Below, in pieces: positions 1 through 64,000 of a stretch of DNA of 64,000 nucleotides (positions within the stretch are counted from its first letter, which is position 1; the number at the start of each line of letters is the position of its first letter). A program made the position numbers and the translations under genes. This DNA is from an uncultured Prolixibacteraceae bacterium (GTDB taxonomy: Bacteria; Bacteroidota; Bacteroidia; Bacteroidales; Prolixibacteraceae). Below the pieces are notes generated by a model that saw only the letters and a list, made by a program, of their open reading frames with translations, made no database searches and was not told where the DNA came from. The stretch spans positions 1-64,000 of the forward strand of contig CAILJH010000211.1 in the NCBI GenBank assembly GCA_903834475.1, given 5' to 3'.

Positions 1-881
1 GTCATCAGGCGGTTCACGTTACTTCGGCGCTTACCGGTTTCAACAACCGGTTCATCGATAGCGCCAAACGGGCACGAATTGGAACAAAGTTTACATTGTA
101 TGCAGGCAGCGGGAGTTATCGTCATGTGTTTCGATGAAAACCGCGACATCCACCCAAGCAAAACACCGTACGGACAAAAAAACCTGCAATATGGCCTGAC
201 AACAAAAATGCCAACAATCAGGAACAAAATACCCAAAATCAACATGTGGAAAGGCGCTTCAAATCGAAAAAACCCTACAAACGGATCGTACCTGCAAATA
301 ATAAATTCGGATTTGGTGGCAACATACAAAACAGATAATCCGAGATACAGATACGGGATTAATCCAAGAACTTGCTGAATCCATTTGGGCAATTCGATGG
401 GCCGGATGGCAACAATGTCCTGAATAGCTCCCAACGGACAGGCTCCAGCACAAAATGTTCTTCCGAAGAAAAGTGAAAAGACCAGCGGAAGCAGGAAAAA
501 TAACAAGGCGGTAATTGGGATGGCATAGGTAGGATCAACAATTCCGAGCACCACGTTTTGGATCGAGCCGATGGAACAGATACAACCTTCGCGATAGAAA
601 CCAAAATACAGCAATGAAAAAACTGAGGTCCAGAACACGCCCTGCCGTGAACGTTTCTTCAGGACAAACCAGGTTACCAGAGACAAGACAGCCAATAAAA
701 TCAAAACATCAAGATATTCCAGAACGAGAAACCGGGCTGATGGTGCAGTGGTATTTGGTTGCTGATAACCGGTATCAAATTCAGGCTTCGGAAAGCGCTG
801 TTTGGCATCAGCAGCAAACGATTGGATTGCGCCGAAGATTAATATAGAAATCAGTAAAAAATATCGTTTAAATAGTTTCAT
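1..881 (-). CDS. NapH/NosR-type membrane Fe-S protein (3' end off the window)
   Basis: The reading frame opens at ATG 879-881 and stays open to base 1, giving 293 residues with the C-terminus missing. It has a signal or first membrane helix (residues 5-22), further hydrophobic segments near 55-73, 83-95, 121-139, 170-187 and 212-229, and the two CX3CP membrane motifs of NapH/NosR-like proteins (C144/C148 and C232/C236). A ferredoxin motif CX2CX2CX3CP follows at C260, C263, C266 and C270. Family knowledge: these proteins pass electrons between quinol and periplasmic partners. The start overlaps the ORF6N gene by 14 bp, and two Tat-exported Fe-S/Cys proteins lie just upstream, so a shared electron-transfer role is inferred. 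The exact partner reductase is not visible. Confidence 0.85.
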   Translation of the reverse strand, partial: MKLFKRYFLLISILIFGAIQSFAADAKQRFPKPEFDTGYQQPNTTAPSARFLVLEYLDVLILLAVLSLVTWFVLKKRSRQGVFWTSVFSLLYFGFYREGCICSIGSIQNVVLGIVDPTYAIPITALLFFLLPLVFSLFFGRTFCAGACPLGAIQDIVAIRPIELPKWIQQVLGLIPYLYLGLSVLYVATKSEFIICRYDPFVGFFRFEAPFHMLILGILFLIVGIFVVRPYCRFFCPYGVLLGWMSRFSSKHMTITPAACIQCKLCSNSCPFGAIDEPVVETGKRRSNVNRLM

Positions 882-1389
882 CACTTTTATAACCTATTCG
901 TTTTCGCTGTTTCTGTTCGGTTTCCTGATTGTCTTTTTGGAGTAGAAAGTTAATCGCATCAATCACATTTTTGAACTGTTTATCGTATTTGTTTTCAAGT
1001 TCTAGTAATTTTCCGGAAAGTTCCTTGTAATTTAAAACAAATTGTTTTAGAGTGATGAAAGCACGCACAATAGAAATACTGGTTTGTCTGGCCTTTTTAC
1101 TTTTCAAAACGTTGGCAAGCATAGTAACCCCATGTTCGGTAAATGCAAATGGTAAATAAATTGTTCCTCTGTGTTTTCTTGAACTCATCACAAATTGTGA
1201 TGAGTTACTTTCCCATTCAGTCTGGGAAAGCGGGAACATGAAATCCTCCGGGAAAATATCAATATTTCGTTTTACAGCCTGATTTAATACTCTGGTTTCG
1301 ACCTCGTAAAGTTCGGCAAGATCAAAATCCAGCATGACCTTTTGCCCACGGATTTCGTAAATTTTCGTTTGAATCTTTTCAATCTGCAT
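868..1389 (-). CDS. ORF6N-domain DNA-binding protein
   Basis: About 173 residues. The N-terminal half carries the ORF6N/KilA-N-like signature (IRGQKVMLDFDLAELYEVET, then VLNQAVKRN and FPEDFMFPL). The C-terminal half (about 120-165) is Lys/Glu/Gln-rich and probably a coiled coil. ATG 1387-1389 is preferred over the TTG six bases upstream because AAAGGA sits at normal spacing. ORF6N domains are known from phage antirepressors and from chromosomal copies of unknown role. Here the gene starts right behind the ferredoxin stop and overlaps the membrane Fe-S protein start by 14 bp, so it is co-transcribed with an electron-transfer operon. Whether it regulates that operon or was simply inserted cannot be told. 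Confidence 0.8.
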   Translation of the reverse strand: MQIEKIQTKIYEIRGQKVMLDFDLAELYEVETRVLNQAVKRNIDIFPEDFMFPLSQTEWESNSSQFVMSSRKHRGTIYLPFAFTEHGVTMLANVLKSKKARQTSISIVRAFITLKQFVLNYKELSGKLLELENKYDKQFKNVIDAINFLLQKDNQETEQKQRKRIGYKSDETI

Positions 1390-1395
1390 ATCCAA

Positions 1396-2001
1396 TTATC
1401 CTTTTTTCTCTTTCCCTTTATTTCCGCCGCCTTTGGTAAAACCACCCTTAATCATATATGGCGTTTCTACCGGAACACGCTGAAAGGCCTCCGCCGGGCA
1501 AACTCTGGCAATGGCGCATTCATTGCAATTCTTGCACCGGTCATGCCGTACCTGTAAATGCAGCGAACCGTTTCCAAATGAAGTACATCCGGCAACACAT
1601 TTGGCACAGCCTATGCACAATTTTTCATCGATTACATATTCAAAATAAGGATCTTCAATATACTTGCGCTGGATTGCTGCAGTCGGGCAAAGCTGATTTT
1701 CGGCGGCGGTAGTCCGGGCATTTGGATCGGGTTTCAAATAGCCACCACACAAATCGCAGTAGCCGCATAAATTATAGGCATGTACACATTTTACTGCTGA
1801 AGGGGTCATTACGCATTCGGTGGCACACCGTCCACATTGAACACACTTGAACGGATCGAGCTGCCAAACCAGCTTTTTTGAAGTCGATTTCAGGAGTGAA
1901 ACACCGGCAATACCGCCCAGTGAGACTGCAAGGGCGATCTGCATCCCGCTGCGAAGAAACCGACGCCTCTCGATACTTTTGGGTATTTCTTTATCGCTCA
2001 T
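1396..2001 (-). CDS. Tat-exported polyferredoxin (four 4Fe-4S type motifs)
   Basis: 201 residues. The N-terminus has a twin-arginine signal (R12-R14 followed by FLRSG and a hydrophobic stretch to about 37). Seventeen cysteines fall into cluster-like groups: C53/56/59/63, C72/79/82/85 plus C105, C129/132/135/139 and C156/159/162/168. This resembles NapG/DmsB-type periplasmic electron-transfer subunits, which bind four [4Fe-4S] clusters. The C-terminus is Gly/Lys-rich. It overlaps the end of the upstream 70-residue Tat protein by 11 bp and probably pairs with the NapH-like membrane protein. No catalytic molybdoenzyme or other terminal enzyme is seen in the window, so the electron acceptor is unknown. 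Confidence 0.85.
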   Translation of the reverse strand: MSDKEIPKSIERRRFLRSGMQIALAVSLGGIAGVSLLKSTSKKLVWQLDPFKCVQCGRCATECVMTPSAVKCVHAYNLCGYCDLCGGYLKPDPNARTTAAENQLCPTAAIQRKYIEDPYFEYVIDEKLCIGCAKCVAGCTSFGNGSLHLQVRHDRCKNCNECAIARVCPAEAFQRVPVETPYMIKGGFTKGGGNKGKEKKG

Positions 2002-2203
2002 TTTTCCGGTATGTTTGTGCCTTATCCAACGAACAGGTGCTTAACTTTTGACATTTTTTACAGAATTGATTATCATTACAACCATCAAACTGAATCCTGT
2101 TTTCGGTCATCAACCAGACTGAGCCACCAACCATGGTGGATAGAAAAGTCAGCTGAGCAGCTCTCCTGAAAAAATCTCTCCTGTCAGTTTTTTTTGTATC
2201 CAT
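1991..2203 (-). CDS. Tat-exported 70-residue protein with CX5CX2CX5C
   Basis: A very small protein. A twin-arginine signal (R8-R9, then DFFRRAAQ and a hydrophobic core to about 32) is followed by only some 38 mature residues holding exactly four cysteines, C42, C48, C51 and C57 (CX5CX2CX5C). Four cysteines in a compact Tat-exported domain suggest a metal or Fe-S site folded before export; this is inference. It is first in the Fe-S gene block and overlaps the polyferredoxin start by 11 bp, so the two are probably translationally coupled. No family name is recognised with certainty. Confidence 0.75.
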   Translation of the reverse strand: MDTKKTDRRDFFRRAAQLTFLSTMVGGSVWLMTENRIQFDGCNDNQFCKKCQKLSTCSLDKAQTYRKNER

Positions 2204-2228
2204 TTTTTTGGTCTTTTAAAGATTTTCG

Positions 2229-2358
2229 AAGTTCCGTCCGAAATTAGGGAAATGCCATTTTCAACATTTTCGCGCGGACGGTCTGTTCGTTCCTCCTGAA
2301 TCCCCGGGGCGTTGCCCCGGGCTATTTATATTGCGCCCTTTCAGGGCTTAAACCCCGA
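2229..2358. repeat. REP-like hairpin element
   Basis: An inverted pair CCGTCCGAAA / CGCGGACGG (about 2234-2280) is followed by the hairpin CCCCGGGGC-GTT-GCCCCGGG (about 2302-2322), a TATTTATATT spacer, and the short palindrome GCCCTTTCAGGGC (2335-2347). The same arrangement recurs near 4886-4950, 29996-30090 and beside the RAYT transposase at 37269-37721. It fills the gap between the NHL-protein gene and the Tat mini-protein gene. Confidence 0.7.
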
Positions 2359-2378
2359 ATGTATCCAATTTCCTTCTT

Positions 2379-3341
2379 TTACTTCTTTTCAAAAATACGT
2401 ACCTGTTTCCGGTCAAAATCGAGGGCAATCACACGCTGGTCGGCATCAATGGCTAAATCCGGAGCATACCAGCCATCTTTGAATAGATCTGGTGAAGCGA
2501 CAACTCCTTTGAAATTGCCCTTCTGATCGTACCATTTGATACGTGGCATTCCTTTCTCGCTGGTAATAAACGAATTGTCAGCCAAAATAGCAAATTGTGC
2601 CGGATTGCAGCATCCTGTAAATCCTTCAGTTTTGAAACTTGCAACTCCCCACGAAGTACGAAGAGAACCATCGGAATTGTAATTTTCGAGACTGTGCCGA
2701 CCAGTATTAGCCACCCATAAAAGTCCATTGCCATCCAAAGCCAAATCGAAATATGGACTTGGAAGTATATATCCTGGGACACGAAGATGTTCGTCTTTCT
2801 CACCAATTTTACTCAACATCTGGCCTGAAGTATTGCAGTGGTAAACAATCCGGTTACCGGCATCGGCAACATAAACATCTTCGCCCGAAACCGCCAGAGA
2901 TGTGATTACAGAACGGTCGCCAAACGAATTCCAACGCCTGAGCAAAATTCCGTTCGAATCGAACAAGGCCACCGAATGACGCGTCCCAACCCAGATTTCG
3001 TTGTTGGCAGCAATTGTTACGCAGCTGGCCGTATCCGGAAGTTCCTTCCGGAGAAATTCTTTTCCGGAGTAATCGTATTTCAGAAGCAGTTTTTCGGTCA
3101 CCACAATGATTTGCTTTCCGGAAACTGCAATTCCTGCGGGCAAACCAGCTTCTACAGGAAAAGATTTCGTTTCATGAAAAAGGATGGTTGTTGAATCCAC
3201 TTTCCGAAATTCATCCACATTGTATTCATACGGATTTTCGATATTTTTACCGGCTTTATTTCCTATGAAATCCTTGCCGATAATGACAATGATTGCTACA
3301 GCAAGAACAATCAATACGATATTTACAAGTTTACGATTCAT
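2379..3341 (-). CDS. Membrane-anchored NHL-type beta-propeller protein
   Basis: 320 residues with one N-terminal membrane helix (about 6-23) and the rest outside the cytoplasm. The body is built of repeated propeller blades, for example PAGIAVSGKQIIVVT, VYVADAGNRIVYHCN, DLALDGNGLLWVANTGRHSL and DLAIDADQRVIALDFDRKQV, typical of NHL/SMP-30-like folds. No catalytic residues can be named. It lies four bases from the next propeller gene (3346-4767) on the same strand, and both have the same anchor design, so they are probably one unit. A role as a docking or sensing scaffold for the exported Fe-S proteins downstream is only inferred. Confidence 0.8.
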   Translation of the reverse strand: MNRKLVNIVLIVLAVAIIVIIGKDFIGNKAGKNIENPYEYNVDEFRKVDSTTILFHETKSFPVEAGLPAGIAVSGKQIIVVTEKLLLKYDYSGKEFLRKELPDTASCVTIAANNEIWVGTRHSVALFDSNGILLRRWNSFGDRSVITSLAVSGEDVYVADAGNRIVYHCNTSGQMLSKIGEKDEHLRVPGYILPSPYFDLALDGNGLLWVANTGRHSLENYNSDGSLRTSWGVASFKTEGFTGCCNPAQFAILADNSFITSEKGMPRIKWYDQKGNFKGVVASPDLFKDGWYAPDLAIDADQRVIALDFDRKQVRIFEKK

Positions 3342-3345
3342 AATT

Positions 3346-4767
3346 TTATTGACTTACATTTATACAATACATGGTTTTCGAATCACGTAACAGTAATCGT
3401 CCATCGGCGATGGCCATCGGCGCCCAGGCATCCTGTCCGTCGAACAGCTTTTTCTGTGCCAGCTGAATGTAATTTTTACTGTCAGGTTTAATCATAGTCA
3501 GCGTACCATCGTCGCTCAGAATGAACATTTTATTATCAGCTATGAGGTAAGGGCCAAGTCCAAAACGGCCATCCTTTCCTGAAGTCCATATCACTTTATT
3601 GACATCATTGGGATCTACACAGATCAGCTGGTTTCGCAGCGGACCAGCATCCTTTGGTTCGATAGCCAGCATAACACCATTCCAAACTACGGGAGTCTGC
3701 TGTTCACAGGCCATTCCGTCTTTCGGAAGATATTCCTTCAATACATCCACCTTATATTCTTCTCCTGAAGGAGTTACCTTGATCATCATACTTCCGGCAC
3801 CATAACCGGCAGTTAAGAACACCTTTCCATCCGGAAAACAAACCGGAGCCGGAGCCACTACTGCATGATTCCATGCCGTTGATTTCCAGAGAATTTTACC
3901 CTCGTCGGCACCTTCAGCAGAAACGCCGACAACCGCACCAATGGCGCTGTACACATACATTTTCTTTCCATGCAAGGTCCATGGCATGATGGATGAGTGC
4001 GACATTTTAACTCCGCCCGGATTGGGAGTTTCCCACAAAACTTTCCCGGTAGCCAAATCAACTGCAATCATTACTGCACTGCCACCAGGTGCCAGAATAG
4101 CCTTGTTCCCATCGATCATCGGACACTGGCCTGTAAACCAAAGTGGCACTTCAGTTTTGTATTTCTGAACCATATCGAGTCCCCAGACTAAATCGCCCGA
4201 TTCGCGTTTAACGCACATGACATGGCAACGTGGGCCAACAGTGAGCACATAATTGGCAGTAACTGCCGGCACTGTTCGCGACATTCCATGATTCCGTTTC
4301 AGTTTGACTTTGTAGGAACGCCTCCAAAGTTCCGTTCCATCTTCCAGCGAAAAACAACGCAAAGCATCTTCACGCTTAGTTTCATTGTAGTCCATCAGGT
4401 AAACTTTTCCTTCGTAAATAGCCGGACCGGCATGACCTTCACCCAATTCAACCGACCATAAAATTTCAGGCTGATTACCAGTCCATGAGCTCTTTAGCTG
4501 AATTGAATTTTTACAGATATTATCAAAATCAGCGCCCCGAAAGTGTGTCCAGGTTCCTTTCAGGTTGGTTTGCGATGTGCCAAACAATTTGAATTTTTCG
4601 CCAATGTTAACCGCTTCATTAACCGTTGCCGAGTCTGAACCACGGTTATCAGCTCCCGGATTACTTTCGGTAAACTTGCTCGTTGGATCTCTCATCATCC
4701 ACCAGAGAAACAGAACCACTATAATTGTTCCAACCGCCCACAATATGTATTTGATGTATTTTTCCAA
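3346..4767 (-). CDS. Membrane-anchored PQQ-like beta-propeller protein
   Basis: 473 residues starting at TTG 4765-4767. No in-frame ATG is available before the membrane helix at about 5-22, and the first internal ATG would delete that helix, so TTG is chosen. The body has repeated PQQ-like blade motifs such as MIAVDLATGKVLWETP and EDGTELWRRSY (PF13360-type fold, as in BamB and quinoprotein dehydrogenases). No haem c motif (CXXCH) is present. Compared with the next three propellers it lacks the WRGxNRxG opening but keeps a WTHFRG variant. It is closely followed by the NHL protein, suggesting co-expression. True PQQ binding cannot be judged from sequence alone. Confidence 0.8.
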   Translation of the reverse strand: MEKYIKYILWAVGTIIVVLFLWWMMRDPTSKFTESNPGADNRGSDSATVNEAVNIGEKFKLFGTSQTNLKGTWTHFRGADFDNICKNSIQLKSSWTGNQPEILWSVELGEGHAGPAIYEGKVYLMDYNETKREDALRCFSLEDGTELWRRSYKVKLKRNHGMSRTVPAVTANYVLTVGPRCHVMCVKRESGDLVWGLDMVQKYKTEVPLWFTGQCPMIDGNKAILAPGGSAVMIAVDLATGKVLWETPNPGGVKMSHSSIMPWTLHGKKMYVYSAIGAVVGVSAEGADEGKILWKSTAWNHAVVAPAPVCFPDGKVFLTAGYGAGSMMIKVTPSGEEYKVDVLKEYLPKDGMACEQQTPVVWNGVMLAIEPKDAGPLRNQLICVDPNDVNKVIWTSGKDGRFGLGPYLIADNKMFILSDDGTLTMIKPDSKNYIQLAQKKLFDGQDAWAPMAIADGRLLLRDSKTMYCINVSQ

Positions 4768-4814
4768 GATTCGTAAATTTCCTAATAAAATTTCATTTTT
4801 TATCGCAAAATCCG

Positions 4815-4950
4815 TTCCGACCGAAAGAACGCCAAAGCTTTTTTCCGCTTCATTTCGCGGACGGATTGATCGGATACGTTTCTTTCCCCGGGGTGGCGCT
4901 CGTTCCTCACTTACCCCGGGCTATTCATATATCACCCTTTCAGTGTGAAA
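4815..4950. repeat. REP-like hairpin element, second copy
   Basis: This stretch repeats the plan of the element at 2229-2358: TTCCGACCGAAAG and TTTCGCGGACGG arms (about 4815-4866), then CCCCGGGGT ... ACCCCGGG (4886-4920), and the decayed small palindrome CACCCTTTCAGTGTG. The hairpin loop is longer than in the first copy. It separates two propeller genes on the same strand. Confidence 0.65.
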
Positions 4951-4954
4951 ATAC

Positions 4955-6196
4955 CTAATTTCTCAGGTTATAGACTGCCAAATACTCACCGTGACGCACC
5001 AGCAATTTTCCGTCATAAATAGTTGGATGTGCCAGGTGTGGTCCTTCTCCTTTTTTTATTCTGAATGAACTTACTATTTCAAACTTGTCAGGATTTGGCT
5101 TTACCAAAGCCAGATTGCCGTGCTTTATCTCATAACAATACAGTAGTCCGTCAGCAGAAATGATAGGTCCATTGTTGAACCATTTAGTCTCATACATGGT
5201 TTTCCCGGTTTTCCAGTCTACACACATCCAATTTCCTGCATTATCGTTTAACCAGTTCGATCCAAACAGATAGTCTCCAACTTTTACCACTCCTCCAATA
5301 AAATTATCAAAATCAGGATTGGTCCATTTGAGTAGAACGGAACGTCCATCGTCTGCCAGACTCAACATGATTGCCGGATGATTGTATCCGCTGGTTATAA
5401 AGATTTCGTTGTTATAATAAAGCGGAGTATTGGTGTTGGCACCGACACCAATTGATCCGGTATGATATTGAATGATGTTAAAAGTCCACACAATTTCACC
5501 ATTTTCGATGTTGATAGCCATCAAATCCTTTGCTGTTTGAGCCAGCAAAAGGTGAAGTCCGGCCTTTTCAATGATTACAGATGAGGCATAAGCACGTGTA
5601 CCGCCAAGACTCTTCGTTTTCCAGAGTACTTTACCGTTCAACTTATCCAATGCAATCACCGATGTTTCCTCTCCACCGGTGACATAAAAAACGGCCTTGT
5701 CAGAAATGGCCAGCGATTCGGCAATACCCCAGGAATGCGGCGCACCTTTAAACTCAGTTTGTGCATCGATGGTCCAGATTAGTTTTCCGGAAACTGCATC
5801 AACACAAGCTACCTGCCCCATTCCACTGACAATATAAATGCAGTTATTCTCAATTGTTGGTGTACAGCGGTTTTCAGGAAAAGCTTGTTTCCAGGACCGT
5901 CCAAAAACCGTTTCCCAATTTTTCTTTCCATTCATCTCATAGGAAGAAACGACATCCATAGTGTCCCTGTTTCCACAAACATAAATGGTGTTCTTGTATA
6001 TTACTGGTGATGAAAAACCTTTCCCGATATCCTTTAACTCCAGCAGAAGCTGGGGTCCGTTTTCAGGCCAGCTTTTCAGGAGATTTATATCGGGATATAT
6101 TCCTGTTCGGTTAGTACCTCTCCATTCGACCACATCCTGCGGAAAAAGGTTTCCACAAAAGATGAAAGTCAGCAATAAAAAGGTGAGTCTCCTCAT
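4955..6196 (-). CDS. Exported PQQ-like beta-propeller protein
   Basis: 413 residues. A signal peptide (MRRLTFLLLTFIFCGNLFPQ) is followed by the opening WRGTNRTGIYPD and KSWPENGPQLLLEL shared with the three related propellers in this window. PQQ-like blades include ACVDAVSGKLIWTID, IALDKLNGKVLWKTK and MAINIENGEIVWTFN. No lipobox or membrane anchor beyond the signal peptide is visible, so it should be periplasmic. It precedes the anchored propeller (3346-4767) and follows another paralogue 14 bases upstream. Substrate and cofactor are unknown. Confidence 0.82.
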   Translation of the reverse strand: MRRLTFLLLTFIFCGNLFPQDVVEWRGTNRTGIYPDINLLKSWPENGPQLLLELKDIGKGFSSPVIYKNTIYVCGNRDTMDVVSSYEMNGKKNWETVFGRSWKQAFPENRCTPTIENNCIYIVSGMGQVACVDAVSGKLIWTIDAQTEFKGAPHSWGIAESLAISDKAVFYVTGGEETSVIALDKLNGKVLWKTKSLGGTRAYASSVIIEKAGLHLLLAQTAKDLMAINIENGEIVWTFNIIQYHTGSIGVGANTNTPLYYNNEIFITSGYNHPAIMLSLADDGRSVLLKWTNPDFDNFIGGVVKVGDYLFGSNWLNDNAGNWMCVDWKTGKTMYETKWFNNGPIISADGLLYCYEIKHGNLALVKPNPDKFEIVSSFRIKKGEGPHLAHPTIYDGKLLVRHGEYLAVYNLRN

Positions 6197-6210
6197 TATT
6201 TTTAGATTAA

Positions 6211-7449
6211 TTAAGCTTTAATGTTGTAAACAAACAATACTTCACCGTGGCGCAAATACAGTTTGCCGTTTGCAATATACGGATGCGACCAGAAAGGCCC
6301 TGATCCACCCTGCAATTTAAATGAACTTACCACGTCAAATTTATCAGGATTTGGTTTTACCAAAGCAACTGTTCCTGATTTCTCTTCCAAAATATAAAAT
6401 AAGCCGTCAGCATAAACCAAAGCGCCTTTGGTAAGCCATTCTGTTTCGTATTTTACTTCGCCGGTATTCCAGTTCATGCAAATCCATTTTCCTTTACTAT
6501 TGCTGATCCAATTCGATCCATAAATGAACCCGTCCAATTCGATGAGACCATGATGGTGATTATCGAGAACCATATTGCTCCATTTTTCGGTAACTGCAGT
6601 TCCTTCCTCATTCATTTCAATCATTACATTTCGGTAATCGTAACCCATAGAAATAAAAATATCTCGTCCCTTAAAAACCGGAGTGTTGGCCCAGATCAGA
6701 CCGGGTTGATCCCATTTATCGCCATCCCAGTATTTGAAAGTCCAAACCACTTTTCCGGTTGCCGGTTCGAGGGCAATCAGATGAGTACCAGTGGCAGCCA
6801 AAATATACCTGAATTGTTTGTATTCATATATTATTGGAGAAACATAACAACGTGGTCCGCCAACCGATTCGCTTTGCCAAATAAGCTTTCCGGTCATTTT
6901 ATCGAGAGCAACAATAGAGGTTGTTTGTCCTCCCGGAGAGCAAATGACTTTATCGTCAACAATCAGCGGTGATTCTGAAACTCCCCAAATATGCCATTCA
7001 GAATGATAATCCTTATCGACATTAACTTTCCAGCGGATTACTCCATCAGCTACATTCAGGCAAACCAGTTCTCCGGTACCACTTATGATATAAATCCGGT
7101 CGTTTTCTACCGTTGGAGTGCTGCGGGTTTCAGGAAAAGATTTGGTCCATGATCGTCCATAGGCTACTTTCCATTTGATTTGTCCATCCGGAGTAATGCA
7201 CGAAAGGTAATCCAAGGTATCTATCATTCCAGTGGCAAAAATATTCTGATCGGCAGCAACTACTGAAGAGTATCCTTTGCCAATTCCTTCCACTTTCATG
7301 ATCAATTGGGGGCCGTCTTTCGGCCAATTTTGCAGTAAGCCTGTATCCGGAAATTTACCATCGCGTTGTGGGCCGCGCCATTGAACAGGCTGTGCGACTG
7401 CAATGAAAACGAGTAAGAGGAGAGCAAAAGATAGATTTAATTGTTTCAT
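6211..7449 (-). CDS. Exported PQQ-like beta-propeller protein
   Basis: 412 residues when started at ATG 7447-7449, which gives a clean signal peptide (MKQLNLSFALLLLVFIAVAQ). An upstream TTG would add 13 residues before the signal and is rejected. The opening is QWRGPQRDGKFPD then LQNWPKDGPQLIMKVEGIG. Blades include CLNVADGVIRWKVN, VALDKMTGKLIWQSE and ALEPATGKVVWTFKY. It is the closest relative of the 4955-6196 product, sharing for example FGSNW/YGSNW and GRSW. The pair probably arose by tandem duplication, with a 14-bp spacer. Confidence 0.85.
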   Translation of the reverse strand: MKQLNLSFALLLLVFIAVAQPVQWRGPQRDGKFPDTGLLQNWPKDGPQLIMKVEGIGKGYSSVVAADQNIFATGMIDTLDYLSCITPDGQIKWKVAYGRSWTKSFPETRSTPTVENDRIYIISGTGELVCLNVADGVIRWKVNVDKDYHSEWHIWGVSESPLIVDDKVICSPGGQTTSIVALDKMTGKLIWQSESVGGPRCYVSPIIYEYKQFRYILAATGTHLIALEPATGKVVWTFKYWDGDKWDQPGLIWANTPVFKGRDIFISMGYDYRNVMIEMNEEGTAVTEKWSNMVLDNHHHGLIELDGFIYGSNWISNSKGKWICMNWNTGEVKYETEWLTKGALVYADGLFYILEEKSGTVALVKPNPDKFDVVSSFKLQGGSGPFWSHPYIANGKLYLRHGEVLFVYNIKA

Positions 7450-7510
7450 ATTTAATTGGTTAATGTATTTTATAAACCCAGAAATCAATTTTCCTGAGCT
7501 TGGTTAATTT

Positions 7511-8092
7511 CTATTTTAGAACTTCAAGTAAGCTCAACAATTCTCCCGTTTCAACAACTGATGCAAATTCATCTATCAGACTGGCTATTGCAGTTTCATG
7601 AATAATTTCTGCCGAAAACAGCTGCCCATTCTTACCTTTTTTACAAAAAGTAGCTGTCGCATCTTCAACCAGAAAAGTATTGAAGCCGAAATTTCCGGCC
7701 ATTCTCACTGTGGTAGAAACACATTGATCAGTCGTGAGACCGGCAATAACCAGCATTTTAATATGATCAAAATCAAGCAGTTCTTTCAGATTGGTTCCAA
7801 TAAAAGCGCTATTCACATTTTTCCTGATTACTGTTTCTCCCTCAGCTGGTGCTACAATATCCATAAATTCATTACCTGGCCGGCCTTCAGCAAGCCTGGA
7901 TTCAGGATTTGATGAGCAATGTTTAATGTGAAAAACAGGCCATGATTTCAATCTCCAAAATGCAAGTAATTTACCGGCATTGATTTCCGCTTCAGGATTA
8001 TTCCGTTGACCACCCCAATATTCCAGATCGTCAAACCCCTTTTGAAGGTCAATTAACAGCAGTGCCGGACGGTCTTTTTCAGAAACGATCAT
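7511..8092 (-). CDS. Cysteine hydrolase, isochorismatase family
   Basis: 193 residues, cytoplasmic (no signal). The N-terminus ALLLIDLQKGFDD carries the first catalytic Asp, followed by a conserved Lys (VFHIKH or VIRKNVNSAF) and the cis-peptide/Cys region LVIAGLTTDQCVSTTVRMAG with the nucleophile Cys, then the VEDATATF segment. This matches the cysteine hydrolase superfamily (isochorismatase, nicotinamidase, N-carbamoylsarcosine amidase). Substrate is not predictable. It sits between two propeller genes on the same strand, 61 bp from each, so a link to their pathway is possible. It is the only soluble metabolic enzyme in the cluster. Confidence 0.85.
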   Translation of the reverse strand: MIVSEKDRPALLLIDLQKGFDDLEYWGGQRNNPEAEINAGKLLAFWRLKSWPVFHIKHCSSNPESRLAEGRPGNEFMDIVAPAEGETVIRKNVNSAFIGTNLKELLDFDHIKMLVIAGLTTDQCVSTTVRMAGNFGFNTFLVEDATATFCKKGKNGQLFSAEIIHETAIASLIDEFASVVETGELLSLLEVLK

Positions 8093-8151
8093 TCTTATAA
8101 AATATAAATTTACTGGAAATCAGGATTGTAGGAATGTCCTTTGCCTGCTAA

Positions 8152-9369
8152 TTATTCCGAAATCTGATAAGCTATTAATGTATTTCCGTGCCGGACATAG
8201 AGAATTCCCTTGTCAATCACCGGGTGCGCCCAATGTTGTTCGGTACCCAAAGCAACTTTGGCTTTACTGATTACTTTTAATCCGGAAGGATTGGCATCGG
8301 CCAGAAACAAATCGCCTTTTTCAGAATAACCGATCAATTTATTATTGGCAGCAATGGTAACTCCTTTTGCCATTTCGGTGGAGGAATATTTCACTTCACC
8401 GCTTTTCCAATCGATACATTGCCAGCTGCGATCTTTGTCACCCGATCCGTAAATAAAACCGTTGATTAATACGGCTCCGCCAATGCGACTATCGAAGCTT
8501 TTTACATCCCTTTCTTTGGTAACAGAACTTCCATCAGGACTAAGGATCAGCATTTCAGCACCTTGTCCGTAACCACTGAAAACAAAAATTTTACCTTCAG
8601 AATAAATCGGAGTATTCGGGTGAACTGCCCAATCATTCGGATGTTCTGAATTCCATAGTAATTTTCCTGTTGTGGCATCAATACCCACCACATGGCTGGC
8701 AGTGTGAGTTACCAGCAACTGACGTGCCGGTAATTTGATCAGAAGTGGAGAACAATAAGCCGATAATTCACCCAATCCTGGACAACTCCATATTGTTGCT
8801 CCTGTCATGCGATTTAGTGCCACCACATTGTTAATTTTTCCGCCGGGAGTACAATACAATTTATCACCGTCGACCAGCAACGATTCGGTATAACCCCACT
8901 GAATATTAGATCCATCCATCTGGGTGATGAAATCTTTTTCCCACGCTGGTTTTCCGGTTTTGAGATTGAGACAGGTTATTTTTCCATTTCCGTTAAACAA
9001 ATACGCCAGTTCGCCAACAATCGTCGGGGTTGAGCGCACGCCACGATAGCTTGCATCTACAAATTCTTTTCCGTATTTGGATTGCTGAAGTTCTTTTCCA
9101 TTTAAATCAAGTTCAAACAATACCGCCTCACCATCAACCATTCCATTGACATAAATTTTGTTGTTGGCAAATACCGGTGAAGAAAATCCTTGTCCCAAAC
9201 CATCATGCGACCACAAGATTTTTGGACCATCGGAAGGCCAGGCAGCTAACAATTTGTCGACAGGGTAAACTCCTGATGAATTTACACCACGCCATTTTGT
9301 TGGTTCCTGAGCATTTGATAACTGAAGAAACGCAACGAAAAGAAATACAAATACAAAAATAGTCTTCAT
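8152..9369 (-). CDS. Exported PQQ-like beta-propeller protein, first gene of the cluster
   Basis: 405 residues with a signal peptide (MKTIFVFVFLFVAFLQLSNAQ) and the opening KWRGVNSSGVYPV then LLAAWPSDGPKILW. Blades include CLNLKTGKPAWEKD, VALNRMTGATIWSCP and VGIDATTGKLLWNSE. It is more like the lone propeller at 43204-44442 than its tandem neighbours in the C-terminal region (HWAHPVIDKGILYVRHGNTL versus HFSHPVISNGVLYIRHGNTL). Upstream on the minus strand, TACTTTTA (about 9395-9402) resembles a Bacteroidota -7 box, so transcription of the cluster may begin here. Confidence 0.83.
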   Translation of the reverse strand: MKTIFVFVFLFVAFLQLSNAQEPTKWRGVNSSGVYPVDKLLAAWPSDGPKILWSHDGLGQGFSSPVFANNKIYVNGMVDGEAVLFELDLNGKELQQSKYGKEFVDASYRGVRSTPTIVGELAYLFNGNGKITCLNLKTGKPAWEKDFITQMDGSNIQWGYTESLLVDGDKLYCTPGGKINNVVALNRMTGATIWSCPGLGELSAYCSPLLIKLPARQLLVTHTASHVVGIDATTGKLLWNSEHPNDWAVHPNTPIYSEGKIFVFSGYGQGAEMLILSPDGSSVTKERDVKSFDSRIGGAVLINGFIYGSGDKDRSWQCIDWKSGEVKYSSTEMAKGVTIAANNKLIGYSEKGDLFLADANPSGLKVISKAKVALGTEQHWAHPVIDKGILYVRHGNTLIAYQISE

Positions 9370-9691
9370 TGGTTATTGGTTAAATTGTTTGTCGTAAAAG
9401 TATCAAGCTTCAATCAGTATTCCAACATGATATGGAATTTAATCGCTTTCTAAATAATAAGATTCATTAACAATTTAATCTGGAGAAGAATTAATTCATC
9501 GAACTATTTATCAGCACGTTACAGTAAAAAAGGTATTAAATGATAAATATCATGGAATACGGCTTTGATTAATATAATTACAGAAGATACTGAAGCTAAA
9601 TGTAGAAACGTTTTTTTAAAGCAGAAAAAGGCAGATTTTGAGAGTCATCTAAAAGTAGATAGCTTTAAGTAAAACATGAGAAGCTGAAGAA
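9370..9691. other. AT-rich gap without a recognised gene
   Basis: About 320 bases between the first propeller gene and the unknown gene at 9692. It is AT-rich, with no ORF of useful length, no strong hairpin and no tRNA-like fold. The only candidate signal is the -7-like box (reverse complement TACTTTTA) about 30 bases from the propeller start. Confidence 0.5.
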
Positions 9692-10255
9692 TTATTTTCT
9701 AATTTTTTGTTTCAAAGAAGCAGATTGAATTTTTTTCAAATCTTTGACAAACAACACGATAAACGATTCGTATGTTTTAAGATTTTCGATCATCCTGTGG
9801 TGGTATTTCATAATAAAAATACGGAGATCTTCTTCGTAATAAATATTCAGCAATTCATCCAGAAACTCCCAACGTTTATTTTCAAACCAATATTCATCAC
9901 GCAGTGACCTGCGGTCGCCATACTTCTCAAAGTATTCGAAGTATAATCTTTTTGAACCCTTAACTGACAGATCGGCCTTTAGTCTGCCCATTGCTTCAGA
10001 ATATCCTCGCAAGAGATGCCAGTATCGACTCAGATTGTCAGAAAATTCAATCAGGTATTTGAAATCAGTAAGTGTTTTGTAAAACAGATCGAAATTGCCA
10101 ACCAACAAATAGGATTCAAGAATTTCAAGCTTAACTGGAGTTGATCGTATAACCTCCGTGAAGAATTCATCCGAATGCATAGCTGCTATATGCTGATCGT
10201 TTTCAACCTGAAATGATGCATCGAAAAATTCTTTAAATGACTGGGCTGTGTTCAT
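9692..10255 (-). CDS. Unknown alpha-helical protein
   Basis: 187 residues without signal peptide or membrane segment, rich in Phe, Tyr, Leu, Glu and Lys, and predicted mainly helical. Aromatic-rich segments (FKEFFDASFQ, EYFEKYGDRRSLRDEYWFE) recur along the chain, and the C-terminus is basic (SLKQKIRK). I do not recognise a family. It stands alone, 180 bp from the nucleoside hydrolase and 320 bp from the propeller cluster, on the same strand as both. ATG 10253-10255 is the only reasonable start. Confidence 0.6.
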   Translation of the reverse strand: MNTAQSFKEFFDASFQVENDQHIAAMHSDEFFTEVIRSTPVKLEILESYLLVGNFDLFYKTLTDFKYLIEFSDNLSRYWHLLRGYSEAMGRLKADLSVKGSKRLYFEYFEKYGDRRSLRDEYWFENKRWEFLDELLNIYYEEDLRIFIMKYHHRMIENLKTYESFIVLFVKDLKKIQSASLKQKIRK

Positions 10256-10435
10256 CCTTTTATAAAATCCTTTTTATATCTGATTCAAAGGAAATAAAAT
10301 TTCCATTCATTCATCAGACCAGTTTCTAAACCATAGGTATGAACTATCAATCCACGATTCTGAATGAGCGAATGGCTTTTCCGGAAATTAAAATCAGGCT
10401 GAAAATTGGATTTTTGAATTTTTCTTTTACCCGGT

Positions 10436-11434
10436 TTACCGTGGTTCGAACGTCATTAAATCATCGAGGATAAAAGCAATTTTGCTGTAGGAGTATTTAT
10501 GAACCAGGAACGAATGGTTTGAATTCTGATCAGGATTCCACTCATCCGAACCATCCGGATGACAAATAAAAGTTCCATTACCGATTACATAGAAATAATC
10601 TTCCGGATTCCGGACAGCACATAAAACCGCTGTGAGATCCCAGGAATTTCGGTTGATCGATTGCCTCTTTTCATAGTTCGATAAACAATATTTGTAGGCC
10701 CAGTGAACCGGGCTATTTGTACTTCCTTCAGTCGCTATTTTATGGCCTGTCATGATTTTTACTCCGATTTCAAAACCGCTGAAAAGGATCGGCGTTGGCC
10801 AGTTTTTAATCACATCGATTGAAGCTGAGACATGTTGATTGATATTAAACTCATTTCCTTCGGGAAATCCACCAGCCATTGCCACCCATTTTTTCACTTT
10901 CCGGGCAACCAGTTCTCTGCCGCTGAGTGGACTGAATTGGTCTGGCTTTGATTGAAGCAATGCTGATAAATTGGAAAGAAATCCAACGGTAACAATGACC
11001 ACGCTTTTATTTTTCTGACTTGCCAGAACTTTCCGGTAAACCTCGGTTGCTGAAGGATAATCCTTGTTGGTTTTGATTTTCGGAAGGTACTTTACCACCA
11101 AAGAATCGTTCCAGTGATTTGGACAAGAAAAAGATGGTGCATCCGAATCTGGAACACCAATTGGAATTTCAGGATGACCAAAATAGCAGTTGAAAACCTC
11201 CAGTGTCGGACCAATGAAAGGATATCCATCGCTTGCTACAGTGGCCAGAATCTGGCATTCGCCTTTTGCAGCAAGCGCATGCAAAATGGTGATAGCACCA
11301 ACATCGTCAAAGTCAGGTCCCATATCGGTATCGAAAATGATTTTAGCCGGTTCAACAGGTTTTTGACCAAAACTCTGTTGCTGAAATCCGCAGAGCAAAA
11401 TGAAAGCAAGTATTAGTATTGAACTGTTATTCAT
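10436..11434 (-). CDS. Exported inosine/uridine-type nucleoside hydrolase
   Basis: 332 residues with a signal peptide (to about residue 23, SFGQ). The hallmark Ca2+-binding loop is present as DTDMGPDFDDVGAI, a variant of the IUNH DxDxxxDD motif. Later segments VVIVTVGFLSNLSALL and MAGGFPEGNEFN (with E and N expected to contact ribose) and the C-terminal NRNSWDLTAVL with the catalytic-type Asp also fit. The enzyme would cleave N-glycosidic bonds of nucleosides in the periplasm. Its upstream neighbour, 85 bp away on the same strand, is an ADP-ribosylglycohydrolase lipoprotein, so both may act on exogenous nucleotides or ADP-ribosyl compounds. The spacer before its ATG is 8-bp periodic. Confidence 0.88.
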   Translation of the reverse strand: MNNSSILILAFILLCGFQQQSFGQKPVEPAKIIFDTDMGPDFDDVGAITILHALAAKGECQILATVASDGYPFIGPTLEVFNCYFGHPEIPIGVPDSDAPSFSCPNHWNDSLVVKYLPKIKTNKDYPSATEVYRKVLASQKNKSVVIVTVGFLSNLSALLQSKPDQFSPLSGRELVARKVKKWVAMAGGFPEGNEFNINQHVSASIDVIKNWPTPILFSGFEIGVKIMTGHKIATEGSTNSPVHWAYKYCLSNYEKRQSINRNSWDLTAVLCAVRNPEDYFYVIGNGTFICHPDGSDEWNPDQNSNHSFLVHKYSYSKIAFILDDLMTFEPR

Positions 11435-11519
11435 TGCTCGATGGTTGAATGGTTAAATGATTGACAGTGTGCCTTTTTATTTTCCTTTTCACTTATTCCT
11501 GTTTCCCTTTCCTGATATG

Positions 11520-13142
11520 CTATTTCTGAAACGAAAACTTAAAGTTGTCACTGATTTTATCAGCTGTTTTAAATACCAGTATTTCGTTGATATAAACATT
11601 GGCAGCCAATGCTTCTGGACGCTTTTCTCCTTTTACTACGACCTTGATGGTGTGTTTACCTACCGGCAGATTGGTAATATGGAACAAATCCATATTTTCG
11701 TGTTGCTGATTGGCAAAATTAAAGTAACAGTCAATGGTTCGTTTAAACCCGCCATCCACAAATACATCAGCTTTACCGCAATCTTTGAACCAGTTTCCAA
11801 CCAATGAAACTCCTGTACCTTCAAACTCAAAACTTAATTCATCATTAGCCGTCGCGCTATAAACTGCCTGTGAAGTAAATTCAACCTTTGTAGTATCCTT
11901 AGGTTTGGTGCTATTTACCCAGTTTCCTTTTTTTGAAACACTCTTTTCGGACACATTAATTCTTTTGTCAAAAACAAGTTTCGGGAATGCAACTTCCAAG
12001 GCAAATGCCTGAGGTTCCTGAACCCTAATTTTCAGTTCCTTATCAGTTGATTCTCCACCATTTTCAACAGCCAGTTTTTGAGCGTACTGAAAAGATTTAT
12101 CCACCGCTTTATTGAATGAATAGTTGGTATTGACAAAAATGGTATCGCCCATTGCTTTAACTGCGTCCCGGTATTCAACGGGCAGCGCGGAAAATCCTTT
12201 AATCACACCAAGAAGTGCCATGGCATTCGACGGATTACAATCCGAGTCCTGTCCGCAACGCGCGGTAATTTCCAATGTTTTTCCGGGATCGCCATCGCCA
12301 TAAAGCAAACCGGTCACGATAAATGCTCCATTGAGTTTGGCATCGATATTAAACTTTGAACCTGCTCCGCAAATCTGTTCTTTGCCCCATTTGGCTTCGA
12401 GTTCGGCCCACGCTGCCCGCCAATCTGCCGGATAATGATGATGAAGTAAAATCACATCTTTGACGATCTTCGAATAATCACTTTCTGCCGGAATAGAGAG
12501 TAATGCCTGATCAATTATTTTTGAAATGTCATTCTCAAAATAAGCAGCAGAATAAAGTGCTCCAACGAAAATGCCACCATAAACGCCATCACCAAAATTC
12601 ATGATATGGCCAATTTTATCAGCTATTTTGTTGGCCGTTTGAGGCATTCCGGGACACATGAACCCAATGTAGTCGGCTTCAATCTGGAAGTCAATATCAT
12701 CAGCATGAATATTATAATCAGGATGTCCGGACTGCGGAGGAAAAATACTGTCATAGAAGTTTTTTCGGGCCTGAACATTGGCGTGCCACAATTGGAAACC
12801 CGCCTTGGCAAATATCTCCTGAAATTTCTTTGCCGGAGCATCGATACCGTATTTATCCATCGCCATTAAAAACGACAATTGGACATAAATATCATCTTGC
12901 CATTTTGATCCTTTCACATCAGCAGGAATCCAGTTGATCGGTTCTTCAAAGGTTTTACCCTGAGCCCTGAATTCTGTTGGCGCACCGTAAGTTACTCCGA
13001 TCATTTTCCCAGCCCATCCTCCGGCAATTTTATCCTTCAGAATTTCATTGGAGATTGTACGCGTTTCAACAGTTTGTTTGGATGAACATGAGAATAATAA
13101 AACCAGGGCAGGAATGAATAGGATATACAAGCACTTTTTCAT
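11520..13142 (-). CDS. ADP-ribosylglycohydrolase-family lipoprotein
   Basis: 540 residues. The lipobox (LVLLFSC, Cys near 19) marks a lipoprotein. The DraG-like fold begins at LKDKIAGGWAGKMIGVTYG. Metal-binding positions are seen as KWQDDIYVQL, HADDIDFQIE and the C-terminal GQDSDCNPSNAMALLG, matching the acidic clusters of ADP-ribosylglycohydrolases. Roughly residues 385-540 form an extra beta-rich domain (LSFEFEGTGVSLVGNWF, KHTIKVVVKGE) of carbohydrate-binding character. Family knowledge: DraG enzymes hydrolyse ADP-ribose or related N/O-glycosidic bonds, and exported ones are poorly characterised. It probably forms a unit with the downstream nucleoside hydrolase. Confidence 0.85.
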   Translation of the reverse strand: MKKCLYILFIPALVLLFSCSSKQTVETRTISNEILKDKIAGGWAGKMIGVTYGAPTEFRAQGKTFEEPINWIPADVKGSKWQDDIYVQLSFLMAMDKYGIDAPAKKFQEIFAKAGFQLWHANVQARKNFYDSIFPPQSGHPDYNIHADDIDFQIEADYIGFMCPGMPQTANKIADKIGHIMNFGDGVYGGIFVGALYSAAYFENDISKIIDQALLSIPAESDYSKIVKDVILLHHHYPADWRAAWAELEAKWGKEQICGAGSKFNIDAKLNGAFIVTGLLYGDGDPGKTLEITARCGQDSDCNPSNAMALLGVIKGFSALPVEYRDAVKAMGDTIFVNTNYSFNKAVDKSFQYAQKLAVENGGESTDKELKIRVQEPQAFALEVAFPKLVFDKRINVSEKSVSKKGNWVNSTKPKDTTKVEFTSQAVYSATANDELSFEFEGTGVSLVGNWFKDCGKADVFVDGGFKRTIDCYFNFANQQHENMDLFHITNLPVGKHTIKVVVKGEKRPEALAANVYINEILVFKTADKISDNFKFSFQK

Positions 13143-13211
13143 AGTTAGGTTGATTAGGATTGATAATTTGAAAATCTCCAGAATGGTTATCCTGTCTATG
13201 CTTTAATGGAT

Positions 13212-13796
13212 TTAGAAATACCTGGAAACTTTCGATTTGTATTTCTCAAATTCATCACCAAACTCAGCTTTCAGGTATTTTTCTTCACCCAAAATAATGA
13301 AATGATGAACAATCATTCCATAGATCATGACAACCAATAATAAGATGCTGGGAAGATAAAGAAAAGTTGCCGTATTCAAAAATATAAAACTGGCATACAT
13401 CGGATTTCGGCTGATACGATATATACCGCTGGTGCGCAATTCATGCTTGCCCGTGGGAAGGCCGATATGGGTTATAATTCCCATTGAAAGATAGGCAGGA
13501 ACCAGGATCAGATTGGCAGGAATCAGTAATACAGCAGCCAGAAGTTTCTGAACTTCAGGAATCTGGTCCTGAATCAGAAAAGGCACCTGATTCCGGAGTT
13601 CCGGAAATAAAGTAATCGTTGCAAAAAGTGCCCAAACGAAAAAAAGCAAAAACTTACCGGTATAAAAAAACATCGGTTGTATGGTTGGTTTGCCCATGGC
13701 ATATTTTCCATTTCGGGCCAGAAATGCCCCCAATATCAAGGTTGCCAGAATAGGCAAACTGATCAGAAAAGCCAAAATGTAATTAATCCAGTTCAT
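13212..13796 (-). CDS. ICMT/PEMT-like membrane methyltransferase
   Basis: 194 residues with about five hydrophobic segments. The C-terminal half has the isoprenylcysteine methyltransferase/PEMT signature GIYRISRNPMYASFIF and the later EEKYLKAEFGDEFEKYKSKVSRYF. Bacterial members of this family are methyltransferases or structural relatives of mostly unknown substrate. The start ATG shares one base with the stop of the metal permease (TAATG), so the two are translationally coupled. Such coupling of an ICMT-like gene with a heavy-metal permease suggests a role in the same metal response, which is inference. Confidence 0.8.
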   Translation of the reverse strand: MNWINYILAFLISLPILATLILGAFLARNGKYAMGKPTIQPMFFYTGKFLLFFVWALFATITLFPELRNQVPFLIQDQIPEVQKLLAAVLLIPANLILVPAYLSMGIITHIGLPTGKHELRTSGIYRISRNPMYASFIFLNTATFLYLPSILLLVVMIYGMIVHHFIILGEEKYLKAEFGDEFEKYKSKVSRYF

Positions 13797-15112
13797 TAAA
13801 CTGCTCCTTTATACTGATAGCCAAGTTCATTCACAACATGCTCAATTTCAGTATAATTAATTTTAGAACCTCTGATTTTTACCTGAGAAGTATTTTTGTC
13901 TGCAACAACTTCGTCAATACCATCCAGTTTCGAAAGGTTGCGGTTAATACTGGCTTCGCAATGCGAGCAGGTCATGCCTTCTACCTTGATTGTTTGAAAT
14001 TTTTCTTGTGTCATTTTTCTGTTTTTTTGGAATCGTTCAATAAAATATCCTGAAATAATTGAGCTTATTAAGATTACTGATGAAGTTATGCCAACCCATT
14101 GAGGTAGCATTTCGTGAGCCATTCCATCGCCGTGATTATGCGTCATTTTACTCAGGATGAAATCAGCCGGAATCAACCAGTTGGTCAGTAATCCGAAAAA
14201 AACTGCACCGCCAATGATCGAACCCAGGTAAATAAAAAGTGATTTCTTTCCCATTGTTTTTCCGATCACAGTAATGGTGGCCACATTCGTAGCCGGACCT
14301 GCCATCATAAAAACAAGGGCAGCACCGGGCGAAACACCTTTCATCAGGAGAACCGCTGCAATTGGTATCGAACCGGTTGCACAAATATAAAGCGGAACCG
14401 AAGCAGCCAAAACTACCAGTATTTCGATCAGACCATAGCCTTTGAACATGGTAAAAAATCCATCTGGCAAAAGCACTGATAAGAGGGTTGCAGCAAGGAA
14501 TCCAAGTAAAAGCCATTTGGCAATATCCTGAAGTAATTCGACGAAAGCATAATTGGCTGCGCGGATCAAGGAATGTGTTTCTCTTTTGGGAGGAGTACTA
14601 CAGCCACAGTCATCCTCTTCACACACTGATTCCGATTTTTTAACATCCAACTTCAAACCGACAAACCTGGAATTGATGACTGGTTCCGGTTTTGGTTTTT
14701 CTTTCATCAGCCAATTGGTCAGAATACCGCCTAAAATTCCGGTACTAAAAGCAACGAGAGGCCGAATGATAGCAAATGGCCAGCCTAACATGGCATAGGT
14801 TGCAAAAATGGAATCGACTCCAGTTTGTGGAGTTGAAATCAGGAATGAATTGACCGCCCCTTTTGATGCTCCGTTCTTATAAAAAGAAATGCCTGTCGGA
14901 ATTACTCCACAAGAGCACAATGGCAATGGCACACCCAAAACAGACGCATTGACTGCCGATTTGAAATTTGGCTTTCCTAAATACCGATCGATGTGTTTTT
15001 GAGGGAAATAGACTTTAAGTAAACCGGCAAATACCAATCCGAAGAGCAGCCAGGGCGCCATTTCGTTAAACATGGTTACTAATTCAAGAATGTATTTTTG
15101 TGCAAAATCCAT
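13796..15112 (-). CDS. SO_0444-type Cu/Zn efflux permease with C-terminal HMA domain
   Basis: 438 residues. The permease part (DUF318/ArsP-like superfamily) has about eight membrane helices and the motif PLPLCSCGVIP (C65, C67), duplicated as PLYICATGSIPIAA in the second half. A cytosolic cysteine patch CEEDDCGCSTPP sits in the central loop, and a complete heavy-metal-associated domain with MTCSHCE (C382, C385) forms the last 70 residues. Family knowledge: such permeases export Cu or Zn. The HMA domain would deliver the metal. Transcription probably starts at a -7-like TACTTTTA (complement of 15162-15169) beside a large inverted repeat. The RBS GGGAGGAA is unusually good for this genome. Confidence 0.85.
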   Translation of the reverse strand: MDFAQKYILELVTMFNEMAPWLLFGLVFAGLLKVYFPQKHIDRYLGKPNFKSAVNASVLGVPLPLCSCGVIPTGISFYKNGASKGAVNSFLISTPQTGVDSIFATYAMLGWPFAIIRPLVAFSTGILGGILTNWLMKEKPKPEPVINSRFVGLKLDVKKSESVCEEDDCGCSTPPKRETHSLIRAANYAFVELLQDIAKWLLLGFLAATLLSVLLPDGFFTMFKGYGLIEILVVLAASVPLYICATGSIPIAAVLLMKGVSPGAALVFMMAGPATNVATITVIGKTMGKKSLFIYLGSIIGGAVFFGLLTNWLIPADFILSKMTHNHGDGMAHEMLPQWVGITSSVILISSIISGYFIERFQKNRKMTQEKFQTIKVEGMTCSHCEASINRNLSKLDGIDEVVADKNTSQVKIRGSKINYTEIEHVVNELGYQYKGAV

Positions 15113-15161
15113 AGACTATTCCTCCCGGAAAATTCAAGTTAAGCTAACTACTTATTCAGTG

Positions 15162-15209
15162 TAAAAGTAGCATAAAATAATATATACAGGTATCTGTATA
15201 TATTATTTT
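15162..15209 (-). promoter_or_regulatory. 16-4-16 inverted repeat operator plus -7 box of the metal permease
   Basis: A perfect inverted repeat, left arm 15174-15189 (AAAATAATATATACAG), spacer GTAT and right arm 15194-15209, lies 62-97 bases before the permease ATG. A -7-like box TACTTTTA on the minus strand (15162-15169) lies just downstream of it, so a bound repressor would cover the -33 region. The length and AT-rich arms fit an ArsR/SmtB-type or other metalloregulator site. No regulator gene is adjacent. Confidence 0.6.
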
Positions 15210-15290
15210 CAAATTTAACAAGTCCAGGCTTGAGAACAAAAAGTTGCTGTTTTGAGCCATCATCCGATATTCGATAAATTCCATTAAACA

Positions 15291-15322
15291 AAACGAGGTC
15301 GCCCTTTTGGACGACCTCGTTT
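15291..15322 (-). terminator. Intrinsic terminator of the TPR gene
   Basis: Perfect 11-bp stem AAACGAGGTCG / CGACCTCGTTT with a 10-base loop, 19 bases after the stop of the 15341-16006 gene. Confidence 0.75.
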
Positions 15323-15340
15323 ATAGATCAAAAGTATTTA

Positions 15341-16006
15341 CTATCCCTTAATCGCCGCTTCGCAAGCAGATTTTAATTGCTTGGCCGTTGCATTATTTGC
15401 ATCGTATCCTAAGGCCTTTTCAACCAATGGCAATGCTTTCTTGAACGCTTCAACAGCTTGTTTTTCAGCGAGTTTTTGTTCTTCGCCGGTTTTCAATTTA
15501 CCTGCAGTAATCTGTTCGTTAACTTTTGTCATTATTTCACTTCCTTTCGAATAGAAAACAGTAGCTTCTTTCACATAATAGGAAGCCAGTTTGCCTTTCA
15601 CCTTCACATCTTCAGGGGAAATAGTCAATGCTGACTGAAGAGTTTTCAGGCTTTCTGCATCATTCTTTGTCAGTCTGTAAACTTCAGCTTTATAAAGTAA
15701 TGAATTCACTTTTTTGTAATTCATCAAAATAGCCTGATCAAAATATTTCAAGGCTTTTTCGTAGTTTTTAGCGCTGATGCCACAAATCCCCATATTGTAA
15801 ATCATGGAGGTATCAGCAACTGGTTTGTCGCCCCATTTTAGCAATGCTTGCTCGTAAAGATCAAGAGCTTTTGGGTAATCTTTGATCTTGATGGCTGCGT
15901 TTCCTTCGTTTTTCAAATCAGCAAAGGTTTTCTCAACCACCTGAGCATTCACAACCAAAACACTCATACACATAATAAACACATAAAATAATCGCTTCAT
16001 ATTCAT
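15341..16006 (-). CDS. Exported TPR-repeat protein
   Basis: 221 residues. A signal peptide (MNMKRLFYVFIMCMSVLVVNAQ) is followed by tandem TPR units: LKNEGNAAIKIKDYPKALDLYEQALLKW, MGICGISAKNYEKALKYFDQAILM and LLYKAEVYRLTKNDAESLKTLQSALTISPEDV (shown only as positions about 29-56, 69-92 and 100-131). The C-terminal part is Lys/Ala/Glu-rich and ends in another helical repeat. A protein-interaction role in the periplasm is likely; partners are unknown. An alternative ATG two codons in (16000) would give MKRLF. It has its own terminator 19 bases downstream. Confidence 0.8.
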   Translation of the reverse strand: MNMKRLFYVFIMCMSVLVVNAQVVEKTFADLKNEGNAAIKIKDYPKALDLYEQALLKWGDKPVADTSMIYNMGICGISAKNYEKALKYFDQAILMNYKKVNSLLYKAEVYRLTKNDAESLKTLQSALTISPEDVKVKGKLASYYVKEATVFYSKGSEIMTKVNEQITAGKLKTGEEQKLAEKQAVEAFKKALPLVEKALGYDANNATAKQLKSACEAAIKG

Positions 16007-16125
16007 CTTTTTAAAGGTTTCTAACTTGGGTTTTTATTTAAAATATAAAATAAATCGAAGCCAAAAATAGTAATTAACTTCAAAAATCCTAATCGTATGA
16101 ATTAAGATTAAAAAAAATTAACAAT

Positions 16126-16398
16126 TTAAGGATTGAACATATCCGGCGTAAAATAGCCCAGAATACTTCTTGCCATAACTATCCCGGATTTAGCTTCCTG
16201 GTTCTCCGGATTAATTTCGAGTACCGCAGAATAGTCATTCATTGCATCTCCCCACTTTTGCATTTTATAATAAATGCGGCCGCGAAGCAGAAGCGGATGG
16301 AAATCAGAAGTATCTTCCAAAATCAATGCATCCAGCATTTCCAGAGCTTTAATCAACTCATTTTGTTCAACCAATTGTTTCGCTTCAGTCAGGTCCAT
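16126..16398 (-). CDS. Small cytoplasmic TPR protein
   Basis: 90 residues, no signal. It has two TPR-like helix pairs (LIKALEMLDALILEDTSDFH and GRIYYKMQKWGDAMNDYSAV) ending NPENQEAKSGIVMARS. It follows the RelA-like gene after 54 bases of A-rich sequence containing AAGGAAAGA, which serves as RBS for ATG 16396-16398. The frame is open for 13 codons upstream, but without a start codon. It is probably co-transcribed with relA. Function unknown. Confidence 0.75.
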   Translation of the reverse strand: MDLTEAKQLVEQNELIKALEMLDALILEDTSDFHPLLLRGRIYYKMQKWGDAMNDYSAVLEINPENQEAKSGIVMARSILGYFTPDMFNP

Positions 16399-16452
16399 TC
16401 TTTCCTTTTTTTCGGATTTTTTTTCCTTTTTCGCTTTGGCTTATTCCTAAAA

Positions 16453-18630
16453 TTAATCGGCTCTTGAGACCGAAACAACGCCGTTGATTCCTTTCAGTTT
16501 ATTCATCAAGAAGTCCAGATGTTCGAGTCCATTCACAAATACACGCAAGGTTCCGTCGAACGCACCGTTGTTTGAGTCGATATTTATAGATCGCATCTGA
16601 ACGCCGATATCTTTCGATATGACATGCGAAATCTGGCCCACGATATTGATCTCATCGGTACCTGATATCCGGACGATCGCCTGAAATGAAGTTTTCTTTT
16701 TGGTATCCTGCCATCTGGCTTTGATGAACCGATATGGATACCGCTCGATCATTTGTGGTGCATTCGGACAACTTGCCCGATGAATTTTTATTCCTTCGCT
16801 GATGGTAACAAATCCAAAGATATCGTCACCAAAAATTGGGTTACAGCACGGTGCCAGTTTGTAGATTACATTTTTGAGGTTGTTGTCAATCACCAGGTAA
16901 TCGTCACCAGCCGAAAAATCGAGCTCCTGAACTTTGTCTTTCGGCAAAACTTCAGCAACCATTTGTTTGGCTGAAACCTCTTTTTTCTCAACCAGTATCT
17001 CCTTAATATCAAGCGGATCTATCTTTCCGATCGAAACATTATAGTACAGATCCTGGGCAAGTTTAAGTTTAAAATGCTTCAGTATTTTTCGGATACTCTC
17101 GTCGTTATACTCAATTTTCCAGTTCTTGACCTTTCGCAGCAGAATTTCCTTTCCATTCTCAGCTTCCCGTTTGACCTCTTCGTTCAGACTGGCTTTGATC
17201 CGGTTTTTAGCTTTAGATGTAACCACAAAATCGAGCCAATCCAGTTTTGGCCGCTGATGATTGGCCGTATCAACCGAAATCTGATCGCCATTCTGCAACT
17301 TGTGCCGCAAGGTTACATTTTTGCCATTCACTTTTCCACCCACACAGCGGTCGCCGACACCTGAATGAACATCATAAGCAAAATCAAGCAAAGTTGCACC
17401 GGCTACCAATTTGCGTAAATCGCCCTTTGGTGTGAATACAAAGATTTCATCGGCATAAACATTCATTTTGAAATCGTCGATAAAATCAACCATATTCAGC
17501 TCCGGATTCTCCAGAATTTCGCGCACATTGGCCAGCCATTTTTCCATGTCTGATGAGCCCGAACCACCTTTATATTTCCAATGGGCAGCTAATCCTTTTT
17601 CGGCAATTTCGTCCATCCTTCTGGTCCGGATCTGAACTTCAACCCATTTCTCATGAGGACCCAAAACAGTTGCATGTAGTGATTCATAACCGTTTGACTT
17701 GGGTATGGTTATCCAGTCGCGCATGCGTTTCGGATTCGACTGATACTCTTCGGTCACAATGGAATAGACTTGCCAGCAATCAGATTTCTCGTTGGCAAAT
17801 TCCGAATTTAAGATCACGCGAATGGCAAACAAATCCATTACTTCATCAAATTCAACTTTTTGGGTTTGCATTTTCCGCCAGATGGAATTGATCGACTTGG
17901 TACGCGCTTTCATGTCGAATGAAAATCCGCGTGAAGTAAGCTTTTCTTCGATAGGTTTTACAAATTCAGCTACAAAACTGGCGCGCTCCCGATCGGTTTC
18001 TTTCAGCCGGATAGCAACTGCGTTGTAGGGCTCCGGGTTTTGGTATTTCAGGCACAAATCGAGCAACTCCGAATTGATATAATAGAGTCCCAATCGATGA
18101 GCAAGCGGTGCATAAAGGAAAGATGTTTCGACTGAAATTTTTATGCGGACCGCTTCAGATTGTGAGTCGAGATGTCGCATAACCTGCATCCTGTCAGCAA
18201 TTTTCAACAGGATAACACGAACATCGCCAGCCATGGCAAGCATCAGTTTGCGGTAGTTCTCCGAATGAAGTTCAACTGTATCGGTACCCATGGTATTGAT
18301 TTTGGCCATGCCTTCCAAAATTGAAGCAACCGCTTTTCCAAACCGGTTTTCAAGAACTTTGGAAGCTGAATCCTGATAAAAGACGTTGTGCAACAACGCT
18401 GCAATAACAGTTTCGGCTCCCAATCCAATTTCCTGAACCACTATTTGAGCAACCTCAATCGAATGAGCCACGATACTTTCTCCTGATTCCCAGCAAGTAT
18501 CCCCAAACATTTCGCAAACCAGTGAATAAGCATCCGCAATTTTGGGATGATCTTTTTCAGGAATGCTGCTCTTGTATAGCTCATAAAAACCTGAAAATGC
18601 TTTTTCAATTTCTGTATTCATGATTGCCAT
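16453..18630 (-). CDS. relA: RelA/SpoT-family (p)ppGpp synthetase with degenerate HD motif
   Basis: 725 residues. Order: HD-type hydrolase region (about 45-200), synthetase (about 240-370), TGS (about 395-455) and a C-terminal ACT domain (about 645-725). The synthetase keeps MDLFAIRVI, RMRDWITIPKSNGYESLHAT and VEVQIRTRRMDEIAEKGLAAHWKYK, so (p)ppGpp synthesis is expected. In the hydrolase region the first His is present (H56), but the HD dyad reads HN (H81-N82 in LLHNVFYQDS) and the usual DRLHNMRT is DRMQVMRH. Hydrolysis is therefore probably lost and the protein is likely a RelA-like monofunctional synthetase. A TPR gene follows in the same direction. Confidence 0.88.
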   Translation of the reverse strand: MAIMNTEIEKAFSGFYELYKSSIPEKDHPKIADAYSLVCEMFGDTCWESGESIVAHSIEVAQIVVQEIGLGAETVIAALLHNVFYQDSASKVLENRFGKAVASILEGMAKINTMGTDTVELHSENYRKLMLAMAGDVRVILLKIADRMQVMRHLDSQSEAVRIKISVETSFLYAPLAHRLGLYYINSELLDLCLKYQNPEPYNAVAIRLKETDRERASFVAEFVKPIEEKLTSRGFSFDMKARTKSINSIWRKMQTQKVEFDEVMDLFAIRVILNSEFANEKSDCWQVYSIVTEEYQSNPKRMRDWITIPKSNGYESLHATVLGPHEKWVEVQIRTRRMDEIAEKGLAAHWKYKGGSGSSDMEKWLANVREILENPELNMVDFIDDFKMNVYADEIFVFTPKGDLRKLVAGATLLDFAYDVHSGVGDRCVGGKVNGKNVTLRHKLQNGDQISVDTANHQRPKLDWLDFVVTSKAKNRIKASLNEEVKREAENGKEILLRKVKNWKIEYNDESIRKILKHFKLKLAQDLYYNVSIGKIDPLDIKEILVEKKEVSAKQMVAEVLPKDKVQELDFSAGDDYLVIDNNLKNVIYKLAPCCNPIFGDDIFGFVTISEGIKIHRASCPNAPQMIERYPYRFIKARWQDTKKKTSFQAIVRISGTDEINIVGQISHVISKDIGVQMRSINIDSNNGAFDGTLRVFVNGLEHLDFLMNKLKGINGVVSVSRAD

Positions 18631-18678
18631 TTAATTGATCTTTTTCATTTGTGTTGTGACACCTGTAAATGCTTACCC

Positions 18679-18738
18679 GTCATGCTGAACTTGTTTCAGC
18701 ATCCCTTCCATAAAACTCTGAAACAAGTTCAGGGTGAC
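18679..18738. repeat. Inverted-repeat element (CTGAACTTGTTTCAG)
   Basis: Perfect 15-bp arms at 18685-18699 (CTGAACTTGTTTCAG) and 18718-18732, flanked by GTCA / TGAC, with an 18-base loop. It is a non-coding hairpin between ferritin and relA. A related fragment (CCCTGAACCTGTCGAAGGG) lies in the REP region near 30105-30125, so it is probably a dispersed repeat and not a gene-specific regulator. Confidence 0.6.
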
Positions 18739-18791
18739 TTGCTATGAATAGCTGACGTTGACATGATAATATTAATTCAATTTAATAACAA

Positions 18792-18817
18792 AAAAGGCCA
18801 CCTCACGGCAGCCTTTT
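18792..18817 (-). terminator. Terminator after ferritin
   Basis: Stem of 11 pairs (AAAAGGCTGCC with GGTGGCCTTTT, two G-U pairs) around GTGA, followed by T-rich sequence on the minus strand, 24 bases past the ferritin stop. Confidence 0.65.
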
Positions 18818-18840
18818 CACAAAATATATTTTGAAAAAAT

Positions 18841-19353
18841 TTAAGCTACCGTATTTGGATCCACGAAGACCCGCTGGCCCAATTCACGATCCATCATAAA
18901 AATGCCATTACCTTGTCCATTAATGAGTTTTAGTGTTGACAGGATTTTCTCCACATTGGCTTCTTCTTCAACCTGTTCGTCAACAAACCACATCAGGAAA
19001 TTCTGAGAGGCATGGTCACTGGCTGCGATTGCAACATTCATCAGATTATTGATCAGCGAGGTAACATGATTCTCGTGAGCCAGAGTCTTTTCATAAACAT
19101 CAACAATTCCATCAAAATCAACCGGAACCTGCTCGATTGCTTTCAGCAAAACCTTTCCACCCCGACTGGCAACATAGTTGAAAAATTTAATCGAATGGGC
19201 TGATTCTTCCTGATACTGAACTTTCATCCAATGGGCAAAACCCGAAAGTCCCATGTTTTCAAAATAAGCAGCCATCGAGAGGTACATATAGGCCGAATAG
19301 GTTTCAGCATTGATCTGCTCATTCATTGCGTCTAATACTTCTTTCTTTATCAT
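18841..19353 (-). CDS. Ferritin
   Basis: 170 residues, the usual bacterial ferritin (Ftn) length, of four-helix ferritin-like fold. Ferroxidase-site residues are visible in the expected places: NEQINAETYSAYMYLSMAAYFE (Glu17 region, positions about 10-32), MKVQYQEESAHSIKFF (E-x2-H about 46-58), EKTLAHENHV (Glu about 91) and VDEQVEEEANVEKIL (Gln about 127). It stores iron by oxidising Fe(II) inside a 24-mer shell. It is a single gene with its own terminator, separate from dnaX by 111 bases. Confidence 0.93.
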   Translation of the reverse strand: MIKKEVLDAMNEQINAETYSAYMYLSMAAYFENMGLSGFAHWMKVQYQEESAHSIKFFNYVASRGGKVLLKAIEQVPVDFDGIVDVYEKTLAHENHVTSLINNLMNVAIAASDHASQNFLMWFVDEQVEEEANVEKILSTLKLINGQGNGIFMMDRELGQRVFVDPNTVA

Positions 19354-19464
19354 CGCTGTTCGATTTTGAATTGGTAATAAAAGTACAAAATTTTAAGATT
19401 CCATTATCCTGAAAACTCAAATTGCAATGTCAAAAAATTCGATTATTTCGGAAACCCTTAAAAA

Positions 19465-20109
19465 TCAATCCTTAAAATCAAGGTTAAATTTTTGCTTGAG
19501 TTGGTACAACTCGGGATTTTTCTGCATCATCAGCTGCATTTTTTCCGAATCAGAATAAAAAATACGTGTTGCTTCCTGCTTTTCGATGCGCGTGACCAAC
19601 TCTATTTCCGAATTTTGCAACTCTTTCCTTAGCCATGATATCAGTTCATATTTTACAAGCTTGATTTCTTCTTCCTGAACAGAATTGCCAATTTTCAGCA
19701 AGATCTGATTTCCTTCTGCTTTTTCAGGAACAATCGACAAAGTAGATTTCAAAATTGGACGATCGGTCAGCTGATCAACAAATTCGAGCCATTTTACAGC
19801 AAGTTGCTCGTTGGTAAAAGTTTCATCTAAATTTCTATAACCATCGGAACTCGTTTCCTCAACCTGATTTTCAATTTTCGTTTCGGGAATATTTCCGGCC
19901 ATGGCATCCTTGATGGAAGGTGTGAAGGAGTTGCCTGTTTTTTTGATCGATTTGACAATCGATGCCTTTTCAATCGGCTCGAGACTAGTTGGTTGTGAAA
20001 TTTCCTGATTTGGTTCTTGTGCTGAAACGCCAGCTATAGCAGGCTTTTCAGACTGTTCCTCCAGATTAAAAATTGGCAGAAGTGACAGGTCGACCGGCTC
20101 GTCAGCTAT
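19465..20109 (-). CDS. dnaX: DnaX tau C-terminal extension, reached by -1 slippage
   Basis: In the -1 frame relative to the main dnaX frame the sequence is open from the A10 run (20109-20118) through 214 codons to TGA 19465-19467. It begins ATA GCT GAC GAG and passes through a Pro/Glu/Ser-rich linker (about 60 residues) into a conserved alpha/beta tail (EQLAVKWLEFVDQLTDRP, NQILLKIGNSVQEEEIKLV, LIRKEL-like helices). This is where tau-specific domains lie in full-length DnaX, so a 581-residue tau is expected when the ribosome or polymerase slips. An internal ATG at 19900-19902 gives only the last 145 residues and is probably not used. Confidence 0.75.
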   Translation of the reverse strand: MADEPVDLSLLPIFNLEEQSEKPAIAGVSAQEPNQEISQPTSLEPIEKASIVKSIKKTGNSFTPSIKDAMAGNIPETKIENQVEETSSDGYRNLDETFTNEQLAVKWLEFVDQLTDRPILKSTLSIVPEKAEGNQILLKIGNSVQEEEIKLVKYELISWLRKELQNSEIELVTRIEKQEATRIFYSDSEKMQLMMQKNPELYQLKQKFNLDFKD

Positions 20110-20118
20110 TTTTTTTTT
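20106..20118 (-). other. A10 slippery run with in-frame stop (programmed slippage site)
   Basis: On the coding strand the dnaX frame reads TTA AAA AAA AAA TAG. The ten As (20109-20118) contain overlapping A-AAA-AAA heptamers. One extra A in the mRNA, or a -1 ribosomal shift, avoids the TAG and opens the 214-codon tau tail. Slippage on A runs in dnaX is established in Thermus thermophilus; here the unshifted product is the short one. Confidence 0.75.
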
Positions 20119-21209
20119 AAGGTAAGTTGCGAAATTTTAATAATTGCCAGTTCAACGAGTAACCTTTTATTCTGACTTGCCTTGTACTGCAAATCGCATT
20201 CGCTGGCTATCTGCATTGCCCCGATCAGGAAATCATTTTCGCAACGGGCTGCCTGAATTTTGTATTTTTCTTTGATTTCGTTTCCAACTTCGAGAAGCTG
20301 AATGGTAATCGGATCTTTACAGACCATCACATCGCGGAAATGTGAACTCATACCGGTAATAAAGTGGTGACCATCAAATCCATGATCCAGTATTTCGTTG
20401 AAAATCAGTAAACTTCCGGAAATATCATTTTTCAGGAACAGGTCGACACAACGGAAATAATAATCGTAGTCGAGTACGTTGAGATTCGAAATTACATCTT
20501 TATAAGTCACTGTCCGGCCCGAAAAGCTTACAATCTGGTCAAATATCGACAAAGCATCGCGCATGGCACCATCGGCCTTTTGAGCGATCACATTCAGCGC
20601 TTCGCTTTCAACCGAAACATTTTCACTGGTTGCCACATGCAATAAATGGCTCGAAATATCGCCTATCCGGATTCGGTTAAAATCAAATATCTGGCAACGC
20701 GACAAAATTGTCGGGATTATTTTATGTTTTTCGGTAGTCGCCAAAATAAAAATGGCATGCTTGGGCGGTTCTTCCAGCGTTTTCAGAAATGCATTAAAAG
20801 CCTGTGATGACAACATGTGAACCTCATCGATAATATACACACTGTAATGTCCGATCTGCGGTGGAATCCTCACCTGATCGGTCAGGTTGCGGATATCGTC
20901 GACTGAATTATTCGAAGCGGCATCCAGTTCATGAATGTTGTAGGAGCGGTTTCCGTTGAAAGCCATGCACGATTCACACTCGTTGCACGATTCGATTTCA
21001 GCGGACAAATTCTGGCAATTGATGGTTTTGGCAAAAATACGGGCACAGGTTGTTTTCCCCACTCCGCGCGGCCCGCAAAATAAATAGGCGTGCGCAAGCT
21101 GGTTGTTTTTGATCGCATTTTTAAGTGTCGAGGTAATCGATGCCTGACCTACAACGGTCTGAAATGTATCGGGTCGGTACTTCCGTGCTGAAACAATAAA
21201 ATTCTCCAT
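20106..21209 (-). CDS. dnaX: DNA polymerase III clamp-loader subunit, gamma form
   Basis: 367 residues from ATG 21207-21209 (MENFIVSARKYRP, the normal DnaX start); a TTG 51 bases upstream is ignored. Features: Walker A GPRGVGKTT (about 46-54), zinc-binding cysteines in CQNLSAEIESCNECESC (about 65-81), Walker B IIDEVHMLS and sensor SRC (LSRCQIFDFNRI). The frame ends LTLKKK-stop directly at an A10 run, which is the usual end of domain III. The product loads the beta clamp. With slippage at the A run the protein extends into the tau tail encoded at 19465-20109. Confidence 0.9.
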   Translation of the reverse strand: MENFIVSARKYRPDTFQTVVGQASITSTLKNAIKNNQLAHAYLFCGPRGVGKTTCARIFAKTINCQNLSAEIESCNECESCMAFNGNRSYNIHELDAASNNSVDDIRNLTDQVRIPPQIGHYSVYIIDEVHMLSSQAFNAFLKTLEEPPKHAIFILATTEKHKIIPTILSRCQIFDFNRIRIGDISSHLLHVATSENVSVESEALNVIAQKADGAMRDALSIFDQIVSFSGRTVTYKDVISNLNVLDYDYYFRCVDLFLKNDISGSLLIFNEILDHGFDGHHFITGMSSHFRDVMVCKDPITIQLLEVGNEIKEKYKIQAARCENDFLIGAMQIASECDLQYKASQNKRLLVELAIIKISQLTLKKK

Positions 21210-21343
21210 AAAACCTAATGAATTGAACGACCAAATATACAAATTCTGGGGTAATGGCAAATTGAAACTTATTAACAGAAACTCAATAAAACTTTTGGCA
21301 GGCTAAGTTGTTTCATTTTCAATTCATCTAAAAACAGAAAAAC

Positions 21344-21880
21344 ATGAAAAAGCTCTCAATCATTTTTAGTCTAATTTTAATTTCCTCAATAGCATTCAGC
21401 CAGAAGTCGTTTTACGATTTTAAAGTGAAGGATATCGACGGAAAAGATTTCGATCTGTCGAGCCTGAAGGGGAAAAAGGTACTGGTGGTCAACACCGCTT
21501 CAAAATGCGGATTTACCCCGCAGTACAAGCAATTGGAAGAAGTTTACAAAACTTATGGTGGTGAAAAATTTACCATTATCGGTTTTCCGGCCAACAATTT
21601 CATGCACCAGGAACCTGGAACAAATAAGGAAATAGCTGAGTTTTGCGAAAAAAATTACGGCGTTACGTTCCAGATGATGTCGAAAATTTCGGTAAAAGGC
21701 GACGATATGGATCCTTTGTATAAATGGCTGACTACCAAAAGCGAAAATGGTGTACTGGATTCGGAAGTTGGATGGAATTTCCAGAAATACCTGATTGATG
21801 AAAAAGGCAATCTGGTCGATATGGTTTCCACGAGAGTCAAACCTGACGATGAAAAAATTGTAAGTTGGATTAAAAAATAG
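21344..21880 (+). CDS. Exported glutathione peroxidase family protein
   Basis: 178 residues. A signal peptide (to SIAFSQ, about residue 19) precedes the thioredoxin-like GPx fold. The active-site Cys is in VNTASKCGFTPQY (about 52), the Gln/Trp partners are in the expected later motifs (GFPANNF and WNFQKYLID), and the family signature is intact. It reduces peroxides, and bacterial GPx of this class is often thioredoxin-dependent. It is divergent from dnaX and convergent with kdpE. A bifunctional glutathione synthetase at 54682-56955 suggests glutathione is made in this cell. Confidence 0.9.
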   Translation: MKKLSIIFSLILISSIAFSQKSFYDFKVKDIDGKDFDLSSLKGKKVLVVNTASKCGFTPQYKQLEEVYKTYGGEKFTIIGFPANNFMHQEPGTNKEIAEFCEKNYGVTFQMMSKISVKGDDMDPLYKWLTTKSENGVLDSEVGWNFQKYLIDEKGNLVDMVSTRVKPDDEKIVSWIKK

Positions 21881-21904
21881 AATTTGGCGGATTGGTGATT
21901 GATG

Positions 21905-21938
21905 AAAAAGCGGTTTTCGTAAGAGGGCTGCTTTTTTT
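21905..21938 (+). terminator. Probable terminator after the glutathione peroxidase gene
   Basis: AAAAAGC and GCTTTTTTT arms enclose a loop of about 18 bases, 25 bases after the stop. The stem is only about 7 bp, so this is a moderate call. The GTAGAGACG palindrome immediately follows. Confidence 0.45.
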
Positions 21939-21961
21939 ATGCATGCTGACCTTTGGAAAAA

Positions 21962-21995
21962 ATGGTAGAGACGCACGGCCGTTCGTCTCTACCAT
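21962..21995. repeat. GTAGAGACG palindrome, copy 1
   Basis: Near-perfect inverted repeat: ATGGTAGAGACGCACGG paired with CCGTTCGTCTCTACCAT (one mismatch). Related copies lie at 28535-28562 and 58869-58895. All three are at gene 3' ends, so they may also act as transcription stops. This one lies between convergent genes. Confidence 0.7.
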
Positions 21996-22003
21996 ATAAT
22001 TTC

Positions 22004-22687
22004 CTAACTCCCAAACCTATACCCTATCCCCGATTCTGTAATCAGCAATTTGGGTTTGGTAGGTTCGTCCTCAATTTTCTTACGCAATTGAGCCACAAAG
22101 ACACGCAGGTACTGAGTTTGCTCGATGTACCCCATTCCCCATATTTCTTTCAGAATATGCTTATGTGTCAGAACCCGACCTTCGTTTTTAGCCAGAAGAG
22201 CCAGAAGAGAAAATTCCGTAGAAGTAAGCTTTATTATTTCATTGTTTTTTCGGGCGATATGATTGGCCAAATCTACTTCAAGTGTCCCGAAAACAAGAAG
22301 TGAATTTTCGGGAGTTCCCTGATTTTGGCGAATGGCAGCCCTGATCCGGGCCAATAATTCACCGGTACGGAAAGGTTTAGTCAGGTAATCATTTGCACCT
22401 AAATCAAGTGCTTTCACAATATCGTCCTCCGAACTTCGGACCGAAAGTATGATGATCGATTTCTGATACCACTCGCGCAATTTCCCGAGGATTTCAAGTC
22501 CATCGGCATCAGGAAGACCCAGATCGAGAATAATCAGGATTGGAGTATGGCTTACAGCTTTTTGTATCCCTTCGTGACCGGATGAAGCCGAAAATATTTT
22601 GTACCCATTGGACGAAAGGGTTATTTCAAGCAAGCGCCGGATCTGGACTTCATCATCGATAATCAATATGGTTTCATTCTCGTTCAT
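22004..22687 (-). CDS. kdpE: Response regulator, KdpE type
   Basis: 227 residues from ATG 22685-22687; a longer frame upstream overlaps kdpD and is not used. The receiver domain (ILIIDDEVQIRR, phospho-acceptor Asp in LIILDLGLPDADG, Lys in LTKPF) is followed by an OmpR-type winged helix (LTSTEFSLLALLAKNEGRVLTHKHILKEIWG, shown as about 155-185). In KdpDE systems the regulator activates potassium uptake genes. It lies 10 bases after kdpD. No kdpFABC genes are seen in the window, so its target may be the KimA-like transporter upstream. Confidence 0.9.
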   Translation of the reverse strand: MNENETILIIDDEVQIRRLLEITLSSNGYKIFSASSGHEGIQKAVSHTPILIILDLGLPDADGLEILGKLREWYQKSIIILSVRSSEDDIVKALDLGANDYLTKPFRTGELLARIRAAIRQNQGTPENSLLVFGTLEVDLANHIARKNNEIIKLTSTEFSLLALLAKNEGRVLTHKHILKEIWGMGYIEQTQYLRVFVAQLRKKIEDEPTKPKLLITESGIGYRFGS

Positions 22688-22697
22688 GAAAATTCGT

Positions 22698-25370
22698 TTA
22701 TTCAATATTACTGATATCTGGGATTTTTGTGGGTATTTTAATGGTAAACTTAGCTCCGCCATTCAAGCGGTTTTCAGCAATAATAGTCCCATTGTGCGCT
22801 TCGACCATGCCTTTTACAATCGATAAACCCAAACCAGTTCCTCCGGCAACAGCCGATCCGCCGCGGTAAAACTTATTGAACAGCATGTGTAAATCGGAAA
22901 CGGAAAAGCCCGGGCCACGATCCATGACCTGTATCATGAGGAAACCGCTGTCGTAAAAGAATTTCATGCGGATATTACTTCCTTCCGGAGCGTGTTGGGT
23001 TGCATTCAGCAGCAGATTATGAAGCACCTGTTCCATCAAACCAAAGTCAAGTTGCACGAGAGGCATCTCATCAGACAATACACAATGAATAGTAAATGGT
23101 TTTATTTCAACTGAAAGTGTCTGGACAACTTTATTGTATAAATCGTGCAAATCGCACCAGTCGATGCGCGGAGTTAGCCTGCCTGAATCGAGGCGCGACA
23201 TATTCAGCAAATTCTCGATCAAACGATTAAGCCGAATTGCAGCGGTATTAATTTCCTGATGAAGAATAGTTCTGTTCTCTGCCGAATATTCCTGTGCCAT
23301 CAAAGTATCCGAAGCACCCATGATAGTCGCTACCGGAATCCGCAGTTCATGCGAAATGGAGTTGAAAAGTGTTTTATACAATTTATCAGACTCTGTCAGG
23401 ATATAAGCATTTCGAGCTGCATTGCGTAAAAATTCACGTTCAATTTTGCCTGAAATCTGAGGTAGAAATCCCTCCCAGAATTGTTCCTCGCCCTGGGTAA
23501 ATACTTTCGAATGCTGCAATGCGATAACACCAACATTATCGTTGTTACCCTTCAACGGATAAAAAGTATAATCTCCCGACGGAAGCGTATCTGAAAATTT
23601 ACCTGCTTTTGAAGAATGTCTGAAAGTCCATTCGGCAATACTGATCTCATTCCCCGAAAAACTAAACGATGTCTCATGCCTCACGCTGGTTTCAAGATTA
23701 CCGGTTTCATCTTTTAACAAGACTGCACTTTCCAATCCAAAATATTTCCGGATATCATTAACTGCAAGATATAACACATCGTCAATTCCAGTAGCTGAAG
23801 AAAGTTCCTTAGCCAACTGGTACAAGGCATGTGTCCGCTCCTCCCTGATCCTGATTTTTTGCTCCTGATGCCTGACCCTCGAAGTTAGTACTCCGCTCAA
23901 TAGTGCAATAAGGAAAAACATGGTCAACATTAGCAGATCTTCTGGTTTATCAACATGGAGAGTGTAAGAAGGTGGAATGAAAAAATAGTCCCAAATGATT
24001 GAGCTCAGGGTTGCGGCAAGTAGAATTGGTCCGGTCCCGAAGAAAAAAGCCAGGATCGAAACGACAAACAGCAAAGCAAACGAAACCACTTGATAACCAA
24101 CAAATCCTTTGATTAGGAAACAAATACCAGCAGTAAGAACAATGGCAAGAATGGCCAAAAAATATTGATTGCTGGTTGAAGTGAATGAAGGCCGTGAAGC
24201 CTTATTCCTGAATTTATCGTCGATTTGGGTGTCGGAACCAAGAATATAAACATCAATATTACCGCTGTAACGAATCAGCCGGTTCACAAAATTCCCAAGT
24301 CTGAACATGGTGATCAGGTTCCGGACCCTGGGTTTTCCGATAATGATGTTTGTAATATTCTCTTTCTGTGCAAAATCAACAATCGCTTTAACTATATCCG
24401 TATTGGTAACAATGCGGAATGGTATTCCGAGTTGTTTCGCCAGGTTGATGTTCTTATCCAGATATTCATGTTCCTTTTCATTTAGTTCATGCGATGTTTC
24501 AACATAAATTGCCTGTATTTTGCCTCCCATCATGTCTGAAAGATTTTTGGCCCATCGCAGCAATTTGGTCGACTGACGGGTATAACCAACTGCAACCAGA
24601 AGATGAACCCCCGATTTCCAGGGTCCTCTGATTCGTTTCAGTTGCATGTAATCGTGCAATTGCCTGTCAACCCTGTCGGCCACAATGCGCAGAGCCATCT
24701 CGCGCAAAGCTGTAATGTTGCCCTTCCGGAAGAAATTCAGAACGGCTTCTTTTGATCGTTCAGGCGTATAAACTTTCCCTTCCGAAAGCCTTTGCAACAG
24801 TTCGTCGGGTGTCAAATCAACCAATTCGACCTCATCTGCAGTTTCAAAAACATCGTCCGGAAGGGTTTCCCGAACAATAATACCGGTAATTTGGGCAACT
24901 ATTTCAGAACGGCTTTCCAGATGCTGAACATTGACCGTAGTATAAACATTTATTCCATTGTCGAGTATTTCCTGAACATCCTGATATCGTTTGATATGCC
25001 GGCTTCCGGGGGCATTGGTATGTGCCAGTTCATCGACCAATACGATTTGAGGTTTTCGGGTAATGATGGCATCCAGATCCATTTCATGAACCTGAGTCGT
25101 TTTGTAAGTATATTCTTTTCGTGGAATCAGTTCAAGACCTTCAACCAGGGATTCCGTCTCCTTGCGATGATGCGTTTCCACATATCCAATCAATATGTCA
25201 GCACCCTTCGATTTCTCGATTTGTGCTGCTTGCAACATGGTATATGTTTTACCAACTCCGGCACACATCCCGAAAAATATTTTCAATTTTCCACGTTTGC
25301 TCTTTTCCTCTTCATCTTTTAACGAAGCAAGCAAATCATCAGGATTCGGGCGGTTGTCGGTGAAATTCAT
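22698..25370 (-). CDS. kdpD: Sensor histidine kinase KdpD
   Basis: 890 residues. Order: KdpD N-terminal domain with Walker A (GMCAGVGKT, 34-42) and VDELAHTNAPGSRHIKRYQD; USP domain (about 245-370, IIGKPRVRN); four membrane helices (about 395-490); a GAF-like region (about 510-630); HisKA with SISHELRIPVATIMG (about 665); and HATPase_c with DRGPGFSV and GGTGLGLSIVKG. It senses K+ or turgor and, in other bacteria, binds c-di-AMP at the USP domain. It sits between a kinase-less sensor gene (4 bases upstream) and kdpE (10 bases downstream). Confidence 0.93.
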   Translation of the reverse strand: MNFTDNRPNPDDLLASLKDEEEKSKRGKLKIFFGMCAGVGKTYTMLQAAQIEKSKGADILIGYVETHHRKETESLVEGLELIPRKEYTYKTTQVHEMDLDAIITRKPQIVLVDELAHTNAPGSRHIKRYQDVQEILDNGINVYTTVNVQHLESRSEIVAQITGIIVRETLPDDVFETADEVELVDLTPDELLQRLSEGKVYTPERSKEAVLNFFRKGNITALREMALRIVADRVDRQLHDYMQLKRIRGPWKSGVHLLVAVGYTRQSTKLLRWAKNLSDMMGGKIQAIYVETSHELNEKEHEYLDKNINLAKQLGIPFRIVTNTDIVKAIVDFAQKENITNIIIGKPRVRNLITMFRLGNFVNRLIRYSGNIDVYILGSDTQIDDKFRNKASRPSFTSTSNQYFLAILAIVLTAGICFLIKGFVGYQVVSFALLFVVSILAFFFGTGPILLAATLSSIIWDYFFIPPSYTLHVDKPEDLLMLTMFFLIALLSGVLTSRVRHQEQKIRIREERTHALYQLAKELSSATGIDDVLYLAVNDIRKYFGLESAVLLKDETGNLETSVRHETSFSFSGNEISIAEWTFRHSSKAGKFSDTLPSGDYTFYPLKGNNDNVGVIALQHSKVFTQGEEQFWEGFLPQISGKIEREFLRNAARNAYILTESDKLYKTLFNSISHELRIPVATIMGASDTLMAQEYSAENRTILHQEINTAAIRLNRLIENLLNMSRLDSGRLTPRIDWCDLHDLYNKVVQTLSVEIKPFTIHCVLSDEMPLVQLDFGLMEQVLHNLLLNATQHAPEGSNIRMKFFYDSGFLMIQVMDRGPGFSVSDLHMLFNKFYRGGSAVAGGTGLGLSIVKGMVEAHNGTIIAENRLNGGAKFTIKIPTKIPDISNIE

Positions 25371-25373
25371 AAA

Positions 25374-26285
25374 CTATTTCGTATTTTCTATCTTTGAAAT
25401 GACTTCTTCAGCCTCTGCTTCAACACTTTTTAGACGTGCCAGAACACTCTTCAACTCCTGTATATCGTTAAAGCTATCATCATTTTCCGAATCTTCCAAA
25501 AAATCCAATGTTATTTCCTGTTGACTTTGGCTCTGGCTTTGACCTTCGCTCAATTTTTCGGCCATTTGGTTAAATAGCAATGAGATTTCGTAAAATTCAT
25601 CAATCCCATCGAAATAAAGCCTTTGACCGTAATTACTTGATACGATTTCCTTGATCCCATTGTATAATTGGAAAAACCGTTCATTAAAATAGGAAGAAAA
25701 GCTGTAAATAAAGCTCAATGCAATCAAGAAACAGATTGTACCCAAAATCGTCATTCCGGTTAATGCATTTTTTGATGAAACTTTAGCATCATCAGTTTTT
25801 ACTTCAATGGCTTTACCATTCATTTGCGATAAGTCCAATATTTGACGGTGAAGATCGTCAAACTTTTTTTGCAGCAGAAGAACATTGTTGGCCTGTCCGG
25901 GCAATTCCATAAATTTTAAGACTGAGCCACTATATTCTTTAATTCCGGTTTCTATGCCGGAAGTAATTTTATCCTCACCAGGCTCTGTCAGGTTATTTTT
26001 CTCCAGTTGAAGCGACTCGTCAACAAAGACCAATTCCTTCCGGATTAATGAGTTGTCCGGCTTCCGGTTCTCCAAAAAACTTGTCGTAATTTCCTGATTA
26101 ACATTCAGTAAACCTTCTGCCATTTCACGGGCATAGACTACTGACAAATAATTTTCTTTGAGGATTGCACTTGTTTTAGTGGATAGTTTGTTCAGGTAAA
26201 AACCCGAAAACACTAATAAAACGAGAATGATGATAAAAATGAACACCATTCCAACTCCAAATTTTGTACGGATTGAAAATTTCAT
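25374..26285 (-). CDS. Membrane sensor without kinase domain (4HB + HAMP-like)
   Basis: 303 residues from ATG 26283-26285 (MKFSIRTKFG). One membrane helix at about 11-32, a periplasmic helical bundle (about 33-165, 4HB_MCP-like), a second helix at about 170-190, then a HAMP-like segment and a short acidic/glutamine-rich coiled tail (QSQSQSQQE, then EAEAEEVISKIE). No histidine kinase, cyclase or MCP signalling domain follows. It is four bases before kdpD, so it may supply an extra input to KdpD. This partner type accompanies kdp genes in some Bacteroidota (recollection, not checked). Confidence 0.75.
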   Translation of the reverse strand: MKFSIRTKFGVGMVFIFIIILVLLVFSGFYLNKLSTKTSAILKENYLSVVYAREMAEGLLNVNQEITTSFLENRKPDNSLIRKELVFVDESLQLEKNNLTEPGEDKITSGIETGIKEYSGSVLKFMELPGQANNVLLLQKKFDDLHRQILDLSQMNGKAIEVKTDDAKVSSKNALTGMTILGTICFLIALSFIYSFSSYFNERFFQLYNGIKEIVSSNYGQRLYFDGIDEFYEISLLFNQMAEKLSEGQSQSQSQQEITLDFLEDSENDDSFNDIQELKSVLARLKSVEAEAEEVISKIENTK

Positions 26286-26325
26286 TGCATTAAATTTTAA
26301 GTTACTCCAAACCAAATTTTAAACT

Positions 26326-28338
26326 TTACTCAATTTTTATCGGGAATATCACAATGGGAATACCGAATTTGAAAAACCGTTTCTGGATGCCAAAAATCGT
26401 ATGGTTATGTAGCAATTGTGACATATAAAATGTCTTGGAGAACACCAGCTGACCACCAAAAAATGTTGGATTCGGGAGCAATGGCATGAGTTTTTTTACA
26501 ATCATGTAAACTTCATCTACCGGGTCAGTTCCAATTGTCCATAAACTTTTACCATAGTATCCGAATTGATTGGCAATTTTTACATATTTCTTACCGTCTT
26601 CTTTTACTGACTTTTTGAAATGTTCAAGTTCCTCAGAACCTCTGTAAATCTTAGAGTTGATCACACCTACACGAACGAAGATGAAATTTTGGTAAACTCC
26701 TTTAAAGCTTTCATTGATCCTTAAATAGGTATGAAGACCAGTACCGCCATAGCCTTTTACCAATATAATTGCCGTTTTTGCTTCAGGATTAAACTTCACC
26801 GTTTCTGGTTCCTGGTGAGGGTCATAGGATGGCAATTGTTCCAATGCCACATGAAGATCGGAAATAGCATGTTGGCGAATCCGGTGCAAGCGAACTGTCG
26901 TTCTGAAGTAATGCTTTTTAATCCGAATGGCCAGGAAAACAAATACGCCAGTAATAATCAGGGTTATCCAACCACCTTCTTCGAATTTGATAATGGTTAC
27001 TGAAATAAGAATAAACGAAGTCAATACAAAACCAATCCCATTGATCATCATCTTCCGTTTCCAGTGACCGAGCTTGCTGCGTTCTGTCCACCAGTGTTTG
27101 ACCATGCCGAGTTGCGAAATGGAAAAGGTAATAAACACATTGATACTGTATAGAACTACCAAAAATGCGACGGAACCTCTCGAAATTAACATCAGTACAA
27201 TGGCTGAAATACCCATCAGCATGACACCATTCATGGAAACCAGCCGGTCGCTGAGTGATGAGTATTTTTTGGGGAACCATTTGTCAACCGCCATGTTGGC
27301 CATGATCCGGGGACCATCAATGAATCCGGTTTGTGCAGCAACAAACAGCAAAGCCGCTTCCGAAACAAGTGTTGTCAGGATAAAACTTTTCGACCAAAAA
27401 GGGCTCCAGCTGGCCGTAACACTATCAAACAAAACGGCATTCAGCGTTTTATGTGAACTGATTTGAACGTTGTAAAGTGCATAAGCAACCATCAGTCCCA
27501 TCACGATAAATGAAAGTGAAATAGCCATCAGGATCATCGTTCTTTTGGCGGTTTTTACCCGTGGCTGGCGCAGAATGGGCATTCCGTTGCTAACCGCTTC
27601 AATTCCGGTAAACGTTCCGGCTCCCATACTATAAGCTTTCAGAATAATGAAGAATGTACCCAGAAGTCCCTGTTCTGAAATAGACGAATGCAACTGACTG
27701 GTTGTTTCGTGCGACACCACCTGAAAATCATTAGCTTTAAGAAAGATTGCATATACAATGATAAAAATATGCGAAACGATAAACACCACAAAGATTGGCG
27801 TGAGCGATACTACCGACTCTTTGACACCGCGGAGGTTCAATAAAATAAGCAAACAAACGCCACCAACGGCAACACCCAACTTATAAATCTGCATCGATTC
27901 GGGGAAGAAACTAAAAAGCGCATCGGCTCCACTCGACACTGAAATCGTAATGGTAAGCACATAATCAATAATCAGGGCACAACCGGATATCATACCAACG
28001 GTTGGTGAAAGCAGCTTGCTGCCAACCAGGTATCCACCGCCACCTTGCGGAAAAAGCTTGATTATTTGAATGTAGCTTGAACTGATGATAAAAATGGTGA
28101 ACACAGTACCCATTGCTACAAAAATAGCCAACATGGAATGTCCTTGTAAATTTCGGTATGCTTCTTCAGGACCGTAACAAGACGAAGATATTCCGTCGGC
28201 GCCCAAACCGATCCATGCAAAAAAAGCTACCAGAGATAGCTTATGAAAGAGTGAGGTATCTTGTAAAGTCTTTGCCTTACCGATGAAAATGTTTTTGATT
28301 TTTCCAATAATAGGAAACGTTTCTGCTGCATCTGTCAT
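26326..28338 (-). CDS. KimA-like APC-family potassium transporter
   Basis: 670 residues with about 12 membrane helices (residues 30-475) and a cytosolic C-terminal domain of about 190 residues. The N-terminal motif AWIGLGADGISSSCYGPEEAY and the loop FPQGGGGYLVGSKLL match the KimA/KUP-like branch of the APC superfamily, which transports K+ and can be gated by c-di-AMP through the C-terminal domain. It is the first gene of the minus-strand block KimA-like, sensor, KdpD, KdpE, so the two-component system probably controls this transporter. An amino-acid substrate cannot be excluded from sequence. Confidence 0.8.
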   Translation of the reverse strand: MTDAAETFPIIGKIKNIFIGKAKTLQDTSLFHKLSLVAFFAWIGLGADGISSSCYGPEEAYRNLQGHSMLAIFVAMGTVFTIFIISSSYIQIIKLFPQGGGGYLVGSKLLSPTVGMISGCALIIDYVLTITISVSSGADALFSFFPESMQIYKLGVAVGGVCLLILLNLRGVKESVVSLTPIFVVFIVSHIFIIVYAIFLKANDFQVVSHETTSQLHSSISEQGLLGTFFIILKAYSMGAGTFTGIEAVSNGMPILRQPRVKTAKRTMILMAISLSFIVMGLMVAYALYNVQISSHKTLNAVLFDSVTASWSPFWSKSFILTTLVSEAALLFVAAQTGFIDGPRIMANMAVDKWFPKKYSSLSDRLVSMNGVMLMGISAIVLMLISRGSVAFLVVLYSINVFITFSISQLGMVKHWWTERSKLGHWKRKMMINGIGFVLTSFILISVTIIKFEEGGWITLIITGVFVFLAIRIKKHYFRTTVRLHRIRQHAISDLHVALEQLPSYDPHQEPETVKFNPEAKTAIILVKGYGGTGLHTYLRINESFKGVYQNFIFVRVGVINSKIYRGSEELEHFKKSVKEDGKKYVKIANQFGYYGKSLWTIGTDPVDEVYMIVKKLMPLLPNPTFFGGQLVFSKTFYMSQLLHNHTIFGIQKRFFKFGIPIVIFPIKIE

Positions 28339-28534
28339 ACTTATAATTCTCCTTATAATTCAGCTAAAATTGAATGTTCAAAGGAAAGCATGATCGTATA
28401 AGGGAAATATTAATAAAGGATGAGAAAGTATAAAGATTTTATAAAGATGAAATGTGATTTGAATTGGCCTCCTATTTTGTTACATAAAGGCGAACGGCAA
28501 AAAAAATCGCATATCAGATCAAAGATTATACCAG

Positions 28535-28562
28535 GTAGAGACGCACGGCCGTGCGTCTTTAC
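28535..28562. repeat. GTAGAGACG palindrome, copy 2
   Basis: GTAGAGACGCACGGCC directly abuts GTGCGTCTTTAC, a palindrome with one mismatch. It lies 17 bases past the photolyase stop (complement strand) in an otherwise featureless 240-base gap (28339-28579). Confidence 0.7.
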
Positions 28563-28579
28563 AACATACAACTACCCGG

Positions 28580-29878
28580 CTATTTCAGTGCCTTCCGGTA
28601 AGTTTCAATTGCCCGAATCCTGGCATAAGCATGGTCAACCATGGGTTTCGGGTAGGCAGAAGTTCCATATTCCGGTACCCATTTCCGGATGTATTTGAAA
28701 TCGTGATCAAACTTTTTGGTTTGCAGATCGGGACTAAAAACCCGGAAATACGGTGCGGCATCGCAACCCGAACCACTCGCCCATTGCCAGCCGCCGTTGT
28801 TGGAGGCGAGTTCGTAATCCAGCAGTTTCGATGCAAAATAGGCTTCGCCCCAGCGCCAGTCTATGAGCAAATGTTTGGTCAGGAAACTGGCAACGACCAT
28901 ACGAACCCGGTTGTGCATGTGTCCGGTTTGGTTGAGTTCGCGCATTCCGGCATCAACCAACGGATAACCGGTTTGTCCGTTGCACCAGCACTCAAACTCA
29001 TTTTCGTTGTTCAGCCAGGGAATAAAATCATAGGCCGGTTTATACGACCTTGTGGCAACATGCGGAAAATGCCACAGAATATCCATATAGAAATTCCGCC
29101 AGATCAGTTCGTTCAGGAATATTTCGGAATGCATCCGGGCAAATTGAGTCAGTTTACGAATGGAAACAGTTCCGAACCGAAGGTGAATTCCCAATTTGCT
29201 GGTACCATTTTCAGCCGGATAATCGCGGGTCTGAGCATAATTTTCGATCAACAAATGATCAAACGATTTTTCAGGAAACGGTATGTTTTGAATCCGATAA
29301 CCGATTTCCTGCAATTCAGGAAAATAATCGGATGGCAAGTGTTTCAGCTTATGTAAAAGCTTCTCGCTTTCATAAAACTGAATTTCACTGGTTGACAATT
29401 TTTCTTTCCATTTCCGGCTGTATGGTGTAAAAACAGAATAAGGTGATCCATCGGCTTTAACCACATCATTCTGATGAAAGATGATGTGATCTTTAAAACC
29501 CTGAAATTCAATTCCATTATCCTGAAGGATTTTGGCAACTTTTTGATCACGCGCCATAGAAGCCGGTTCGTAATCCGTATTTGTATAAACAGACTGAATG
29601 GAATATTTGGCTGCCAGCCGCCCGAAAACAATTTCCGGAGAGGAAAAATACACCTGCAAACTGCTGTTGTATTTCCGAAATTCGAGGTCAAGATCAGTCA
29701 AACAGCGATGGATAAAAGTTAGCCGCGCATCGTCTGGATTCGGGAACTGTGCCAGAATATCCGGATCGAATATAAATACAGGAACAACGGGCAATCCGGC
29801 GTTTAGCGCCTCAAAAAAACCATGATTATCGTCAACCCGCAAATCGCGGCGAAACCAAAAAACAGTTACTTTTTCCAT
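28580..29878 (-). CDS. phrB: Deoxyribodipyrimidine photolyase
   Basis: 432 residues, a normal CPD photolyase length. The N-terminal Rossmann domain (VTVFWFRRDLRVDDNHGFFE) and the FAD-binding domain are complete: ELIWRNFYMDILWHFPHVAT, VDAGMRELNQTGHMHNRVRM (FAD contacts), YELASNNGGWQWASGSGCDA and YFRVFSPDLQTKKFD. It repairs UV-induced pyrimidine dimers using blue light, with FADH as cofactor. The intact Trp/His-containing FAD site favours photolyase over cryptochrome. Single gene on the minus strand. Confidence 0.93.
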   Translation of the reverse strand: MEKVTVFWFRRDLRVDDNHGFFEALNAGLPVVPVFIFDPDILAQFPNPDDARLTFIHRCLTDLDLEFRKYNSSLQVYFSSPEIVFGRLAAKYSIQSVYTNTDYEPASMARDQKVAKILQDNGIEFQGFKDHIIFHQNDVVKADGSPYSVFTPYSRKWKEKLSTSEIQFYESEKLLHKLKHLPSDYFPELQEIGYRIQNIPFPEKSFDHLLIENYAQTRDYPAENGTSKLGIHLRFGTVSIRKLTQFARMHSEIFLNELIWRNFYMDILWHFPHVATRSYKPAYDFIPWLNNENEFECWCNGQTGYPLVDAGMRELNQTGHMHNRVRMVVASFLTKHLLIDWRWGEAYFASKLLDYELASNNGGWQWASGSGCDAAPYFRVFSPDLQTKKFDHDFKYIRKWVPEYGTSAYPKPMVDHAYARIRAIETYRKALK

Positions 29879-29995
29879 GAGAACATTACTTTAATTTTAT
29901 ATCGCGACAATCAATATCTGGTTTGCGGCGCATGCAGTATAACTATTTCAAATAACAGGTTATGATGCGTCTTGTTTATTTTTCATTTATTCCAC

Positions 29996-30130
29996 GGGTT
30001 TCGCTTCGATGCACCGTTCGGCTGAGCTCGCGTCGAAGCCCGCGGTTATTGAGATTTGACCCTTTCAGGGTCAGTTACTTTTCAAATGACATGCCTTGTT
30101 TCCGCTCCCTGAACCTGTCGAAGGGTGATT
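29996..30130. repeat. REP-like element, third copy, with CTGAACCTGTCGAAGGG fragment
   Basis: ACGGGTTTCGC with a paired GCGAAGCCCGCGG-type arm (about 29996-30044) is followed by TTATTGAGATT and the palindrome GACCCTTTCAGGGTC (about 30058-30072), the same plan as the elements at 2229 and 4815. A second motif, CCCTGAACCTGTCGAAGGG, follows at about 30105-30123. No gene is seen in the 262-base gap. Confidence 0.6.
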
Positions 30131-30140
30131 GTCGCCTCTC

Positions 30141-30788
30141 TCACGTTGCTGCAATAACAACTGCGGCGTGCATCATTTGAATAGCTTCCTGAACCGCTTT
30201 CGAAATATCGGTTTCCGGAAGATTTTTCAAATATCGTTCGGCTTCTTTCCGACGTGCACGGTCAGGAAAGATACGCGATAATAAATTGGTCTTGGAAGCC
30301 AGAACGGCTAAAATCAGCTGATCATCGGAGGAAACTCCGATTCCAATAGATGCCGATTCAACATTTTTTCGCAGGTTTTCAACCAATTCGCGATCCATCA
30401 GGAAAACTTTTTCATACGGAATAAACAGAAAGCGTTTTTCTTCAGTTCGAAGTACATTTTTCTGCACCAGGTTTCGAATAAAAAGCTTCCGAATTTTCCT
30501 TCCCCTCACATTAAAATAGGAAATCCAGTTTCTCAGTTTCCGGTCCTTTTGCCGAAGTCTGATTGGATTCAGAAAAAATTCAAAGATTTCGTCATTCTGA
30601 ATCATCGGGTTTTGAAGATGAACCACTCCTTTTTCAATCGAAACGAGTTCAGATTTCATCAGTTCAACGAAAACCGATCCGGTTAGCGCCATACTCAAAG
30701 TGGATGAGGCACTCAGCAATATCCCGCCATTCTTCGGATTTACAGCCAAACAAAATAATTTTTCGCTTAATTTTAATGATCTGTCCAT
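30141..30788 (-). CDS. GOLPH3/VPS74 (GPP34) family protein
   Basis: 215 residues. The N-terminal LSEKLFCLAVNPKNGGILLSAS, the alternating helical body (SLSMALTGSVFVELMKSELV) and the C-terminal DDQLILAVLASKTNLLSRIFPDRARRKEAERYLKNL segment (positions about 160-195) match the GPP34 fold. In eukaryotes this binds phosphoinositides. Bacterial members are soluble, often near membranes, and of unknown role. It is divergent from threonine aldolase across a 60-base intergenic region. The Arg/Lys-rich C-terminal loop could bind phospholipid heads (inference). Confidence 0.8.
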   Translation of the reverse strand: MDRSLKLSEKLFCLAVNPKNGGILLSASSTLSMALTGSVFVELMKSELVSIEKGVVHLQNPMIQNDEIFEFFLNPIRLRQKDRKLRNWISYFNVRGRKIRKLFIRNLVQKNVLRTEEKRFLFIPYEKVFLMDRELVENLRKNVESASIGIGVSSDDQLILAVLASKTNLLSRIFPDRARRKEAERYLKNLPETDISKAVQEAIQMMHAAVVIAAT

Positions 30789-30848
30789 TTGGGTCGATTT
30801 GATTTTTTTTGTGTTCTTTTACACCTTTAAAATTACAACAAATCTGTT

Positions 30849-31871
30849 ATGAAACGAGGTTTTGCAAGCGACAATAATTCAGGAATTCACCCTGACATTT
30901 TAAATGCACTTTCGGTGGCTAACGAAGGACATGAAGTGGGTTACGGAGGCGACAAATATACCGAAATGGCCATCAGCCGGTTCAGACAGGAATTTGGAGA
31001 TCAGACCGATGTTTATTTTGTATTCAACGGAACCGGCGCCAATGTACTGAGCCTTTCAACGCTGACACACTCATTTCATTCGGTGATTTGTGCTGAAACT
31101 GCTCACATCCAGGTGGATGAATGTGGTGCTCCGGAAAAGTTTACCGGATGCAAATTACTTCCGGTCGAGACGATCAAGGGCAAAATCACTCCGGAAGGTA
31201 TTTCCAAATATCTTCATGGCTTCGATTTTGAACATCATTCACAGCCAAAAGTGATATCCATTTCGCAGGTCAGCGAACTTGGAACTGTTTACACAGTTGA
31301 TGAGATTCGGGCAATCACAACGCTTGCTCATGAGTTTGGACTTTTTGTTCACATGGATGGCGCCCGGATTGCCAATGCAGCAGTTGCGCTTAATTTGCCG
31401 TTTCGAACTTTTACAGTCGATGCCGGAGTGGATGTCCTTTCGTTTGGAGGCACCAAAAACGGAATGATGCAGGGCGAGGCCGTGTTGTTCTTCAATCCTG
31501 AATTGTCGAAAGATGCCAAATATCTGCGGAAACAGAGTATGCAACTGTATTCGAAAATGCGCTTTGTGAGCGCACAGTTCCTCGCCTATTTTGAGAACGA
31601 TCTTTGGAAACAAAATGCCACACATTCGAACCGGATGGCTCAGCTTCTGGAGAAAGAAGTCAGGCAAATACCGGCCATTCAACTCACTCAGGAAGTGGAA
31701 GCCAATGGAGTTTTCGCCATTGTTCCTCCGGAAATCATCCCGCAACTTCAGGAGAAATATTTCTTTTACATGTGGGACGAACGCCGCTCCGAAGTTCGAT
31801 GGATGACATCGTTCGACACTCAGGAAGAAGACATTTTGAATTTTGCAGCTCTCATTAAATCTTTGGTTTAA
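30849..31871 (+). CDS. ltaE: Low-specificity L-threonine aldolase
   Basis: 340 residues, PLP-dependent fold type I. MKRGFASDNNSGIHPDILNAL opens the enzyme. The pocket segment FVHMDGARIANAA contains the PLP-binding Asp, and the Schiff-base lysine lies in LSFGGTKNGMMQGEAVLF. It cleaves L-threonine or L-allo-threonine to glycine and acetaldehyde. The stop codon is immediately followed by the rhomboid ATG (TAA-ATG), so the two genes are co-transcribed. Confidence 0.92.
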   Translation: MKRGFASDNNSGIHPDILNALSVANEGHEVGYGGDKYTEMAISRFRQEFGDQTDVYFVFNGTGANVLSLSTLTHSFHSVICAETAHIQVDECGAPEKFTGCKLLPVETIKGKITPEGISKYLHGFDFEHHSQPKVISISQVSELGTVYTVDEIRAITTLAHEFGLFVHMDGARIANAAVALNLPFRTFTVDAGVDVLSFGGTKNGMMQGEAVLFFNPELSKDAKYLRKQSMQLYSKMRFVSAQFLAYFENDLWKQNATHSNRMAQLLEKEVRQIPAIQLTQEVEANGVFAIVPPEIIPQLQEKYFFYMWDERRSEVRWMTSFDTQEEDILNFAALIKSLV

Positions 31872-32597
31872 ATGCCATTATTCGACTATTACCCCAGAAA
31901 TTACGAACCTCACGATAAGGAAACCGAAAAGAAGATTTTCAAATACAGTCTTCTGATTCCTTTCGCGATTTTTGCTGTTTTCTGGGTCGTAAAACTAGTT
32001 GAAAATCTATATAACCTCGACCTGAGCAGTTTCGGAATTCTACCTTTGACGATCGAAGGTTTACCTGGAATCATCACTTCGCCATTTATCCATGGCAGTT
32101 ACGATCATTTGTTATCCAATTCCATCCCGTTTCTAATCCTCACCTTTGCCCTTTTGTATTTTTACCGCCGACTGGCCTACCGCATCTTTTTTCTGATTTA
32201 TTTTCTTTCCGGAATTTGCGTTTGGCTTGGAGGGCGCGAATCGTGGCACATCGGCGCAAGTGGTATTGTTTATGGTCTGGCATCCTTCCTCTTTTTCAGC
32301 GGAGTTTTCCGCAAAGATGCCAACCTGCTCACCATCGGCATCATCGTGGTTTTTCTCTACGGAAGTATGTTCTGGGGTATTTTCCCGATCAAACCCGAAA
32401 TCTCATGGGAAAGCCATTTGTGGGGTGCGGCAAGCGGATTGATGCTGGCTTATTATTACCGCCACCAGGGACCGGTGCGGCCAGTTGCAAGCTGGGAAAA
32501 TGAGCCGGAAGAAGAAGATTCGGATGATGAGGAATATAATGAGGAAGTATTACAGGAGGAACCAACTATTGCTGATGAAAAGGAAATTAGACATTAG
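31872..32597 (+). CDS. Rhomboid family intramembrane serine protease
   Basis: 241 residues with six membrane helices. The catalytic serine is in WHIGASGIVYGLASF (GxSG) and the catalytic histidine in SWESHLWGAASGLM. The HGSYDHLLSNS segment is the conserved His/Asn oxyanion region. The last 45 residues are highly acidic (EPEEEDSDDEEYNEEVLQEE) and cytosolic. It is joined to the threonine aldolase by TAA-ATG. The stop codon lies inside the left arm of a 14-bp hairpin. Confidence 0.88.
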   Translation: MPLFDYYPRNYEPHDKETEKKIFKYSLLIPFAIFAVFWVVKLVENLYNLDLSSFGILPLTIEGLPGIITSPFIHGSYDHLLSNSIPFLILTFALLYFYRRLAYRIFFLIYFLSGICVWLGGRESWHIGASGIVYGLASFLFFSGVFRKDANLLTIGIIVVFLYGSMFWGIFPIKPEISWESHLWGAASGLMLAYYYRHQGPVRPVASWENEPEEEDSDDEEYNEEVLQEEPTIADEKEIRH

Positions 32598-32656
32598 TCA
32601 TTTGGAAAGAGAAAAGTGAAAAGAGAATAATGAACTTTTCCCAATGACTAATGTCT
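32589..32656 (+). terminator. Long hairpin over the rhomboid stop codon
   Basis: Perfect 14-bp inverted repeat AGACATTAGTCATT (32589-32602) with AATGACTAATGTCT (32643-32656), including the TAG stop, extended by GGAAA/TTTCC matches and followed by TTTTCCCC. A further partial copy (ACTTTTCCCTAATGTG) follows near 32680. It is probably a terminator or a mobile hairpin. Confidence 0.55.
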
Positions 32657-32758
32657 GTTTTCCCCTTTCCTTATTGCTTTTTACTTTTCCCTAATGTGTC
32701 TATGTGGTTAAGTATACAAGAATTCATTCATCGAATCAAAGGATGTGAGAAAATATTC

Positions 32759-32766
32759 TAACTTTG
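32759..32766 (+). promoter_or_regulatory. -7 box before nusB
   Basis: TAACTTTG is an exact TAnnTTTG Bacteroidota -7 box, 29 bases upstream of the nusB ATG. A convincing TTTG -33 element is not seen. Confidence 0.5.
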
Positions 32767-32795
32767 CAACTCCTATTTAAAAAGGTTCTAAGACA

Positions 32796-33752
32796 ATGAT
32801 TAGCAGAAGAATAATCCGAATCAAGGTATTGCAAATACTGTACGCGTTCTTTACTTCACCTGAAACATCGATCAACAACACTGAAAAGGAACTGATTTTC
32901 AGTTTGCAAAAAACATACGATCTGTATCATTTTCTGATGGCACTCATCCTTGAGATTGACAAGTTTGCCCAGGATCGTATTGATCTGGGACTCAAAAAAC
33001 ACCGCCCCACAAGTTCCGATCTGGCCCCAAACACCCGTTTTGTTGAAAATCAGCTTATTAACCAGCTAAAAATCAATATCTCGCTCAATAAATATCTCGA
33101 AACTTCTAAATTAAGCTGGAGCGACAACGAAGAAATTATCCGAAAAATCTATGCTTCATTAATCGACCAGGAATTTTATCAGGAATACATGGCCGCTTCG
33201 GAAGTTAGCTATTCAGGCGACCGTAAATTAGTGGAAGAAATTTTCAAATTCCTCATTCTGGATAACGAGGAAATTGAGTCACTGCTTGAAGAACAGAGCA
33301 TTTACTGGAATGATGACCTCGATTTTGTTGTAAGTATGATCCTGAAGACTTTCAAAAAATTCAAGGAAGACAGCGACGAACGGCAGGCATTGCTACCGAT
33401 GTACAAAGACGATGAAGATCGGCAGTTTTCCAAAGACTTATACCGAAAAGTGATTCTGAATCACGCCGACAATGTAATATTGATCAAACAGCATACCGTA
33501 AACTGGGATATAGAGCGTATAGCATTCATTGACAATCTGATTCTTGAACTGGCATTAAGCGAATTCCTCTATTTTCCTTCCATTCCAACGAAAGTTACCA
33601 TGAACGAATACATCGAACTTTCAAAATATTACAGCACCGAAAAAAGTCGCAATTTCATTAATGGAATTCTGGATAAAGCTTTGAAAGACTTGAAAAAAGA
33701 CAATAAAATCATCAAGGCAGGACGTGGTTTAATTGGCGAAGCAGAAGAATGA
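32796..33752 (+). CDS. nusB: Transcription antitermination factor NusB
   Basis: 318 residues, about double the length of proteobacterial NusB but typical for Bacteroidota. The N-terminus RRIIRIKVLQILYAF is the standard NusB opening, and the C-terminal half holds the conserved core (DIERIAFIDNLILELALSEF, VTMNEYIELSKYYSTEKSRNFINGILDKAL, about 240-300). It acts with NusE in rRNA antitermination. It heads the nusB-DUF1573-yajC-ybbR-coaE series conserved in this phylum, with a 4-bp overlap into the DUF1573 gene. Confidence 0.92.
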   Translation: MISRRIIRIKVLQILYAFFTSPETSINNTEKELIFSLQKTYDLYHFLMALILEIDKFAQDRIDLGLKKHRPTSSDLAPNTRFVENQLINQLKINISLNKYLETSKLSWSDNEEIIRKIYASLIDQEFYQEYMAASEVSYSGDRKLVEEIFKFLILDNEEIESLLEEQSIYWNDDLDFVVSMILKTFKKFKEDSDERQALLPMYKDDEDRQFSKDLYRKVILNHADNVILIKQHTVNWDIERIAFIDNLILELALSEFLYFPSIPTKVTMNEYIELSKYYSTEKSRNFINGILDKALKDLKKDNKIIKAGRGLIGEAEE

Positions 33753-34225
33753 AAGCAAGTTCAAAGTTTCAGGTTTCAAGTTTCGAGTTAAGCTCGTTCA
33801 TTATCAATTTAGTAATGATTGGAGTCTTACTTTTTTCATGTCATTCAGGAACAAAAAAAGCTGAGTCGAATAGTGCCTCAGACGAATCCGGAGTTGCTAA
33901 ATTTGTCTTTTCAGAAGAAATCCATAATTTTGGATCGCTCAAGGCCGGTGAAATTGTAGCTTTCACCTTTGTTTTCAGGAATGAAGGAACAAAGTCACTA
34001 ATTATCAATGAAGTAGATTCTGGTTGCGGTTGCACACAGGTAAATATTCCGAACAAAACGATTGCTCCCGGGAAAGACGGACAAATTGAAGTCATTTACA
34101 ATTCAGCCGGAGAAGTTGGGAGGCAACTGAAAACAATTACAATTAAATCAAACGCAGAACAGGCTCAAAAACAAATCTATATCAAAGCAAACGTAAGCAA
34201 CGAGTTAATAGAAATATACAGTTAA
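33749..34225 (+). CDS. DUF1573 lipoprotein
   Basis: 158 residues. A hydrophobic signal (LSSFIINLVMIGVLLFSC) ends in a lipobox Cys at about 31. The DUF1573 Ig-like domain follows (HNFGSLKAGEIVAFTFVFRNEG, VDSGCGCTQVNIP, GKDGQIEVIYNSAGEVG). It probably lies in the outer membrane or periplasm; its role is unknown. It overlaps nusB by 4 bp. The first 15 codons lie on a 7-bp-period repeat (33759-33793), so the extra N-terminal residues may be a repeat-derived extension. A start at ATG 33815 would leave too short a signal. Confidence 0.82.
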   Translation: MKASSKFQVSSFELSSFIINLVMIGVLLFSCHSGTKKAESNSASDESGVAKFVFSEEIHNFGSLKAGEIVAFTFVFRNEGTKSLIINEVDSGCGCTQVNIPNKTIAPGKDGQIEVIYNSAGEVGRQLKTITIKSNAEQAQKQIYIKANVSNELIEIYS

Positions 34226-34236
34226 ACTAAATTCAT

Positions 34237-34563
34237 ATGCACATGAACTACTTATTAATGGGACAAACAGCACCAGGTGCTGCACCGGCAAATCCAATCA
34301 TGACTTTCCTTCCGATGATTCTGGTCATCGTAGTATTTTACTTTTTCATGATCAGGCCTCAGATGAAAAAACAAAAAGAAGTTACCGCATTCCGCAACAG
34401 CCTTGCAAAAGGCGACAAAGTGGTTACAACCGGCGGAATCTATGGGAAAATTGTAGAAATGAAGGACAATACTGTATTGCTTCAGGTTGACGACAACGTA
34501 AAAATCAGGGTTGACAAAGCAGCACTGGTTAAAGACTTGTCAGACGCAACAGCACTAAAGTAG
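34237..34563 (+). CDS. yajC: Preprotein translocase subunit YajC
   Basis: 108 residues with a single membrane helix (about 25-43, FLPMILVIVVFYFFM) and then the cytosolic YajC domain (IRPQMKKQKEVTAFRNSLAKG, then VVTTGGIYGKIVEMKDNTV). It belongs to the SecDF-YajC complex that aids protein export. It is 11 bases downstream of the DUF1573 gene, and a strong terminator follows. Confidence 0.93.
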   Translation: MHMNYLLMGQTAPGAAPANPIMTFLPMILVIVVFYFFMIRPQMKKQKEVTAFRNSLAKGDKVVTTGGIYGKIVEMKDNTVLLQVDDNVKIRVDKAALVKDLSDATALK

Positions 34564-34585
34564 AAAAGTACATCATGAAATAGAG

Positions 34586-34624
34586 AAGGGCCGTCCCGAA
34601 TACTCGGGATCGGCCCTTTTTATT
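34586..34624 (+). terminator. Intrinsic terminator after yajC
   Basis: Stem AAGGGCCG / CGGCCCTT (34586-34593 and 34611-34618), with an inner CCCGA/TCGGG pairing, followed by TTTTTATTT. It lies 23 bases past the yajC stop and just ahead of the ybbR GTG. Confidence 0.85.
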
Positions 34625-34637
34625 TATCTTTGCTGCC

Positions 34638-35645
34638 GTGAAGACAAACTGGATCTATAAATTGTTGAAATACCTTAAAAAAGTATATTTCCGAAACGAT
34701 AAGCGCGTTGCCGCCTACCTGATATGCGTAGCTATTGCAACAGTATTCTGGTTCCTGAATGCATTGAGCAAAACGTATACGGAAGATATCAATGTTCCGG
34801 TAAGTTATGTCAATTTCCCCAACAACAAAACACTGGCCAGTAAACCACCCGAACAGTTCGATCTGAAGATTGAAGCTCATGGGTTCACCATTCTGCGATA
34901 CAAACTAAGTTTTTTCTTTATCCCACTCGAATTTAATGTCAACGAAATGACCCGTAACCGGATGACTGAGAGCAACAAGAACAGCTTTGCTTTTCCGTCC
35001 CGGCAGTTTCTCACCGAATTATCCTACCAAATGTCGAACGAGGTGAAAATACAGAGCATGAGTCCCGACACATTGTTTTTCAGATTCGATCAGATGGGGC
35101 AAAAACGAGTACGAGTCAAGCCGGTACTGAAAATTAATTTAAAGAAACAATTTGAAATTTCAGGTGATATTAAAATTTCGCCTGACTCGGTTTTGGTTCA
35201 CGGACCACAATCAGTTCTTGATTCGCTTCGTTTTATTCCTACTGAAGCACTTCTCCTTGAAGGCGCTGATCAAACGATTAGCTCTCAATCAAGAATCAGT
35301 CCAATAAAAGGACTTTATTTTGAAACTCCATCCGTAAAAGTGAATATTCCCATCGAAGAGTACACCGAAGAACAACTTTCGGTTCCGGTAGTTGTGGCTA
35401 ATCAACCACCTGATTTAAAAGTGAAACTGTTTCCTTCCAAAGTGAAAATTTCTTTTCAGGTGGGACTCAGCCGATTCTCTCAAATTCACCCTGAAGATTT
35501 TAAACTTACAGTATCGTACTCCGACATCAAGGAAGGGAAACTGCGACTAAAGATAAATCCTGAACTAAACCCCGCTTACATCTATGCTTTGAAAATTAAC
35601 CCTGAAGAACTTGAATACCTTATAGAATCGCACGTGTCTCAGTAA
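34638..35645 (+). CDS. YbbR/CdaR-like domain protein
   Basis: 335 residues from GTG 34638, with no closer ATG. One membrane helix (about 25-41) is followed by YbbR-type extracytoplasmic repeats (INVPVSYVNFPNNKTL, VHGPQSVLDSLRFIPTEAL, VNIPIEEYTEEQLSVPVVV). In Firmicutes the YbbR protein CdaR regulates the diadenylate cyclase CdaA. Here cdaA is not adjacent. Interestingly, the K+ transporter and KdpD in this window are of types that elsewhere respond to c-di-AMP. It lies 60 bases upstream of coaE. Confidence 0.82.
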   Translation: MKTNWIYKLLKYLKKVYFRNDKRVAAYLICVAIATVFWFLNALSKTYTEDINVPVSYVNFPNNKTLASKPPEQFDLKIEAHGFTILRYKLSFFFIPLEFNVNEMTRNRMTESNKNSFAFPSRQFLTELSYQMSNEVKIQSMSPDTLFFRFDQMGQKRVRVKPVLKINLKKQFEISGDIKISPDSVLVHGPQSVLDSLRFIPTEALLLEGADQTISSQSRISPIKGLYFETPSVKVNIPIEEYTEEQLSVPVVVANQPPDLKVKLFPSKVKISFQVGLSRFSQIHPEDFKLTVSYSDIKEGKLRLKINPELNPAYIYALKINPEELEYLIESHVSQ

Positions 35646-35704
35646 ATATTTTCAATTTTGCAAGTCAAAAGATATGTTTTATTCTCAGCGAACAAAATTA
35701 CCTC

Positions 35705-36292
35705 ATGATTAAAGTAGGAATTACCGGTGGAATAGGAAGCGGAAAAAGCACCGTATGTAAAGTTTTCAGAGTATTGGGCATTCCGGTTTTTGAATCCGAT
35801 GAAATTGCCAGGCAACTTATGAATTCTGACCCGGAAACGTGTGTTCAGCTGATTGAATTGTTTGGAGCATCCGTTTACCTGCCCAATCAGATCATCGACC
35901 GAAAATATCTGGCTGGAATTGTTTTTAGTAATCCATCTTTACTGGCTCAATTGAATGGAATTGTTCACCCAAAAGTACGTGATGTATTTACAGCATGGTG
36001 CAAAATACAGCATTCACCTTATATTTTGCACGAATCAGCGATATTGTTCGAAAGTGGCTTTTACAAACTGATGGACAAAACCATTACGGTAGTAGCAAAA
36101 GAAAATGAACGGATAGAGCGGGTAATGAAAAGAGACGGAGCAACGGAAGAACTGGTAAATCAACGGATCAGAAATCAATGGAGAGACATTGAAAGAATTA
36201 AATTAGCTGATTTTGTAATCAGCAACAACGATGATGAACTTATCGTCCCGCAAATTATTGAAATTGACAAAAAAATAAGAGCAAATGGCTAA
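35705..36292 (+). CDS. coaE: Dephospho-CoA kinase
   Basis: 195 residues. The P-loop GITGGIGSGKSTVC (about 5-18), then VFESDEIARQLM and the CoA-binding/lid region (ILHESAILFESGFYK, KRDGATEELVNQRIRNQW), are all present. It catalyses the last step of CoA synthesis. It overlaps the downstream TerB/DnaJ gene by 8 bp. Confidence 0.93.
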   Translation: MIKVGITGGIGSGKSTVCKVFRVLGIPVFESDEIARQLMNSDPETCVQLIELFGASVYLPNQIIDRKYLAGIVFSNPSLLAQLNGIVHPKVRDVFTAWCKIQHSPYILHESAILFESGFYKLMDKTITVVAKENERIERVMKRDGATEELVNQRIRNQWRDIERIKLADFVISNNDDELIVPQIIEIDKKIRANG

Positions 36293-37016
36293 AGTTGGAA
36301 AATGGATTACAGGTGGTCTGGGATGGGCTTTCTTTGGACCAATCGGAGGAATACTGGGTTTTGTTGTCGGATCAATGCTTGACAACACGCAGATAATAAC
36401 CGGACGTCAGGAATATCAAGCCGGACAACCAACCACACAAGGTGGCTACGTGATGAGCCTGTTAGTGTTGGTTGCTGCAGTCATGAAAGCCGATGGCAAA
36501 GTCCTGAAATCGGAACTGGATTATACCAAAGACTTTCTTGTTCGGTCTTTTGGTCCCGCAGCAGCAGGTGAGGCTATCAAAATATTACGCGATTTACTGA
36601 ACCAAAATATTCCGGTTACCGAAGTTTCCCAGCAAATCCGTAAAAACATGGATCATCCGTCGCGGCTGCAATTACTTCATTTTCTCTTTGGAATTGCTGC
36701 AGCCGATGGACAAGTGCACGAATCTGAACACAAGCTGATTGCACATATTGCACAGCAAATGGGAATTGGAGAAAAAGATTATCAATCGATTGAAGCCATG
36801 TTTGTTGCCAATACCGATGCAGCATATAAAATTCTGGAGGCTGAACCAACGGCCACCGAGGATGAACTTAAAAAAGCTTACCGTAAAATGGCCATAAAAT
36901 ACCATCCTGATAAGGTTCATTATTTGGGAGAAGATGTTCAGAATGCAGCGAACGAAAAATTCCAGAAAGTAAATGAAGCCTGGGAAATCATTAAAAAACA
37001 GCGGGGAATTGTTTAA
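36285..37016 (+). CDS. TerB/DnaJ-domain (DjlA-like) co-chaperone
   Basis: 243 residues. A Gly-rich hydrophobic N-terminus (about 9-32, GGLGWAFFGPIGGILGFVVG) is probably membrane-associated. A TerB-like helical domain (about 55-160, LLVLVAAVMKADGKVLKSE) and a C-terminal J domain (about 175-243) follow; the HPD tripeptide is in KYHPDKV. It should stimulate DnaK-type chaperones at the membrane. It overlaps coaE by 8 bp. Confidence 0.88.
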   Translation: MAKVGKWITGGLGWAFFGPIGGILGFVVGSMLDNTQIITGRQEYQAGQPTTQGGYVMSLLVLVAAVMKADGKVLKSELDYTKDFLVRSFGPAAAGEAIKILRDLLNQNIPVTEVSQQIRKNMDHPSRLQLLHFLFGIAAADGQVHESEHKLIAHIAQQMGIGEKDYQSIEAMFVANTDAAYKILEAEPTATEDELKKAYRKMAIKYHPDKVHYLGEDVQNAANEKFQKVNEAWEIIKKQRGIV

Positions 37017-37095
37017 TCAGGAAAAAGTCAATAGAAAAAAGTAAAGCTTACGAAATCAATTGGCAAGCTTTCCTTTTTTTGCTCCGAAATAGCAT

Positions 37096-37264
37096 TGATC
37101 AACGACAAAATTGGTAACCCTTCCAGATATGGTTTTTTGCTCTGAAGAGCAACATCAACAGCATAGGGCGACTTCGCTTTTTTTGCTCTGAAAGAGCATT
37201 AGCAACAGCATAGGGCAATGCCCTATGGAAAAGGAACGAATGATCCAAAGCCCTGAAAGGGCGC
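37096..37264. repeat. REP hairpin set left of the RAYT gene
   Basis: From outside in: GCTCTGAAGAGC (37139-37150) with a CATAGGGCG half-site, GCTCTGAAAGAGC (37185-37197), CATAGGGCAATGCCCTATG (37209-37227) and GCCCTGAAAGGGC (37250-37262). The last one ends seven bases before the transposase gene. The set is mirrored on the other side. Confidence 0.75.
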
Positions 37265-37268
37265 AATC

Positions 37269-37721
37269 CTATTTCCAAATATAACGTTCATCGTATTCAA
37301 CCTTGTATTTTTTGAGGAAAGCTCGTAATTCATCCTGAAATAAAACGGTTCTATGATGTTCTTCCTGATTCTTAATGTATTCCACGACAACATTTACCTG
37401 CGTTGGATTTACAGAAAATACACCATAACCATCCTGCCAATAAAAATTTGAATACTGTTTTCCCTGACTTTTAATCCATTTGGAGGATTGTTTCTTAATT
37501 TCTTCCAACAAATCCATTTGCGAAATTTTTCGTGAAAGTAAACACAGAATATGTACATGATCGGCATGGCCGCCAACTTGAACCGGATTACATTCTAATC
37601 CTTTACAGACTCCTCCAAGGTATTGAAATAAAGATTCCTTAATGTTTTCATCAATTAGATTTTGTCGGTCTTTATTGCTGAAGGTAATGTGTACATAAAC
37701 CTTTGATAATGATTGTGCCAT
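37269..37721 (-). CDS. RAYT (REP-associated IS200-type tyrosine transposase)
   Basis: 150 residues, the size of IS200/RAYT Y1 transposases. The HUH motif is H55-V-H57 (GGHADHVHIL), and the likely nucleophile is Y115 in VVVEYIKNQEEHH. It opens MAQSLSKVYVHITFSNKDRQ. It is flanked on both sides by the same three REP hairpins in mirror order (37185-37262 and 37737-37816). Established for RAYTs: they act in cis on REP sequences. All motifs are intact, so it is probably functional; the other REP copies in the window are related. Confidence 0.88.
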   Translation of the reverse strand: MAQSLSKVYVHITFSNKDRQNLIDENIKESLFQYLGGVCKGLECNPVQVGGHADHVHILCLLSRKISQMDLLEEIKKQSSKWIKSQGKQYSNFYWQDGYGVFSVNPTQVNVVVEYIKNQEEHHRTVLFQDELRAFLKKYKVEYDERYIWK

Positions 37722-37734
37722 AGCATTTTTGATT

Positions 37735-37822
37735 TCGCCCTTTCAGGGCTGAGTTATACTTGATTCTCATATTCATAGGGCGTTGCCCTATGCTATTGAT
37801 TATGCTCTTTCAGAGCAATAGA
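37735..37822. repeat. REP hairpin set right of the RAYT gene
   Basis: From the gene outward: GCCCTTTCAGGGC (37737-37749), CATAGGGCGTTGCCCTATG (37774-37792) and GCTCTTTCAGAGC (37804-37816), which is the left set in reverse order and complement. Confidence 0.75.
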
Positions 37823-37827
37823 ATTAG

Positions 37828-38946
37828 TTATTTCTTGACCGTTGCCAAATCATCGGCAGCAGTTTCCATCAGTAAACAGAAAGCCTGACCTTCTGGAGCG
37901 AAATACGGACGATCGAAATTGGGCAAACCACATACATTGTGCACATAGCCCAGTTTGTCAACCTGATCATTCGCTGCTTTGCGCATGATTCCAGCCGGTT
38001 TGAGATAGGAATCATCAAGATAACCTGAAGCTACTCCCCTGAAAATCGAATAACACAACATCTGGCTTAGATTCACTTCCGGAAATGTTTCTGATTTATT
38101 AATTACATTGTGAAACATTCCGTCAGGCCGAAGGTATTTCAGGCAGCCGTCAATTACATCACGAATGTATCCAATCAGCAATTTCCTTTCTTCGGTCATC
38201 GAATCCGGCAACATTTTTAGCACGCGAGTCATTCCGGCAGCCGACCAGCCGTTGCCAACGCCCCAATAATCGGCACGGTTCAACAACTTTTTATCGTCAT
38301 CCCACATGTGTGAATACAGCTCATCTTTCTCGTTATACAGATATTTCCGGTAACCTGCAATTTGCTTCATGGCTTCCTGAAACAGGCCAGCTGCAGCCAG
38401 AAAAGGTGGCAACATGTAGGTAAAATCAGACCAAAGGCCTTTTTGTGGTTCCTGAGTGTGGTAAATAATACCATCAGAAGTTTTATGATTCGTGGTTTTG
38501 ATTACCTCCAGCATTTCGTCGGCTCCTTTTTGAAAAATCGGATCACCGGTTTGCCTGGCTGCAAAAAGAACCACTTCACCAATGCTGGAACAATCTGAAA
38601 TTGGCCCATTACCCTTCAACACCGAAAATCGGCCTTTTTCCTGACGCAAAATAGCCCCGCGAGCCAACGAAATAGCCAAATCCAATTCACCCATTTCCAG
38701 AAAAGCCTGAGCAACAACGCCCTGTTCCCAGTCGTAACGCTGCATACCAAGCGTGGCAATTTTCACACGTTCAATCCGGTCTTTTATTCCGGAAAATTCA
38801 GTTGTAAATAGTTTACCTGGAGTTTTTCGATCCTCATTTTCAGGAGACACATTACCAGCTACTGCAGAAAAACCAGCCATTCCAATGGATATTCCGCCAG
38901 CATTTTTAAGAAAATTTCGTCTGGAATTTGAATTTTCGAAGTTCAT
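37828..38946 (-). CDS. Tat-exported GH88/GH105-family glycoside hydrolase
   Basis: 372 residues. The Tat-like signal NSRRNFLKNAGG is followed by a hydrophobic stretch to about 30. The (alpha/alpha)6 barrel has recognisable segments: MQRYDWEQGVVAQAFLE, GNGPISDCSSIGEV (catalytic-type Asp), LWSDFTYMLPPFLAA, NRADYWGVGNGWSAAGMTRV (WGxGNGW) and LDDSYLKPAG. Members hydrolyse unsaturated uronyl or rhamnogalacturonyl residues from lyase products. No polysaccharide-utilisation genes (SusC/D) are near. The stop lies next to the REP array. Confidence 0.85.
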   Translation of the reverse strand: MNFENSNSRRNFLKNAGGISIGMAGFSAVAGNVSPENEDRKTPGKLFTTEFSGIKDRIERVKIATLGMQRYDWEQGVVAQAFLEMGELDLAISLARGAILRQEKGRFSVLKGNGPISDCSSIGEVVLFAARQTGDPIFQKGADEMLEVIKTTNHKTSDGIIYHTQEPQKGLWSDFTYMLPPFLAAAGLFQEAMKQIAGYRKYLYNEKDELYSHMWDDDKKLLNRADYWGVGNGWSAAGMTRVLKMLPDSMTEERKLLIGYIRDVIDGCLKYLRPDGMFHNVINKSETFPEVNLSQMLCYSIFRGVASGYLDDSYLKPAGIMRKAANDQVDKLGYVHNVCGLPNFDRPYFAPEGQAFCLLMETAADDLATVKK

Positions 38947-39094
38947 ACTCTTCAGGTTTTATTAAGTTTAGCATCCAAAAATAGCTTTTTATTTGCTTTT
39001 AACTCACTGGTTAATTTCAAAATTATTTATGTCGGATATCGTTTCAAATCCGCCGACTAATACTTATATTTAGAAGAACAAAAAATCAATCGGT

Positions 39095-39868
39095 ATGAAA
39101 ACAAAATCATTAGGGTTTATTGGCGGAGGCCGGATTACCCGGATTTTTCTGCAGGCATTTGTAAATAAGAAAGCAATCTTTGATTCAATCAGTATTTTTG
39201 ACACCAATCAGGAAAGTCTTCGAACTCTGAAACTGGATTTTCCTTTCATCCAAATCCTCACTTCTGCATCAGGAGCAGCCAGAAAAGATATTGTTTTTTT
39301 GGCCCTTCATCCTCCGGTGATCATGGAGACACTTGAAAAAATCAAGACAGAAGTAAAAGAACAGACGATTTTCATCTCGCTGGCACCTAAAATAACCATC
39401 GAAAAAATGACTGCCATATTGCCGATCAGACAAATTGCACGGTTGATTCCCAATGCAACTTCAGTTATAAATCATGGATACAATCCCGTGAGTTTTGCTT
39501 CCGGCATGTCGGAAATTCAGAAATGGTATATTTTGGAAATGCTGAATTTACTGGGACATACTTTTGAAACTTCCGAAGAAAAACTCGAAGCTTATGCAAT
39601 AATTTCCAGTATGTTACCAACCTACTTTTGGTTTCAGTGGAATAGCCTGGAAAACATAGGCACACAATTTGGCCTGAGTGAAGCAGAATGCCGTGAATGT
39701 ATTTACGAAACGATGAATGCTGCATTAAATACCATGTATCGGTCCAGAATGAGTCCTGCCGAAGTAATGGACCTGATTCCGGTAAAACCCATTTCAGAAT
39801 ATGAAGGTCAGATCAAAGCGATTTACCAGGAAAAACTAATGGGATTGTGGGAAAAGATAAAACCATAA
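39095..39868 (+). CDS. ProC-like NAD(P)-binding reductase
   Basis: 257 residues. The Rossmann motif is near the start (LGFIGGGRITRIFLQAFV), then DIVFLALHPPVIMETLEKI and MTAILPIRQIARLIPNATSVINHGYNPVSF, the P5C-reductase signature region. The C-terminal helical domain (EAYAIISSMLPTYFWFQWNSLE) differs from canonical ProC in its catalytic segment. It could be a pyrroline-5-carboxylate reductase or a paralogue using another imine or ketone substrate. Stand-alone gene with a strong terminator. Confidence 0.8.
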   Translation: MKTKSLGFIGGGRITRIFLQAFVNKKAIFDSISIFDTNQESLRTLKLDFPFIQILTSASGAARKDIVFLALHPPVIMETLEKIKTEVKEQTIFISLAPKITIEKMTAILPIRQIARLIPNATSVINHGYNPVSFASGMSEIQKWYILEMLNLLGHTFETSEEKLEAYAIISSMLPTYFWFQWNSLENIGTQFGLSEAECRECIYETMNAALNTMYRSRMSPAEVMDLIPVKPISEYEGQIKAIYQEKLMGLWEKIKP

Positions 39869-39890
39869 AATCAATTCGCCAGGCTCAAAA

Positions 39891-39929
39891 AAGGATTCAA
39901 TCGCAAAAACCGGTTGAATCTTTTTTTTT
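39891..39929 (+). terminator. Intrinsic terminator after the ProC-like gene
   Basis: Stem GATTCAATCG / CGGTTGAATC (39894-39903 and 39911-39920, one wobble pair) followed by nine Ts. A clear rho-independent terminator 26 bases past the stop. Confidence 0.85.
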
Positions 39930-40049
39930 GTAAATAATTCTTCAAGGCAATCTCCAACTTTCTCAACCTTGACGTGTTTTAATCAGAAAAATTGGAGATA
40001 GTCTATAAAAGTTTGCCTCCACAATCAAAGAACCTATTATTGAAAAACT

Positions 40050-41624
40050 ATGGAAACAACCGGTAAAACATATTCCATCGAACCAATTTCAGGAAATCTG
40101 GACTTTGGTCAGTCCCGTCATCTTTTGGATCGCTGCCTGTTTGGAGCAAAAAAAAGTGAAATAGATTCTCTGGTTGGAAAGGATATTTCTACTGTAATTA
40201 ATACTCTTCTTCAGAAGATCGATATTCCTAATCCACCAGTTGGTTATGACGTGCTCGATCCCGATGTGCCGATCGGTGAAACCTGGGTGAATCTGGCTTA
40301 CAACAGTGATTACAACATTTACCGGCGTCGAAGTTTTCGCTGCTGGTGGATAAGCCAAATGATGCTGCAAAGCGTCTCGTTGGTCGAAAAAATGGTACTT
40401 TTATGGCACAACCATTTTGTTACCGAAATTGAAGTAGTTGATGTTGCTCCGTTCAATTACCAGTATAACCAGGTTTTAAGAGCCAACGCACTCGGGAATA
40501 TCAAACAAATGGCTTATGAGATTGTCATTGATCCGGCGATGCTGGTTTACCTCAACGGAGAATCGAATAAAGCAAGTGCACCAAACGAAAATTTTGGCCG
40601 CGAATTGTTCGAATTATTCACCATTGGGAAAGGACCACTGATTACCGATGGAAATTACACCAACTATACTGAAGCCGACATTCGGGAAGCAGCCAAAGTT
40701 TTAACCGGTTGGAAAGTTGACCGGACAACCAATAAATCGTATTTCACAGACACACGGCACGATCAGACAACCAAAGTTTTTTCGGATGCTTTCGGGAAAA
40801 CCAGTATTCAGAACTATGGAGCCGATGAATACAAATTGCTGGTTGATATGATTTTCAGCCAAAAAGAAACGGCCCGGAATCTTGTCCGCAAAATTTACCG
40901 CTGGCTGATGTATTATGAAATCAATCCTGAAATTGAATCTCAGATCATTGAACCATTGGCAACAACCTTGTTCGACAACAATTACGAGGTTAAACCAATG
41001 CTGGCGCAATTGTTGAGCAGTCAGCATTTTTTCAGCGTCGATTATCAGGGTTCTCAAATTAAAAATCCAATGGATTTTACGATTGGAGTTTATCGCAAAT
41101 GCGAGATTCCTCTGTCGGCAGTATTTAAAGATAATTACGAGAACTGGCTTGAAGTGTATTATTCGAGCAAATCGATGGAAATGATTCTGGGTGATCCGCC
41201 CGATGTGGCCGGATGGCCTGAGTATTACAAAGCACCTTCGTTTTACGAATTGTGGATTAATTCATCAACAGTTCCTCAGCGAACCACTTATACCGATACA
41301 CTTTGTGGTTCCGGAATAACCAAAAACGGATTTAAATTTGTCATCGACCCATTCGTTCTCACTGGAATGACTGGAGATCCTTCAAATGTCACAGCGCTAT
41401 TGAATGGTCTTGCTCAAATTATTCTTCCGGTGCAACTCAACGATGCACAATTCAATCTGCTCAAGGAAACATTGATTCCCGGATTGCCTGATTCTACCTG
41501 GACTTTCGAGTGGATAAAATACATCAGTAATCCAACCGATACGACTCAAAAAACGCTGATCAGCAAAAAACTTCTTGCTGTAATTAAAGCGATGCTCCGG
41601 ATGCCCGAATTTTACCTCAGCTAA
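40050..41624 (+). CDS. DUF1800 domain protein
   Basis: 524 residues without a visible signal peptide (MVETTGK-like short start, ATG 40050). The DUF1800 signature is intact: ASRHLLDRCLFG-type opening (about 20-33), VEKMVLLWHNHFVTE, APNENFGRELFELFTIG, DIREAAKVLTGW, and the C-terminal PPDVAGWPEY. DUF1800 and DUF1501 proteins nearly always occur as neighbours, as here (the partner is 18 bases downstream). The biochemical function is unknown. A weak -7-like AAAGTTTG lies at about 40009-40016. Confidence 0.85.
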   Translation: METTGKTYSIEPISGNLDFGQSRHLLDRCLFGAKKSEIDSLVGKDISTVINTLLQKIDIPNPPVGYDVLDPDVPIGETWVNLAYNSDYNIYRRRSFRCWWISQMMLQSVSLVEKMVLLWHNHFVTEIEVVDVAPFNYQYNQVLRANALGNIKQMAYEIVIDPAMLVYLNGESNKASAPNENFGRELFELFTIGKGPLITDGNYTNYTEADIREAAKVLTGWKVDRTTNKSYFTDTRHDQTTKVFSDAFGKTSIQNYGADEYKLLVDMIFSQKETARNLVRKIYRWLMYYEINPEIESQIIEPLATTLFDNNYEVKPMLAQLLSSQHFFSVDYQGSQIKNPMDFTIGVYRKCEIPLSAVFKDNYENWLEVYYSSKSMEMILGDPPDVAGWPEYYKAPSFYELWINSSTVPQRTTYTDTLCGSGITKNGFKFVIDPFVLTGMTGDPSNVTALLNGLAQIILPVQLNDAQFNLLKETLIPGLPDSTWTFEWIKYISNPTDTTQKTLISKKLLAVIKAMLRMPEFYLS

Positions 41625-41642
41625 GATCTAAAGTCAATAAAA

Positions 41643-43202
41643 ATGAAACGAAGAAAATTTCTAAAATACGCAACAGTTTCACTCGCAACTCCTTTTCTAT
41701 TTCAGGAACAATGGATTAGTGCCATGACGAATCGCTCGGTAATTGATGTGTTGAGTTCATACAATCCGGATCGAAAACTGGTTCTGATTCAGCTGGATGG
41801 CGGGAACGACGGCCTGAATATGCTGATTCCAATATCGGAATACGACAATCTGGCCAATGCCCGCAGAAATATTCTGGTCGACAAGGCTCAGATTTTAAAA
41901 TTGACAGAAGAAACCGGGTTAAATCCGGCCATGCCCGAACTGATCAACCTTTATAAAGAAGGAAAAGTACAGTTTATTCAGGGTGTGGGGTATCCAAGTC
42001 CAAATCTTTCGCATTTCCGTTCGAAGGACATCATCAGTTCAGCATCCGATTCAAAAACCATCATCAGTACTGGCTGGGCAGGCCGGATGTTTAACAATCA
42101 ATATTCGGATTATCCCAATGGATTTCCAAATGTGAAACAACCACATCCAATTGCATTGACTATTGGTTCAACAAGTTCATCGGTTTGTCAGGGTGATCTG
42201 GCAAATTACAGTGCCGTATTATCAAATCTAACTTCAAACTATACCAACTCTTCTCCAAATGGTACTTATCCTGAAACTCCATTCGGAAACGAATTGAAGT
42301 TTGTGAATACCATGATGGAACAGACCGAAAGCTATCTTTCCGTAATTAAAGAAGCGGCCTCAAAAGCCAAAAATCTTTCGACTTTGTATCCAGTTTCGGG
42401 ACAAAATGGACTGGCAGACAAGCTAAAGCTGGTGGCAAACCTGATTGCCGGAGGGCTCCAAACTCAAATCTATGTGGTTAGCCTTGGTGGCTGGGATCTG
42501 CATTCATCAGCTGTTACCAGCGAAACAGATAAGCTCACGGGGCAACATCCCAATTTACTGAGCAAACTTTCGAAAGCCATCGCTGCCTTTGAAGATGATT
42601 TAAAACTGATGAATAAAGCTGATGAAGTGATGGGATTTGTATCTACTGAATTTGGACGGCGCATCAAATCGAACGATAGTCTGGGAACCGATCATGGCAC
42701 CACCTGGCCGGCCATTGTATTTGGTTCGAAAGTTAATCCGGGAATTATCGGGAACAACCCAAACATTCCGGCGGTGGTAACCAAATCAGACAATCTTCCA
42801 CTGCAAAATGATTTCCGCAGTATTTACACTGGATTTTACAAACAGTGGTTCGGACTTGACGATCTGGAAACCACGCAACTTCTGGGGAAATCGTTTCCTG
42901 AAATTCAGGTAATAGCCAAAAGTACAGCAACTTCACCAAGTACATCCTTCGAAGAAAGTATCAGATTGTGGCCAAATCCGCTGGAAGATCAGGCACAGCT
43001 TGCATTTAATTCAAATGGGGAAACCATCCGAATCCGAATATTTTCCATGACCGGCCAATTGGTTGAAAACCATTTACAGCAAAGATTTGCTGAAGGAAAC
43101 CAACAAATCGAGCTTCGGCTCGGACATTTGGCAAAAGGAACATACCAACTCACGCTGGAGCAGAAAAGCAGCAGACAAACGGTTAGATTTGTAGTAAAAT
43201 AG
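41643..43202 (+). CDS. DUF1501 protein with type IX secretion sorting domain
   Basis: 519 residues. A Tat-like N-terminus (MKRRKFLKYATVSLATPFLF) is followed by the DUF1501 alkaline-phosphatase-like domain: LVLIQLDGGNDGLNML (metal-binding Asp/Asn), SPNLSHFRSKDI, VVSLGGWDLHSS and FVSTEFGRRIKSNDSLGTDHGTTWP (metal-site His). Residues about 440-519 are a C-terminal T9SS type A sorting domain (WPNPLEDQAQLAFN ... GTYQLTLEQKS). Export across the outer membrane is therefore likely, unless the domain anchors it. A sulfatase- or phosphatase-like hydrolase activity is only an inference. DUF1800 lies upstream. Confidence 0.88.
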   Translation: MKRRKFLKYATVSLATPFLFQEQWISAMTNRSVIDVLSSYNPDRKLVLIQLDGGNDGLNMLIPISEYDNLANARRNILVDKAQILKLTEETGLNPAMPELINLYKEGKVQFIQGVGYPSPNLSHFRSKDIISSASDSKTIISTGWAGRMFNNQYSDYPNGFPNVKQPHPIALTIGSTSSSVCQGDLANYSAVLSNLTSNYTNSSPNGTYPETPFGNELKFVNTMMEQTESYLSVIKEAASKAKNLSTLYPVSGQNGLADKLKLVANLIAGGLQTQIYVVSLGGWDLHSSAVTSETDKLTGQHPNLLSKLSKAIAAFEDDLKLMNKADEVMGFVSTEFGRRIKSNDSLGTDHGTTWPAIVFGSKVNPGIIGNNPNIPAVVTKSDNLPLQNDFRSIYTGFYKQWFGLDDLETTQLLGKSFPEIQVIAKSTATSPSTSFEESIRLWPNPLEDQAQLAFNSNGETIRIRIFSMTGQLVENHLQQRFAEGNQQIELRLGHLAKGTYQLTLEQKSSRQTVRFVVK

Positions 43203-43203
43203 G

Positions 43204-44442
43204 CTATTTTAGCCCGTATGCCATCAGCGTATTTCCATGACGAATATACAAAACACCGTTGCTGATTACCGGATGAGAAAAATGTTCTTTGGTTCCTTTC
43301 TCTATTTTGAACTGGCTGACAACCTCCAACTTTGGTCCTGAAATATTGATCAGGTTAACGTGTCCGTTATCGGTATAGCAATACAAATGATCATCGGCAA
43401 AAATGACACTTCCCCTGAGATTCGACAGTGAGTCAAGTACCGAACCGCTTTTTATATCAATACTTTTAAGCTTTTTGTCGTCGGTAGCACAAAAAATCCG
43501 ATCACCAGATTTCACAAATCCACCGATTGCATTCTTCACTTTCAGGTTTCGCCAAACTTCCTTGATCGATTTCCCATCAGGAGATAATTGAAGTTTAAAC
43601 GCACCACTTCCCTTCTCAACACCTGAAACCTCGTAAATAAATCCGTCGGAATAAACTGGAGTATTGCAATATTCGCCTTCCATTTTCACCGAATCTTCCT
43701 TTTGAGACCACAACAATTCTCCAGTATGGATATCCAATCCCATCAGGTATTCGTGCGACAAAGTAACCAGAATTTTTCGTTCCGGAAGGCTGATAACCAT
43801 CGGCGAGCAGAATGAAACCGCATCACCCAGCGCTTTTGAAGTCCAAACCATTTTCCCGGTATTTTTATCCAGTGCAACAATGTTGTTCTCTTTCCCTCCC
43901 GGAAAACAATACACATTTTTATCATCGACAAGCAATGATTCAGAACATCCAAACATATTCACAATTCCACCCAAATCGCCCACCATATTGACCGACCATT
44001 TTTCTGCTCCTGATAACGCATCAAAACAAGCTATCCGTCCCATTCCTGAACATGCAAAAACCAGATTACCGTAAACCGTTGGTGTTGAACGTGCGCCGGG
44101 AAAACTGGCTGAAAAATCTTTTCCGGAAAATTCGGGTCCGTTGGGCGATTTCCAAACCAGTTTACCTTTCAAATCGAAAGCAAATACCTGGCTATTTCCT
44201 TCTATCTCACCATTGATGAATAACCTGTCACCGGCTATTGCCGGAGAAGCATATCCATTGCCAATCTCTTCGGAAAACCAAAGTAATTTTGGTCCTCCTT
44301 TCGGCCACGCCTTCAGGAGATTCTTATCCTGATAAATTCCATCGCGGTTGGTTCCCCGCCATTGTGCATTTTTTCCATTTTGATTGGTGCAGGCGGCTGC
44401 CAGCATGTAAGTGAGAATTATAACTAATTTAAAGTTTTTCAT
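43204..44442 (-). CDS. PQQ-like beta-propeller lipoprotein, fifth copy
   Basis: 412 residues. The lipobox (YMLAAACTNQNG, Cys about 18) marks it as a lipoprotein, unlike the other four propellers. The opening QWRGTNRDGIYQD, LLKAWPKGGPKLLWFSEEIG and blades VALDKNTGKMVWTSK and MGLDIHTGELLWSQK place it in the same family as those at 4955-9369. It is closest to the 8152-9369 product, but located 34 kb away and alone. It is convergent with the DUF1501 gene (1-base gap). Its 5' leader (44444-44467) is 8-bp periodic (CCATAAAA on the coding strand). Confidence 0.83.
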   Translation of the reverse strand: MKNFKLVIILTYMLAAACTNQNGKNAQWRGTNRDGIYQDKNLLKAWPKGGPKLLWFSEEIGNGYASPAIAGDRLFINGEIEGNSQVFAFDLKGKLVWKSPNGPEFSGKDFSASFPGARSTPTVYGNLVFACSGMGRIACFDALSGAEKWSVNMVGDLGGIVNMFGCSESLLVDDKNVYCFPGGKENNIVALDKNTGKMVWTSKALGDAVSFCSPMVISLPERKILVTLSHEYLMGLDIHTGELLWSQKEDSVKMEGEYCNTPVYSDGFIYEVSGVEKGSGAFKLQLSPDGKSIKEVWRNLKVKNAIGGFVKSGDRIFCATDDKKLKSIDIKSGSVLDSLSNLRGSVIFADDHLYCYTDNGHVNLINISGPKLEVVSQFKIEKGTKEHFSHPVISNGVLYIRHGNTLMAYGLK

Positions 44443-44667
44443 TGATTGTGGTTTTATGGTTTTATGGCTCTACAAAAAATTGCTGATTAATGAAAGGTAA
44501 TTGACAATCAAAAATAAAGATTAATTTGTATTATCAAACTACTTGAAAGCCCGTTTATATTCCTTCAGTTAAAGAAATTGCACTCATTCCATGCTTCAGA
44601 ATCCATGTTACAGAACAAAACTCTTCAGTAAAATTAATTCCAGAAACAATTTGTAATTAAAAATTCA

Positions 44668-44694
44668 TACATTTGTTCGTAATTTCACGAACAA
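44668..44694 (+). promoter_or_regulatory. Promoter and ArsR operator of the organoarsenical operon
   Basis: TACATTTG (44668-44675) is an exact TAnnTTTG -7 box. The 8-6-8 inverted repeat TTGTTCGT-AATTTC-ACGAACAA (44673-44694) overlaps it and ends six bases before the arsR ATG. Binding here would block both the promoter and leader, as expected for autorepression. The same motif occurs before arsP at 46486-46507. Confidence 0.75.
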
Positions 44695-44700
44695 CGAACA

Positions 44701-45024
44701 ATGACAAATAAAATAATCACAGAAGACCAGCAGAAAGCCGCCAGATATGCCAAAGCGATGGGCCATCCAATCCGGATGTATGTACTTGAATTACTCTCGA
44801 AACAATCGTGTTGCTACAGTGGTGATTTAACCGAAGAACTTCCGATTGTCAAGTCAACTCTTTCGCAACATCTGAAAGAATTGAAAAATGCCGGGTTAAT
44901 TCAGGGCGAAATCGAAGCTCCACGTATTAAATACTGTCTGAACCGTGAGAACTGGAAAGAAGCTCAGGTTTTATTCGGAAAATTTCTGAAAATGGACAGT
45001 GAAGAACCTTTTACAAACTGCTAA
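44701..45024 (+). CDS. arsR: ArsR-family metalloregulator
   Basis: 107 residues, winged-helix. The HTH core SGDLTEELPIVKSTLSQHLKEL (about 40-61) and the AGLIQGEIEAP wing are typical. Candidate As(III)-binding cysteines are C37-C38 (KQSCCYSG) and C79 (KYCL). It heads the arsEFGP operon and its operator overlaps its own promoter. It is a paralogue of the regulator at 48600-48935 but with a different Cys pattern (CC instead of a single Cys) and a different operator. Confidence 0.9.
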   Translation: MTNKIITEDQQKAARYAKAMGHPIRMYVLELLSKQSCCYSGDLTEELPIVKSTLSQHLKELKNAGLIQGEIEAPRIKYCLNRENWKEAQVLFGKFLKMDSEEPFTNC

Positions 45025-45035
45025 AACAATTGGTC

Positions 45036-45275
45036 ATGGAAATAAAAATCTTAGGAACAGGTTGCCCAAAATGCAAAACACTTGAAAGGCTTACCCGTGA
45101 AGTAGTGGAACAAAATGGCATTGATGCCACGGTTACCAAAGTGGAAGATATTTATCAAATCATGAAATACGGCGTGATGACAACTCCGGCTTTGGTTGTG
45201 GACGAAAAAGTCGTCATTAAAGGTCGGATACCTTCATCCGATGAAATCAGACAAGTACTCACCAAAGCAATTTGA
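45036..45275 (+). CDS. arsE: Small redox-active thioredoxin-like protein (ArsE type)
   Basis: 79 residues from ATG 45036 (a TTG two codons earlier is ignored). It has a thioredoxin-like fold with CXXC in GTGCPKC (C10, C13) and the VMTTPALVVDEKVV cis-Pro region. Order and neighbours match arsE of the arsEFG operon known from Shewanella, where ArsE and ArsF reduce nitrophenyl arsenicals. On sequence alone it could be any TM0996-type glutaredoxin-like protein; context gives the name. Its stop codon lies in an 8-bp-periodic tract. Confidence 0.8.
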   Translation: MEIKILGTGCPKCKTLERLTREVVEQNGIDATVTKVEDIYQIMKYGVMTTPALVVDEKVVIKGRIPSSDEIRQVLTKAI

Positions 45276-45326
45276 CAATGAAACAATTTGAAGATTTGAA
45301 AATGGTCTAATTCATCTTCAAATCAA
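45271..45326. repeat. 8-bp-periodic tract, arsE-arsF spacer
   Basis: Units TTTGACAA, TGAAACAA, TTTGAAGA, TTTGAAAA, TGGTCTAA, TTCATCTT, CAAATCAA follow one another in strict 8-base steps, starting inside the arsE stop. The same phase pattern recurs at 48945-49033, 49443-49474, 49870-49979 and 61469-61603. Confidence 0.6.
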
Positions 45327-45358
45327 CACATATTCAAATAATTAAACTCAATATCAAG

Positions 45359-45769
45359 ATGAAAAAGATTCAATTATTAAGTATTTTGATTGTGTTGCTG
45401 ATGAGCAGTTTGATCAGCAATGCTCAAACTTCAAAAAAAGAGACAACAGGTTCCGCAGTCAATAAATTGGAAGCCTATTATTTTCACAATACGTCACGCT
45501 GTGTTACCTGCAAGACGGTTGAATCGGAGGCAAAAGCTGATCTGGAAAACCTTTATGGAAGTCAGGTAACATTCAAGGCCTTGAACCTTGAAGAAGATTC
45601 AACGAAGCCGATTGCCGAAAAATTAAAAATTTCAGGCCAAACACTGCTCATTGTCAAAGGAGATCAGCAGATAAACCTGACCAACGAAGGGTTTCTGTAT
45701 GCCCGCACAAATCCCGTAAAATTCAAAAAAATCATTAAAGAAAAAGTTGACAAACTTCTGGACTTATAA
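45359..45769 (+). CDS. arsF: Exported thioredoxin-like protein (ArsF type)
   Basis: 136 residues with a signal peptide (to NAQ, about 23) and a CXXC motif in SRCVTCKTVE (C48, C51). The body looks like a thioredoxin-fold domain (VTFKALNLEEDSTKPIAEKLKISGQTLLIV, about 69-98). In the Shewanella arsEFG operon ArsF works with ArsE in reduction of nitroaryl arsenicals. The gene follows arsE and precedes arsG by 3 bases. Without the neighbours it would be called a generic exported thioredoxin-like protein. Confidence 0.78.
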   Translation: MKKIQLLSILIVLLMSSLISNAQTSKKETTGSAVNKLEAYYFHNTSRCVTCKTVESEAKADLENLYGSQVTFKALNLEEDSTKPIAEKLKISGQTLLIVKGDQQINLTNEGFLYARTNPVKFKKIIKEKVDKLLDL

Positions 45770-45772
45770 ACC

Positions 45773-46471
45773 ATGGAGTTTCTGACCAATCTACTCGAAA
45801 ACAGCAGCATACCCTGGGTTTCGGCCTTTGTACTGGGATTGATGACAGCTATCAGTCCATGTCCGCTGGCAACCAACATCACTGCGGTAGGCTTTATCAG
45901 CAAGGATATTGAAAGCCGCAACCGTGTTTTTGTGAATGGATTGCTTTATACACTTGGACGTGCGATATCGTACACTGCGGTTGCCCTTATTATTTATTTT
46001 GGCGCCGATCAGTTTAAATTTTCAGGCATTTTTCAGCTTTACGGTGAGAAAATTATCGGCCCATTGCTGATTATCATCGGGTTGTTCATGCTGGATATTT
46101 TAAAAATAAAATTTCCGGGACTGAGCGGCATAACATCCAGAATGGAATCCAAAACGAAATGGGGATATCTCGATGCCATTTTACTGGGAATGGTTTTTGC
46201 TTTGGCCTTCTGTCCCTATAGCGGAGTTCTATATTTTGGGATGTTGGTACCGATGACTGTTGCAAGCGCATCTGGCTTATATCTTCCAATCGTTTTTGCT
46301 GTAGCTACCGGTATTCCGGTCATTATCTTTGCCTGGATACTGGCATTCTCTGTTGGTTCCATCGGAGGTTTTTATAACAAATTAAAGATTTTTGAAACCA
46401 GATTCCGGCGCGTCATTGCCATTCTCTTTATTGCTGTTGGTATCTATTACATTTTCAGAATTTTCTTTTAA
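45773..46471 (+). CDS. arsG: CcdA-like permease (ArsG type)
   Basis: 232 residues with six membrane helices. The two cysteine-proline motifs are C30 (TAISPCPLATN) and C147 (ALAFCPYSG), as in CcdA/DsbD-like electron carriers. ArsG is described as the efflux permease for aminoaryl arsenicals in the arsEFG system. A CcdA-like role of supplying electrons to ArsF is an alternative. It starts 3 bases after arsF and is followed by the arsP operator. Confidence 0.8.
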   Translation: MEFLTNLLENSSIPWVSAFVLGLMTAISPCPLATNITAVGFISKDIESRNRVFVNGLLYTLGRAISYTAVALIIYFGADQFKFSGIFQLYGEKIIGPLLIIIGLFMLDILKIKFPGLSGITSRMESKTKWGYLDAILLGMVFALAFCPYSGVLYFGMLVPMTVASASGLYLPIVFAVATGIPVIIFAWILAFSVGSIGGFYNKLKIFETRFRRVIAILFIAVGIYYIFRIFF

Positions 46472-46485
46472 AAAATTTGGCCAAA

Positions 46486-46507
46486 TTGTTCGTCGATTTA
46501 CGAACTA
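46486..46507 (+). promoter_or_regulatory. Second copy of the ArsR operator, before arsP
   Basis: TTGTTCGT-CGATTT-ACGAACTA is the arsR-promoter operator with one mismatch in the right arm and the same 6-base spacer, 15 bases before the arsP ATG. A good -7 box is not visible, so it may act as a roadblock or as a second regulated promoter. Confidence 0.7.
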
Positions 46508-46522
46508 AATGATACTTCGGAT

Positions 46523-47545
46523 ATGAGAAACATAAAAAATGCGATCTGGCTTCCTCTTGCCTTTCTGCCCATATGGTTCCTAATATATCATAATCTACAG
46601 CCGGTAACCGATTGGATTATTGACACGGCATTGGGAATAACAAAAGGTACACATTTGACCGAAGCGTTACGTTTCTTTATTTTCGAGTTCCCTAAAGTAA
46701 TGCTGCTGCTTACTCTCATCATCTTTGTGGTTGGAATTATCCGCACCTACTTTACTCCTGAAAAAACCCGCAAAGCGCTCGAAGGAAAAAAAACATTTAC
46801 CGGCAATGTGATGGCTGCCACTCTTGGAATTGTCACTCCTTTTTGCTCCTGTTCGGCCATCCCACTGTTTTTAGGTTTTGTAGAATCGGGTGTTCCGTTG
46901 GGAGTAACTTTTTCATTCCTAATTGCTGCTCCAATGATCAACGAGGTGGCTATCATACTTCTGTTTGGAATGTTTGGCTGGAAGGTTGCCGCAATTTACG
47001 TAGGAACCGGTTTGGCCATTGCCATCCTTGCCGGTTGGGTGATAGGTCTGCTGAAACTCGAAAAATGGGTTGAACCCTGGGTATATCAAACCCACATAGG
47101 TGACAGCGAATTAGAAGAAGACAAATTAACTTTTGTCAAACGGATTAATCTTGGATATGATGCGGTGAAGGAAATTGTCGGTAAAGTCTGGATTTACGTT
47201 GCACTTGGAATCCTTGTTGGTGCCGGGGCTCATGGCTATGTTCCTGAAGAATTTATGGCCGCACTGATGGGCAAATCTGCCTGGTACTCCATTCCACTTT
47301 CAGTTTTGATAGGTATTCCATTGTATTCCAATGCCGCCGGAATAGTCCCGATTGTTTCGGTTCTGATCGAAAAAGGAGCATCGCTGGGAACTGCCCTCGC
47401 ATTTATGATGTCGGTTATTGGACTTTCACTTCCTGAAATGATTATCCTGAGAAAAGTGCTAAAACTCCCGCTAATATTAACCTTTATTGGTGTTGTGGGT
47501 ACCGGAATAATGATTGTCGGGTATTTGTTTAATTATATTTTTTAA
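46523..47545 (+). CDS. arsP: ArsP-type organoarsenical efflux permease
   Basis: 340 residues, DUF318 permease with about 8-10 membrane helices. The signature TPFCSCSAIPLFLGFVESGV (C108, C110) is present; its second-half counterpart is GIPLYSNAAGIVPIV. ArsP exports trivalent organoarsenicals in Campylobacter and other bacteria. It shares the regulator operator with arsR and closes the operon. It is distantly related to the HMA-fused permease at 13796-15112. Confidence 0.85.
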   Translation: MRNIKNAIWLPLAFLPIWFLIYHNLQPVTDWIIDTALGITKGTHLTEALRFFIFEFPKVMLLLTLIIFVVGIIRTYFTPEKTRKALEGKKTFTGNVMAATLGIVTPFCSCSAIPLFLGFVESGVPLGVTFSFLIAAPMINEVAIILLFGMFGWKVAAIYVGTGLAIAILAGWVIGLLKLEKWVEPWVYQTHIGDSELEEDKLTFVKRINLGYDAVKEIVGKVWIYVALGILVGAGAHGYVPEEFMAALMGKSAWYSIPLSVLIGIPLYSNAAGIVPIVSVLIEKGASLGTALAFMMSVIGLSLPEMIILRKVLKLPLILTFIGVVGTGIMIVGYLFNYIF

Positions 47546-47554
47546 GAATACTGT

Positions 47555-48127
47555 TTACCTCAGATAATCGCTTACAGCCTTACTGATCCCCTTTTTCACA
47601 CTCTCCCAGGTTTGTTTTTTAAAACTCACAGGAGTTTCGCTCTCATCAGCGTCAACAAAATAGGTTATAGCATTCAGAATGCTTATGGCGAGCATTTGGC
47701 TGGGGTATTTTTGTTTGTGCCAGTCCATAATTTGTGGCAGGGAAAAATGTTGAAGCAATTCATACAAATCCCAAAAGTCCTTCTTCTTAGCCCTTCCGAA
47801 GATTGCCTGAATTTTCATGGCAGCAATGTCAGCGCTGCTATACATTCTGATATTGTTTGCAATTTCAATCGCTGCAATTGGTTGATGGGGAAAGTAAACG
47901 ATGTCAACCTTTATCCGGTTTATATTACAGAAAATTCCAAAATTTTTATGTCCGCTTTCATAATCGAAATCAGACCCAAATTCCACGATTAATTCGTTTT
48001 CGATACTTGAGTGGTCAAACTTTTCATGATAGAATAAATCCAGATTAATTGAACTGCGGTGCCCATAGCGAAGTGACAAAGCCGTTCCTCCCACTAAAGA
48101 AAACGGTTGAAGTGATGGTAGATCCAT
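47555..48127 (-). CDS. AbiEii/AbiGii-like nucleotidyltransferase toxin
   Basis: About 190 residues from ATG 48125-48127; a TTG one codon earlier is possible, and the open frame extends five codons further without a standard start. The fold signature FSLVGGTALSLRYGHRSSINLDLFY (about 10-34) matches the nucleotidyltransferase active site (GGTA and the SxDxD-like SINLD). It pairs with the 100-residue gene just upstream. AbiEii toxins block growth when the partner fails. The pair lies in the space between two ars operons, on the opposite strand. Confidence 0.83.
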   Translation of the reverse strand: MDLPSLQPFSLVGGTALSLRYGHRSSINLDLFYHEKFDHSSIENELIVEFGSDFDYESGHKNFGIFCNINRIKVDIVYFPHQPIAAIEIANNIRMYSSADIAAMKIQAIFGRAKKKDFWDLYELLQHFSLPQIMDWHKQKYPSQMLAISILNAITYFVDADESETPVSFKKQTWESVKKGISKAVSDYLR

Positions 48128-48135
48128 CAACCTTT

Positions 48136-48438
48136 TCAGTAAGGAAAGAGTTCAGGGTTCAACTGTCTTAGTATATAACATCTGAATTCATTAAGCGGTT
48201 TGTTTATAACAGCACTGGCAAGATAAATGCGGTGCTCGGGTAAATATTTGGCTTTCAACAAGGCATCGGTTACCTTTTCATCGCCGTAATACCGTCGGCA
48301 TTGGCGGATATCTTCCACATCGCCACGTTCAAAAACCCTCTCAATAACGAAGTTGGCTTTGGCATCGTAGTCAATCTGATCAAAGTTCACATCCCAGAAG
48401 ATGCGCTTTTCGAATATGGGTTTCGGTGTCGATATCAT
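48136..48438 (-). CDS. Antitoxin-like partner of the AbiEii protein (DUF6922-like)
   Basis: 100 residues, soluble. It opens MISTPKPIFEKRIFWDVNFD and continues with FVIERVFERGDVEDIRQCRRYYG, a pattern seen in the short proteins that precede AbiEii-like toxins (from memory, a DUF6922-type domain). It ends 8 bases before the toxin ATG, so the two are co-translated. No DNA-binding motif is obvious, so autoregulation is unproven. Confidence 0.75.
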   Translation of the reverse strand: MISTPKPIFEKRIFWDVNFDQIDYDAKANFVIERVFERGDVEDIRQCRRYYGDEKVTDALLKAKYLPEHRIYLASAVINKPLNEFRCYILRQLNPELFPY

Positions 48439-48534
48439 ACAGCGAAGATAATAAAAGGGAATGGGAACGTATGTGAAACCTGATAGAATTCATCTGAATG
48501 ACAAATTTTTTTCCGGAAATGTAATCAAAATTTA

Positions 48535-48582
48535 ATGACGTAAATATACGTCATGTTAATATTAGACGTATATTTACGTCAT
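48535..48582 (+). promoter_or_regulatory. Double palindrome operator of the second ars operon
   Basis: ATGACGTAAATATACGTCAT (48535-48554, 8-4-8) and GACGTATATTTACGTC (48565-48580) are two copies of one palindrome core, ACGTA-N4-TACGT, arranged as an overall inverted repeat. The second copy includes TATATTTA, a -7-like box. ATG of arsR follows 18 bases later. This differs completely from the first operon's operator. Confidence 0.75.
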
Positions 48583-48599
48583 AATTAAAATCTCTTGTT

Positions 48600-48935
48600 A
48601 TGGTAGTCTCAAAAACAGAACTCTTCGAAGAAACTCTTCAGGAAAAAGCTAATTTATTTAAGGCTCTCTCCCACCCTGCGCGACTGCAAATTTTGCAGTT
48701 TCTGGCTCAAACTAAAAACTGTATTTCGGGCGATATTTCTGAAGAATTGCCTTTAAGCCGCACAACAGTAAATCAGCACCTGAAAGAATTAAAAGACGCC
48801 GGACTGATCAAAGGTCACATTGAAGGTGCAAAAATGAAATACTGCCTTGATGGCGAAAAGGTAAAAGAAATGAAAAACCTTTTAAGCTCTTTTCTGGAAG
48901 AAATCCAAATTCCGGAAGACTTTATCTGCAAATAA
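48600..48935 (+). CDS. arsR: ArsR-family regulator of the arsC-acr3 operon
   Basis: 111 residues, winged-helix (SGDISEELPLSRTTVNQHLKEL, about 43-64). Cysteines C41, C82 and C110 are candidate As(III) ligands. Close paralogue of the 44701-45024 regulator (GDxxEELP, QHLKELKxAGLIxG and KYCL shared). It starts 18 bases after the double palindrome, so it likely represses its own operon until arsenite binds. Confidence 0.9.
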   Translation: MVVSKTELFEETLQEKANLFKALSHPARLQILQFLAQTKNCISGDISEELPLSRTTVNQHLKELKDAGLIKGHIEGAKMKYCLDGEKVKEMKNLLSSFLEEIQIPEDFICK

Positions 48936-48944
48936 ATTAATCAA

Positions 48945-49033
48945 TTAGCAAATTTGTCAATTCGGTAATTGAAAAAAGCGACTTACCAAACATTGACAAA
49001 ATTGGCAAATTATCACATTCTCAAATTCAAAAT
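48945..49033. repeat. 8-bp-periodic tract before arsC
   Basis: TTAGCAAA, TTTGTCAA, TTCGGTAA, TTGAAAAA (48945-48976), then TTGACAAA, and TTGGCAAA, TTATCACA, TTCTCAAA, TTCAAAAT (49002-49033), each exactly 8 bases with TT at the left edge, the last ending at the arsC ATG. Part of it is also a direct repeat of the acr3 leader. Confidence 0.6.
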
Positions 49034-49462
49034 ATGAAAGTACTTATTCTTTGTACAGGCAACAGTTGCCGCAGCCAAATGGCACATGGTTTTTTACAGT
49101 CGTTCGATCCAAACATTACTGTTTGTTCTGCTGGCACCGAAGCTTCAGGCAAACTCAATCATAAAGCTGTTGCAGCTATGAAAGAGATTGGAATCGACAT
49201 CAGTCACCACACTTCCGATTCGGTTGAAAAATATCTGAATGACGAATGGGATTTTGTGATTACTGTTTGTGGCGGCGCCAACGAAAACTGCCCTGCCTTT
49301 ATCGGAAAAGTGAAACACCGTCTGCACATTGGGTTCGACGATCCATCACACGCTGTTGGAACTGATGATTTCATCTGGAGTGAATTTATTCGCGTTCGCG
49401 ACGAGATTAAAGAAGGTTTCTGGAAGTTTTATAATGAGTCAATTCGAAAATTTGACAATTAG
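49034..49462 (+). CDS. arsC: Arsenate reductase, low-molecular-weight phosphatase type
   Basis: 142 residues. The P-loop CTGNSCR (C7-R13) is the LMW-PTP active site. A Cys pair at C79 and C86 (VCGGANENCP) has the seven-residue spacing of thioredoxin-coupled ArsC (as in Staphylococcus aureus pI258). It reduces As(V) to As(III), which is exported by the acr3 product downstream. The stop codon lies in an 8-bp-periodic tract that continues into the spacer. Confidence 0.93.
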   Translation: MKVLILCTGNSCRSQMAHGFLQSFDPNITVCSAGTEASGKLNHKAVAAMKEIGIDISHHTSDSVEKYLNDEWDFVITVCGGANENCPAFIGKVKHRLHIGFDDPSHAVGTDDFIWSEFIRVRDEIKEGFWKFYNESIRKFDN

Positions 49463-49474
49463 CAAATTAAAACA
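49443..49474. repeat. 8-bp-periodic tract across the arsC stop codon
   Basis: TTCGAAAA, TTTGACAA, TTAGCAAA, TTAAAACA in consecutive 8-base steps spanning the last codons and stop (TAG 49460-49462) of arsC. The same class of sequence as 49870-49979. Confidence 0.55.
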
Positions 49475-49515
49475 GCCTAAAAGAAATTAGCATCATCACC
49501 TTAATAATTTGGAAA

Positions 49516-49869
49516 ATGGAAACTGAACCGAAAGAAAATGTGATAATCAATCTAACTTTTGAGTTTGCATTGAAAATTATTGATTTATGTGATGAACTTG
49601 ATGGATTAAAGAAATTCGCCCTCTCCAATCAACTTTTTAAATCAGGAACTTCAATTGGGGCAAACGCGAGAGAAGCTCAAAATGCAGAAAGCAAAGCTGA
49701 TTTCATACATAAATTCAAAATCTCAGCTAAAGAAGTTGAAGAAACTGAATACTGGCTTTTACTTTGTAAATACTCAAAAAAGCTTCCTGACACCACCCAA
49801 CTTCTATCCGAATTGGAACCCATAAAGAAAATAATCAACAAAATAATTGGCACATCAAAACGCAATTAA
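49516..49869 (+). CDS. Four-helix-bundle protein (23S IVS type)
   Basis: 117 residues, helical, with the family core ALKIIDLCDELDG, KFALSNQLFKSGTSIGANAREAQNAESKADF and FKISAKEVEETEYWLLLCKYS. Proteins of this family were first found in 23S rRNA intervening sequences, but many occur alone on chromosomes; function is unknown. It lies between arsC and acr3 in the same direction, with spacers of 53 and 110 bases. Confidence 0.88.
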   Translation: METEPKENVIINLTFEFALKIIDLCDELDGLKKFALSNQLFKSGTSIGANAREAQNAESKADFIHKFKISAKEVEETEYWLLLCKYSKKLPDTTQLLSELEPIKKIINKIIGTSKRN

Positions 49870-49979
49870 TTCGACAATTAATCACTTCGGGAATTTGCCG
49901 ATGAAAGGCATGGCATTTTTTAATTTCCGAATTTTCATATTGACACATTGGCAAATTATCTAATTCTCAAATTAAAAAC
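49870..49979. repeat. 8-bp-periodic tracts between the four-helix gene and acr3
   Basis: TTCGACAA, TTAATCAC, TTCGGGAA, TTTGCCGA (49870-49901), then seven perfectly phased units at 49924-49979: TTTCCGAA, TTTTCATA, TTGACACA, TTGGCAAA, TTATCTAA, TTCTCAAA, TTAAAAAC. The last unit ends at the acr3 ATG. No Shine-Dalgarno is present. Confidence 0.65.
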
Positions 49980-51053
49980 ATGAATAAACGTCTTAAATTT
50001 CTCGACCGCTACCTCACGCTTTGGATATTCCTGGCCATGTTTATTGGCGTTTTTGCCGGATGGCTAAGTCCAAATGTAGCCGAATTCTGGAACAGTATGT
50101 CATCCGGAACAACCAATATTCCCATTGCCATCGGGCTAATTGTGATGATGTACCCCCCACTGGCCAAAGTGAAGTACGAAGAATTAGGCGATGTCTTCAA
50201 AAACACCAAAATTCTTGGACTTTCATTATTTCAGAACTGGGTGGTCGGACCAATATTGATGTTCGCTCTGGCGATCACTTTTTTCAAGCTTTTCCCCGGT
50301 GAAAACAATGCGAATCTGCCATACATGTATGGAATTATCCTGATTGGCCTGGCTCGTTGTATTGCCATGGTCATTGTTTGGAATGACCTTGCCAAAGGTG
50401 ACACCCAATATGCTGCAGGATTGGTAGCTTTTAATTCCGTTTTTCAGGTTCTGCTGTTCTCGGTTTATGCCTATATTTTTATCGCTATTCTGCCGGGTTG
50501 GTTCGGAGTTCCGGTGAATGATACAGTTTCTCAAATTACGATGGGAGCTATCGCTAAAAGTGTGTTTATCTATCTGGGAATCCCAATGATTGCAGGCTTC
50601 CTGACCCGATTTATTTTAACTCGTGTTAAAACCAAGCTTTGGTACGAAACCAAATTTGTACCTAAAATCAGTCCGTTAACACTGATCGCTTTGCTTTTTA
50701 CCATTGTGGTGATGTTCTCACTGAAAGGCGAATACATTGTGAAGATTCCGATGGATGTTGTGCTGATAGCCATTCCATTGCTCATTTATTTCGTGGTCAT
50801 GTTCTTCAGCTCATTTTATATGAGCAAAAAGATTGGAGCCAATTACGAACAATCGACCACTCTGGCTTTCACCGCTGCCAGCAACAATTTCGAACTTGCA
50901 ATTGCAGTAGCTATCGCCATTTTCGGAATCAATTCTGGAGAAGCCTTTGCCGGTGTCATTGGTCCGCTGGTCGAAGTTCCGGTGATGATCGGGCTCGTGA
51001 ATGTGGCGTTTTGGTTTAGAAAAAGGTATTATACCAGCAAATCGATTGTATGA
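49980..51053 (+). CDS. acr3: ACR3-type arsenite efflux transporter
   Basis: 357 residues with ten membrane helices. ACR3 signatures: [56 protein letters not shown] (the conserved Cys) and the C-terminal [22 protein letters not shown] with [11 protein letters not shown]. It exports As(III) produced by ArsC. Final gene of the second ars operon. Its leader is 8-bp periodic. Confidence 0.93.
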
Positions 51054-51161
51054 AATTCCTTTAAAACCTATGAATCAGCTCTGCTTTCTTATGAATACCA
51101 TTCGAATATAATAAGTTGATTAATCCATAAACATTTAATCGAAATTCATGTTCTAAGAACT

Positions 51162-51551
51162 ATGAAATATAGGGTATATGCTATACTGCAATTGTTTATA
51201 ATGGCCTTTTATTTGGCAAGACCAATTCTTCCCTATATTGAATATGCTGTTTTTAAGGATTACATAGCAAAGAACCTTTGCGTCAACAGAGATAAACCCA
51301 AAAGTTGCTGCCAGGGTAAATGTCATCTTAAGAAACAAATAGAAAAAACCGCTGAAGCAAGCGATACAGAAGAAAAAGGCTCAAACAGAAAAATCCTCAG
51401 TCAGGAAGTCCAGGATTTCCTGATTTCACCAGTTTCAATTCCTAAAGCAACAGAAGTAAAAATACCGCATTTGGCGAATATTGAAATAATCATTACGACT
51501 CAGGTTGTTTCGTCCATATTTGTGCCTCCCAAAACAATTGTCATTTCTTAA
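51162..51551 (+). CDS. Small membrane protein with CVNRDKPKSCCQGKCH motif
   Basis: 129 residues. One N-terminal membrane segment (about 7-25). Cysteines C40, C49, C50 and C54, plus His55, in LCVNRDKPKSCCQGKCHLKK form a metal-ligand-like cluster, followed by a charged linker. It is 155 bp ahead of a Met/His-rich lipoprotein and a TonB receptor with a copper-site-like motif. A role in metal handling is inferred from the Cys/His cluster and the neighbours; no enzyme function is visible. Confidence 0.75.
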   Translation: MKYRVYAILQLFIMAFYLARPILPYIEYAVFKDYIAKNLCVNRDKPKSCCQGKCHLKKQIEKTAEASDTEEKGSNRKILSQEVQDFLISPVSIPKATEVKIPHLANIEIIITTQVVSSIFVPPKTIVIS

Positions 51552-51705
51552 TTTGATCATTCATTTTGCTGTGCTTTAAAGACTATAAAGGTATTGTTGA
51601 ATACTTTTTTATTTCAGCACGTGAGCAACTTACATGTTTTGCTATTGGTATAAGACTTTCTTCTTATGACCATTAGCTGATTTTTATTATCTAATATTTA
51701 CAATA

Positions 51706-52539
51706 ATGAAACACATTTTAAAATTCATATACATCCTTTTGATTTCAGTCTTGCTTATCTCTTGTGATAAAAACAATGAAGCGCCAACTATTGATCCATT
51801 AGATGGTTACACAAAACTAAAAGAAGGCTATGCCTTGGGTGCATCGGCCAAGGTTGAGATTTGGGGTAAGAAAAACTTCTTTATGGGTTATAACAATTTA
51901 GTTGTTGTGCTTTACGATTCACTTAACCTGAAAGAAAAAATTACTGATGCGCATATTCATTTTATGCCGCTTATGACCATGGGAATGGGCGCTATGGCTA
52001 TGCAACACACTTGTCCGATTGAAAACCCGGATGAAACAGACACTAACGATGTTTTCCCAGGCGCTGTTGCATTTGTAATGCCAACGACTGCTGATGGTAC
52101 CTGGAAGCTTGGCATAGCAGTACACAATCATAAATACGACAAAGAAGGTGAGGCCAATTTCGATATCACTGTTGATAATCCTGAAACATCTGTTTTAACT
52201 GTATTTACAGCTTTGGCTCCCGACAACAATAAGCTTGTATTGTCCATTCTCGAACCTTCGAAACCCAAAGTGGGAATCAATGATATTGAATTTACGTTGC
52301 ACCGCAAAGCCAGCATGATGGATTGGCCTGCCGATGATTCGTACACCATTGAAATTACACCTGAAATGCCAAGCATGGGACATGGTTCGCCAAACAATGT
52401 AAATCCGGTTAGTTCGGGTAACGGACATTATAAGGGAAAAGTAAACTTCACTATGACCGGTGAATGGAAGATTAATGTTCTGGTTAAAAAAGACGGGAAT
52501 CTTATTTCTAAAGATTTGTATTTCAACATAACCCTTTAA
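51706..52539 (+). CDS. Met/His-rich YtkA-like lipoprotein (copper-binding candidate)
   Basis: 277 residues. Lipobox LLISC (Cys20). Residues 83-103 are striking: H83, H85, M87, M90, M92, M94, M97, M99, H101 and C103 within 21 positions (HIHFMPLMTMGMGAMAMQHT). A second Met/His site, EMPSMGHGSP, lies in the C-terminal part. Two Ig-like YtkA/FixH-type domains (LALV-type strands, about 115-165 and 195-275) make up the rest. Thioether-rich segments like this bind Cu(I) in known copper proteins. It probably passes copper to or from the TonB receptor gene 48 bases downstream. Confidence 0.8.
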   Translation: MKHILKFIYILLISVLLISCDKNNEAPTIDPLDGYTKLKEGYALGASAKVEIWGKKNFFMGYNNLVVVLYDSLNLKEKITDAHIHFMPLMTMGMGAMAMQHTCPIENPDETDTNDVFPGAVAFVMPTTADGTWKLGIAVHNHKYDKEGEANFDITVDNPETSVLTVFTALAPDNNKLVLSILEPSKPKVGINDIEFTLHRKASMMDWPADDSYTIEITPEMPSMGHGSPNNVNPVSSGNGHYKGKVNFTMTGEWKINVLVKKDGNLISKDLYFNITL

Positions 52540-52549
52540 TTTAGATTGA

Positions 52550-52577
52550 GGCCGGGGTTTTTTGTCCGGCCTTTATC
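52550..52577 (+). terminator. Hairpin between lipoprotein and TonB receptor genes
   Basis: AGGCCGG and CCGGCCT arms (seven pairs) enclose a T-rich loop, followed by TTTATC. It lies just past the lipoprotein stop and just before the receptor ATG, so it may be an attenuating terminator within the operon. Confidence 0.5.
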
Positions 52578-52587
52578 TTCTTTTACC

Positions 52588-54651
52588 ATGCGAAAAAACT
52601 TTGTTATTGTCTGGTTGGTTGTTTTGCCAATTTTATCGATGGCACAAATAGCTGATAGTTCAAAAATATGGCCTACAGTCATTACTTTACAAGAAGTTAA
52701 AGTTTCGGCAGATCTACCTTTAAACAATTCGGATGTGGTTGATTTTTACCGCACCAATCATTTTGCGACACTTGATAACATCAATGCGCGATTGGATGGA
52801 ATGGCTTTGATCAAACGCGGTGCTTATGCGCTCGAACCGCAATTGAATGGGTTTTCAGGAGGACAGTTAAATGTTACAATCGATGGAATGAGAATGTTTG
52901 GTGCCTGTACCGATAAGATGGATCCAATTACCTCTTATATTGAACCATCGAACCTGAAAAGCATTGCCATCAATCAAGGCACAAATGGAAGTATAAACGG
53001 CTGCAATATAGGTGGTTCAGTAGATCTGTGTTTGATGGAACCCAATCAAAAGAGTTTGAATCCCTATGCTTCTTCATTGGGATTTGGATATGAAAGTGTT
53101 TCGAAAAGCAAGAACGTCCTATTTTCGATAGCTTCAATAAAGAACAAATGGGCTTGGGGTTTTGACGCGGTGTACCGGAAAAATGAAAATTACAGGAGCG
53201 GGGATGATCAAATAATTCCTTTCTCTCAGTTTCAGAAAGCAAACCTGCATGCTGTGGTAAAATATACACCCGATGATATTCAGAATTATAAACTTGACCT
53301 GCTTTATGATGACGCGCGAAATGTTGGTTATCCGGCATTACCCATGGATGTTGGAATTGCCCGGGCATCACTAATGGCATTCGAATATCAGCTTAACAAC
53401 AAAAACCAGTTAAAAGCAAAAATCTACTACAATACCATTCACCATGTGATGGATGATTCGAAAAGGGATAGTTTATACATTCTTGATTCTAATACCGATG
53501 GCAAATCGGATTCAGTTTATATGCGGATGGACATGCCGGGTAAAAGTTCAACTTTAGGCGCTTACGTTCAGTTTGTTCTGCCGTGGAATGAACGGAACAG
53601 GTTATTGGTTAAGGCCGACAATTACACCCACAATTCTTTAGCCGAAATGACCATGCACATGCGGTATCCGGGCTCTGCGCTCGTACCCTCAATGTACATG
53701 CAAACCTGGCCCCAAATGTTGCGAAATGTTTCCGGAATATTCTTGCAGAATACCACTTTCGTCTCCCAGAAACTTCAGATAATGATGAATGGACGTTTGG
53801 ATTACAACATGGATATTTTGCAGTCGCAATACGGTCAAGAACAATTCTCTGTATTTAATTATTCACTTTCCAAAAAGCAAAGCAAGCTTGTTAAAAGCCT
53901 TAATTTAAGTGTTCAGTACTATCTCTTGAAAAGCCTGTCGATGGTCACAACTATGGGCTATTCGGAACGGATGCCGACCATTGGTGAACGATTGGGATTC
54001 TATTTGTACAATGCATACGATGGATACGATTATATTGGAAATCCTTACATTAAACCAGAAAAATCAAATTATTTCAGGTTGGCTTTTCAGTTTTCAAGAC
54101 CCAAAATAAAAACCAATTTCAGCCAATCATTTAGCTATTTGAGGAATTATATTATGGGCGTTACCGATACCCAAATACCAGCTATGAACTTTTATGCTAA
54201 CGGAATCAGAGTTTATCAGAATATACCTTCGGCAAAGCTTTACAGTACCGACCTACAGGTTCTGTTTAATCCAATAAATAGTTTGAGTTTTTACCTGAAT
54301 TCAAAATTTACAATGGGTGAACTTGGGTCGGGAGAGCCAATGCCATTAATTCCACCGCTCAATACGGTTTTTGCGGCACAATACCAGAAAGGTAAATTCA
54401 TGCTACAGGCCGAATGCGAAAATTCACTTGCACAAAACCGGATTAACCTGAATTATGGCGAGCGCCAAACTCCTTCCTATACCATCTTTAATTTTAAAAG
54501 CGGATACACCTTTAAATTGTTCAAATATGCGCTGGATGCGAGTTTGGGAGTAACAAATATTCTCAATAAGGCTTATTACGCTCATCTTGATTGGGGACGA
54601 ATTTACAGGCCAGGACGTAGTTTAGAGATGTTTTTAAAGTATAGTTTTTGA
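52588..54651 (+). CDS. TonB-dependent receptor with CxxxM copper-site-like motif
   Basis: 687 residues from ATG 52588; an upstream TTG start lies inside the hairpin and is rejected. A signal peptide ends at SMAQ (about 19), and no carboxypeptidase-like N-terminal domain precedes the plug. In the plug, C107-x3-M111 (MFGACTDKMDP) is preceded by M101 and M103. An extracellular-type segment carries M354, M356, H357, M358 (MTMHMRYPG) with M369, M371 and M377. This resembles the CxxxM-HxM site reported for the copper receptor OprC/NosA (from memory). The barrel continues to a C-terminal Phe. Confidence 0.85.
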   Translation: MRKNFVIVWLVVLPILSMAQIADSSKIWPTVITLQEVKVSADLPLNNSDVVDFYRTNHFATLDNINARLDGMALIKRGAYALEPQLNGFSGGQLNVTIDGMRMFGACTDKMDPITSYIEPSNLKSIAINQGTNGSINGCNIGGSVDLCLMEPNQKSLNPYASSLGFGYESVSKSKNVLFSIASIKNKWAWGFDAVYRKNENYRSGDDQIIPFSQFQKANLHAVVKYTPDDIQNYKLDLLYDDARNVGYPALPMDVGIARASLMAFEYQLNNKNQLKAKIYYNTIHHVMDDSKRDSLYILDSNTDGKSDSVYMRMDMPGKSSTLGAYVQFVLPWNERNRLLVKADNYTHNSLAEMTMHMRYPGSALVPSMYMQTWPQMLRNVSGIFLQNTTFVSQKLQIMMNGRLDYNMDILQSQYGQEQFSVFNYSLSKKQSKLVKSLNLSVQYYLLKSLSMVTTMGYSERMPTIGERLGFYLYNAYDGYDYIGNPYIKPEKSNYFRLAFQFSRPKIKTNFSQSFSYLRNYIMGVTDTQIPAMNFYANGIRVYQNIPSAKLYSTDLQVLFNPINSLSFYLNSKFTMGELGSGEPMPLIPPLNTVFAAQYQKGKFMLQAECENSLAQNRINLNYGERQTPSYTIFNFKSGYTFKLFKYALDASLGVTNILNKAYYAHLDWGRIYRPGRSLEMFLKYSF

Positions 54652-54681
54652 AACAATGAATGGAATTCATCCGATGTTCTT

Positions 54682-56955
54682 TTAATATCCCAGCGCATCC
54701 ATCAATTTCTCATTCAACTTCCGGTTTTTGCCCTGAAACGGATGGCAATGGATGTGAATGGCTGGGTTAAAATTTAGTTCGATGATGGCATAATTGTCGT
54801 CGGTGGCTTCTGCTGAAACATCTGGAATCATCATATCCAACCCGGTAATGGCCACATTCAAAGCTTTGGCTGCATGAACGGCAATTTGCTTGTACGACTC
54901 CGGAATATAGTCGGTAAAATCAATGCTGTCGCCACCCGTGCTGATATTCGAGTTTTCGCGCAAATGCACCACTTCACCGGAAGCGGGAACCGTTTCAAAA
55001 TCTTTGTTTTGTTGTTTTAGGAACATCGCTTCAGCCTCGCCCAACTGGATTTTTTCGAGTGGTGTTCGATAACCTTTTCCCCGAAGCGGATCCTGATTTT
55101 TGAGTTCGACAAGCTCACTCACCGTCCGGATACCATCGCCGGTGACATTTGCCGGAACACGGTGCAAAATTCCAACCACTTCATTGCCAATCACGAAAAA
55201 CCGGAACTCTTTTCCGGCAATAAATTCCTCGATCAGGATGGTTTCATCAAATTCAAAAGCGATATCAATTGCCCGCTGATAGGCTTGTTCATCGGTATTT
55301 TCCTTCAGAATAGTAATTCCCAATCCGAAATTGGTTTGGTTTGGTTTGATCACCACCGGATTGCCTAAATGAATCAAAAAATCAGCTTTTGCCACATCAG
55401 CATTAGTATATTCCAGTCCTTTCGGAACTCGGATTTTGTGTTCTTCGAGGATTTTTTTTGTCACCAATTTGTTTTCCATGGCCAGAATACTGGCATAATT
55501 ATCGAGCGATGTTTTGGTAGCCTGCTTCACATACTGCGTGTTTCCATTTTTTAGGAACCGTACAAAATTTTCTTTCCGGTCGAGCAGTTCGAACGAAACG
55601 CCCCGCTTTATCGCTTCACGTAACAAAAGTTGAGTAGAAAGCTCCATGTCTTCCAATCCGTGAAAATTGTAGCTATTAGCAATACTTTCATTCAGGTATT
55701 GCCGGGCCTTTTCCACATGAAATGGAATGTATCCCATTTCTTCAATGCCTTTCAGTACCCCAAAAACTTCACGCTGCTTCGGGCTATCAATCAGTTTCAT
55801 CGCCTGATTCAGTGAATCGAGGTATTCTGCATGATTGATGTCTAACTCTCTGAGTAAATCTCTTATTTTATCGATTATCAATTTGCCTTCCAGCCAGACC
55901 TGGTAGTGATTTTCGCTTACTTTTTCTGTTTCCAGACCATACATTGCCACTTCGTTATGATACCGATTTACCTCGCTCTGAGCTTCTTCGCCAAAATCAT
56001 CCGGTTCATCGGTAAGCAACCCAAAAATGGCAAGTGTATGCAAAAAACGAAGTGCTTCCGGAGAAACACCCGCCTTAGTTAGTGGATCAATATCGATGAA
56101 CCGGAATTCGAGGTACGAAATATGATCGGGATTCCGGATAAATTTGGGTCGTACCGGCGTATATAATTCTTTGGAAGCAACTATCTTTTGACCGTTAATC
56201 ATTTGACCGAGGCTTTCCTTGTATTTTGGAACTGAGCCGTAATCCGGAAATAAGTCATCGAAATTCTGATATCCAAAACAGCTATTCCGGATGGACAATG
56301 CAATCAAGTCGCTTTTAATTGCATAAGGAGCCTTTTTGCACTGAAGTTCGGCTGACGTATCCGACATCGGACTGTTGCCGTAAAGTAAAATGTATAACCA
56401 TCGCAACCTTAATATCTGTCGCGTAGTTTTCAGGTAAACCTCATCTTTGAAATCGTCGAACGAAACCGATGGGTTGGCTTTCCGGTAAAGCAACTCAAGC
56501 AACTTTTCACTGTACGAAAAATTGAAATGAATACCGGAGATAAGCAGGTTTTTTGGACCATATTTTTCCGCTAAAAATTCGCGGTATTTGCGGGCTTCCT
56601 TTCCATCCTCACCATACTCGGCAATCGGAATCTGCTGATCGGATGGCAAAATCGGCGGAATGCTTTGCGGCCAAAGGTATTCATCCTTCAGTTCGAGACT
56701 GACGACATCATGAATGGTTTCCAGAAAGCCAATTGCCTCGCTGATTTCAGGAAGCGGTGGGGTAATCATTTCAATCTGACTTTCAGAAAAATCGGTCGTG
56801 ATGTATGGATGTTTCAGCTTATTACCAAACACTTTCGGGTGCGGAGTCAGAGCCAGATTACCAGCCTGATCAACTCGTATATTTTCCTTTTCAAGGCCAA
56901 ACAAACCTTCGAGCCAGATATTTCCTTTTAATGAATTGAAAATCGATTGTGTCAT
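54682..56955 (-). CDS. gshF: Bifunctional glutamate-cysteine ligase / glutathione synthetase
   Basis: 757 residues from ATG 56953-56955 (MTQSIFNSLKG). The N-terminal two-thirds are a GshA-type ligase (GLFGLEKENIRV, LKHPYITTDFSESQIEMITPP, FNFSYSEKLLELLYRKANPS, LEFRFIDIDPLTKAGVS). The C-terminal third is an ATP-grasp domain (VVIKPNQTNFGLGITI, TILIEEFIAGKEFRFFVIGNEVVG, IIELNFNPAIHIHCHP). Both activities are needed for glutathione. Glutathione is not universal in Bacteroidota. It may serve the GPx at 21344-21880 and arsenic detoxification; convergent with the TonB receptor. Confidence 0.92.
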   Translation of the reverse strand: MTQSIFNSLKGNIWLEGLFGLEKENIRVDQAGNLALTPHPKVFGNKLKHPYITTDFSESQIEMITPPLPEISEAIGFLETIHDVVSLELKDEYLWPQSIPPILPSDQQIPIAEYGEDGKEARKYREFLAEKYGPKNLLISGIHFNFSYSEKLLELLYRKANPSVSFDDFKDEVYLKTTRQILRLRWLYILLYGNSPMSDTSAELQCKKAPYAIKSDLIALSIRNSCFGYQNFDDLFPDYGSVPKYKESLGQMINGQKIVASKELYTPVRPKFIRNPDHISYLEFRFIDIDPLTKAGVSPEALRFLHTLAIFGLLTDEPDDFGEEAQSEVNRYHNEVAMYGLETEKVSENHYQVWLEGKLIIDKIRDLLRELDINHAEYLDSLNQAMKLIDSPKQREVFGVLKGIEEMGYIPFHVEKARQYLNESIANSYNFHGLEDMELSTQLLLREAIKRGVSFELLDRKENFVRFLKNGNTQYVKQATKTSLDNYASILAMENKLVTKKILEEHKIRVPKGLEYTNADVAKADFLIHLGNPVVIKPNQTNFGLGITILKENTDEQAYQRAIDIAFEFDETILIEEFIAGKEFRFFVIGNEVVGILHRVPANVTGDGIRTVSELVELKNQDPLRGKGYRTPLEKIQLGEAEAMFLKQQNKDFETVPASGEVVHLRENSNISTGGDSIDFTDYIPESYKQIAVHAAKALNVAITGLDMMIPDVSAEATDDNYAIIELNFNPAIHIHCHPFQGKNRKLNEKLMDALGY

Positions 56956-57017
56956 AGTATATTTTGTTTGAACCACATAGGTCACATAGAAATTAGAAAA
57001 AAGTAAAACTATGTGTT

Positions 57018-58388
57018 CTATGTGGTTTTCAAATTTTGTTTCCTGAGAAATGATTTAAAAAGAACAACATATAACACCACCAGCAATGTTCCTTTTGCCA
57101 TGCTGCTAATGCTGATACTCCACCACACAGACGAAAGTGCATTTTTCCAAAGGCTGATAAATGTGTAGGCCATCGGAATCCGCAGCAAGGTCAGTGCAAT
57201 TCCGCTGATTGCCGGAATATTGGGTTTTCCCCATCCAAAGAATGCTCCGGTTGCCATTAACTCCATCACCATAAAAAGCTGCGAAAATCCAAGAATGAAC
57301 AGGTATTCGCGCCCCATTGCCAAGCTTTCTGCATCGCTCAGGAAAATGGAAAATAGAGGCCCGGAAAAAACAATTATAATGACAGAAGTAATGGTTCCGA
57401 GAATGAATGCAAGAAGCATACCTGAGCGAAAAGCCTGCCATTGTTTCCGATATTCGCCGGCACCATATGCTATTCCTGAAATGGTTGACAACGCAGCCAA
57501 AAATCCGCCGGCAGTCATAAATGAAATGGCTTCGATTTGAATGCCAACTTTCTGGACCGCTATAGCTGTTGGTCCCCAGCTACTGATAATCCGTGCCATA
57601 AAAATGGCGACAATGGTAAACGAAACCCGCTGAAAGGTCGTACTAACCCCCATTTTAATTACATTTTTTAGCAGCACACTTTGAAAAGCGGTTCCGGTAG
57701 GTTTCAGACTTGCCGAATCCTTCAATTTATAATGAAACAGAAAAGTTCCGATAGCCTGTGAAATGATGGTTCCAAAGGCAGCACCATTAATTCCCATTCC
57801 GGCCTGAAAAATCAGAAGATAATCGAGCAGAATATTGATTGCCAAAGCAGTTGCATTAATCCGGAAGGGCGATTTGCTATCGCCCGAACCTATGAAAACG
57901 CTGGTAAAAAAAAGGTTTTGAAAGGAAAACGGAATGCATAGTCCAATTAAAAGTAAGTAACCGGAAGCTGCATGTTCAATTTCAGTATTGTTGAGTTGAA
58001 TCAGACCAATCAACTCATTTCGGACAAAAAATAAAATGATGTAGTAAATCAAGGCTAAGCCAATAACCGCCAGAATACCACTCTTCACATAGCTTTTAGC
58101 CAGATGAATGTCTCTGTTGCCAATGGCATGCGAAACCCGGATACCTGCGCCAACAGTCAATAACGACGACAATCCCCAACCGAAGTGCATAAAAAACCCT
58201 GCAGAACCAACAGCAGCAACCGCATCGCTTCCCAACCGGCCAACAAAAATCATGTTGATGAAATTGTAAGCCATAGTCATAAACGACGATCCGATCACCG
58301 GCAAAGCCAGCCAGATCAATTGTTTTAGTATTGGATACTTTCCAATACCGGAATTGCTGTTTAAACTATCATTTTTGGATAAAATCAT
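57018..58388 (-). CDS. MATE-family efflux transporter
   Basis: 456 residues from ATG 58386-58388 (MILSKNDSLN), an ordinary MATE length. The longer frame upstream runs to 58460 and adds 24 residues ahead of the normal start. Twelve membrane helices; repeated MatE domains with typical openings (LIWLALPVIGSSFMTMAYNFINMIFVGRLG and GMGINGAAFGTIISQAIG). It exports cationic drugs or other compounds by Na+ or H+ antiport; substrate unknown. It follows gshF with 62 bases between. Confidence 0.9.
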   Translation of the reverse strand: MILSKNDSLNSNSGIGKYPILKQLIWLALPVIGSSFMTMAYNFINMIFVGRLGSDAVAAVGSAGFFMHFGWGLSSLLTVGAGIRVSHAIGNRDIHLAKSYVKSGILAVIGLALIYYIILFFVRNELIGLIQLNNTEIEHAASGYLLLIGLCIPFSFQNLFFTSVFIGSGDSKSPFRINATALAINILLDYLLIFQAGMGINGAAFGTIISQAIGTFLFHYKLKDSASLKPTGTAFQSVLLKNVIKMGVSTTFQRVSFTIVAIFMARIISSWGPTAIAVQKVGIQIEAISFMTAGGFLAALSTISGIAYGAGEYRKQWQAFRSGMLLAFILGTITSVIIIVFSGPLFSIFLSDAESLAMGREYLFILGFSQLFMVMELMATGAFFGWGKPNIPAISGIALTLLRIPMAYTFISLWKNALSSVWWSISISSMAKGTLLVVLYVVLFKSFLRKQNLKTT

Positions 58389-58506
58389 TAAAAAAAAAAT
58401 GGTTACCAATAAGTGGATGCAAAGTTGAACAAACGGACGCAACGAATTCCTAAAAAACAATATCTTTATTGAAATTTAACTCTATTTTAGCAAAAACCAT
58501 CTGGTC

Positions 58507-58839
58507 ATGCGACGATTCGCTACTATTCTTCTCATCATTTTTCTTCTGGGGATAGATTCCTGTAAAAAGGATGAAACTTCAAATTCGGATCAATTTCCAG
58601 GGTGGCTTCAAGCTAAAATCACAGAGCTAACTTCCGAATTTAATCTTTGCAAAATAACTGAGGTCACCATCATTGAGTATAAAGGTCAAAAATACTATCA
58701 TGTTTATTGCGGAGTTTGGTCGTGCATGTATTGCCAGCTTTTTGACGAAACGGGAAACCGGCCAACCTGGGATAACGTGGAGTGGAATGATTTTTTTTCA
58801 AATAAAAAAGAGATTAAAATAGTTCCGGCCTGTCCTTAA
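58507..58839 (+). CDS. Small lipoprotein of unknown function
   Basis: 110 residues. A signal peptide ends with lipobox GIDSC (Cys19). The remaining sequence has five cysteines, including SCMYC and the terminal ACP, with the segment PGWLQAKITELTSEFNLCKITEV. No named family recognised. It stands alone between the MATE gene (divergent) and rlmI (convergent). Confidence 0.7.
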   Translation: MRRFATILLIIFLLGIDSCKKDETSNSDQFPGWLQAKITELTSEFNLCKITEVTIIEYKGQKYYHVYCGVWSCMYCQLFDETGNRPTWDNVEWNDFFSNKKEIKIVPACP

Positions 58840-58868
58840 AAAGAGAAGAATTCAGGTTAAATTTTCTT

Positions 58869-58895
58869 TAGAGACGCAAGGCCGTGCGTCTTTAC
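58869..58895. repeat. GTAGAGACG palindrome, copy 3
   Basis: TAGAGACGCAAGGCC next to GTGCGTCTTTAC, the same palindrome as at 21962 and 28535 with two changes. It lies just past the rlmI stop (complement) and the lipoprotein stop. Confidence 0.65.
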
Positions 58896-58900
58896 CAACA

Positions 58901-60091
58901 TTATTCCACGTACAATACCAAGCCTTTCAAATATTCACCTTCAGGATGATACATATCCACCGGATGATCGGCTGGCTGAACGAGCTGGCTCAAAATCCGT
59001 ACTTTTCTTCCAGAAATGGCTGCTGCTGAGAAAACAGCTTCCCGAAATTTATCTTTGCTAACCACCTGCGAACAACTGAACGTAAACAGGATTCCACCCG
59101 GAGCAATCTGATGAAATGCTTTCAGGTTAAGGCGTTTGTATCCTTTGAGTGCCTGAGGTAATGCTTCGCGGTGTTTGGCAAATGCGGGCGGATCAAGAAT
59201 GATCAAATCATATTTGTCTTTATTCTTGTCCATGTAATCGAAACAATCGGCCACAAAAGCTTCGTGACGGGTATCTTCCGGAAAATTCAGTTTTACATTT
59301 TCGTTGGTTAGTTCGATGGCTTTGGCCGATGAATCGACCGAATGAACGAGTTTCGCTCCGCCGCGCATGGCATAAAACGAAAAACCACCCGAATAGCAAA
59401 ACATATTTAATACACTTCGGCCGTTCGAATATTCCTGAACCAAGCGGCGGTTTTCGCGCTGATCGACAAAAAAGCCGGTTTTCTGACCTTCCACCCAATC
59501 TACATTAAACCGGTTTCCGTATTCCTGAACTTCAAATACTTTCGATTCACCCAGCAGGTATCCATCTTTGGGTTCCAGATCAGCTTTGAAAGGCACAGTC
59601 TTTTCACTTTTGTCGTAAACGGCAACCAGACGGTCGCCCATTACTTCCTGCAGAGCTTTGGCAATTGTATTACGAATCAGGTACATTCCGGCCGAATGAG
59701 CTTGCATTACTGCGGTTCCGTTGTAGAAATCAACGATCAGTCCCGGCATTCCGTCACCTTCGCCATGTACCAGACGGTAAACATTGGTTTGATGTTTATC
59801 AACCAAACCGAGTTTTTTCCGCACATCCAAAGCGCGGTCCAGTTTTCCTTTCCAGAAATTGAAATCGGGTTCTACTTTTTCGAACGAAAAAACACGAACA
59901 GCAATTGAACCAACCTGAACATGGCCCATGGCCAGAAATTCATTTTTATTGGAAAAAACTTCCACCACATCGCCTTCTTCTACCCTACCGATAATTTCGT
60001 GAATGGCACCCGAAAAAATCCATGGATGAAAACGGAGAAGGGATTGTTCTTTCCCGGATTTCAGAATCACACGGCTATAAGTTTGCGTCAT
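58901..60091 (-). CDS. rlmI: 23S rRNA m5C methyltransferase RlmI type
   Basis: 396 residues. An N-terminal PUA domain (about 1-75, ILKSGKEQSLLRFHPWIFSGAI) is followed by a central RlmI-type domain and the SAM-binding Rossmann fold (VLNMFCYSGGFSFYAM, LIILDPPAFAKHREALPQAL and FSCSQVVSKDKF with the catalytic Cys). E. coli RlmI makes m5C1962 of 23S rRNA. It ends the minus-strand group DUF5063, exonuclease, rlmI, two bases after the exonuclease stop. Confidence 0.92.
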   Translation of the reverse strand: MTQTYSRVILKSGKEQSLLRFHPWIFSGAIHEIIGRVEEGDVVEVFSNKNEFLAMGHVQVGSIAVRVFSFEKVEPDFNFWKGKLDRALDVRKKLGLVDKHQTNVYRLVHGEGDGMPGLIVDFYNGTAVMQAHSAGMYLIRNTIAKALQEVMGDRLVAVYDKSEKTVPFKADLEPKDGYLLGESKVFEVQEYGNRFNVDWVEGQKTGFFVDQRENRRLVQEYSNGRSVLNMFCYSGGFSFYAMRGGAKLVHSVDSSAKAIELTNENVKLNFPEDTRHEAFVADCFDYMDKNKDKYDLIILDPPAFAKHREALPQALKGYKRLNLKAFHQIAPGGILFTFSCSQVVSKDKFREAVFSAAAISGRKVRILSQLVQPADHPVDMYHPEGEYLKGLVLYVE

Positions 60092-60093
60092 GC

Positions 60094-60666
60094 TTATTCC
60101 TGATTTAGCGATTCGTAAATCCGGTGCGAAACCCAGGCATCAGTTGCAGCATAAACCAACTGAGCTTCCGAAAGTTCCTGCGCTTCCCAGTTGGTCACCC
60201 TTTGGGCTTTCGATATGCGGCAACCCAAAACAATAGCAGAGATTTTTTTCAGGCTGAAATCCTGAATTCCGAAGTCTTTGACATGATCCTGTAACTCAAT
60301 AAATCCACCGGGTTTAAAGTGATTGAGCTTTTGAAGACTTTTGATATCATCACGAATCGCAACGCCAATCTTTTGTATTTCAGGATTCTCCAAAATTCGT
60401 TTCAGAGAATTTCCCAGGCCAATTTTATTGAGCCGGAACAAAAATGCATGATCTTTGGTGGCCAGCTGCAGCAAGGCAACTTCGTTGTATTCTCCTTTTT
60501 TGAATGCCGGTTTGGTTTCAGTATCGAATCCCAGCAGCGATTGCTCCGACAGGTATTTGACCGAACTCAGGTAATCTTCCTTTGACTCTACCAAAAATAT
60601 TTTTCCTTCAAACTGAATCAGCGGTAAATCGGCCAGTTCGTCTTTATCTATACTTTCCTTATACAT
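60094..60666 (-). CDS. DEDD-type 3'-5' exonuclease (RNase D-like)
   Basis: 190 residues from ATG 60664-60666 (a TTG one codon upstream is ignored). Exo I LLGFDTETKPAFKKG (D/E), Exo II IGVAIRDDIKSLQKL (D) and Exo III VYAATDAWVSHRIYE (Y..D) are complete, so the catalytic set is present. There is no HRDC domain, unlike full RNase D. Conserved gene order with rlmI suggests RNA maturation. 2-base gap to rlmI and 5-base gap to the DUF5063 gene. Confidence 0.88.
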   Translation of the reverse strand: MYKESIDKDELADLPLIQFEGKIFLVESKEDYLSSVKYLSEQSLLGFDTETKPAFKKGEYNEVALLQLATKDHAFLFRLNKIGLGNSLKRILENPEIQKIGVAIRDDIKSLQKLNHFKPGGFIELQDHVKDFGIQDFSLKKISAIVLGCRISKAQRVTNWEAQELSEAQLVYAATDAWVSHRIYESLNQE

Positions 60667-60671
60667 CAATT

Positions 60672-61301
60672 TTATTCTCCCTGATTAGAAAACCGTTCGT
60701 TTAACCAATCGGGTTTCATGTTTTTATTTTTCAAATTGTCAACTTGTTTTTTTTCTGTTTTAGAACCCTCTTCTGCCGAACTTTCGCCATAAATCAGATT
60801 ATGAATGGCACGTAAACTATTCACCAGTTTCTGTCCCCATAAATGTGCAAAGTTATTCTGACTTTCAGAAAGTGCGAGCGCCATAACTTCTTCGTCAAGA
60901 GTCCGAAAAGACATCACAAGGTCTTTCATGTCCTGATAAATATCGGCTACATTTTCAGCAATACTGGCTGTAAGAGCCGATTCACTGAACTGCATTCCGG
61001 ATAGAAATACTTCCTGGTAATCGTCGCCTGCACCGGTATGATGAAGTACTTTTTGCTGAATCAGGTTGTAATCCAATTCATTCACATACTTTTCGAGTTC
61101 ATCATCGGCTTCCATTTCAAATTCCGGCAATAAACTGGCTTTGAGGTATAAAAGTGGCAGTAATTTTTGTAATCTTCCGAGAAAATCAGATGTTTCCTTG
61201 TCTTCTGAATGTTCCAGAAAACTGCAAAATTCGTTGGCAACAGTAATCAGCTCAATTACATTTTTTGAATACACCAGATTGTTTAATCCTTCTTCAATCA
61301 T
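60672..61301 (-). CDS. DUF5063 domain protein
   Basis: 209 residues, all helical, no signal. The pattern VIELITVANEFCSFLE, LPLLYLKASLLPEFE and the C-terminal NFAHLWGQKLVNSLRAIHNLIYGE (about 150-175) fits DUF5063, a family of small helical proteins of unknown function. Conserved neighbour of the DEDD exonuclease here, 5 bases apart. Cytoplasmic. Confidence 0.82.
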   Translation of the reverse strand: MIEEGLNNLVYSKNVIELITVANEFCSFLEHSEDKETSDFLGRLQKLLPLLYLKASLLPEFEMEADDELEKYVNELDYNLIQQKVLHHTGAGDDYQEVFLSGMQFSESALTASIAENVADIYQDMKDLVMSFRTLDEEVMALALSESQNNFAHLWGQKLVNSLRAIHNLIYGESSAEEGSKTEKKQVDNLKNKNMKPDWLNERFSNQGE

Positions 61302-61394
61302 GAAACAAAATCTAAAATAGGGTACAAAAGTATAAAGAATTTTTGTTCAGTGGATTTAAGGTGAAGTTTATTGGGAAAGATTTGGGCAAAGTGA

Positions 61395-61470
61395 GTCATT
61401 GATTGTCATTCAGTAGTCATTTGGTAGTTATTCAGAGGTCATTAAGTGGTCATTTGATGGTCATTTGATT
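61395..61470. repeat. 11-bp degenerate tandem repeat, seven units
   Basis: GTCATTGATT, GTCATTCAGTA, GTCATTTGGTA, GTTATTCAGAG, GTCATTAAGTG, GTCATTTGATG, GTCATTTGATT: 11 bases each (first unit 10), consensus GTCATTnnGTn. Confidence 0.75.
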
Positions 61471-61603
61471 ATTGAATCGTTGAATTGTCAAATCTTGAGT
61501 CCACTTCGAAAGGTGCTGAATGAAGAAAAAATGCCACCAAAACATTTTTCGTTGTAGACTCAATCTTCAAATCTTCAAATTGTTGAATCTTAAAATTGTC
61601 GCA
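61469..61603. repeat. 8-bp-periodic tracts beside recQ
   Basis: Units TTATTGAA, TCGTTGAA, TTGTCAAA, TCTTGAGT (61469-61500) and TCTTCAAA, TCTTCAAA, TTGTTGAA, TCTTAAAA, TTGTCGCA (61564-61603) in 8-base steps. The last unit abuts the recQ stop. Confidence 0.55.
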
Positions 61604-63505
61604 TCATTTCCTCCATTCCATCCGGTTATCCACCCGGTAAACAATTTTTTCATTTTCCAGCAGCCAGCGAATTATTTTCACCACATTCTCTGGTTTTCCT
61701 TCAATCCGGGTCAGTAATTCTTCATAGAAACACGACACAATCAGCACTTTTTTAATCTGATCGCTGACGGTATCAAATTCGTATTTACTAATATTCAACT
61801 CATTACGCTCCAAACAAACGTCGCATTTTCCGCAGCGAACCGACTCTGTTTCACCAAAATACTGAAGCAACAACTGGCTCCGGCATTTGTGACCCGAAGC
61901 TGCATAATGAATCATCGCTTCAATCCGATGCAGGTAATCACGTTTGCGGTCGGTATAGTTTTCTTTGGTGATTTTCAGCCGTTCAACATCGATTCGCTCT
62001 TTGGCAAAAATAATGAATGGAGTTTTCTTTTGCGGAATGTAATCAATCACCTTCTGAGCTCTCAGTTTGCATAAAAACTCATAAACCATTTCCGGAGTAA
62101 TACTGGCTCGTTTGGCCAGCAATTGTTCGTCGATGGCTACATAGTTGGTAAACAGGCCGGTGTACGAGCGCAAAAGCAGTTTTACAAATCCGTCGAACCC
62201 TGCATTGGCCACCTGAAATTTGTACAAATCGTCGCGATCGACCTGAAAATATACTTTAGAAGGATTATCCAGTTCATCGGTCAATTCCAGATAACCTTCG
62301 CGTTGCAGAATTTTCAGACTATTATAAACTGTGGTAATCTGAAGCGAAAAGCTTGATGCGAAAGAAGCCATGCTGAATTCAAACGACTGATCTTTCCCAA
62401 AACCAACAGCCAGCTGATAGAAATTACAAATGGCCTCGTAAATTCGTTTGATTACATCTGGCTCAGGAAACGCCTTGATCACATTTCTCTCCAGTTTAAT
62501 CTTGTCGCTGTTGTTGTATAACAATACCGACCATGCAGTTTTTCCATCGCGCCCGGCACGACCGGCCTCCTGAAAATAAGCTTCGACCGAGTCGGGTGCT
62601 TCCAGGTGAATGACGAACCGTACATCCGCTTTATCGATGCCCATTCCGAAAGCATTCGTCGAAACAATTACGCGGCATTTACCATTCTTCCAGGCATCCT
62701 GTTTGGCCGATCTGATTTTGGAAGTCAATCCGGCATGGTAATAGTCCGCTGAAATTTTATTTTTCTGAAGTAAATCACTGACTTCGCGTGTTAGTTTCCG
62801 GCTTTTCACATAGACAATTCCGGTTCCTTTGGCTTTTAAAACCGCCTTTACGAGATAATTAATCTTATCTTCCTCATTCCTGACCAGATAAACCAGGTTA
62901 CTTCGGTAATAACTGGTGCGAAGTGTATTTTTCTTTTTGAATTTCAGTTGTTCCTGAATATCGTCGATTACCTGCGAAGTAGCAGTGGCTGTAACGGCCA
63001 GAACCGGAGCATTCGGCAATAAATCGCGCAATTCGGCAATCCGGAGGTACGATGGACGAAAATCGTAGCCCCACTGCGAAATGCAATGCGCTTCATCCAC
63101 AGCAATCAGATTGACATCCAGTTGTCCGACCCTTTCCCTGAACCGATCGGTAGCAATCCGTTCCGGAGAAAGGTATAAAAACTTGTAATCGCCCCAGACC
63201 GCATTATCCATGGCTATTTTTATTTCCTGGGAACTCATTCCGGAATATATGGCCAATGCTTTTATTCCCCGCTGGTTCAGGTTTTCAACCTGATCTTTCA
63301 TCAAGGCAATCAGTGGGGTAATTACGAGGCAAATACCTGGTTTCGAGAGCGAATAAACCTGATAAGTTACCGATTTTCCACCACCGGTTGGCATCAGTCC
63401 GAGCGTATCACGACCCTCCTCAACCGATTGAATAATCTCTTCCTGCAAAGGCCGGAATGATGCATAACCCCAGTATTTGGTCAATATTTGTTTGAATTCG
63501 CTCAA
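61604..63505 (-). CDS. recQ: ATP-dependent DNA helicase RecQ
   Basis: 633 residues from TTG 63503-63505, the first start codon after an in-frame stop and the position that gives the normal RecQ opening. Walker A LMPTGGGKSV (about 37-46), DEAH box VDEAHCISQWGYDFRPSY, and helicase C domain with IVSTNAFGMGIDKADVRFVIH and QEAGRAGRDG. The RQC zinc-like set CRSQLLLQYFGETESVRCGKCDVC (about 555-580) follows. No HRDC domain at the C-terminus. It unwinds recombination and replication intermediates. Confidence 0.93.
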   Translation of the reverse strand: MSEFKQILTKYWGYASFRPLQEEIIQSVEEGRDTLGLMPTGGGKSVTYQVYSLSKPGICLVITPLIALMKDQVENLNQRGIKALAIYSGMSSQEIKIAMDNAVWGDYKFLYLSPERIATDRFRERVGQLDVNLIAVDEAHCISQWGYDFRPSYLRIAELRDLLPNAPVLAVTATATSQVIDDIQEQLKFKKKNTLRTSYYRSNLVYLVRNEEDKINYLVKAVLKAKGTGIVYVKSRKLTREVSDLLQKNKISADYYHAGLTSKIRSAKQDAWKNGKCRVIVSTNAFGMGIDKADVRFVIHLEAPDSVEAYFQEAGRAGRDGKTAWSVLLYNNSDKIKLERNVIKAFPEPDVIKRIYEAICNFYQLAVGFGKDQSFEFSMASFASSFSLQITTVYNSLKILQREGYLELTDELDNPSKVYFQVDRDDLYKFQVANAGFDGFVKLLLRSYTGLFTNYVAIDEQLLAKRASITPEMVYEFLCKLRAQKVIDYIPQKKTPFIIFAKERIDVERLKITKENYTDRKRDYLHRIEAMIHYAASGHKCRSQLLLQYFGETESVRCGKCDVCLERNELNISKYEFDTVSDQIKKVLIVSCFYEELLTRIEGKPENVVKIIRWLLENEKIVYRVDNRMEWRK

Positions 63506-63570
63506 GTTTGCTTAACAAATTTTAAGATACATTAAAGTTTATAGTGATTGTGCCTCTAACAAATCGGGAC

Positions 63571-63598
63571 TTTGGTACCTGATTTTTTAGTAGTTTTG
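63571..63598 (+). promoter_or_regulatory. Promoter of the guaB fragment
   Basis: TTTG (63571-63574) and TAGTTTTG (63591-63598, an exact TAnnTTTG -7 box) with a 16-base gap, 32 bases upstream of the guaB start. The gap is slightly short compared with the usual range. Confidence 0.65.
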
Positions 63599-63629
63599 TC
63601 GTTTAATCAGAATATAAAATTACACATAA

Positions 63630-63821
63630 ATGTCGTTTTTCGTCGATAAAATTGTGCCGGGAGGTTTAACTTTAAATGATGTTCTGTTAATATCCTCTTA
63701 TTCAGAAGTTTTACCGCGCCAGCGTGGATTCACCTTTTGGTTCACCCGCTGCATCAGGGTTAATTCTCCCTTTAATAAGGCATTAAGCATTAGCGAGACT
63801 CCTAATTACAATTCCAGATAA
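63630..63821 (+). pseudogene. guaB: 5' fragment of guaB (IMP dehydrogenase)
   Basis: 63 codons. Residues 1-30 match the IMPDH N-terminus closely (LTLNDVLLISSYSEVLPR), and about 16 more still resemble it (TFWFTRCIRVNSPF), after which the match ends at about residue 46 and the frame stops at 63821. IMPDH is about 490 residues, so nearly all of the catalytic barrel is missing, including the Cys loop. No continuation in another frame is seen in the next 90 bases. A functional guaB may exist elsewhere. Confidence 0.8.
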
Positions 63822-63911
63822 ATGCAGAAAAAAGAAAAATGCAATAAGGAAGCTCACACATCCGTTTTATTCACTAAATCAATCCATAACTCTTCAAATC
63901 CTTGTAGTCCT

Positions 63912-64000
63912 ATGAAAATACAATCCAATGATCCATTAAAAAGAAAGCTCAAAAACCTGATGAGAAATATTTCAATCATACTTCTTGTCATTTCTTCGCT
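63912..64000 (+). CDS. Start of an exported protein, cut by the window edge
   Basis: An open frame starts at ATG 63912 (MKIQSNDPLKRKLKNL) or at ATG 63960 (MRNISIILLVISS), the latter giving a clean signal-peptide start. The frame is open to base 64000. In related genomes a peptidyl-prolyl isomerase gene commonly follows guaB, but too little is present to say more. Confidence 0.4.
   Translation, partial: MKIQSNDPLKRKLKNLMRNISIILLVISS

Follow-up and report, generated by a model that had tools for sequence, protein, structure and literature searches.

What is the role of a protein of 70 amino acids whose gene overlaps that of a polyferredoxin in an uncultured Prolixibacteraceae bacterium, and what might its four cysteines bind? 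The gene lies near the start of the 64,000-nucleotide stretch of contig CAILJH010000211.1 that we analysed (the window; Table 1). A sequence-only reading of the window had taken the product for a Tat-exported protein with a mature domain of 38 residues that may bind a metal or an Fe-S cluster.

A small four-cysteine gene under purifying selection

The cysteine pattern described in the sequence-only reading is confirmed: the 70-amino-acid protein has exactly four Cys (42, 48, 51 and 57), all inside CX5CX2CX5C. The overlap with the polyferredoxin gene is also real, with 11 nucleotides (1991-2001) shared with the 201-amino-acid ferredoxin ORF, and the overlap offset is identical in 19 of 62 adjacent pairs of small gene and ferredoxin. 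Of the 372 ORFs of at least 40 amino acids in the window, only the one at 1991-2203 contains the strict motif, which appears in 13 of 200,000 residue shuffles of the protein.

Comparison of seven close copies gave 461 synonymous versus 276 non-synonymous codon differences, with 567 differences at third codon positions versus 244 and 89 at the other positions, and a median dN/dS of 0.07 (16 computable of 21 pairs). The 1991-2203 ORF is a real, conserved coding gene under strong purifying selection. Across 40 aligned sequences the invariant positions are R8 and the four Cys only. An AlphaFold model of the small protein based on seven alignment rows has a low-confidence helix at residues 6-26; with a pLDDT of 51.7 it is poor and was set aside as evidence. 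Searches with the window protein brought no match from Pfam, NCBIfam or PHROGs, and no relative of the gene product exceeds the threshold in Pfam, NCBIfam or PDB. The small gene represents a real, conserved and unnamed small protein family.

Table 1. The small gene, its parts and its neighbours at the start of the window
Feature	Position	Strand	Basis
NapH-like membrane ferredoxin, cut by contig start	3..884	-	PF12801 2e-19; TIGR02163 4.6e-10, below cut-off
ORF6N-domain protein, probably outside the module	868..1395	-	PF10543 4.3e-33
NapG-like ferredoxin of 201 aa with an RR signal and several 4Fe-4S motifs	1396..2001	-	Pfam Fer4 models, alignment; below NCBIfam cut-offs
11-nt overlap, end of small gene and start of ferredoxin	1991..2001	-	ORF coordinates
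Small four-Cys protein gene (70 aa, ATG start)	1991..2203	-	ORF, homologues, purifying selection
CX5CX2CX5C motif, Cys 42, 48, 51, 57	2033..2080	-	Sequence and alignment
Tat-like signal, probably an uncleaved anchor: N-terminal RR at residues 8-9, hydrophobic segment at about 15-32	2108..2182	-	Sequence, first R kept in 40/40 aligned, TatC in genome
NHL-repeat protein	2379..3341	-	PF01436 1.7e-10; conserved beside ferredoxin
PQQ_2 beta-propeller protein, N-terminal hydrophobic segment	3346..4767	-	PF13360 1.3e-17; conserved
PQQ_2 beta-propeller protein	4955..6196	-	PF13360 1.5e-26
PQQ_2 beta-propeller protein	6211..7488	-	PF13360 1.4e-20
PQQ_2 beta-propeller protein	8152..9369	-	PF13360 4.7e-20

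Distribution, gene neighbourhood and fusions

An initial scan of genome contigs identified seven related loci, in records assigned to Prolixibacteraceae or to Bacteroidota/Bacteroidetes. Wider searches covered drawn, non-exhaustive subsets of genomes. A single-sequence search of 100 genomes from the window's family returned a small-protein match in 64, one of which (G082) is spurious and was dropped, as it has two internal stop codons and no ferredoxin. The ferredoxin search gave matches in 74 of the same genomes. Both genes were detected by similarity in 63, and in 62 of these the small gene comes first, on the same strand, and adjoins the ferredoxin gene; in the 63rd (G073) pieces of the two genes lie at two contig ends. 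The Fe-S neighbourhood noted in the window is thus shared by its relatives.

Eleven family genomes had a ferredoxin match only. Nine of them carry an upstream CX5CX2CX5C gene missed by the single-sequence search, and reading of the upstream sequence in another (G014) revealed no small gene. The distant ferredoxins of the eleventh, G017 (41%), where the gene has a different setting, and, elsewhere in the order, of G234 (39%) are without an NHL neighbour and were left out of the module count. In total, the ferredoxin cluster occurs in 73 of the 100 family genomes, and in 72 of these the small gene directly precedes the ferredoxin gene. The Cys spacing reported from the window is kept strictly in all 71 complete family copies, which do not include the G073 copy, cut after its third Cys.

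Ferredoxin matches were found in 35 of 198 genomes of the order, a count reduced to 31 by removal of G234 and of three family members already counted. The small domain is present in 21 of these 31 clusters outside the family: 18 copies are strict (three of them fused to the ferredoxin), one is CX4CX2CX5C (G136), and two are divergent, with CX2CX5CX5C in G210 and, in G285, CX2CX5C without the first Cys and followed by further Cys. Family and order together have the strict motif in 89 of 92 complete copies. The remaining ten order clusters (G121, G122, G131, G183, G188, G206, G235, G252, G267 and G289) have no upstream small gene, and a whole-genome profile search of these ten genomes found no separate copy; the profile matches in five of them are to the ferredoxin's own N-terminus. 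Overall, the four-Cys domain occurs in 93 of 104 clusters and is missing from 11.

A search of 395 phylum genomes detected the ferredoxin in that of the window alone, no match to the small-protein profile in other genomes was convincing, and the module (beta-propellers, NHL protein, small protein, NapG-like ferredoxin, NapH-like membrane ferredoxin, propeller and NuoEF) was not found beyond the order in this set. Small-protein matches in eight phylum genomes other than the window's own (E 8.7e-4 to 0.0099) are partial, some with stops, and were rejected as chance; two of the eight (L097 and L101) contain the Cys pattern, in frames without an RR signal. Plasmid records yielded no relative. Within one order of Bacteroidota the small gene serves as a marker of a conserved redox cluster, and the literature searched yielded no description of this cluster.

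The genes up- and downstream in the relatives read are PQQ_2 propellers, NHL protein, small gene, ferredoxin, NapH-like protein, a membrane propeller of about 600 amino acids and a NuoE-NuoF/Fer4 fusion of about 785 amino acids; the cluster genes are largely redox genes. Four loci (L155, L156, L157 and L159) continue with a Fer2/GltD-like flavoprotein, a glycosyltransferase and an ABC transporter. In L159 the NuoE-NuoF-Fer4 fusion (785 aa) is located at 5019-7376 and the Fer2/GltD-like flavoprotein at 7953-9515. No hydrogenase or Nap catalytic gene was seen in the loci read. Three long loci without the small gene (L106, L108 and L117) have the core gene order intact, which argues that the four-Cys domain is accessory and not essential to the module.

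Other features of the neighbourhood concern genes around this core. Three PQQ_2 genes are clustered at 4955-9369 on the reverse strand of the window, with a 193-amino-acid ORF (7511-8092) between two of them. The ORF6N gene, which is phage anti-repressor-like, sits between the ferredoxin and NapH-like genes and overlaps the start of the latter; at least two relatives (L158, 2887-3414; L159, 1189-1701) carry such a gene in the same position, but L004 does not. The NHL protein (2379-3341, reverse strand) has a GCCNP motif that recurs in upstream NHL proteins read in relatives. The NHL proteins of G014, G122 and G235, which are without the small gene, have a Cys-rich C-terminal tail (CSTCxxxC).

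The three fusions (G198, G217 and G293) each come from a different family of the order (f94, f100 and f119). The fused ORFs, of 219-235 amino acids, consist of signal, CX5CX2CX5C and ferredoxin: one RR signal and anchor leads into the motif, and the first cluster of the ferredoxin (WQLDPxKCIQCGRC) follows at most about 20 residues past the last Cys. Because the domain is fused to the ferredoxin N-terminus, the split small protein is likely to sit there too, on the same side of the membrane. We consider the small protein very probably a partner of the NapG-like ferredoxin. Locus L106 (genome G121) encodes, at 4102-4650, a ferredoxin whose signal is like that of the small proteins (RK followed by KRKVSAS) and which lacks the four-Cys part. 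This ferredoxin looks like a fusion after loss of the four-Cys domain, and suggests that the RK signal of the small-protein family is able to serve a ferredoxin.

Export, metal site and proposed role

The window protein and its genus have an RR pair and a hydrophobic segment (RRDFF or RRDFL). Among 89 distinct small-protein copies, 44 have RR, 40 have RK and 5 another pair; these copies were gathered by motif, so they are uninformative on motif conservation and were used for the RR/RK and AxA counts only. Of 77 distinct unfused ferredoxins, 76 carry RR (72 identified by pattern, and L022, L025, L027 and L184 by reading), the exception being L106. A search of 21 genomes, the window's own included, found TatC in 19, and the window's genome is one of these. 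The Tat profile TIGR01409 matches 2 of 40 members, with a best E of 0.048 and 14.0 bits against a cut-off of 16.7. Given the RR in the genus, the RR signals of the ferredoxins and the presence of TatC, Tat-type export as first proposed seems likely for the small protein, although about half of the wider family has RK. The mature domain of 38 residues is not borne out. No AxA occurs between the hydrophobic stretch and the first Cys of the window protein, and AxA lies anywhere in the stretch from hydrophobic segment to first Cys in 21 of 89 distinct homologues. As no cleavage site is seen, the small protein probably keeps its N-terminal segment as an uncleaved anchor, which is as likely as or likelier than a cleaved signal; cleavage itself seems unlikely.

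The four-Cys domain most likely binds a metal, probably as a [4Fe-4S] cluster, and our confidence in that cluster is moderate. CX2CX5C is the part common to RseC, the NuoG region and even the divergent copies, and a [4Fe-4S] site is the best inference. G210 and G285 keep CX2CX5C with the fourth Cys moved or lost, as would be expected if the site holds a metal and its fourth ligand can shift. The CX2CX5C triplet would provide the core ligands of a single [4Fe-4S] cluster, with the first Cys as the fourth.

The alternatives assign the cysteines or the protein a different task. A structural subunit with Zn on the four Cys, stabilising the ferredoxin N-terminus or its membrane docking, is unlikely, though invariant four-Cys sites of this size are also typical of Zn, sequence alone cannot separate Zn from Fe-S, and the small gene is dispensable in 11 of 104 clusters; the Fe-S neighbour genes, the Tat-type signal and the Fe-S cluster reported for the same spacing in RseC (PMC11729352) argue against it. 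The optional nature of the domain, absent from those 11 clusters, would also suit an assembly or repair factor that inserts or protects ferredoxin clusters, or regulates the module, rather than an electron carrier, and RseC, with the same spacing, is presented as an accessory with an unsettled role in PMC11729352. We regard such a factor as quite unlikely, given that the three fusions make the domain a stoichiometric part of the ferredoxin. Least probable is a disulfide-bonded periplasmic mini-domain, its two disulfides forming a rigid docking knob for the ferredoxin: the even number of invariant Cys and the likely periplasmic location agree with it, but G285 and G210 retain CX2CX5C while losing or moving other Cys, and a small disulfide protein does not need the Tat route.

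The tiny anchored four-Cys protein lies beside an exported Fe-S protein, and is fused to it in some relatives; it probably serves as a minor additional component of an electron-transfer system. In the reading we prefer, to which we give about equal weight for and against, it is an accessory subunit, anchored in the membrane, of a periplasmic electron-transfer module of the NapG/NapH type, with a putative [4Fe-4S] cluster beside the first one of the ferredoxin. Its Tat-type segment at the N-terminus, which is probably not cleaved, would hold the four-Cys domain of about 35 residues on the outer face of the inner membrane. There the domain could lie beside the first ferredoxin cluster and add or tune one step between the NapH-like subunit and the ferredoxin. 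Electrons might plausibly pass from NADH via NuoEF and the NapH-like subunit to the four-Cys domain, and on through the ferredoxin to an acceptor in the periplasm. More tentatively, the small proteins could represent a new minimal exported single-cluster [4Fe-4S] family, among the smallest such units, with about 35 residues outside the membrane and arisen independently of RseC and NuoG around the CX2CX5C core, that forms the membrane-side electron entry of a NADH-to-periplasm conduit (NuoEF, NapH-like, four-Cys and NapG-like proteins) feeding the beta-propellers in this bacterial order. If the four Cys do carry a [4Fe-4S] cluster, the protein would be a very small, genetically separable natural module for testing the effects of the fourth ligand and of an added cluster in a ferredoxin chain, since natural clusters have the domain split off, fused or rearranged, or lack it altogether.

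Comparison with known systems

Matches of the 40 members to Cys-rich families fall under the cut-offs. The FeoB-associated Cys-rich membrane protein profile (PF12669) matches 1 of 40 (E 0.03), and the Syntroph_Cxxx radical SAM target (TIGR04117; 2 of 40, best E 0.0025) was rejected at 17.8 bits against a cut-off of 50. HiPIP is not among the 15 Pfam families listed for these members at E up to 10, a list from which HMMER filters drop weak matches. CX5CX2C recalls adrenodoxin-type [2Fe-2S] ferredoxins, in which the fourth Cys is some 35 residues away. The fourth Cys of the small protein lies 6 residues on, unlike in adrenodoxin, and the PDB matches to adrenodoxin (E 0.27-0.87, not significant) and to L44 ribosomal proteins were discarded as chance.

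The His-Cys3 site of NuoG and [FeFe]-hydrogenase (PF10588, NADH-G_4Fe-4S_3) shares the CX2CX5C core followed by Cys-x-Leu-(Gln/Pro/Asp), as seen by eye and in an hhalign match of 14 columns. Its fourth ligand is a His at -4, whereas the small protein has a Cys at -6 and no His ligand position, so the HX3CX2CX5C pattern is absent. The profile matches 1 of 40 members (E 0.077, under the cut-off), and with an hhalign probability of 23% and 3 of 60 Cys-fixed shuffles scoring higher, we rejected homology and retain a motif analogy only.

The N-terminal domain of RseC/MucC (PF04246) shares the spacing: the E. coli protein has the same CX5CX2CX5C, with the CX2CX5C core in common, and is likewise a membrane protein on a ferredoxin-type membrane electron-transfer complex (PMC11729352). 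According to that paper, the N-terminal 70 residues of E. coli RseC, once reconstituted, absorb at 420 nm, a band assigned to a [4Fe-4S] cluster that is sensitive to oxygen; the first Cys of the motif is dispensable, and RseC is an accessory of an electron-transfer complex whose role is not settled. Assembly, repair or regulation has been discussed for RseC at Rnf/Rsx. The first Cys is kept with the other three in the small-protein family alignment, in contrast to its dispensability in RseC. The RseC domain is cytoplasmic and precedes two transmembrane helices, whereas the Cys domain of the small protein follows one Tat-type segment. The PF04246 profile matches 7 of 40 members at all (best E 0.14, under the cut-off). 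Homology to RseC was rejected, as six RseC sequences gave an hhalign probability of 3% and a score of 13.3 versus a mean of 12.6 for 60 Cys-fixed shuffles, which is no signal beyond the Cys.

The cluster as a whole resembles the NapG/MauM and NapH/MauN systems, in that a polyferredoxin with an RR signal is followed by a NapH-like membrane ferredoxin. The matches are below NCBIfam cut-offs, and the cluster differs from NapG/NapH by its small four-Cys subunit, its beta-propellers and its NuoEF fusion.

Follow-up and report, generated by a model that had tools for sequence, protein, structure and literature searches.

A predicted copper-import module in Bacteroidota: an OprC-like receptor with a two-domain lipoprotein and a candidate copper-sensing leader

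The passage of copper over the Gram-negative outer membrane is largely an open problem; the described cases cited for it are OprC and CrtA. A locus in the window (the whole stretch analyzed, 64,000 nucleotides of contig CAILJH010000211.1 from an uncultured Prolixibacteraceae bacterium) raises the question of whether some Bacteroidota solve it with an OprC-type receptor and partners of its own. An earlier note had described a probable copper-acquisition operon in which two undescribed partners, a Met/His-rich lipoprotein and a small Cys-rich membrane protein, are added to a TonB receptor. The three open reading frames were confirmed, all on the plus strand: the small Cys-rich ORF ahead of the lipoprotein (51162 to 51551, 129 amino acids), the lipoprotein itself (51706 to 52539, 277 amino acids) after a gap of 154 nt, and the receptor (52588 to 54651, 687 amino acids) after a further 48 nt. 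The receptor start at 52588 is preferred, a longer version from a TTG at 52546 being unlikely. We read the locus as a copper-import module made up of the receptor, a lipoprotein that exchanges copper, and a copper-sensing leader, and we assign this reading a probability of about 0.7. Copper import as such is well supported by sequence anatomy and by genomic context.

The identification of the receptor as an OprC-like copper importer is strongly supported, with transport and binding carried over from OprC. Pfam finds a plug and a barrel in it, and a phmmer search of the PDB matched OprC at an E value of 3.9e-16, the sole PDB family matched by sequence. The copper ligands of OprC are C143, M147, H323, and M325 (PMC8610252). 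Because the alignment sets GACTDKMDPITSYI of the receptor against GACPNRMDAPTSYI of OprC, and YYNTIHHVMDD against YYNYADHIMDN, their equivalents are C107 and M111 in the plug (predicted copper site CxxxM, 52906 to 52920, aligned with C143/M147) and H286 and M288 in the barrel (predicted copper site HxM, 53443 to 53451, aligned with H323/M325). The four ligand columns read CMHM in all 25 aligned receptors, of which 24 are paired with the lipoprotein or come from its loci and 1 comes from a branch without it. The earlier note had made its proposal depend on conservation of the cysteine and methionines in orthologues, a test that the receptor passes; the CxxxM plug site to which it drew attention is confirmed and does not vary among the relatives. 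OprC-like receptors without the lipoprotein (the ACPNRMD/ACPSRMD branch) also retain CMHM; in two distant OprC-like receptors without the lipoprotein a glycine replaces the site cysteine, and six unrelated control receptors lack the site. Bizionia argentinensis has an OprC-like receptor that may fall in the ACPNRMD branch.

The fold points the same way. OprC chains make up most of the top Foldseek matches of the receptor model (TM score against OprC, 0.66 to 0.71), and the zinc receptor ZnuD also matches; the pLDDT of the model is only 65, and its plug part is uncertain, with values below 50 at residues 105 to 117. The receptor scores 121 bits against the TIGR01778 copper-receptor equivalog, below the cutoff of 472.45, so we call it OprC-like and do not place it in the equivalog. 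With OprC/NosA of Pseudomonas it shares the plug-barrel fold, the exact CxxxM-HxM arrangement, and additional conserved methionines that may make up a track. It differs in its low identity (~18% in the structural match), in its score under that cutoff, in the family plug motif C[TV]D[KRG]MD, and in a dedicated lipoprotein gene; the OprC study mentions no lipoprotein partner (PMC8610252).

The MTMHM loop (M354 to M358; 53647 to 53661), which the earlier note had treated as the HxM half of the copper site, is real and in part conserved (M354 in 25/25 receptors, M356 in 24/25). Its role as HxM ligand is ruled out, since H357 and M358 vary and the HxM of OprC aligns with H286xM288. Further conserved methionines of the receptor (M101, M253, M314, M316, M354, M356, and M369) may line up as a methionine track, a set in which the loop is represented by M354 and M356 alone.

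Of 392 Bacteroidota genomes sampled, 53 (33 of 179 genera) have the lipoprotein family, 64 the receptor family, and 147 the Cys-rich family. The receptor is the next gene downstream on the same strand for 51 of the 61 lipoprotein genes, with 52 to 798 nt between matches, and the Cys-rich ORF stands directly 5' of 26/38 modules, compared with 6/261 control genes; the other 12 modules have no recognized leader. The outer flanks of the lipoprotein-receptor pairs differ between genomes, and in the host's relatives the three genes remain together while their outer neighbors change. The co-occurrence analysis suggested earlier thus shows the genes recurring together, so their neighborhood is not due to chance. 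In the window the module lies behind arsenic resistance genes, with acr3 nearby; a link to arsenic through acr3 was ruled out, the flanks being unlike in relatives.

The lipoprotein has a type II signal peptide with lipobox Cys20. The nine Met/His residues reported in one 21-residue stretch are indeed present (DAHIHFMPLMTMGMGAMAMQH, residues 81 to 101; 51946 to 52008), a density reached in 0.045% of 20,000 shuffles of the mature protein. Pfam places a YtkA domain (PF13115) in the C-terminal half, at 45.3 bits against a gathering cutoff of 25.9, and this domain is repeated in the N-terminal half (97.9%, E 4e-13, when hhalign compares the two halves of the split family alignment). Both domains bear a loop P-x-M-x-M...H-x-x-P that is kept in the family; in domain 1 its pattern is P-[LMIV]-M-x-M...M-x-H-x-x-P, and in domain 2 it falls in PEMPSMGHGSPNNVNP (residues 219 to 234; 52360 to 52407), the counterpart of the Met motif of Helicobacter pylori CrdA. 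An AlphaFold model from 11 sequences (mean pLDDT, 86.8) has two all-beta domains after the signal helix. VIA-align of the domain 1 model returned CrdA first (Z 13.3, rmsd 2.3, 106/106 residues of silver-bound 9ll4), well above the next unrelated match at Z 9.1, and phmmer ties domain 2 to CrdA by way of PEMP-x-M (E 0.0025). The affinity of CrdA for Cu(II) is micromolar, and tighter Cu(I) binding through its Met-rich loop has been proposed (PMC9182242); CtaK, the Bacillus subtilis YtkA protein, is implicated in copper-center assembly of a cytochrome oxidase (PMC13344008). The lipoprotein is accordingly comparable to CrdA, CtaK/YtkA, and CopC in having an Ig-like fold and a Met-rich copper motif per domain, but those proteins have a single domain and no TonB receptor partner, whereas the window protein carries a duplicated domain on a lipoprotein. 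It is predicted to bind copper at two soft Met/His sites, one per domain.

By analogy with OprC, copper would be bound at the closed C107/M111/H286/M288 site and driven across the outer membrane by energy from TonB, and the lipoprotein would exchange copper with the receptor. It might collect copper at the cell surface, as the earlier note had it, and pass it down the methionine track, or it might receive copper in the periplasm and hand it on to copper-enzyme assembly. The latter version, in which the lipoprotein faces the periplasm as an acceptor or chaperone in the manner of CrdA, CtaK, and NosL, leading copper from receptor to cuproenzymes with no surface capture, is a serious contender to which we give somewhat less than an even chance. 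In fold and family the lipoprotein comes closest to CrdA and CtaK/YtkA, which serve the extracytoplasmic route that takes copper to efflux or to the assembly of oxidases (PMC9182242, PMC13344008). Within nos clusters, moreover, the lipoprotein adjoins NosL. Against it, 15 of 25 relatives have at least two Asp/Glu residues in the five positions after the lipid-bearing cysteine, and acidic residues there resemble the surface-export signal of Bacteroidota lipoproteins. The pairing of a TonB receptor with a surface lipoprotein is also common in this phylum (PMC7618045, PMC6143338): BtuB-BtuG and SusC-SusD are likewise encoded as a receptor and a lipoprotein, but they handle organic substrates, and their surface exposure has been shown, whereas the present pair is known from its genes. 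We slightly favor the surface. The least certain parts of the proposed scheme are the location of the lipoprotein, surface or periplasm, and the regulatory action of the leader.

We read the small Cys-rich protein as a probable cis-acting, copper-sensing leader of the CutF/CruR type and not, as the earlier note had it, as a pathway component. Presumably exported or membrane anchored, it has an N-terminal segment that reads as hydrophobic, then a cluster of four cysteines (C40..C49-C50-x-G-x-C54; 51279 to 51323), a putative copper-binding motif invariant in the family alignment, and then a poorly conserved linker of variable sequence. Near its C terminus it has SIFVPP, the Pro-Pro of which (residues 122 and 123; 51525 to 51530) makes a stalling-like motif (compare PMC9973294, PMC9426467). 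A CxGxC-type motif is present in 48/48 relatives and a PP within the last 15 residues in 45/48, compared with 8/141 background ORFs; the two lie 62 to 70 residues apart. With its 129 amino acids and 154 nt to the next gene, the ORF agrees in size, Pro-Pro, and gene position with the rule set published for CutF-like proteins (<150 amino acids, PP in the last 15, a same-strand gene <1000 nt downstream; PMC9973294). CutF and CruR sense copper during their own synthesis and thereby regulate the genes that follow (PMC9973294, PMC9426467), and the arrest of CruR has been demonstrated in vitro (PMC12992588). The nascent chain of our candidate would, by this precedent and its own anatomy, sense copper through the CCxGxC motif, and its Pro-Pro would modulate how the two following genes are translated or transcribed. 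It resembles CutF of Rhodobacter and CruR of Bordetella as a short, presumably exported ORF with a Cys motif and a C-terminal Pro-Pro at the head of copper/TonB operons; it differs in having CCxGxC and FxPP in place of CxxxC/CXXC and RAPP (the last being that of CruR) and in giving no DUF2946 match in a Pfam scan up to an E value of 1. A sequence search of the PDB gave no match to it.

That the protein instead belongs to the pathway itself, as a copper-binding membrane protein with a structural or chaperone function, we consider unlikely. The conserved Cys motif and the hydrophobic segment would suit such a role, as would the wide distribution of the family, found also in operons without the receptor. 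Yet the linker varies while the spacing from Cys motif to PP stays fixed and the C-terminal PP is nearly universal, and unlike Cys/His-rich ORFs ending in RPP take its place in L084, L085, and L132 to L135, some of them nos-linked modules. The family also comes first in several different runs of copper or TonB genes, namely, MbnP-MbnH, SCO1, and TonB-PepSY_TM runs. Since the last of these may concern iron or copper, the metal sensed by the family need not always be copper. The leader family as an idea is not new, given that the CutF survey already records many CutF-like proteins in Bacteroidota, with TonB genes as frequent neighbors (PMC9973294).

Genomic context supports acquisition by way of the OprC-type receptor, as the earlier note had proposed from the receptor's motifs. 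At least 13 of 51 modules lie within 14 kb of nosZ, several inside a nosZ-nosL-nosDFY run; in L083 and L128 the pair stands between nosL and nosD in one gene run, and L072, L075, L076, L082, and L132 to L135 are further nos neighborhoods (the identities of NosL, NosD, and NosZ were verified for examples of these loci). nosZ is also more common in genomes with the lipoprotein (30/52 versus 105/339; Fisher P = 2.7e-4, kinship ignored). Elsewhere the pair follows MbnP-MbnH in a run (L089, L136) or lies near SCO1 and the copper nitrite reductase NirK (L077), and in L010 it lies behind a CusBA-like efflux pair. This last locus makes a role in copper tolerance through sequestration conceivable, as do the function of CrdA as a resistance determinant and the arsenic resistance genes ahead of the window module. 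We nevertheless hold that role to be improbable, because a TonB receptor with the OprC site imports, because the association with nosZ, MbnP-MbnH, and SCO1 indicates supply, and because the arsenic neighbors are not kept with the module. Less probable still is a different metal or a metal chelate (zinc, heme, or a chalkophore) as substrate. ZnuD and heme receptors have this fold too and are among the top matches, yet the thiol/thioether/His site is identical to that of OprC and missing in the six control receptors.

The clients of the imported copper may differ between hosts. The bin of the present host is 66% complete and without NosZ, host and relatives showing just sub-cutoff fragments of the NosZ model, so N2O reductase is not supported as a client here. 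The host has three COX1-type oxidase genes, and oxidases without NosZ are also the pattern in five related genomes; with no NosZ in the incomplete bin, the likely clients in this host are heme-copper oxidases. In relatives that carry the module, N2O reductase is likely a client as well, and copper nitrite reductase possibly a further one.

Receptor and leader are thus known kinds. An OprC-like receptor with CxxxM-HxM has already been noted in a member of the Bacteroidota, Bizionia argentinensis, with neither lipoprotein partner nor leader described (PMC11213822), and CutF-like leaders upstream of TonB genes have been reported (PMC9973294), so that of the two partners put forward as undescribed only the lipoprotein keeps that standing. 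We found no description of the lipoprotein-receptor pair in the open-access literature, and a conserved two-domain copper lipoprotein as receptor partner appears to be undescribed so far as searched. The module provides a second, phylum-wide setting of the OprC site, with a partner seemingly able to hold copper, and a candidate copper-sensing leader outside the Proteobacteria. By position it is tied to genes for N2O reductase, the copper supply of which limits removal of a greenhouse gas. Its predictions are specific and concern four residues of the receptor site, two Met motifs, one Cys motif, and one Pro-Pro. As a tentative extension, with a chance well short of even, the pair could be a SusCD-like device for a metal ion, in which the two-domain lipoprotein is a lid or feeder that delivers single copper ions to the OprC-like receptor, a copper sensor from a Bacteroidota family acts as a nascent chain to gate synthesis of the pair, and variants are dedicated to supplying N2O reductase.

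The distribution of the module is patchy even within the host genus, where a search of 23 genomes, among them the window's own, showed the lipoprotein in only 4, counting that of the window; this suggests loss or transfer. In one relative (L011) the lipoprotein occurs with neither receptor nor leader, and lone copies are present in some genomes. For the gap between leader and lipoprotein, a common hairpin was sought across modules; the structures were unlike, with no evident common fold, a result that falls short of proving its absence. The gap between lipoprotein and receptor contains a GC-rich hairpin (52548 to 52573, plus strand), possibly a partial terminator or an mRNA-stabilizing element, and the same place folds better than shuffles (z < -2) in 23/38 modules, with sequences that are unlike. 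This hairpin may stabilize the upstream message or restrict expression of the receptor.

The same probable Cys-rich leader that opens the window's copper module also heads a TonB receptor gene and a PepSY_TM gene in several loci from other Bacteroidota genomes (L055, L056, L061, L065, L066, L069, and L092; locus coordinates below are local to each locus). Several TonB receptors of these leader-headed PepSY_TM loci have an FNHN plug motif in common. These receptors may correspond, within Bacteroidota, to the copper receptor CrtA; alternatively, they may be an iron system. A Cys...PP leader likewise lies, in nearly all cases, directly upstream of the receptors of a second OprC-like branch (L102 to L115), which carry the plug sequence ACPNRMD and occur without the lipoprotein.

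Before the lipoprotein-receptor pair, the Cys-rich ORF can give way to a leader of a second type, which is rich in Cys and His and has RPP at its end (L084, 4192-4653; L085, 4372-4800; L132, 7331-7798; L133, 7842-8306; L134, 3190-3633; and L135, 2972-3415), the L132 example of which has no match in Pfam. Elsewhere, the genes stand in a run in the order MbnP, MbnH, lipoprotein, receptor (L089, 3229-8160; L136, 370-5429), possibly constituting a four-part copper system. In L119, L121, and L124, lone lipoprotein copies with no receptor in the vicinity have two neighbors, one protein with an HMA domain and one with the sequence CNSCGGGTGDL.

Just upstream of the window's copper module (44701-51053) lie two runs of arsenic genes, the first comprising arsR, a thioredoxin-like gene, ArsF, ArsG, and an ArsP-like permease and the second arsR, arsC, a 117-aa ORF, and acr3; such adjoining runs are not conserved beside the relatives' copper modules. 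Inside this region, on the minus strand, an AbiEii-type nucleotidyltransferase and its DUF6922 partner (47555-48438) are probably a type IV toxin-antitoxin pair. Downstream, a small lipoprotein matching no family (58507-58839) bears the CxxC-type motif WSCMYCQLF.
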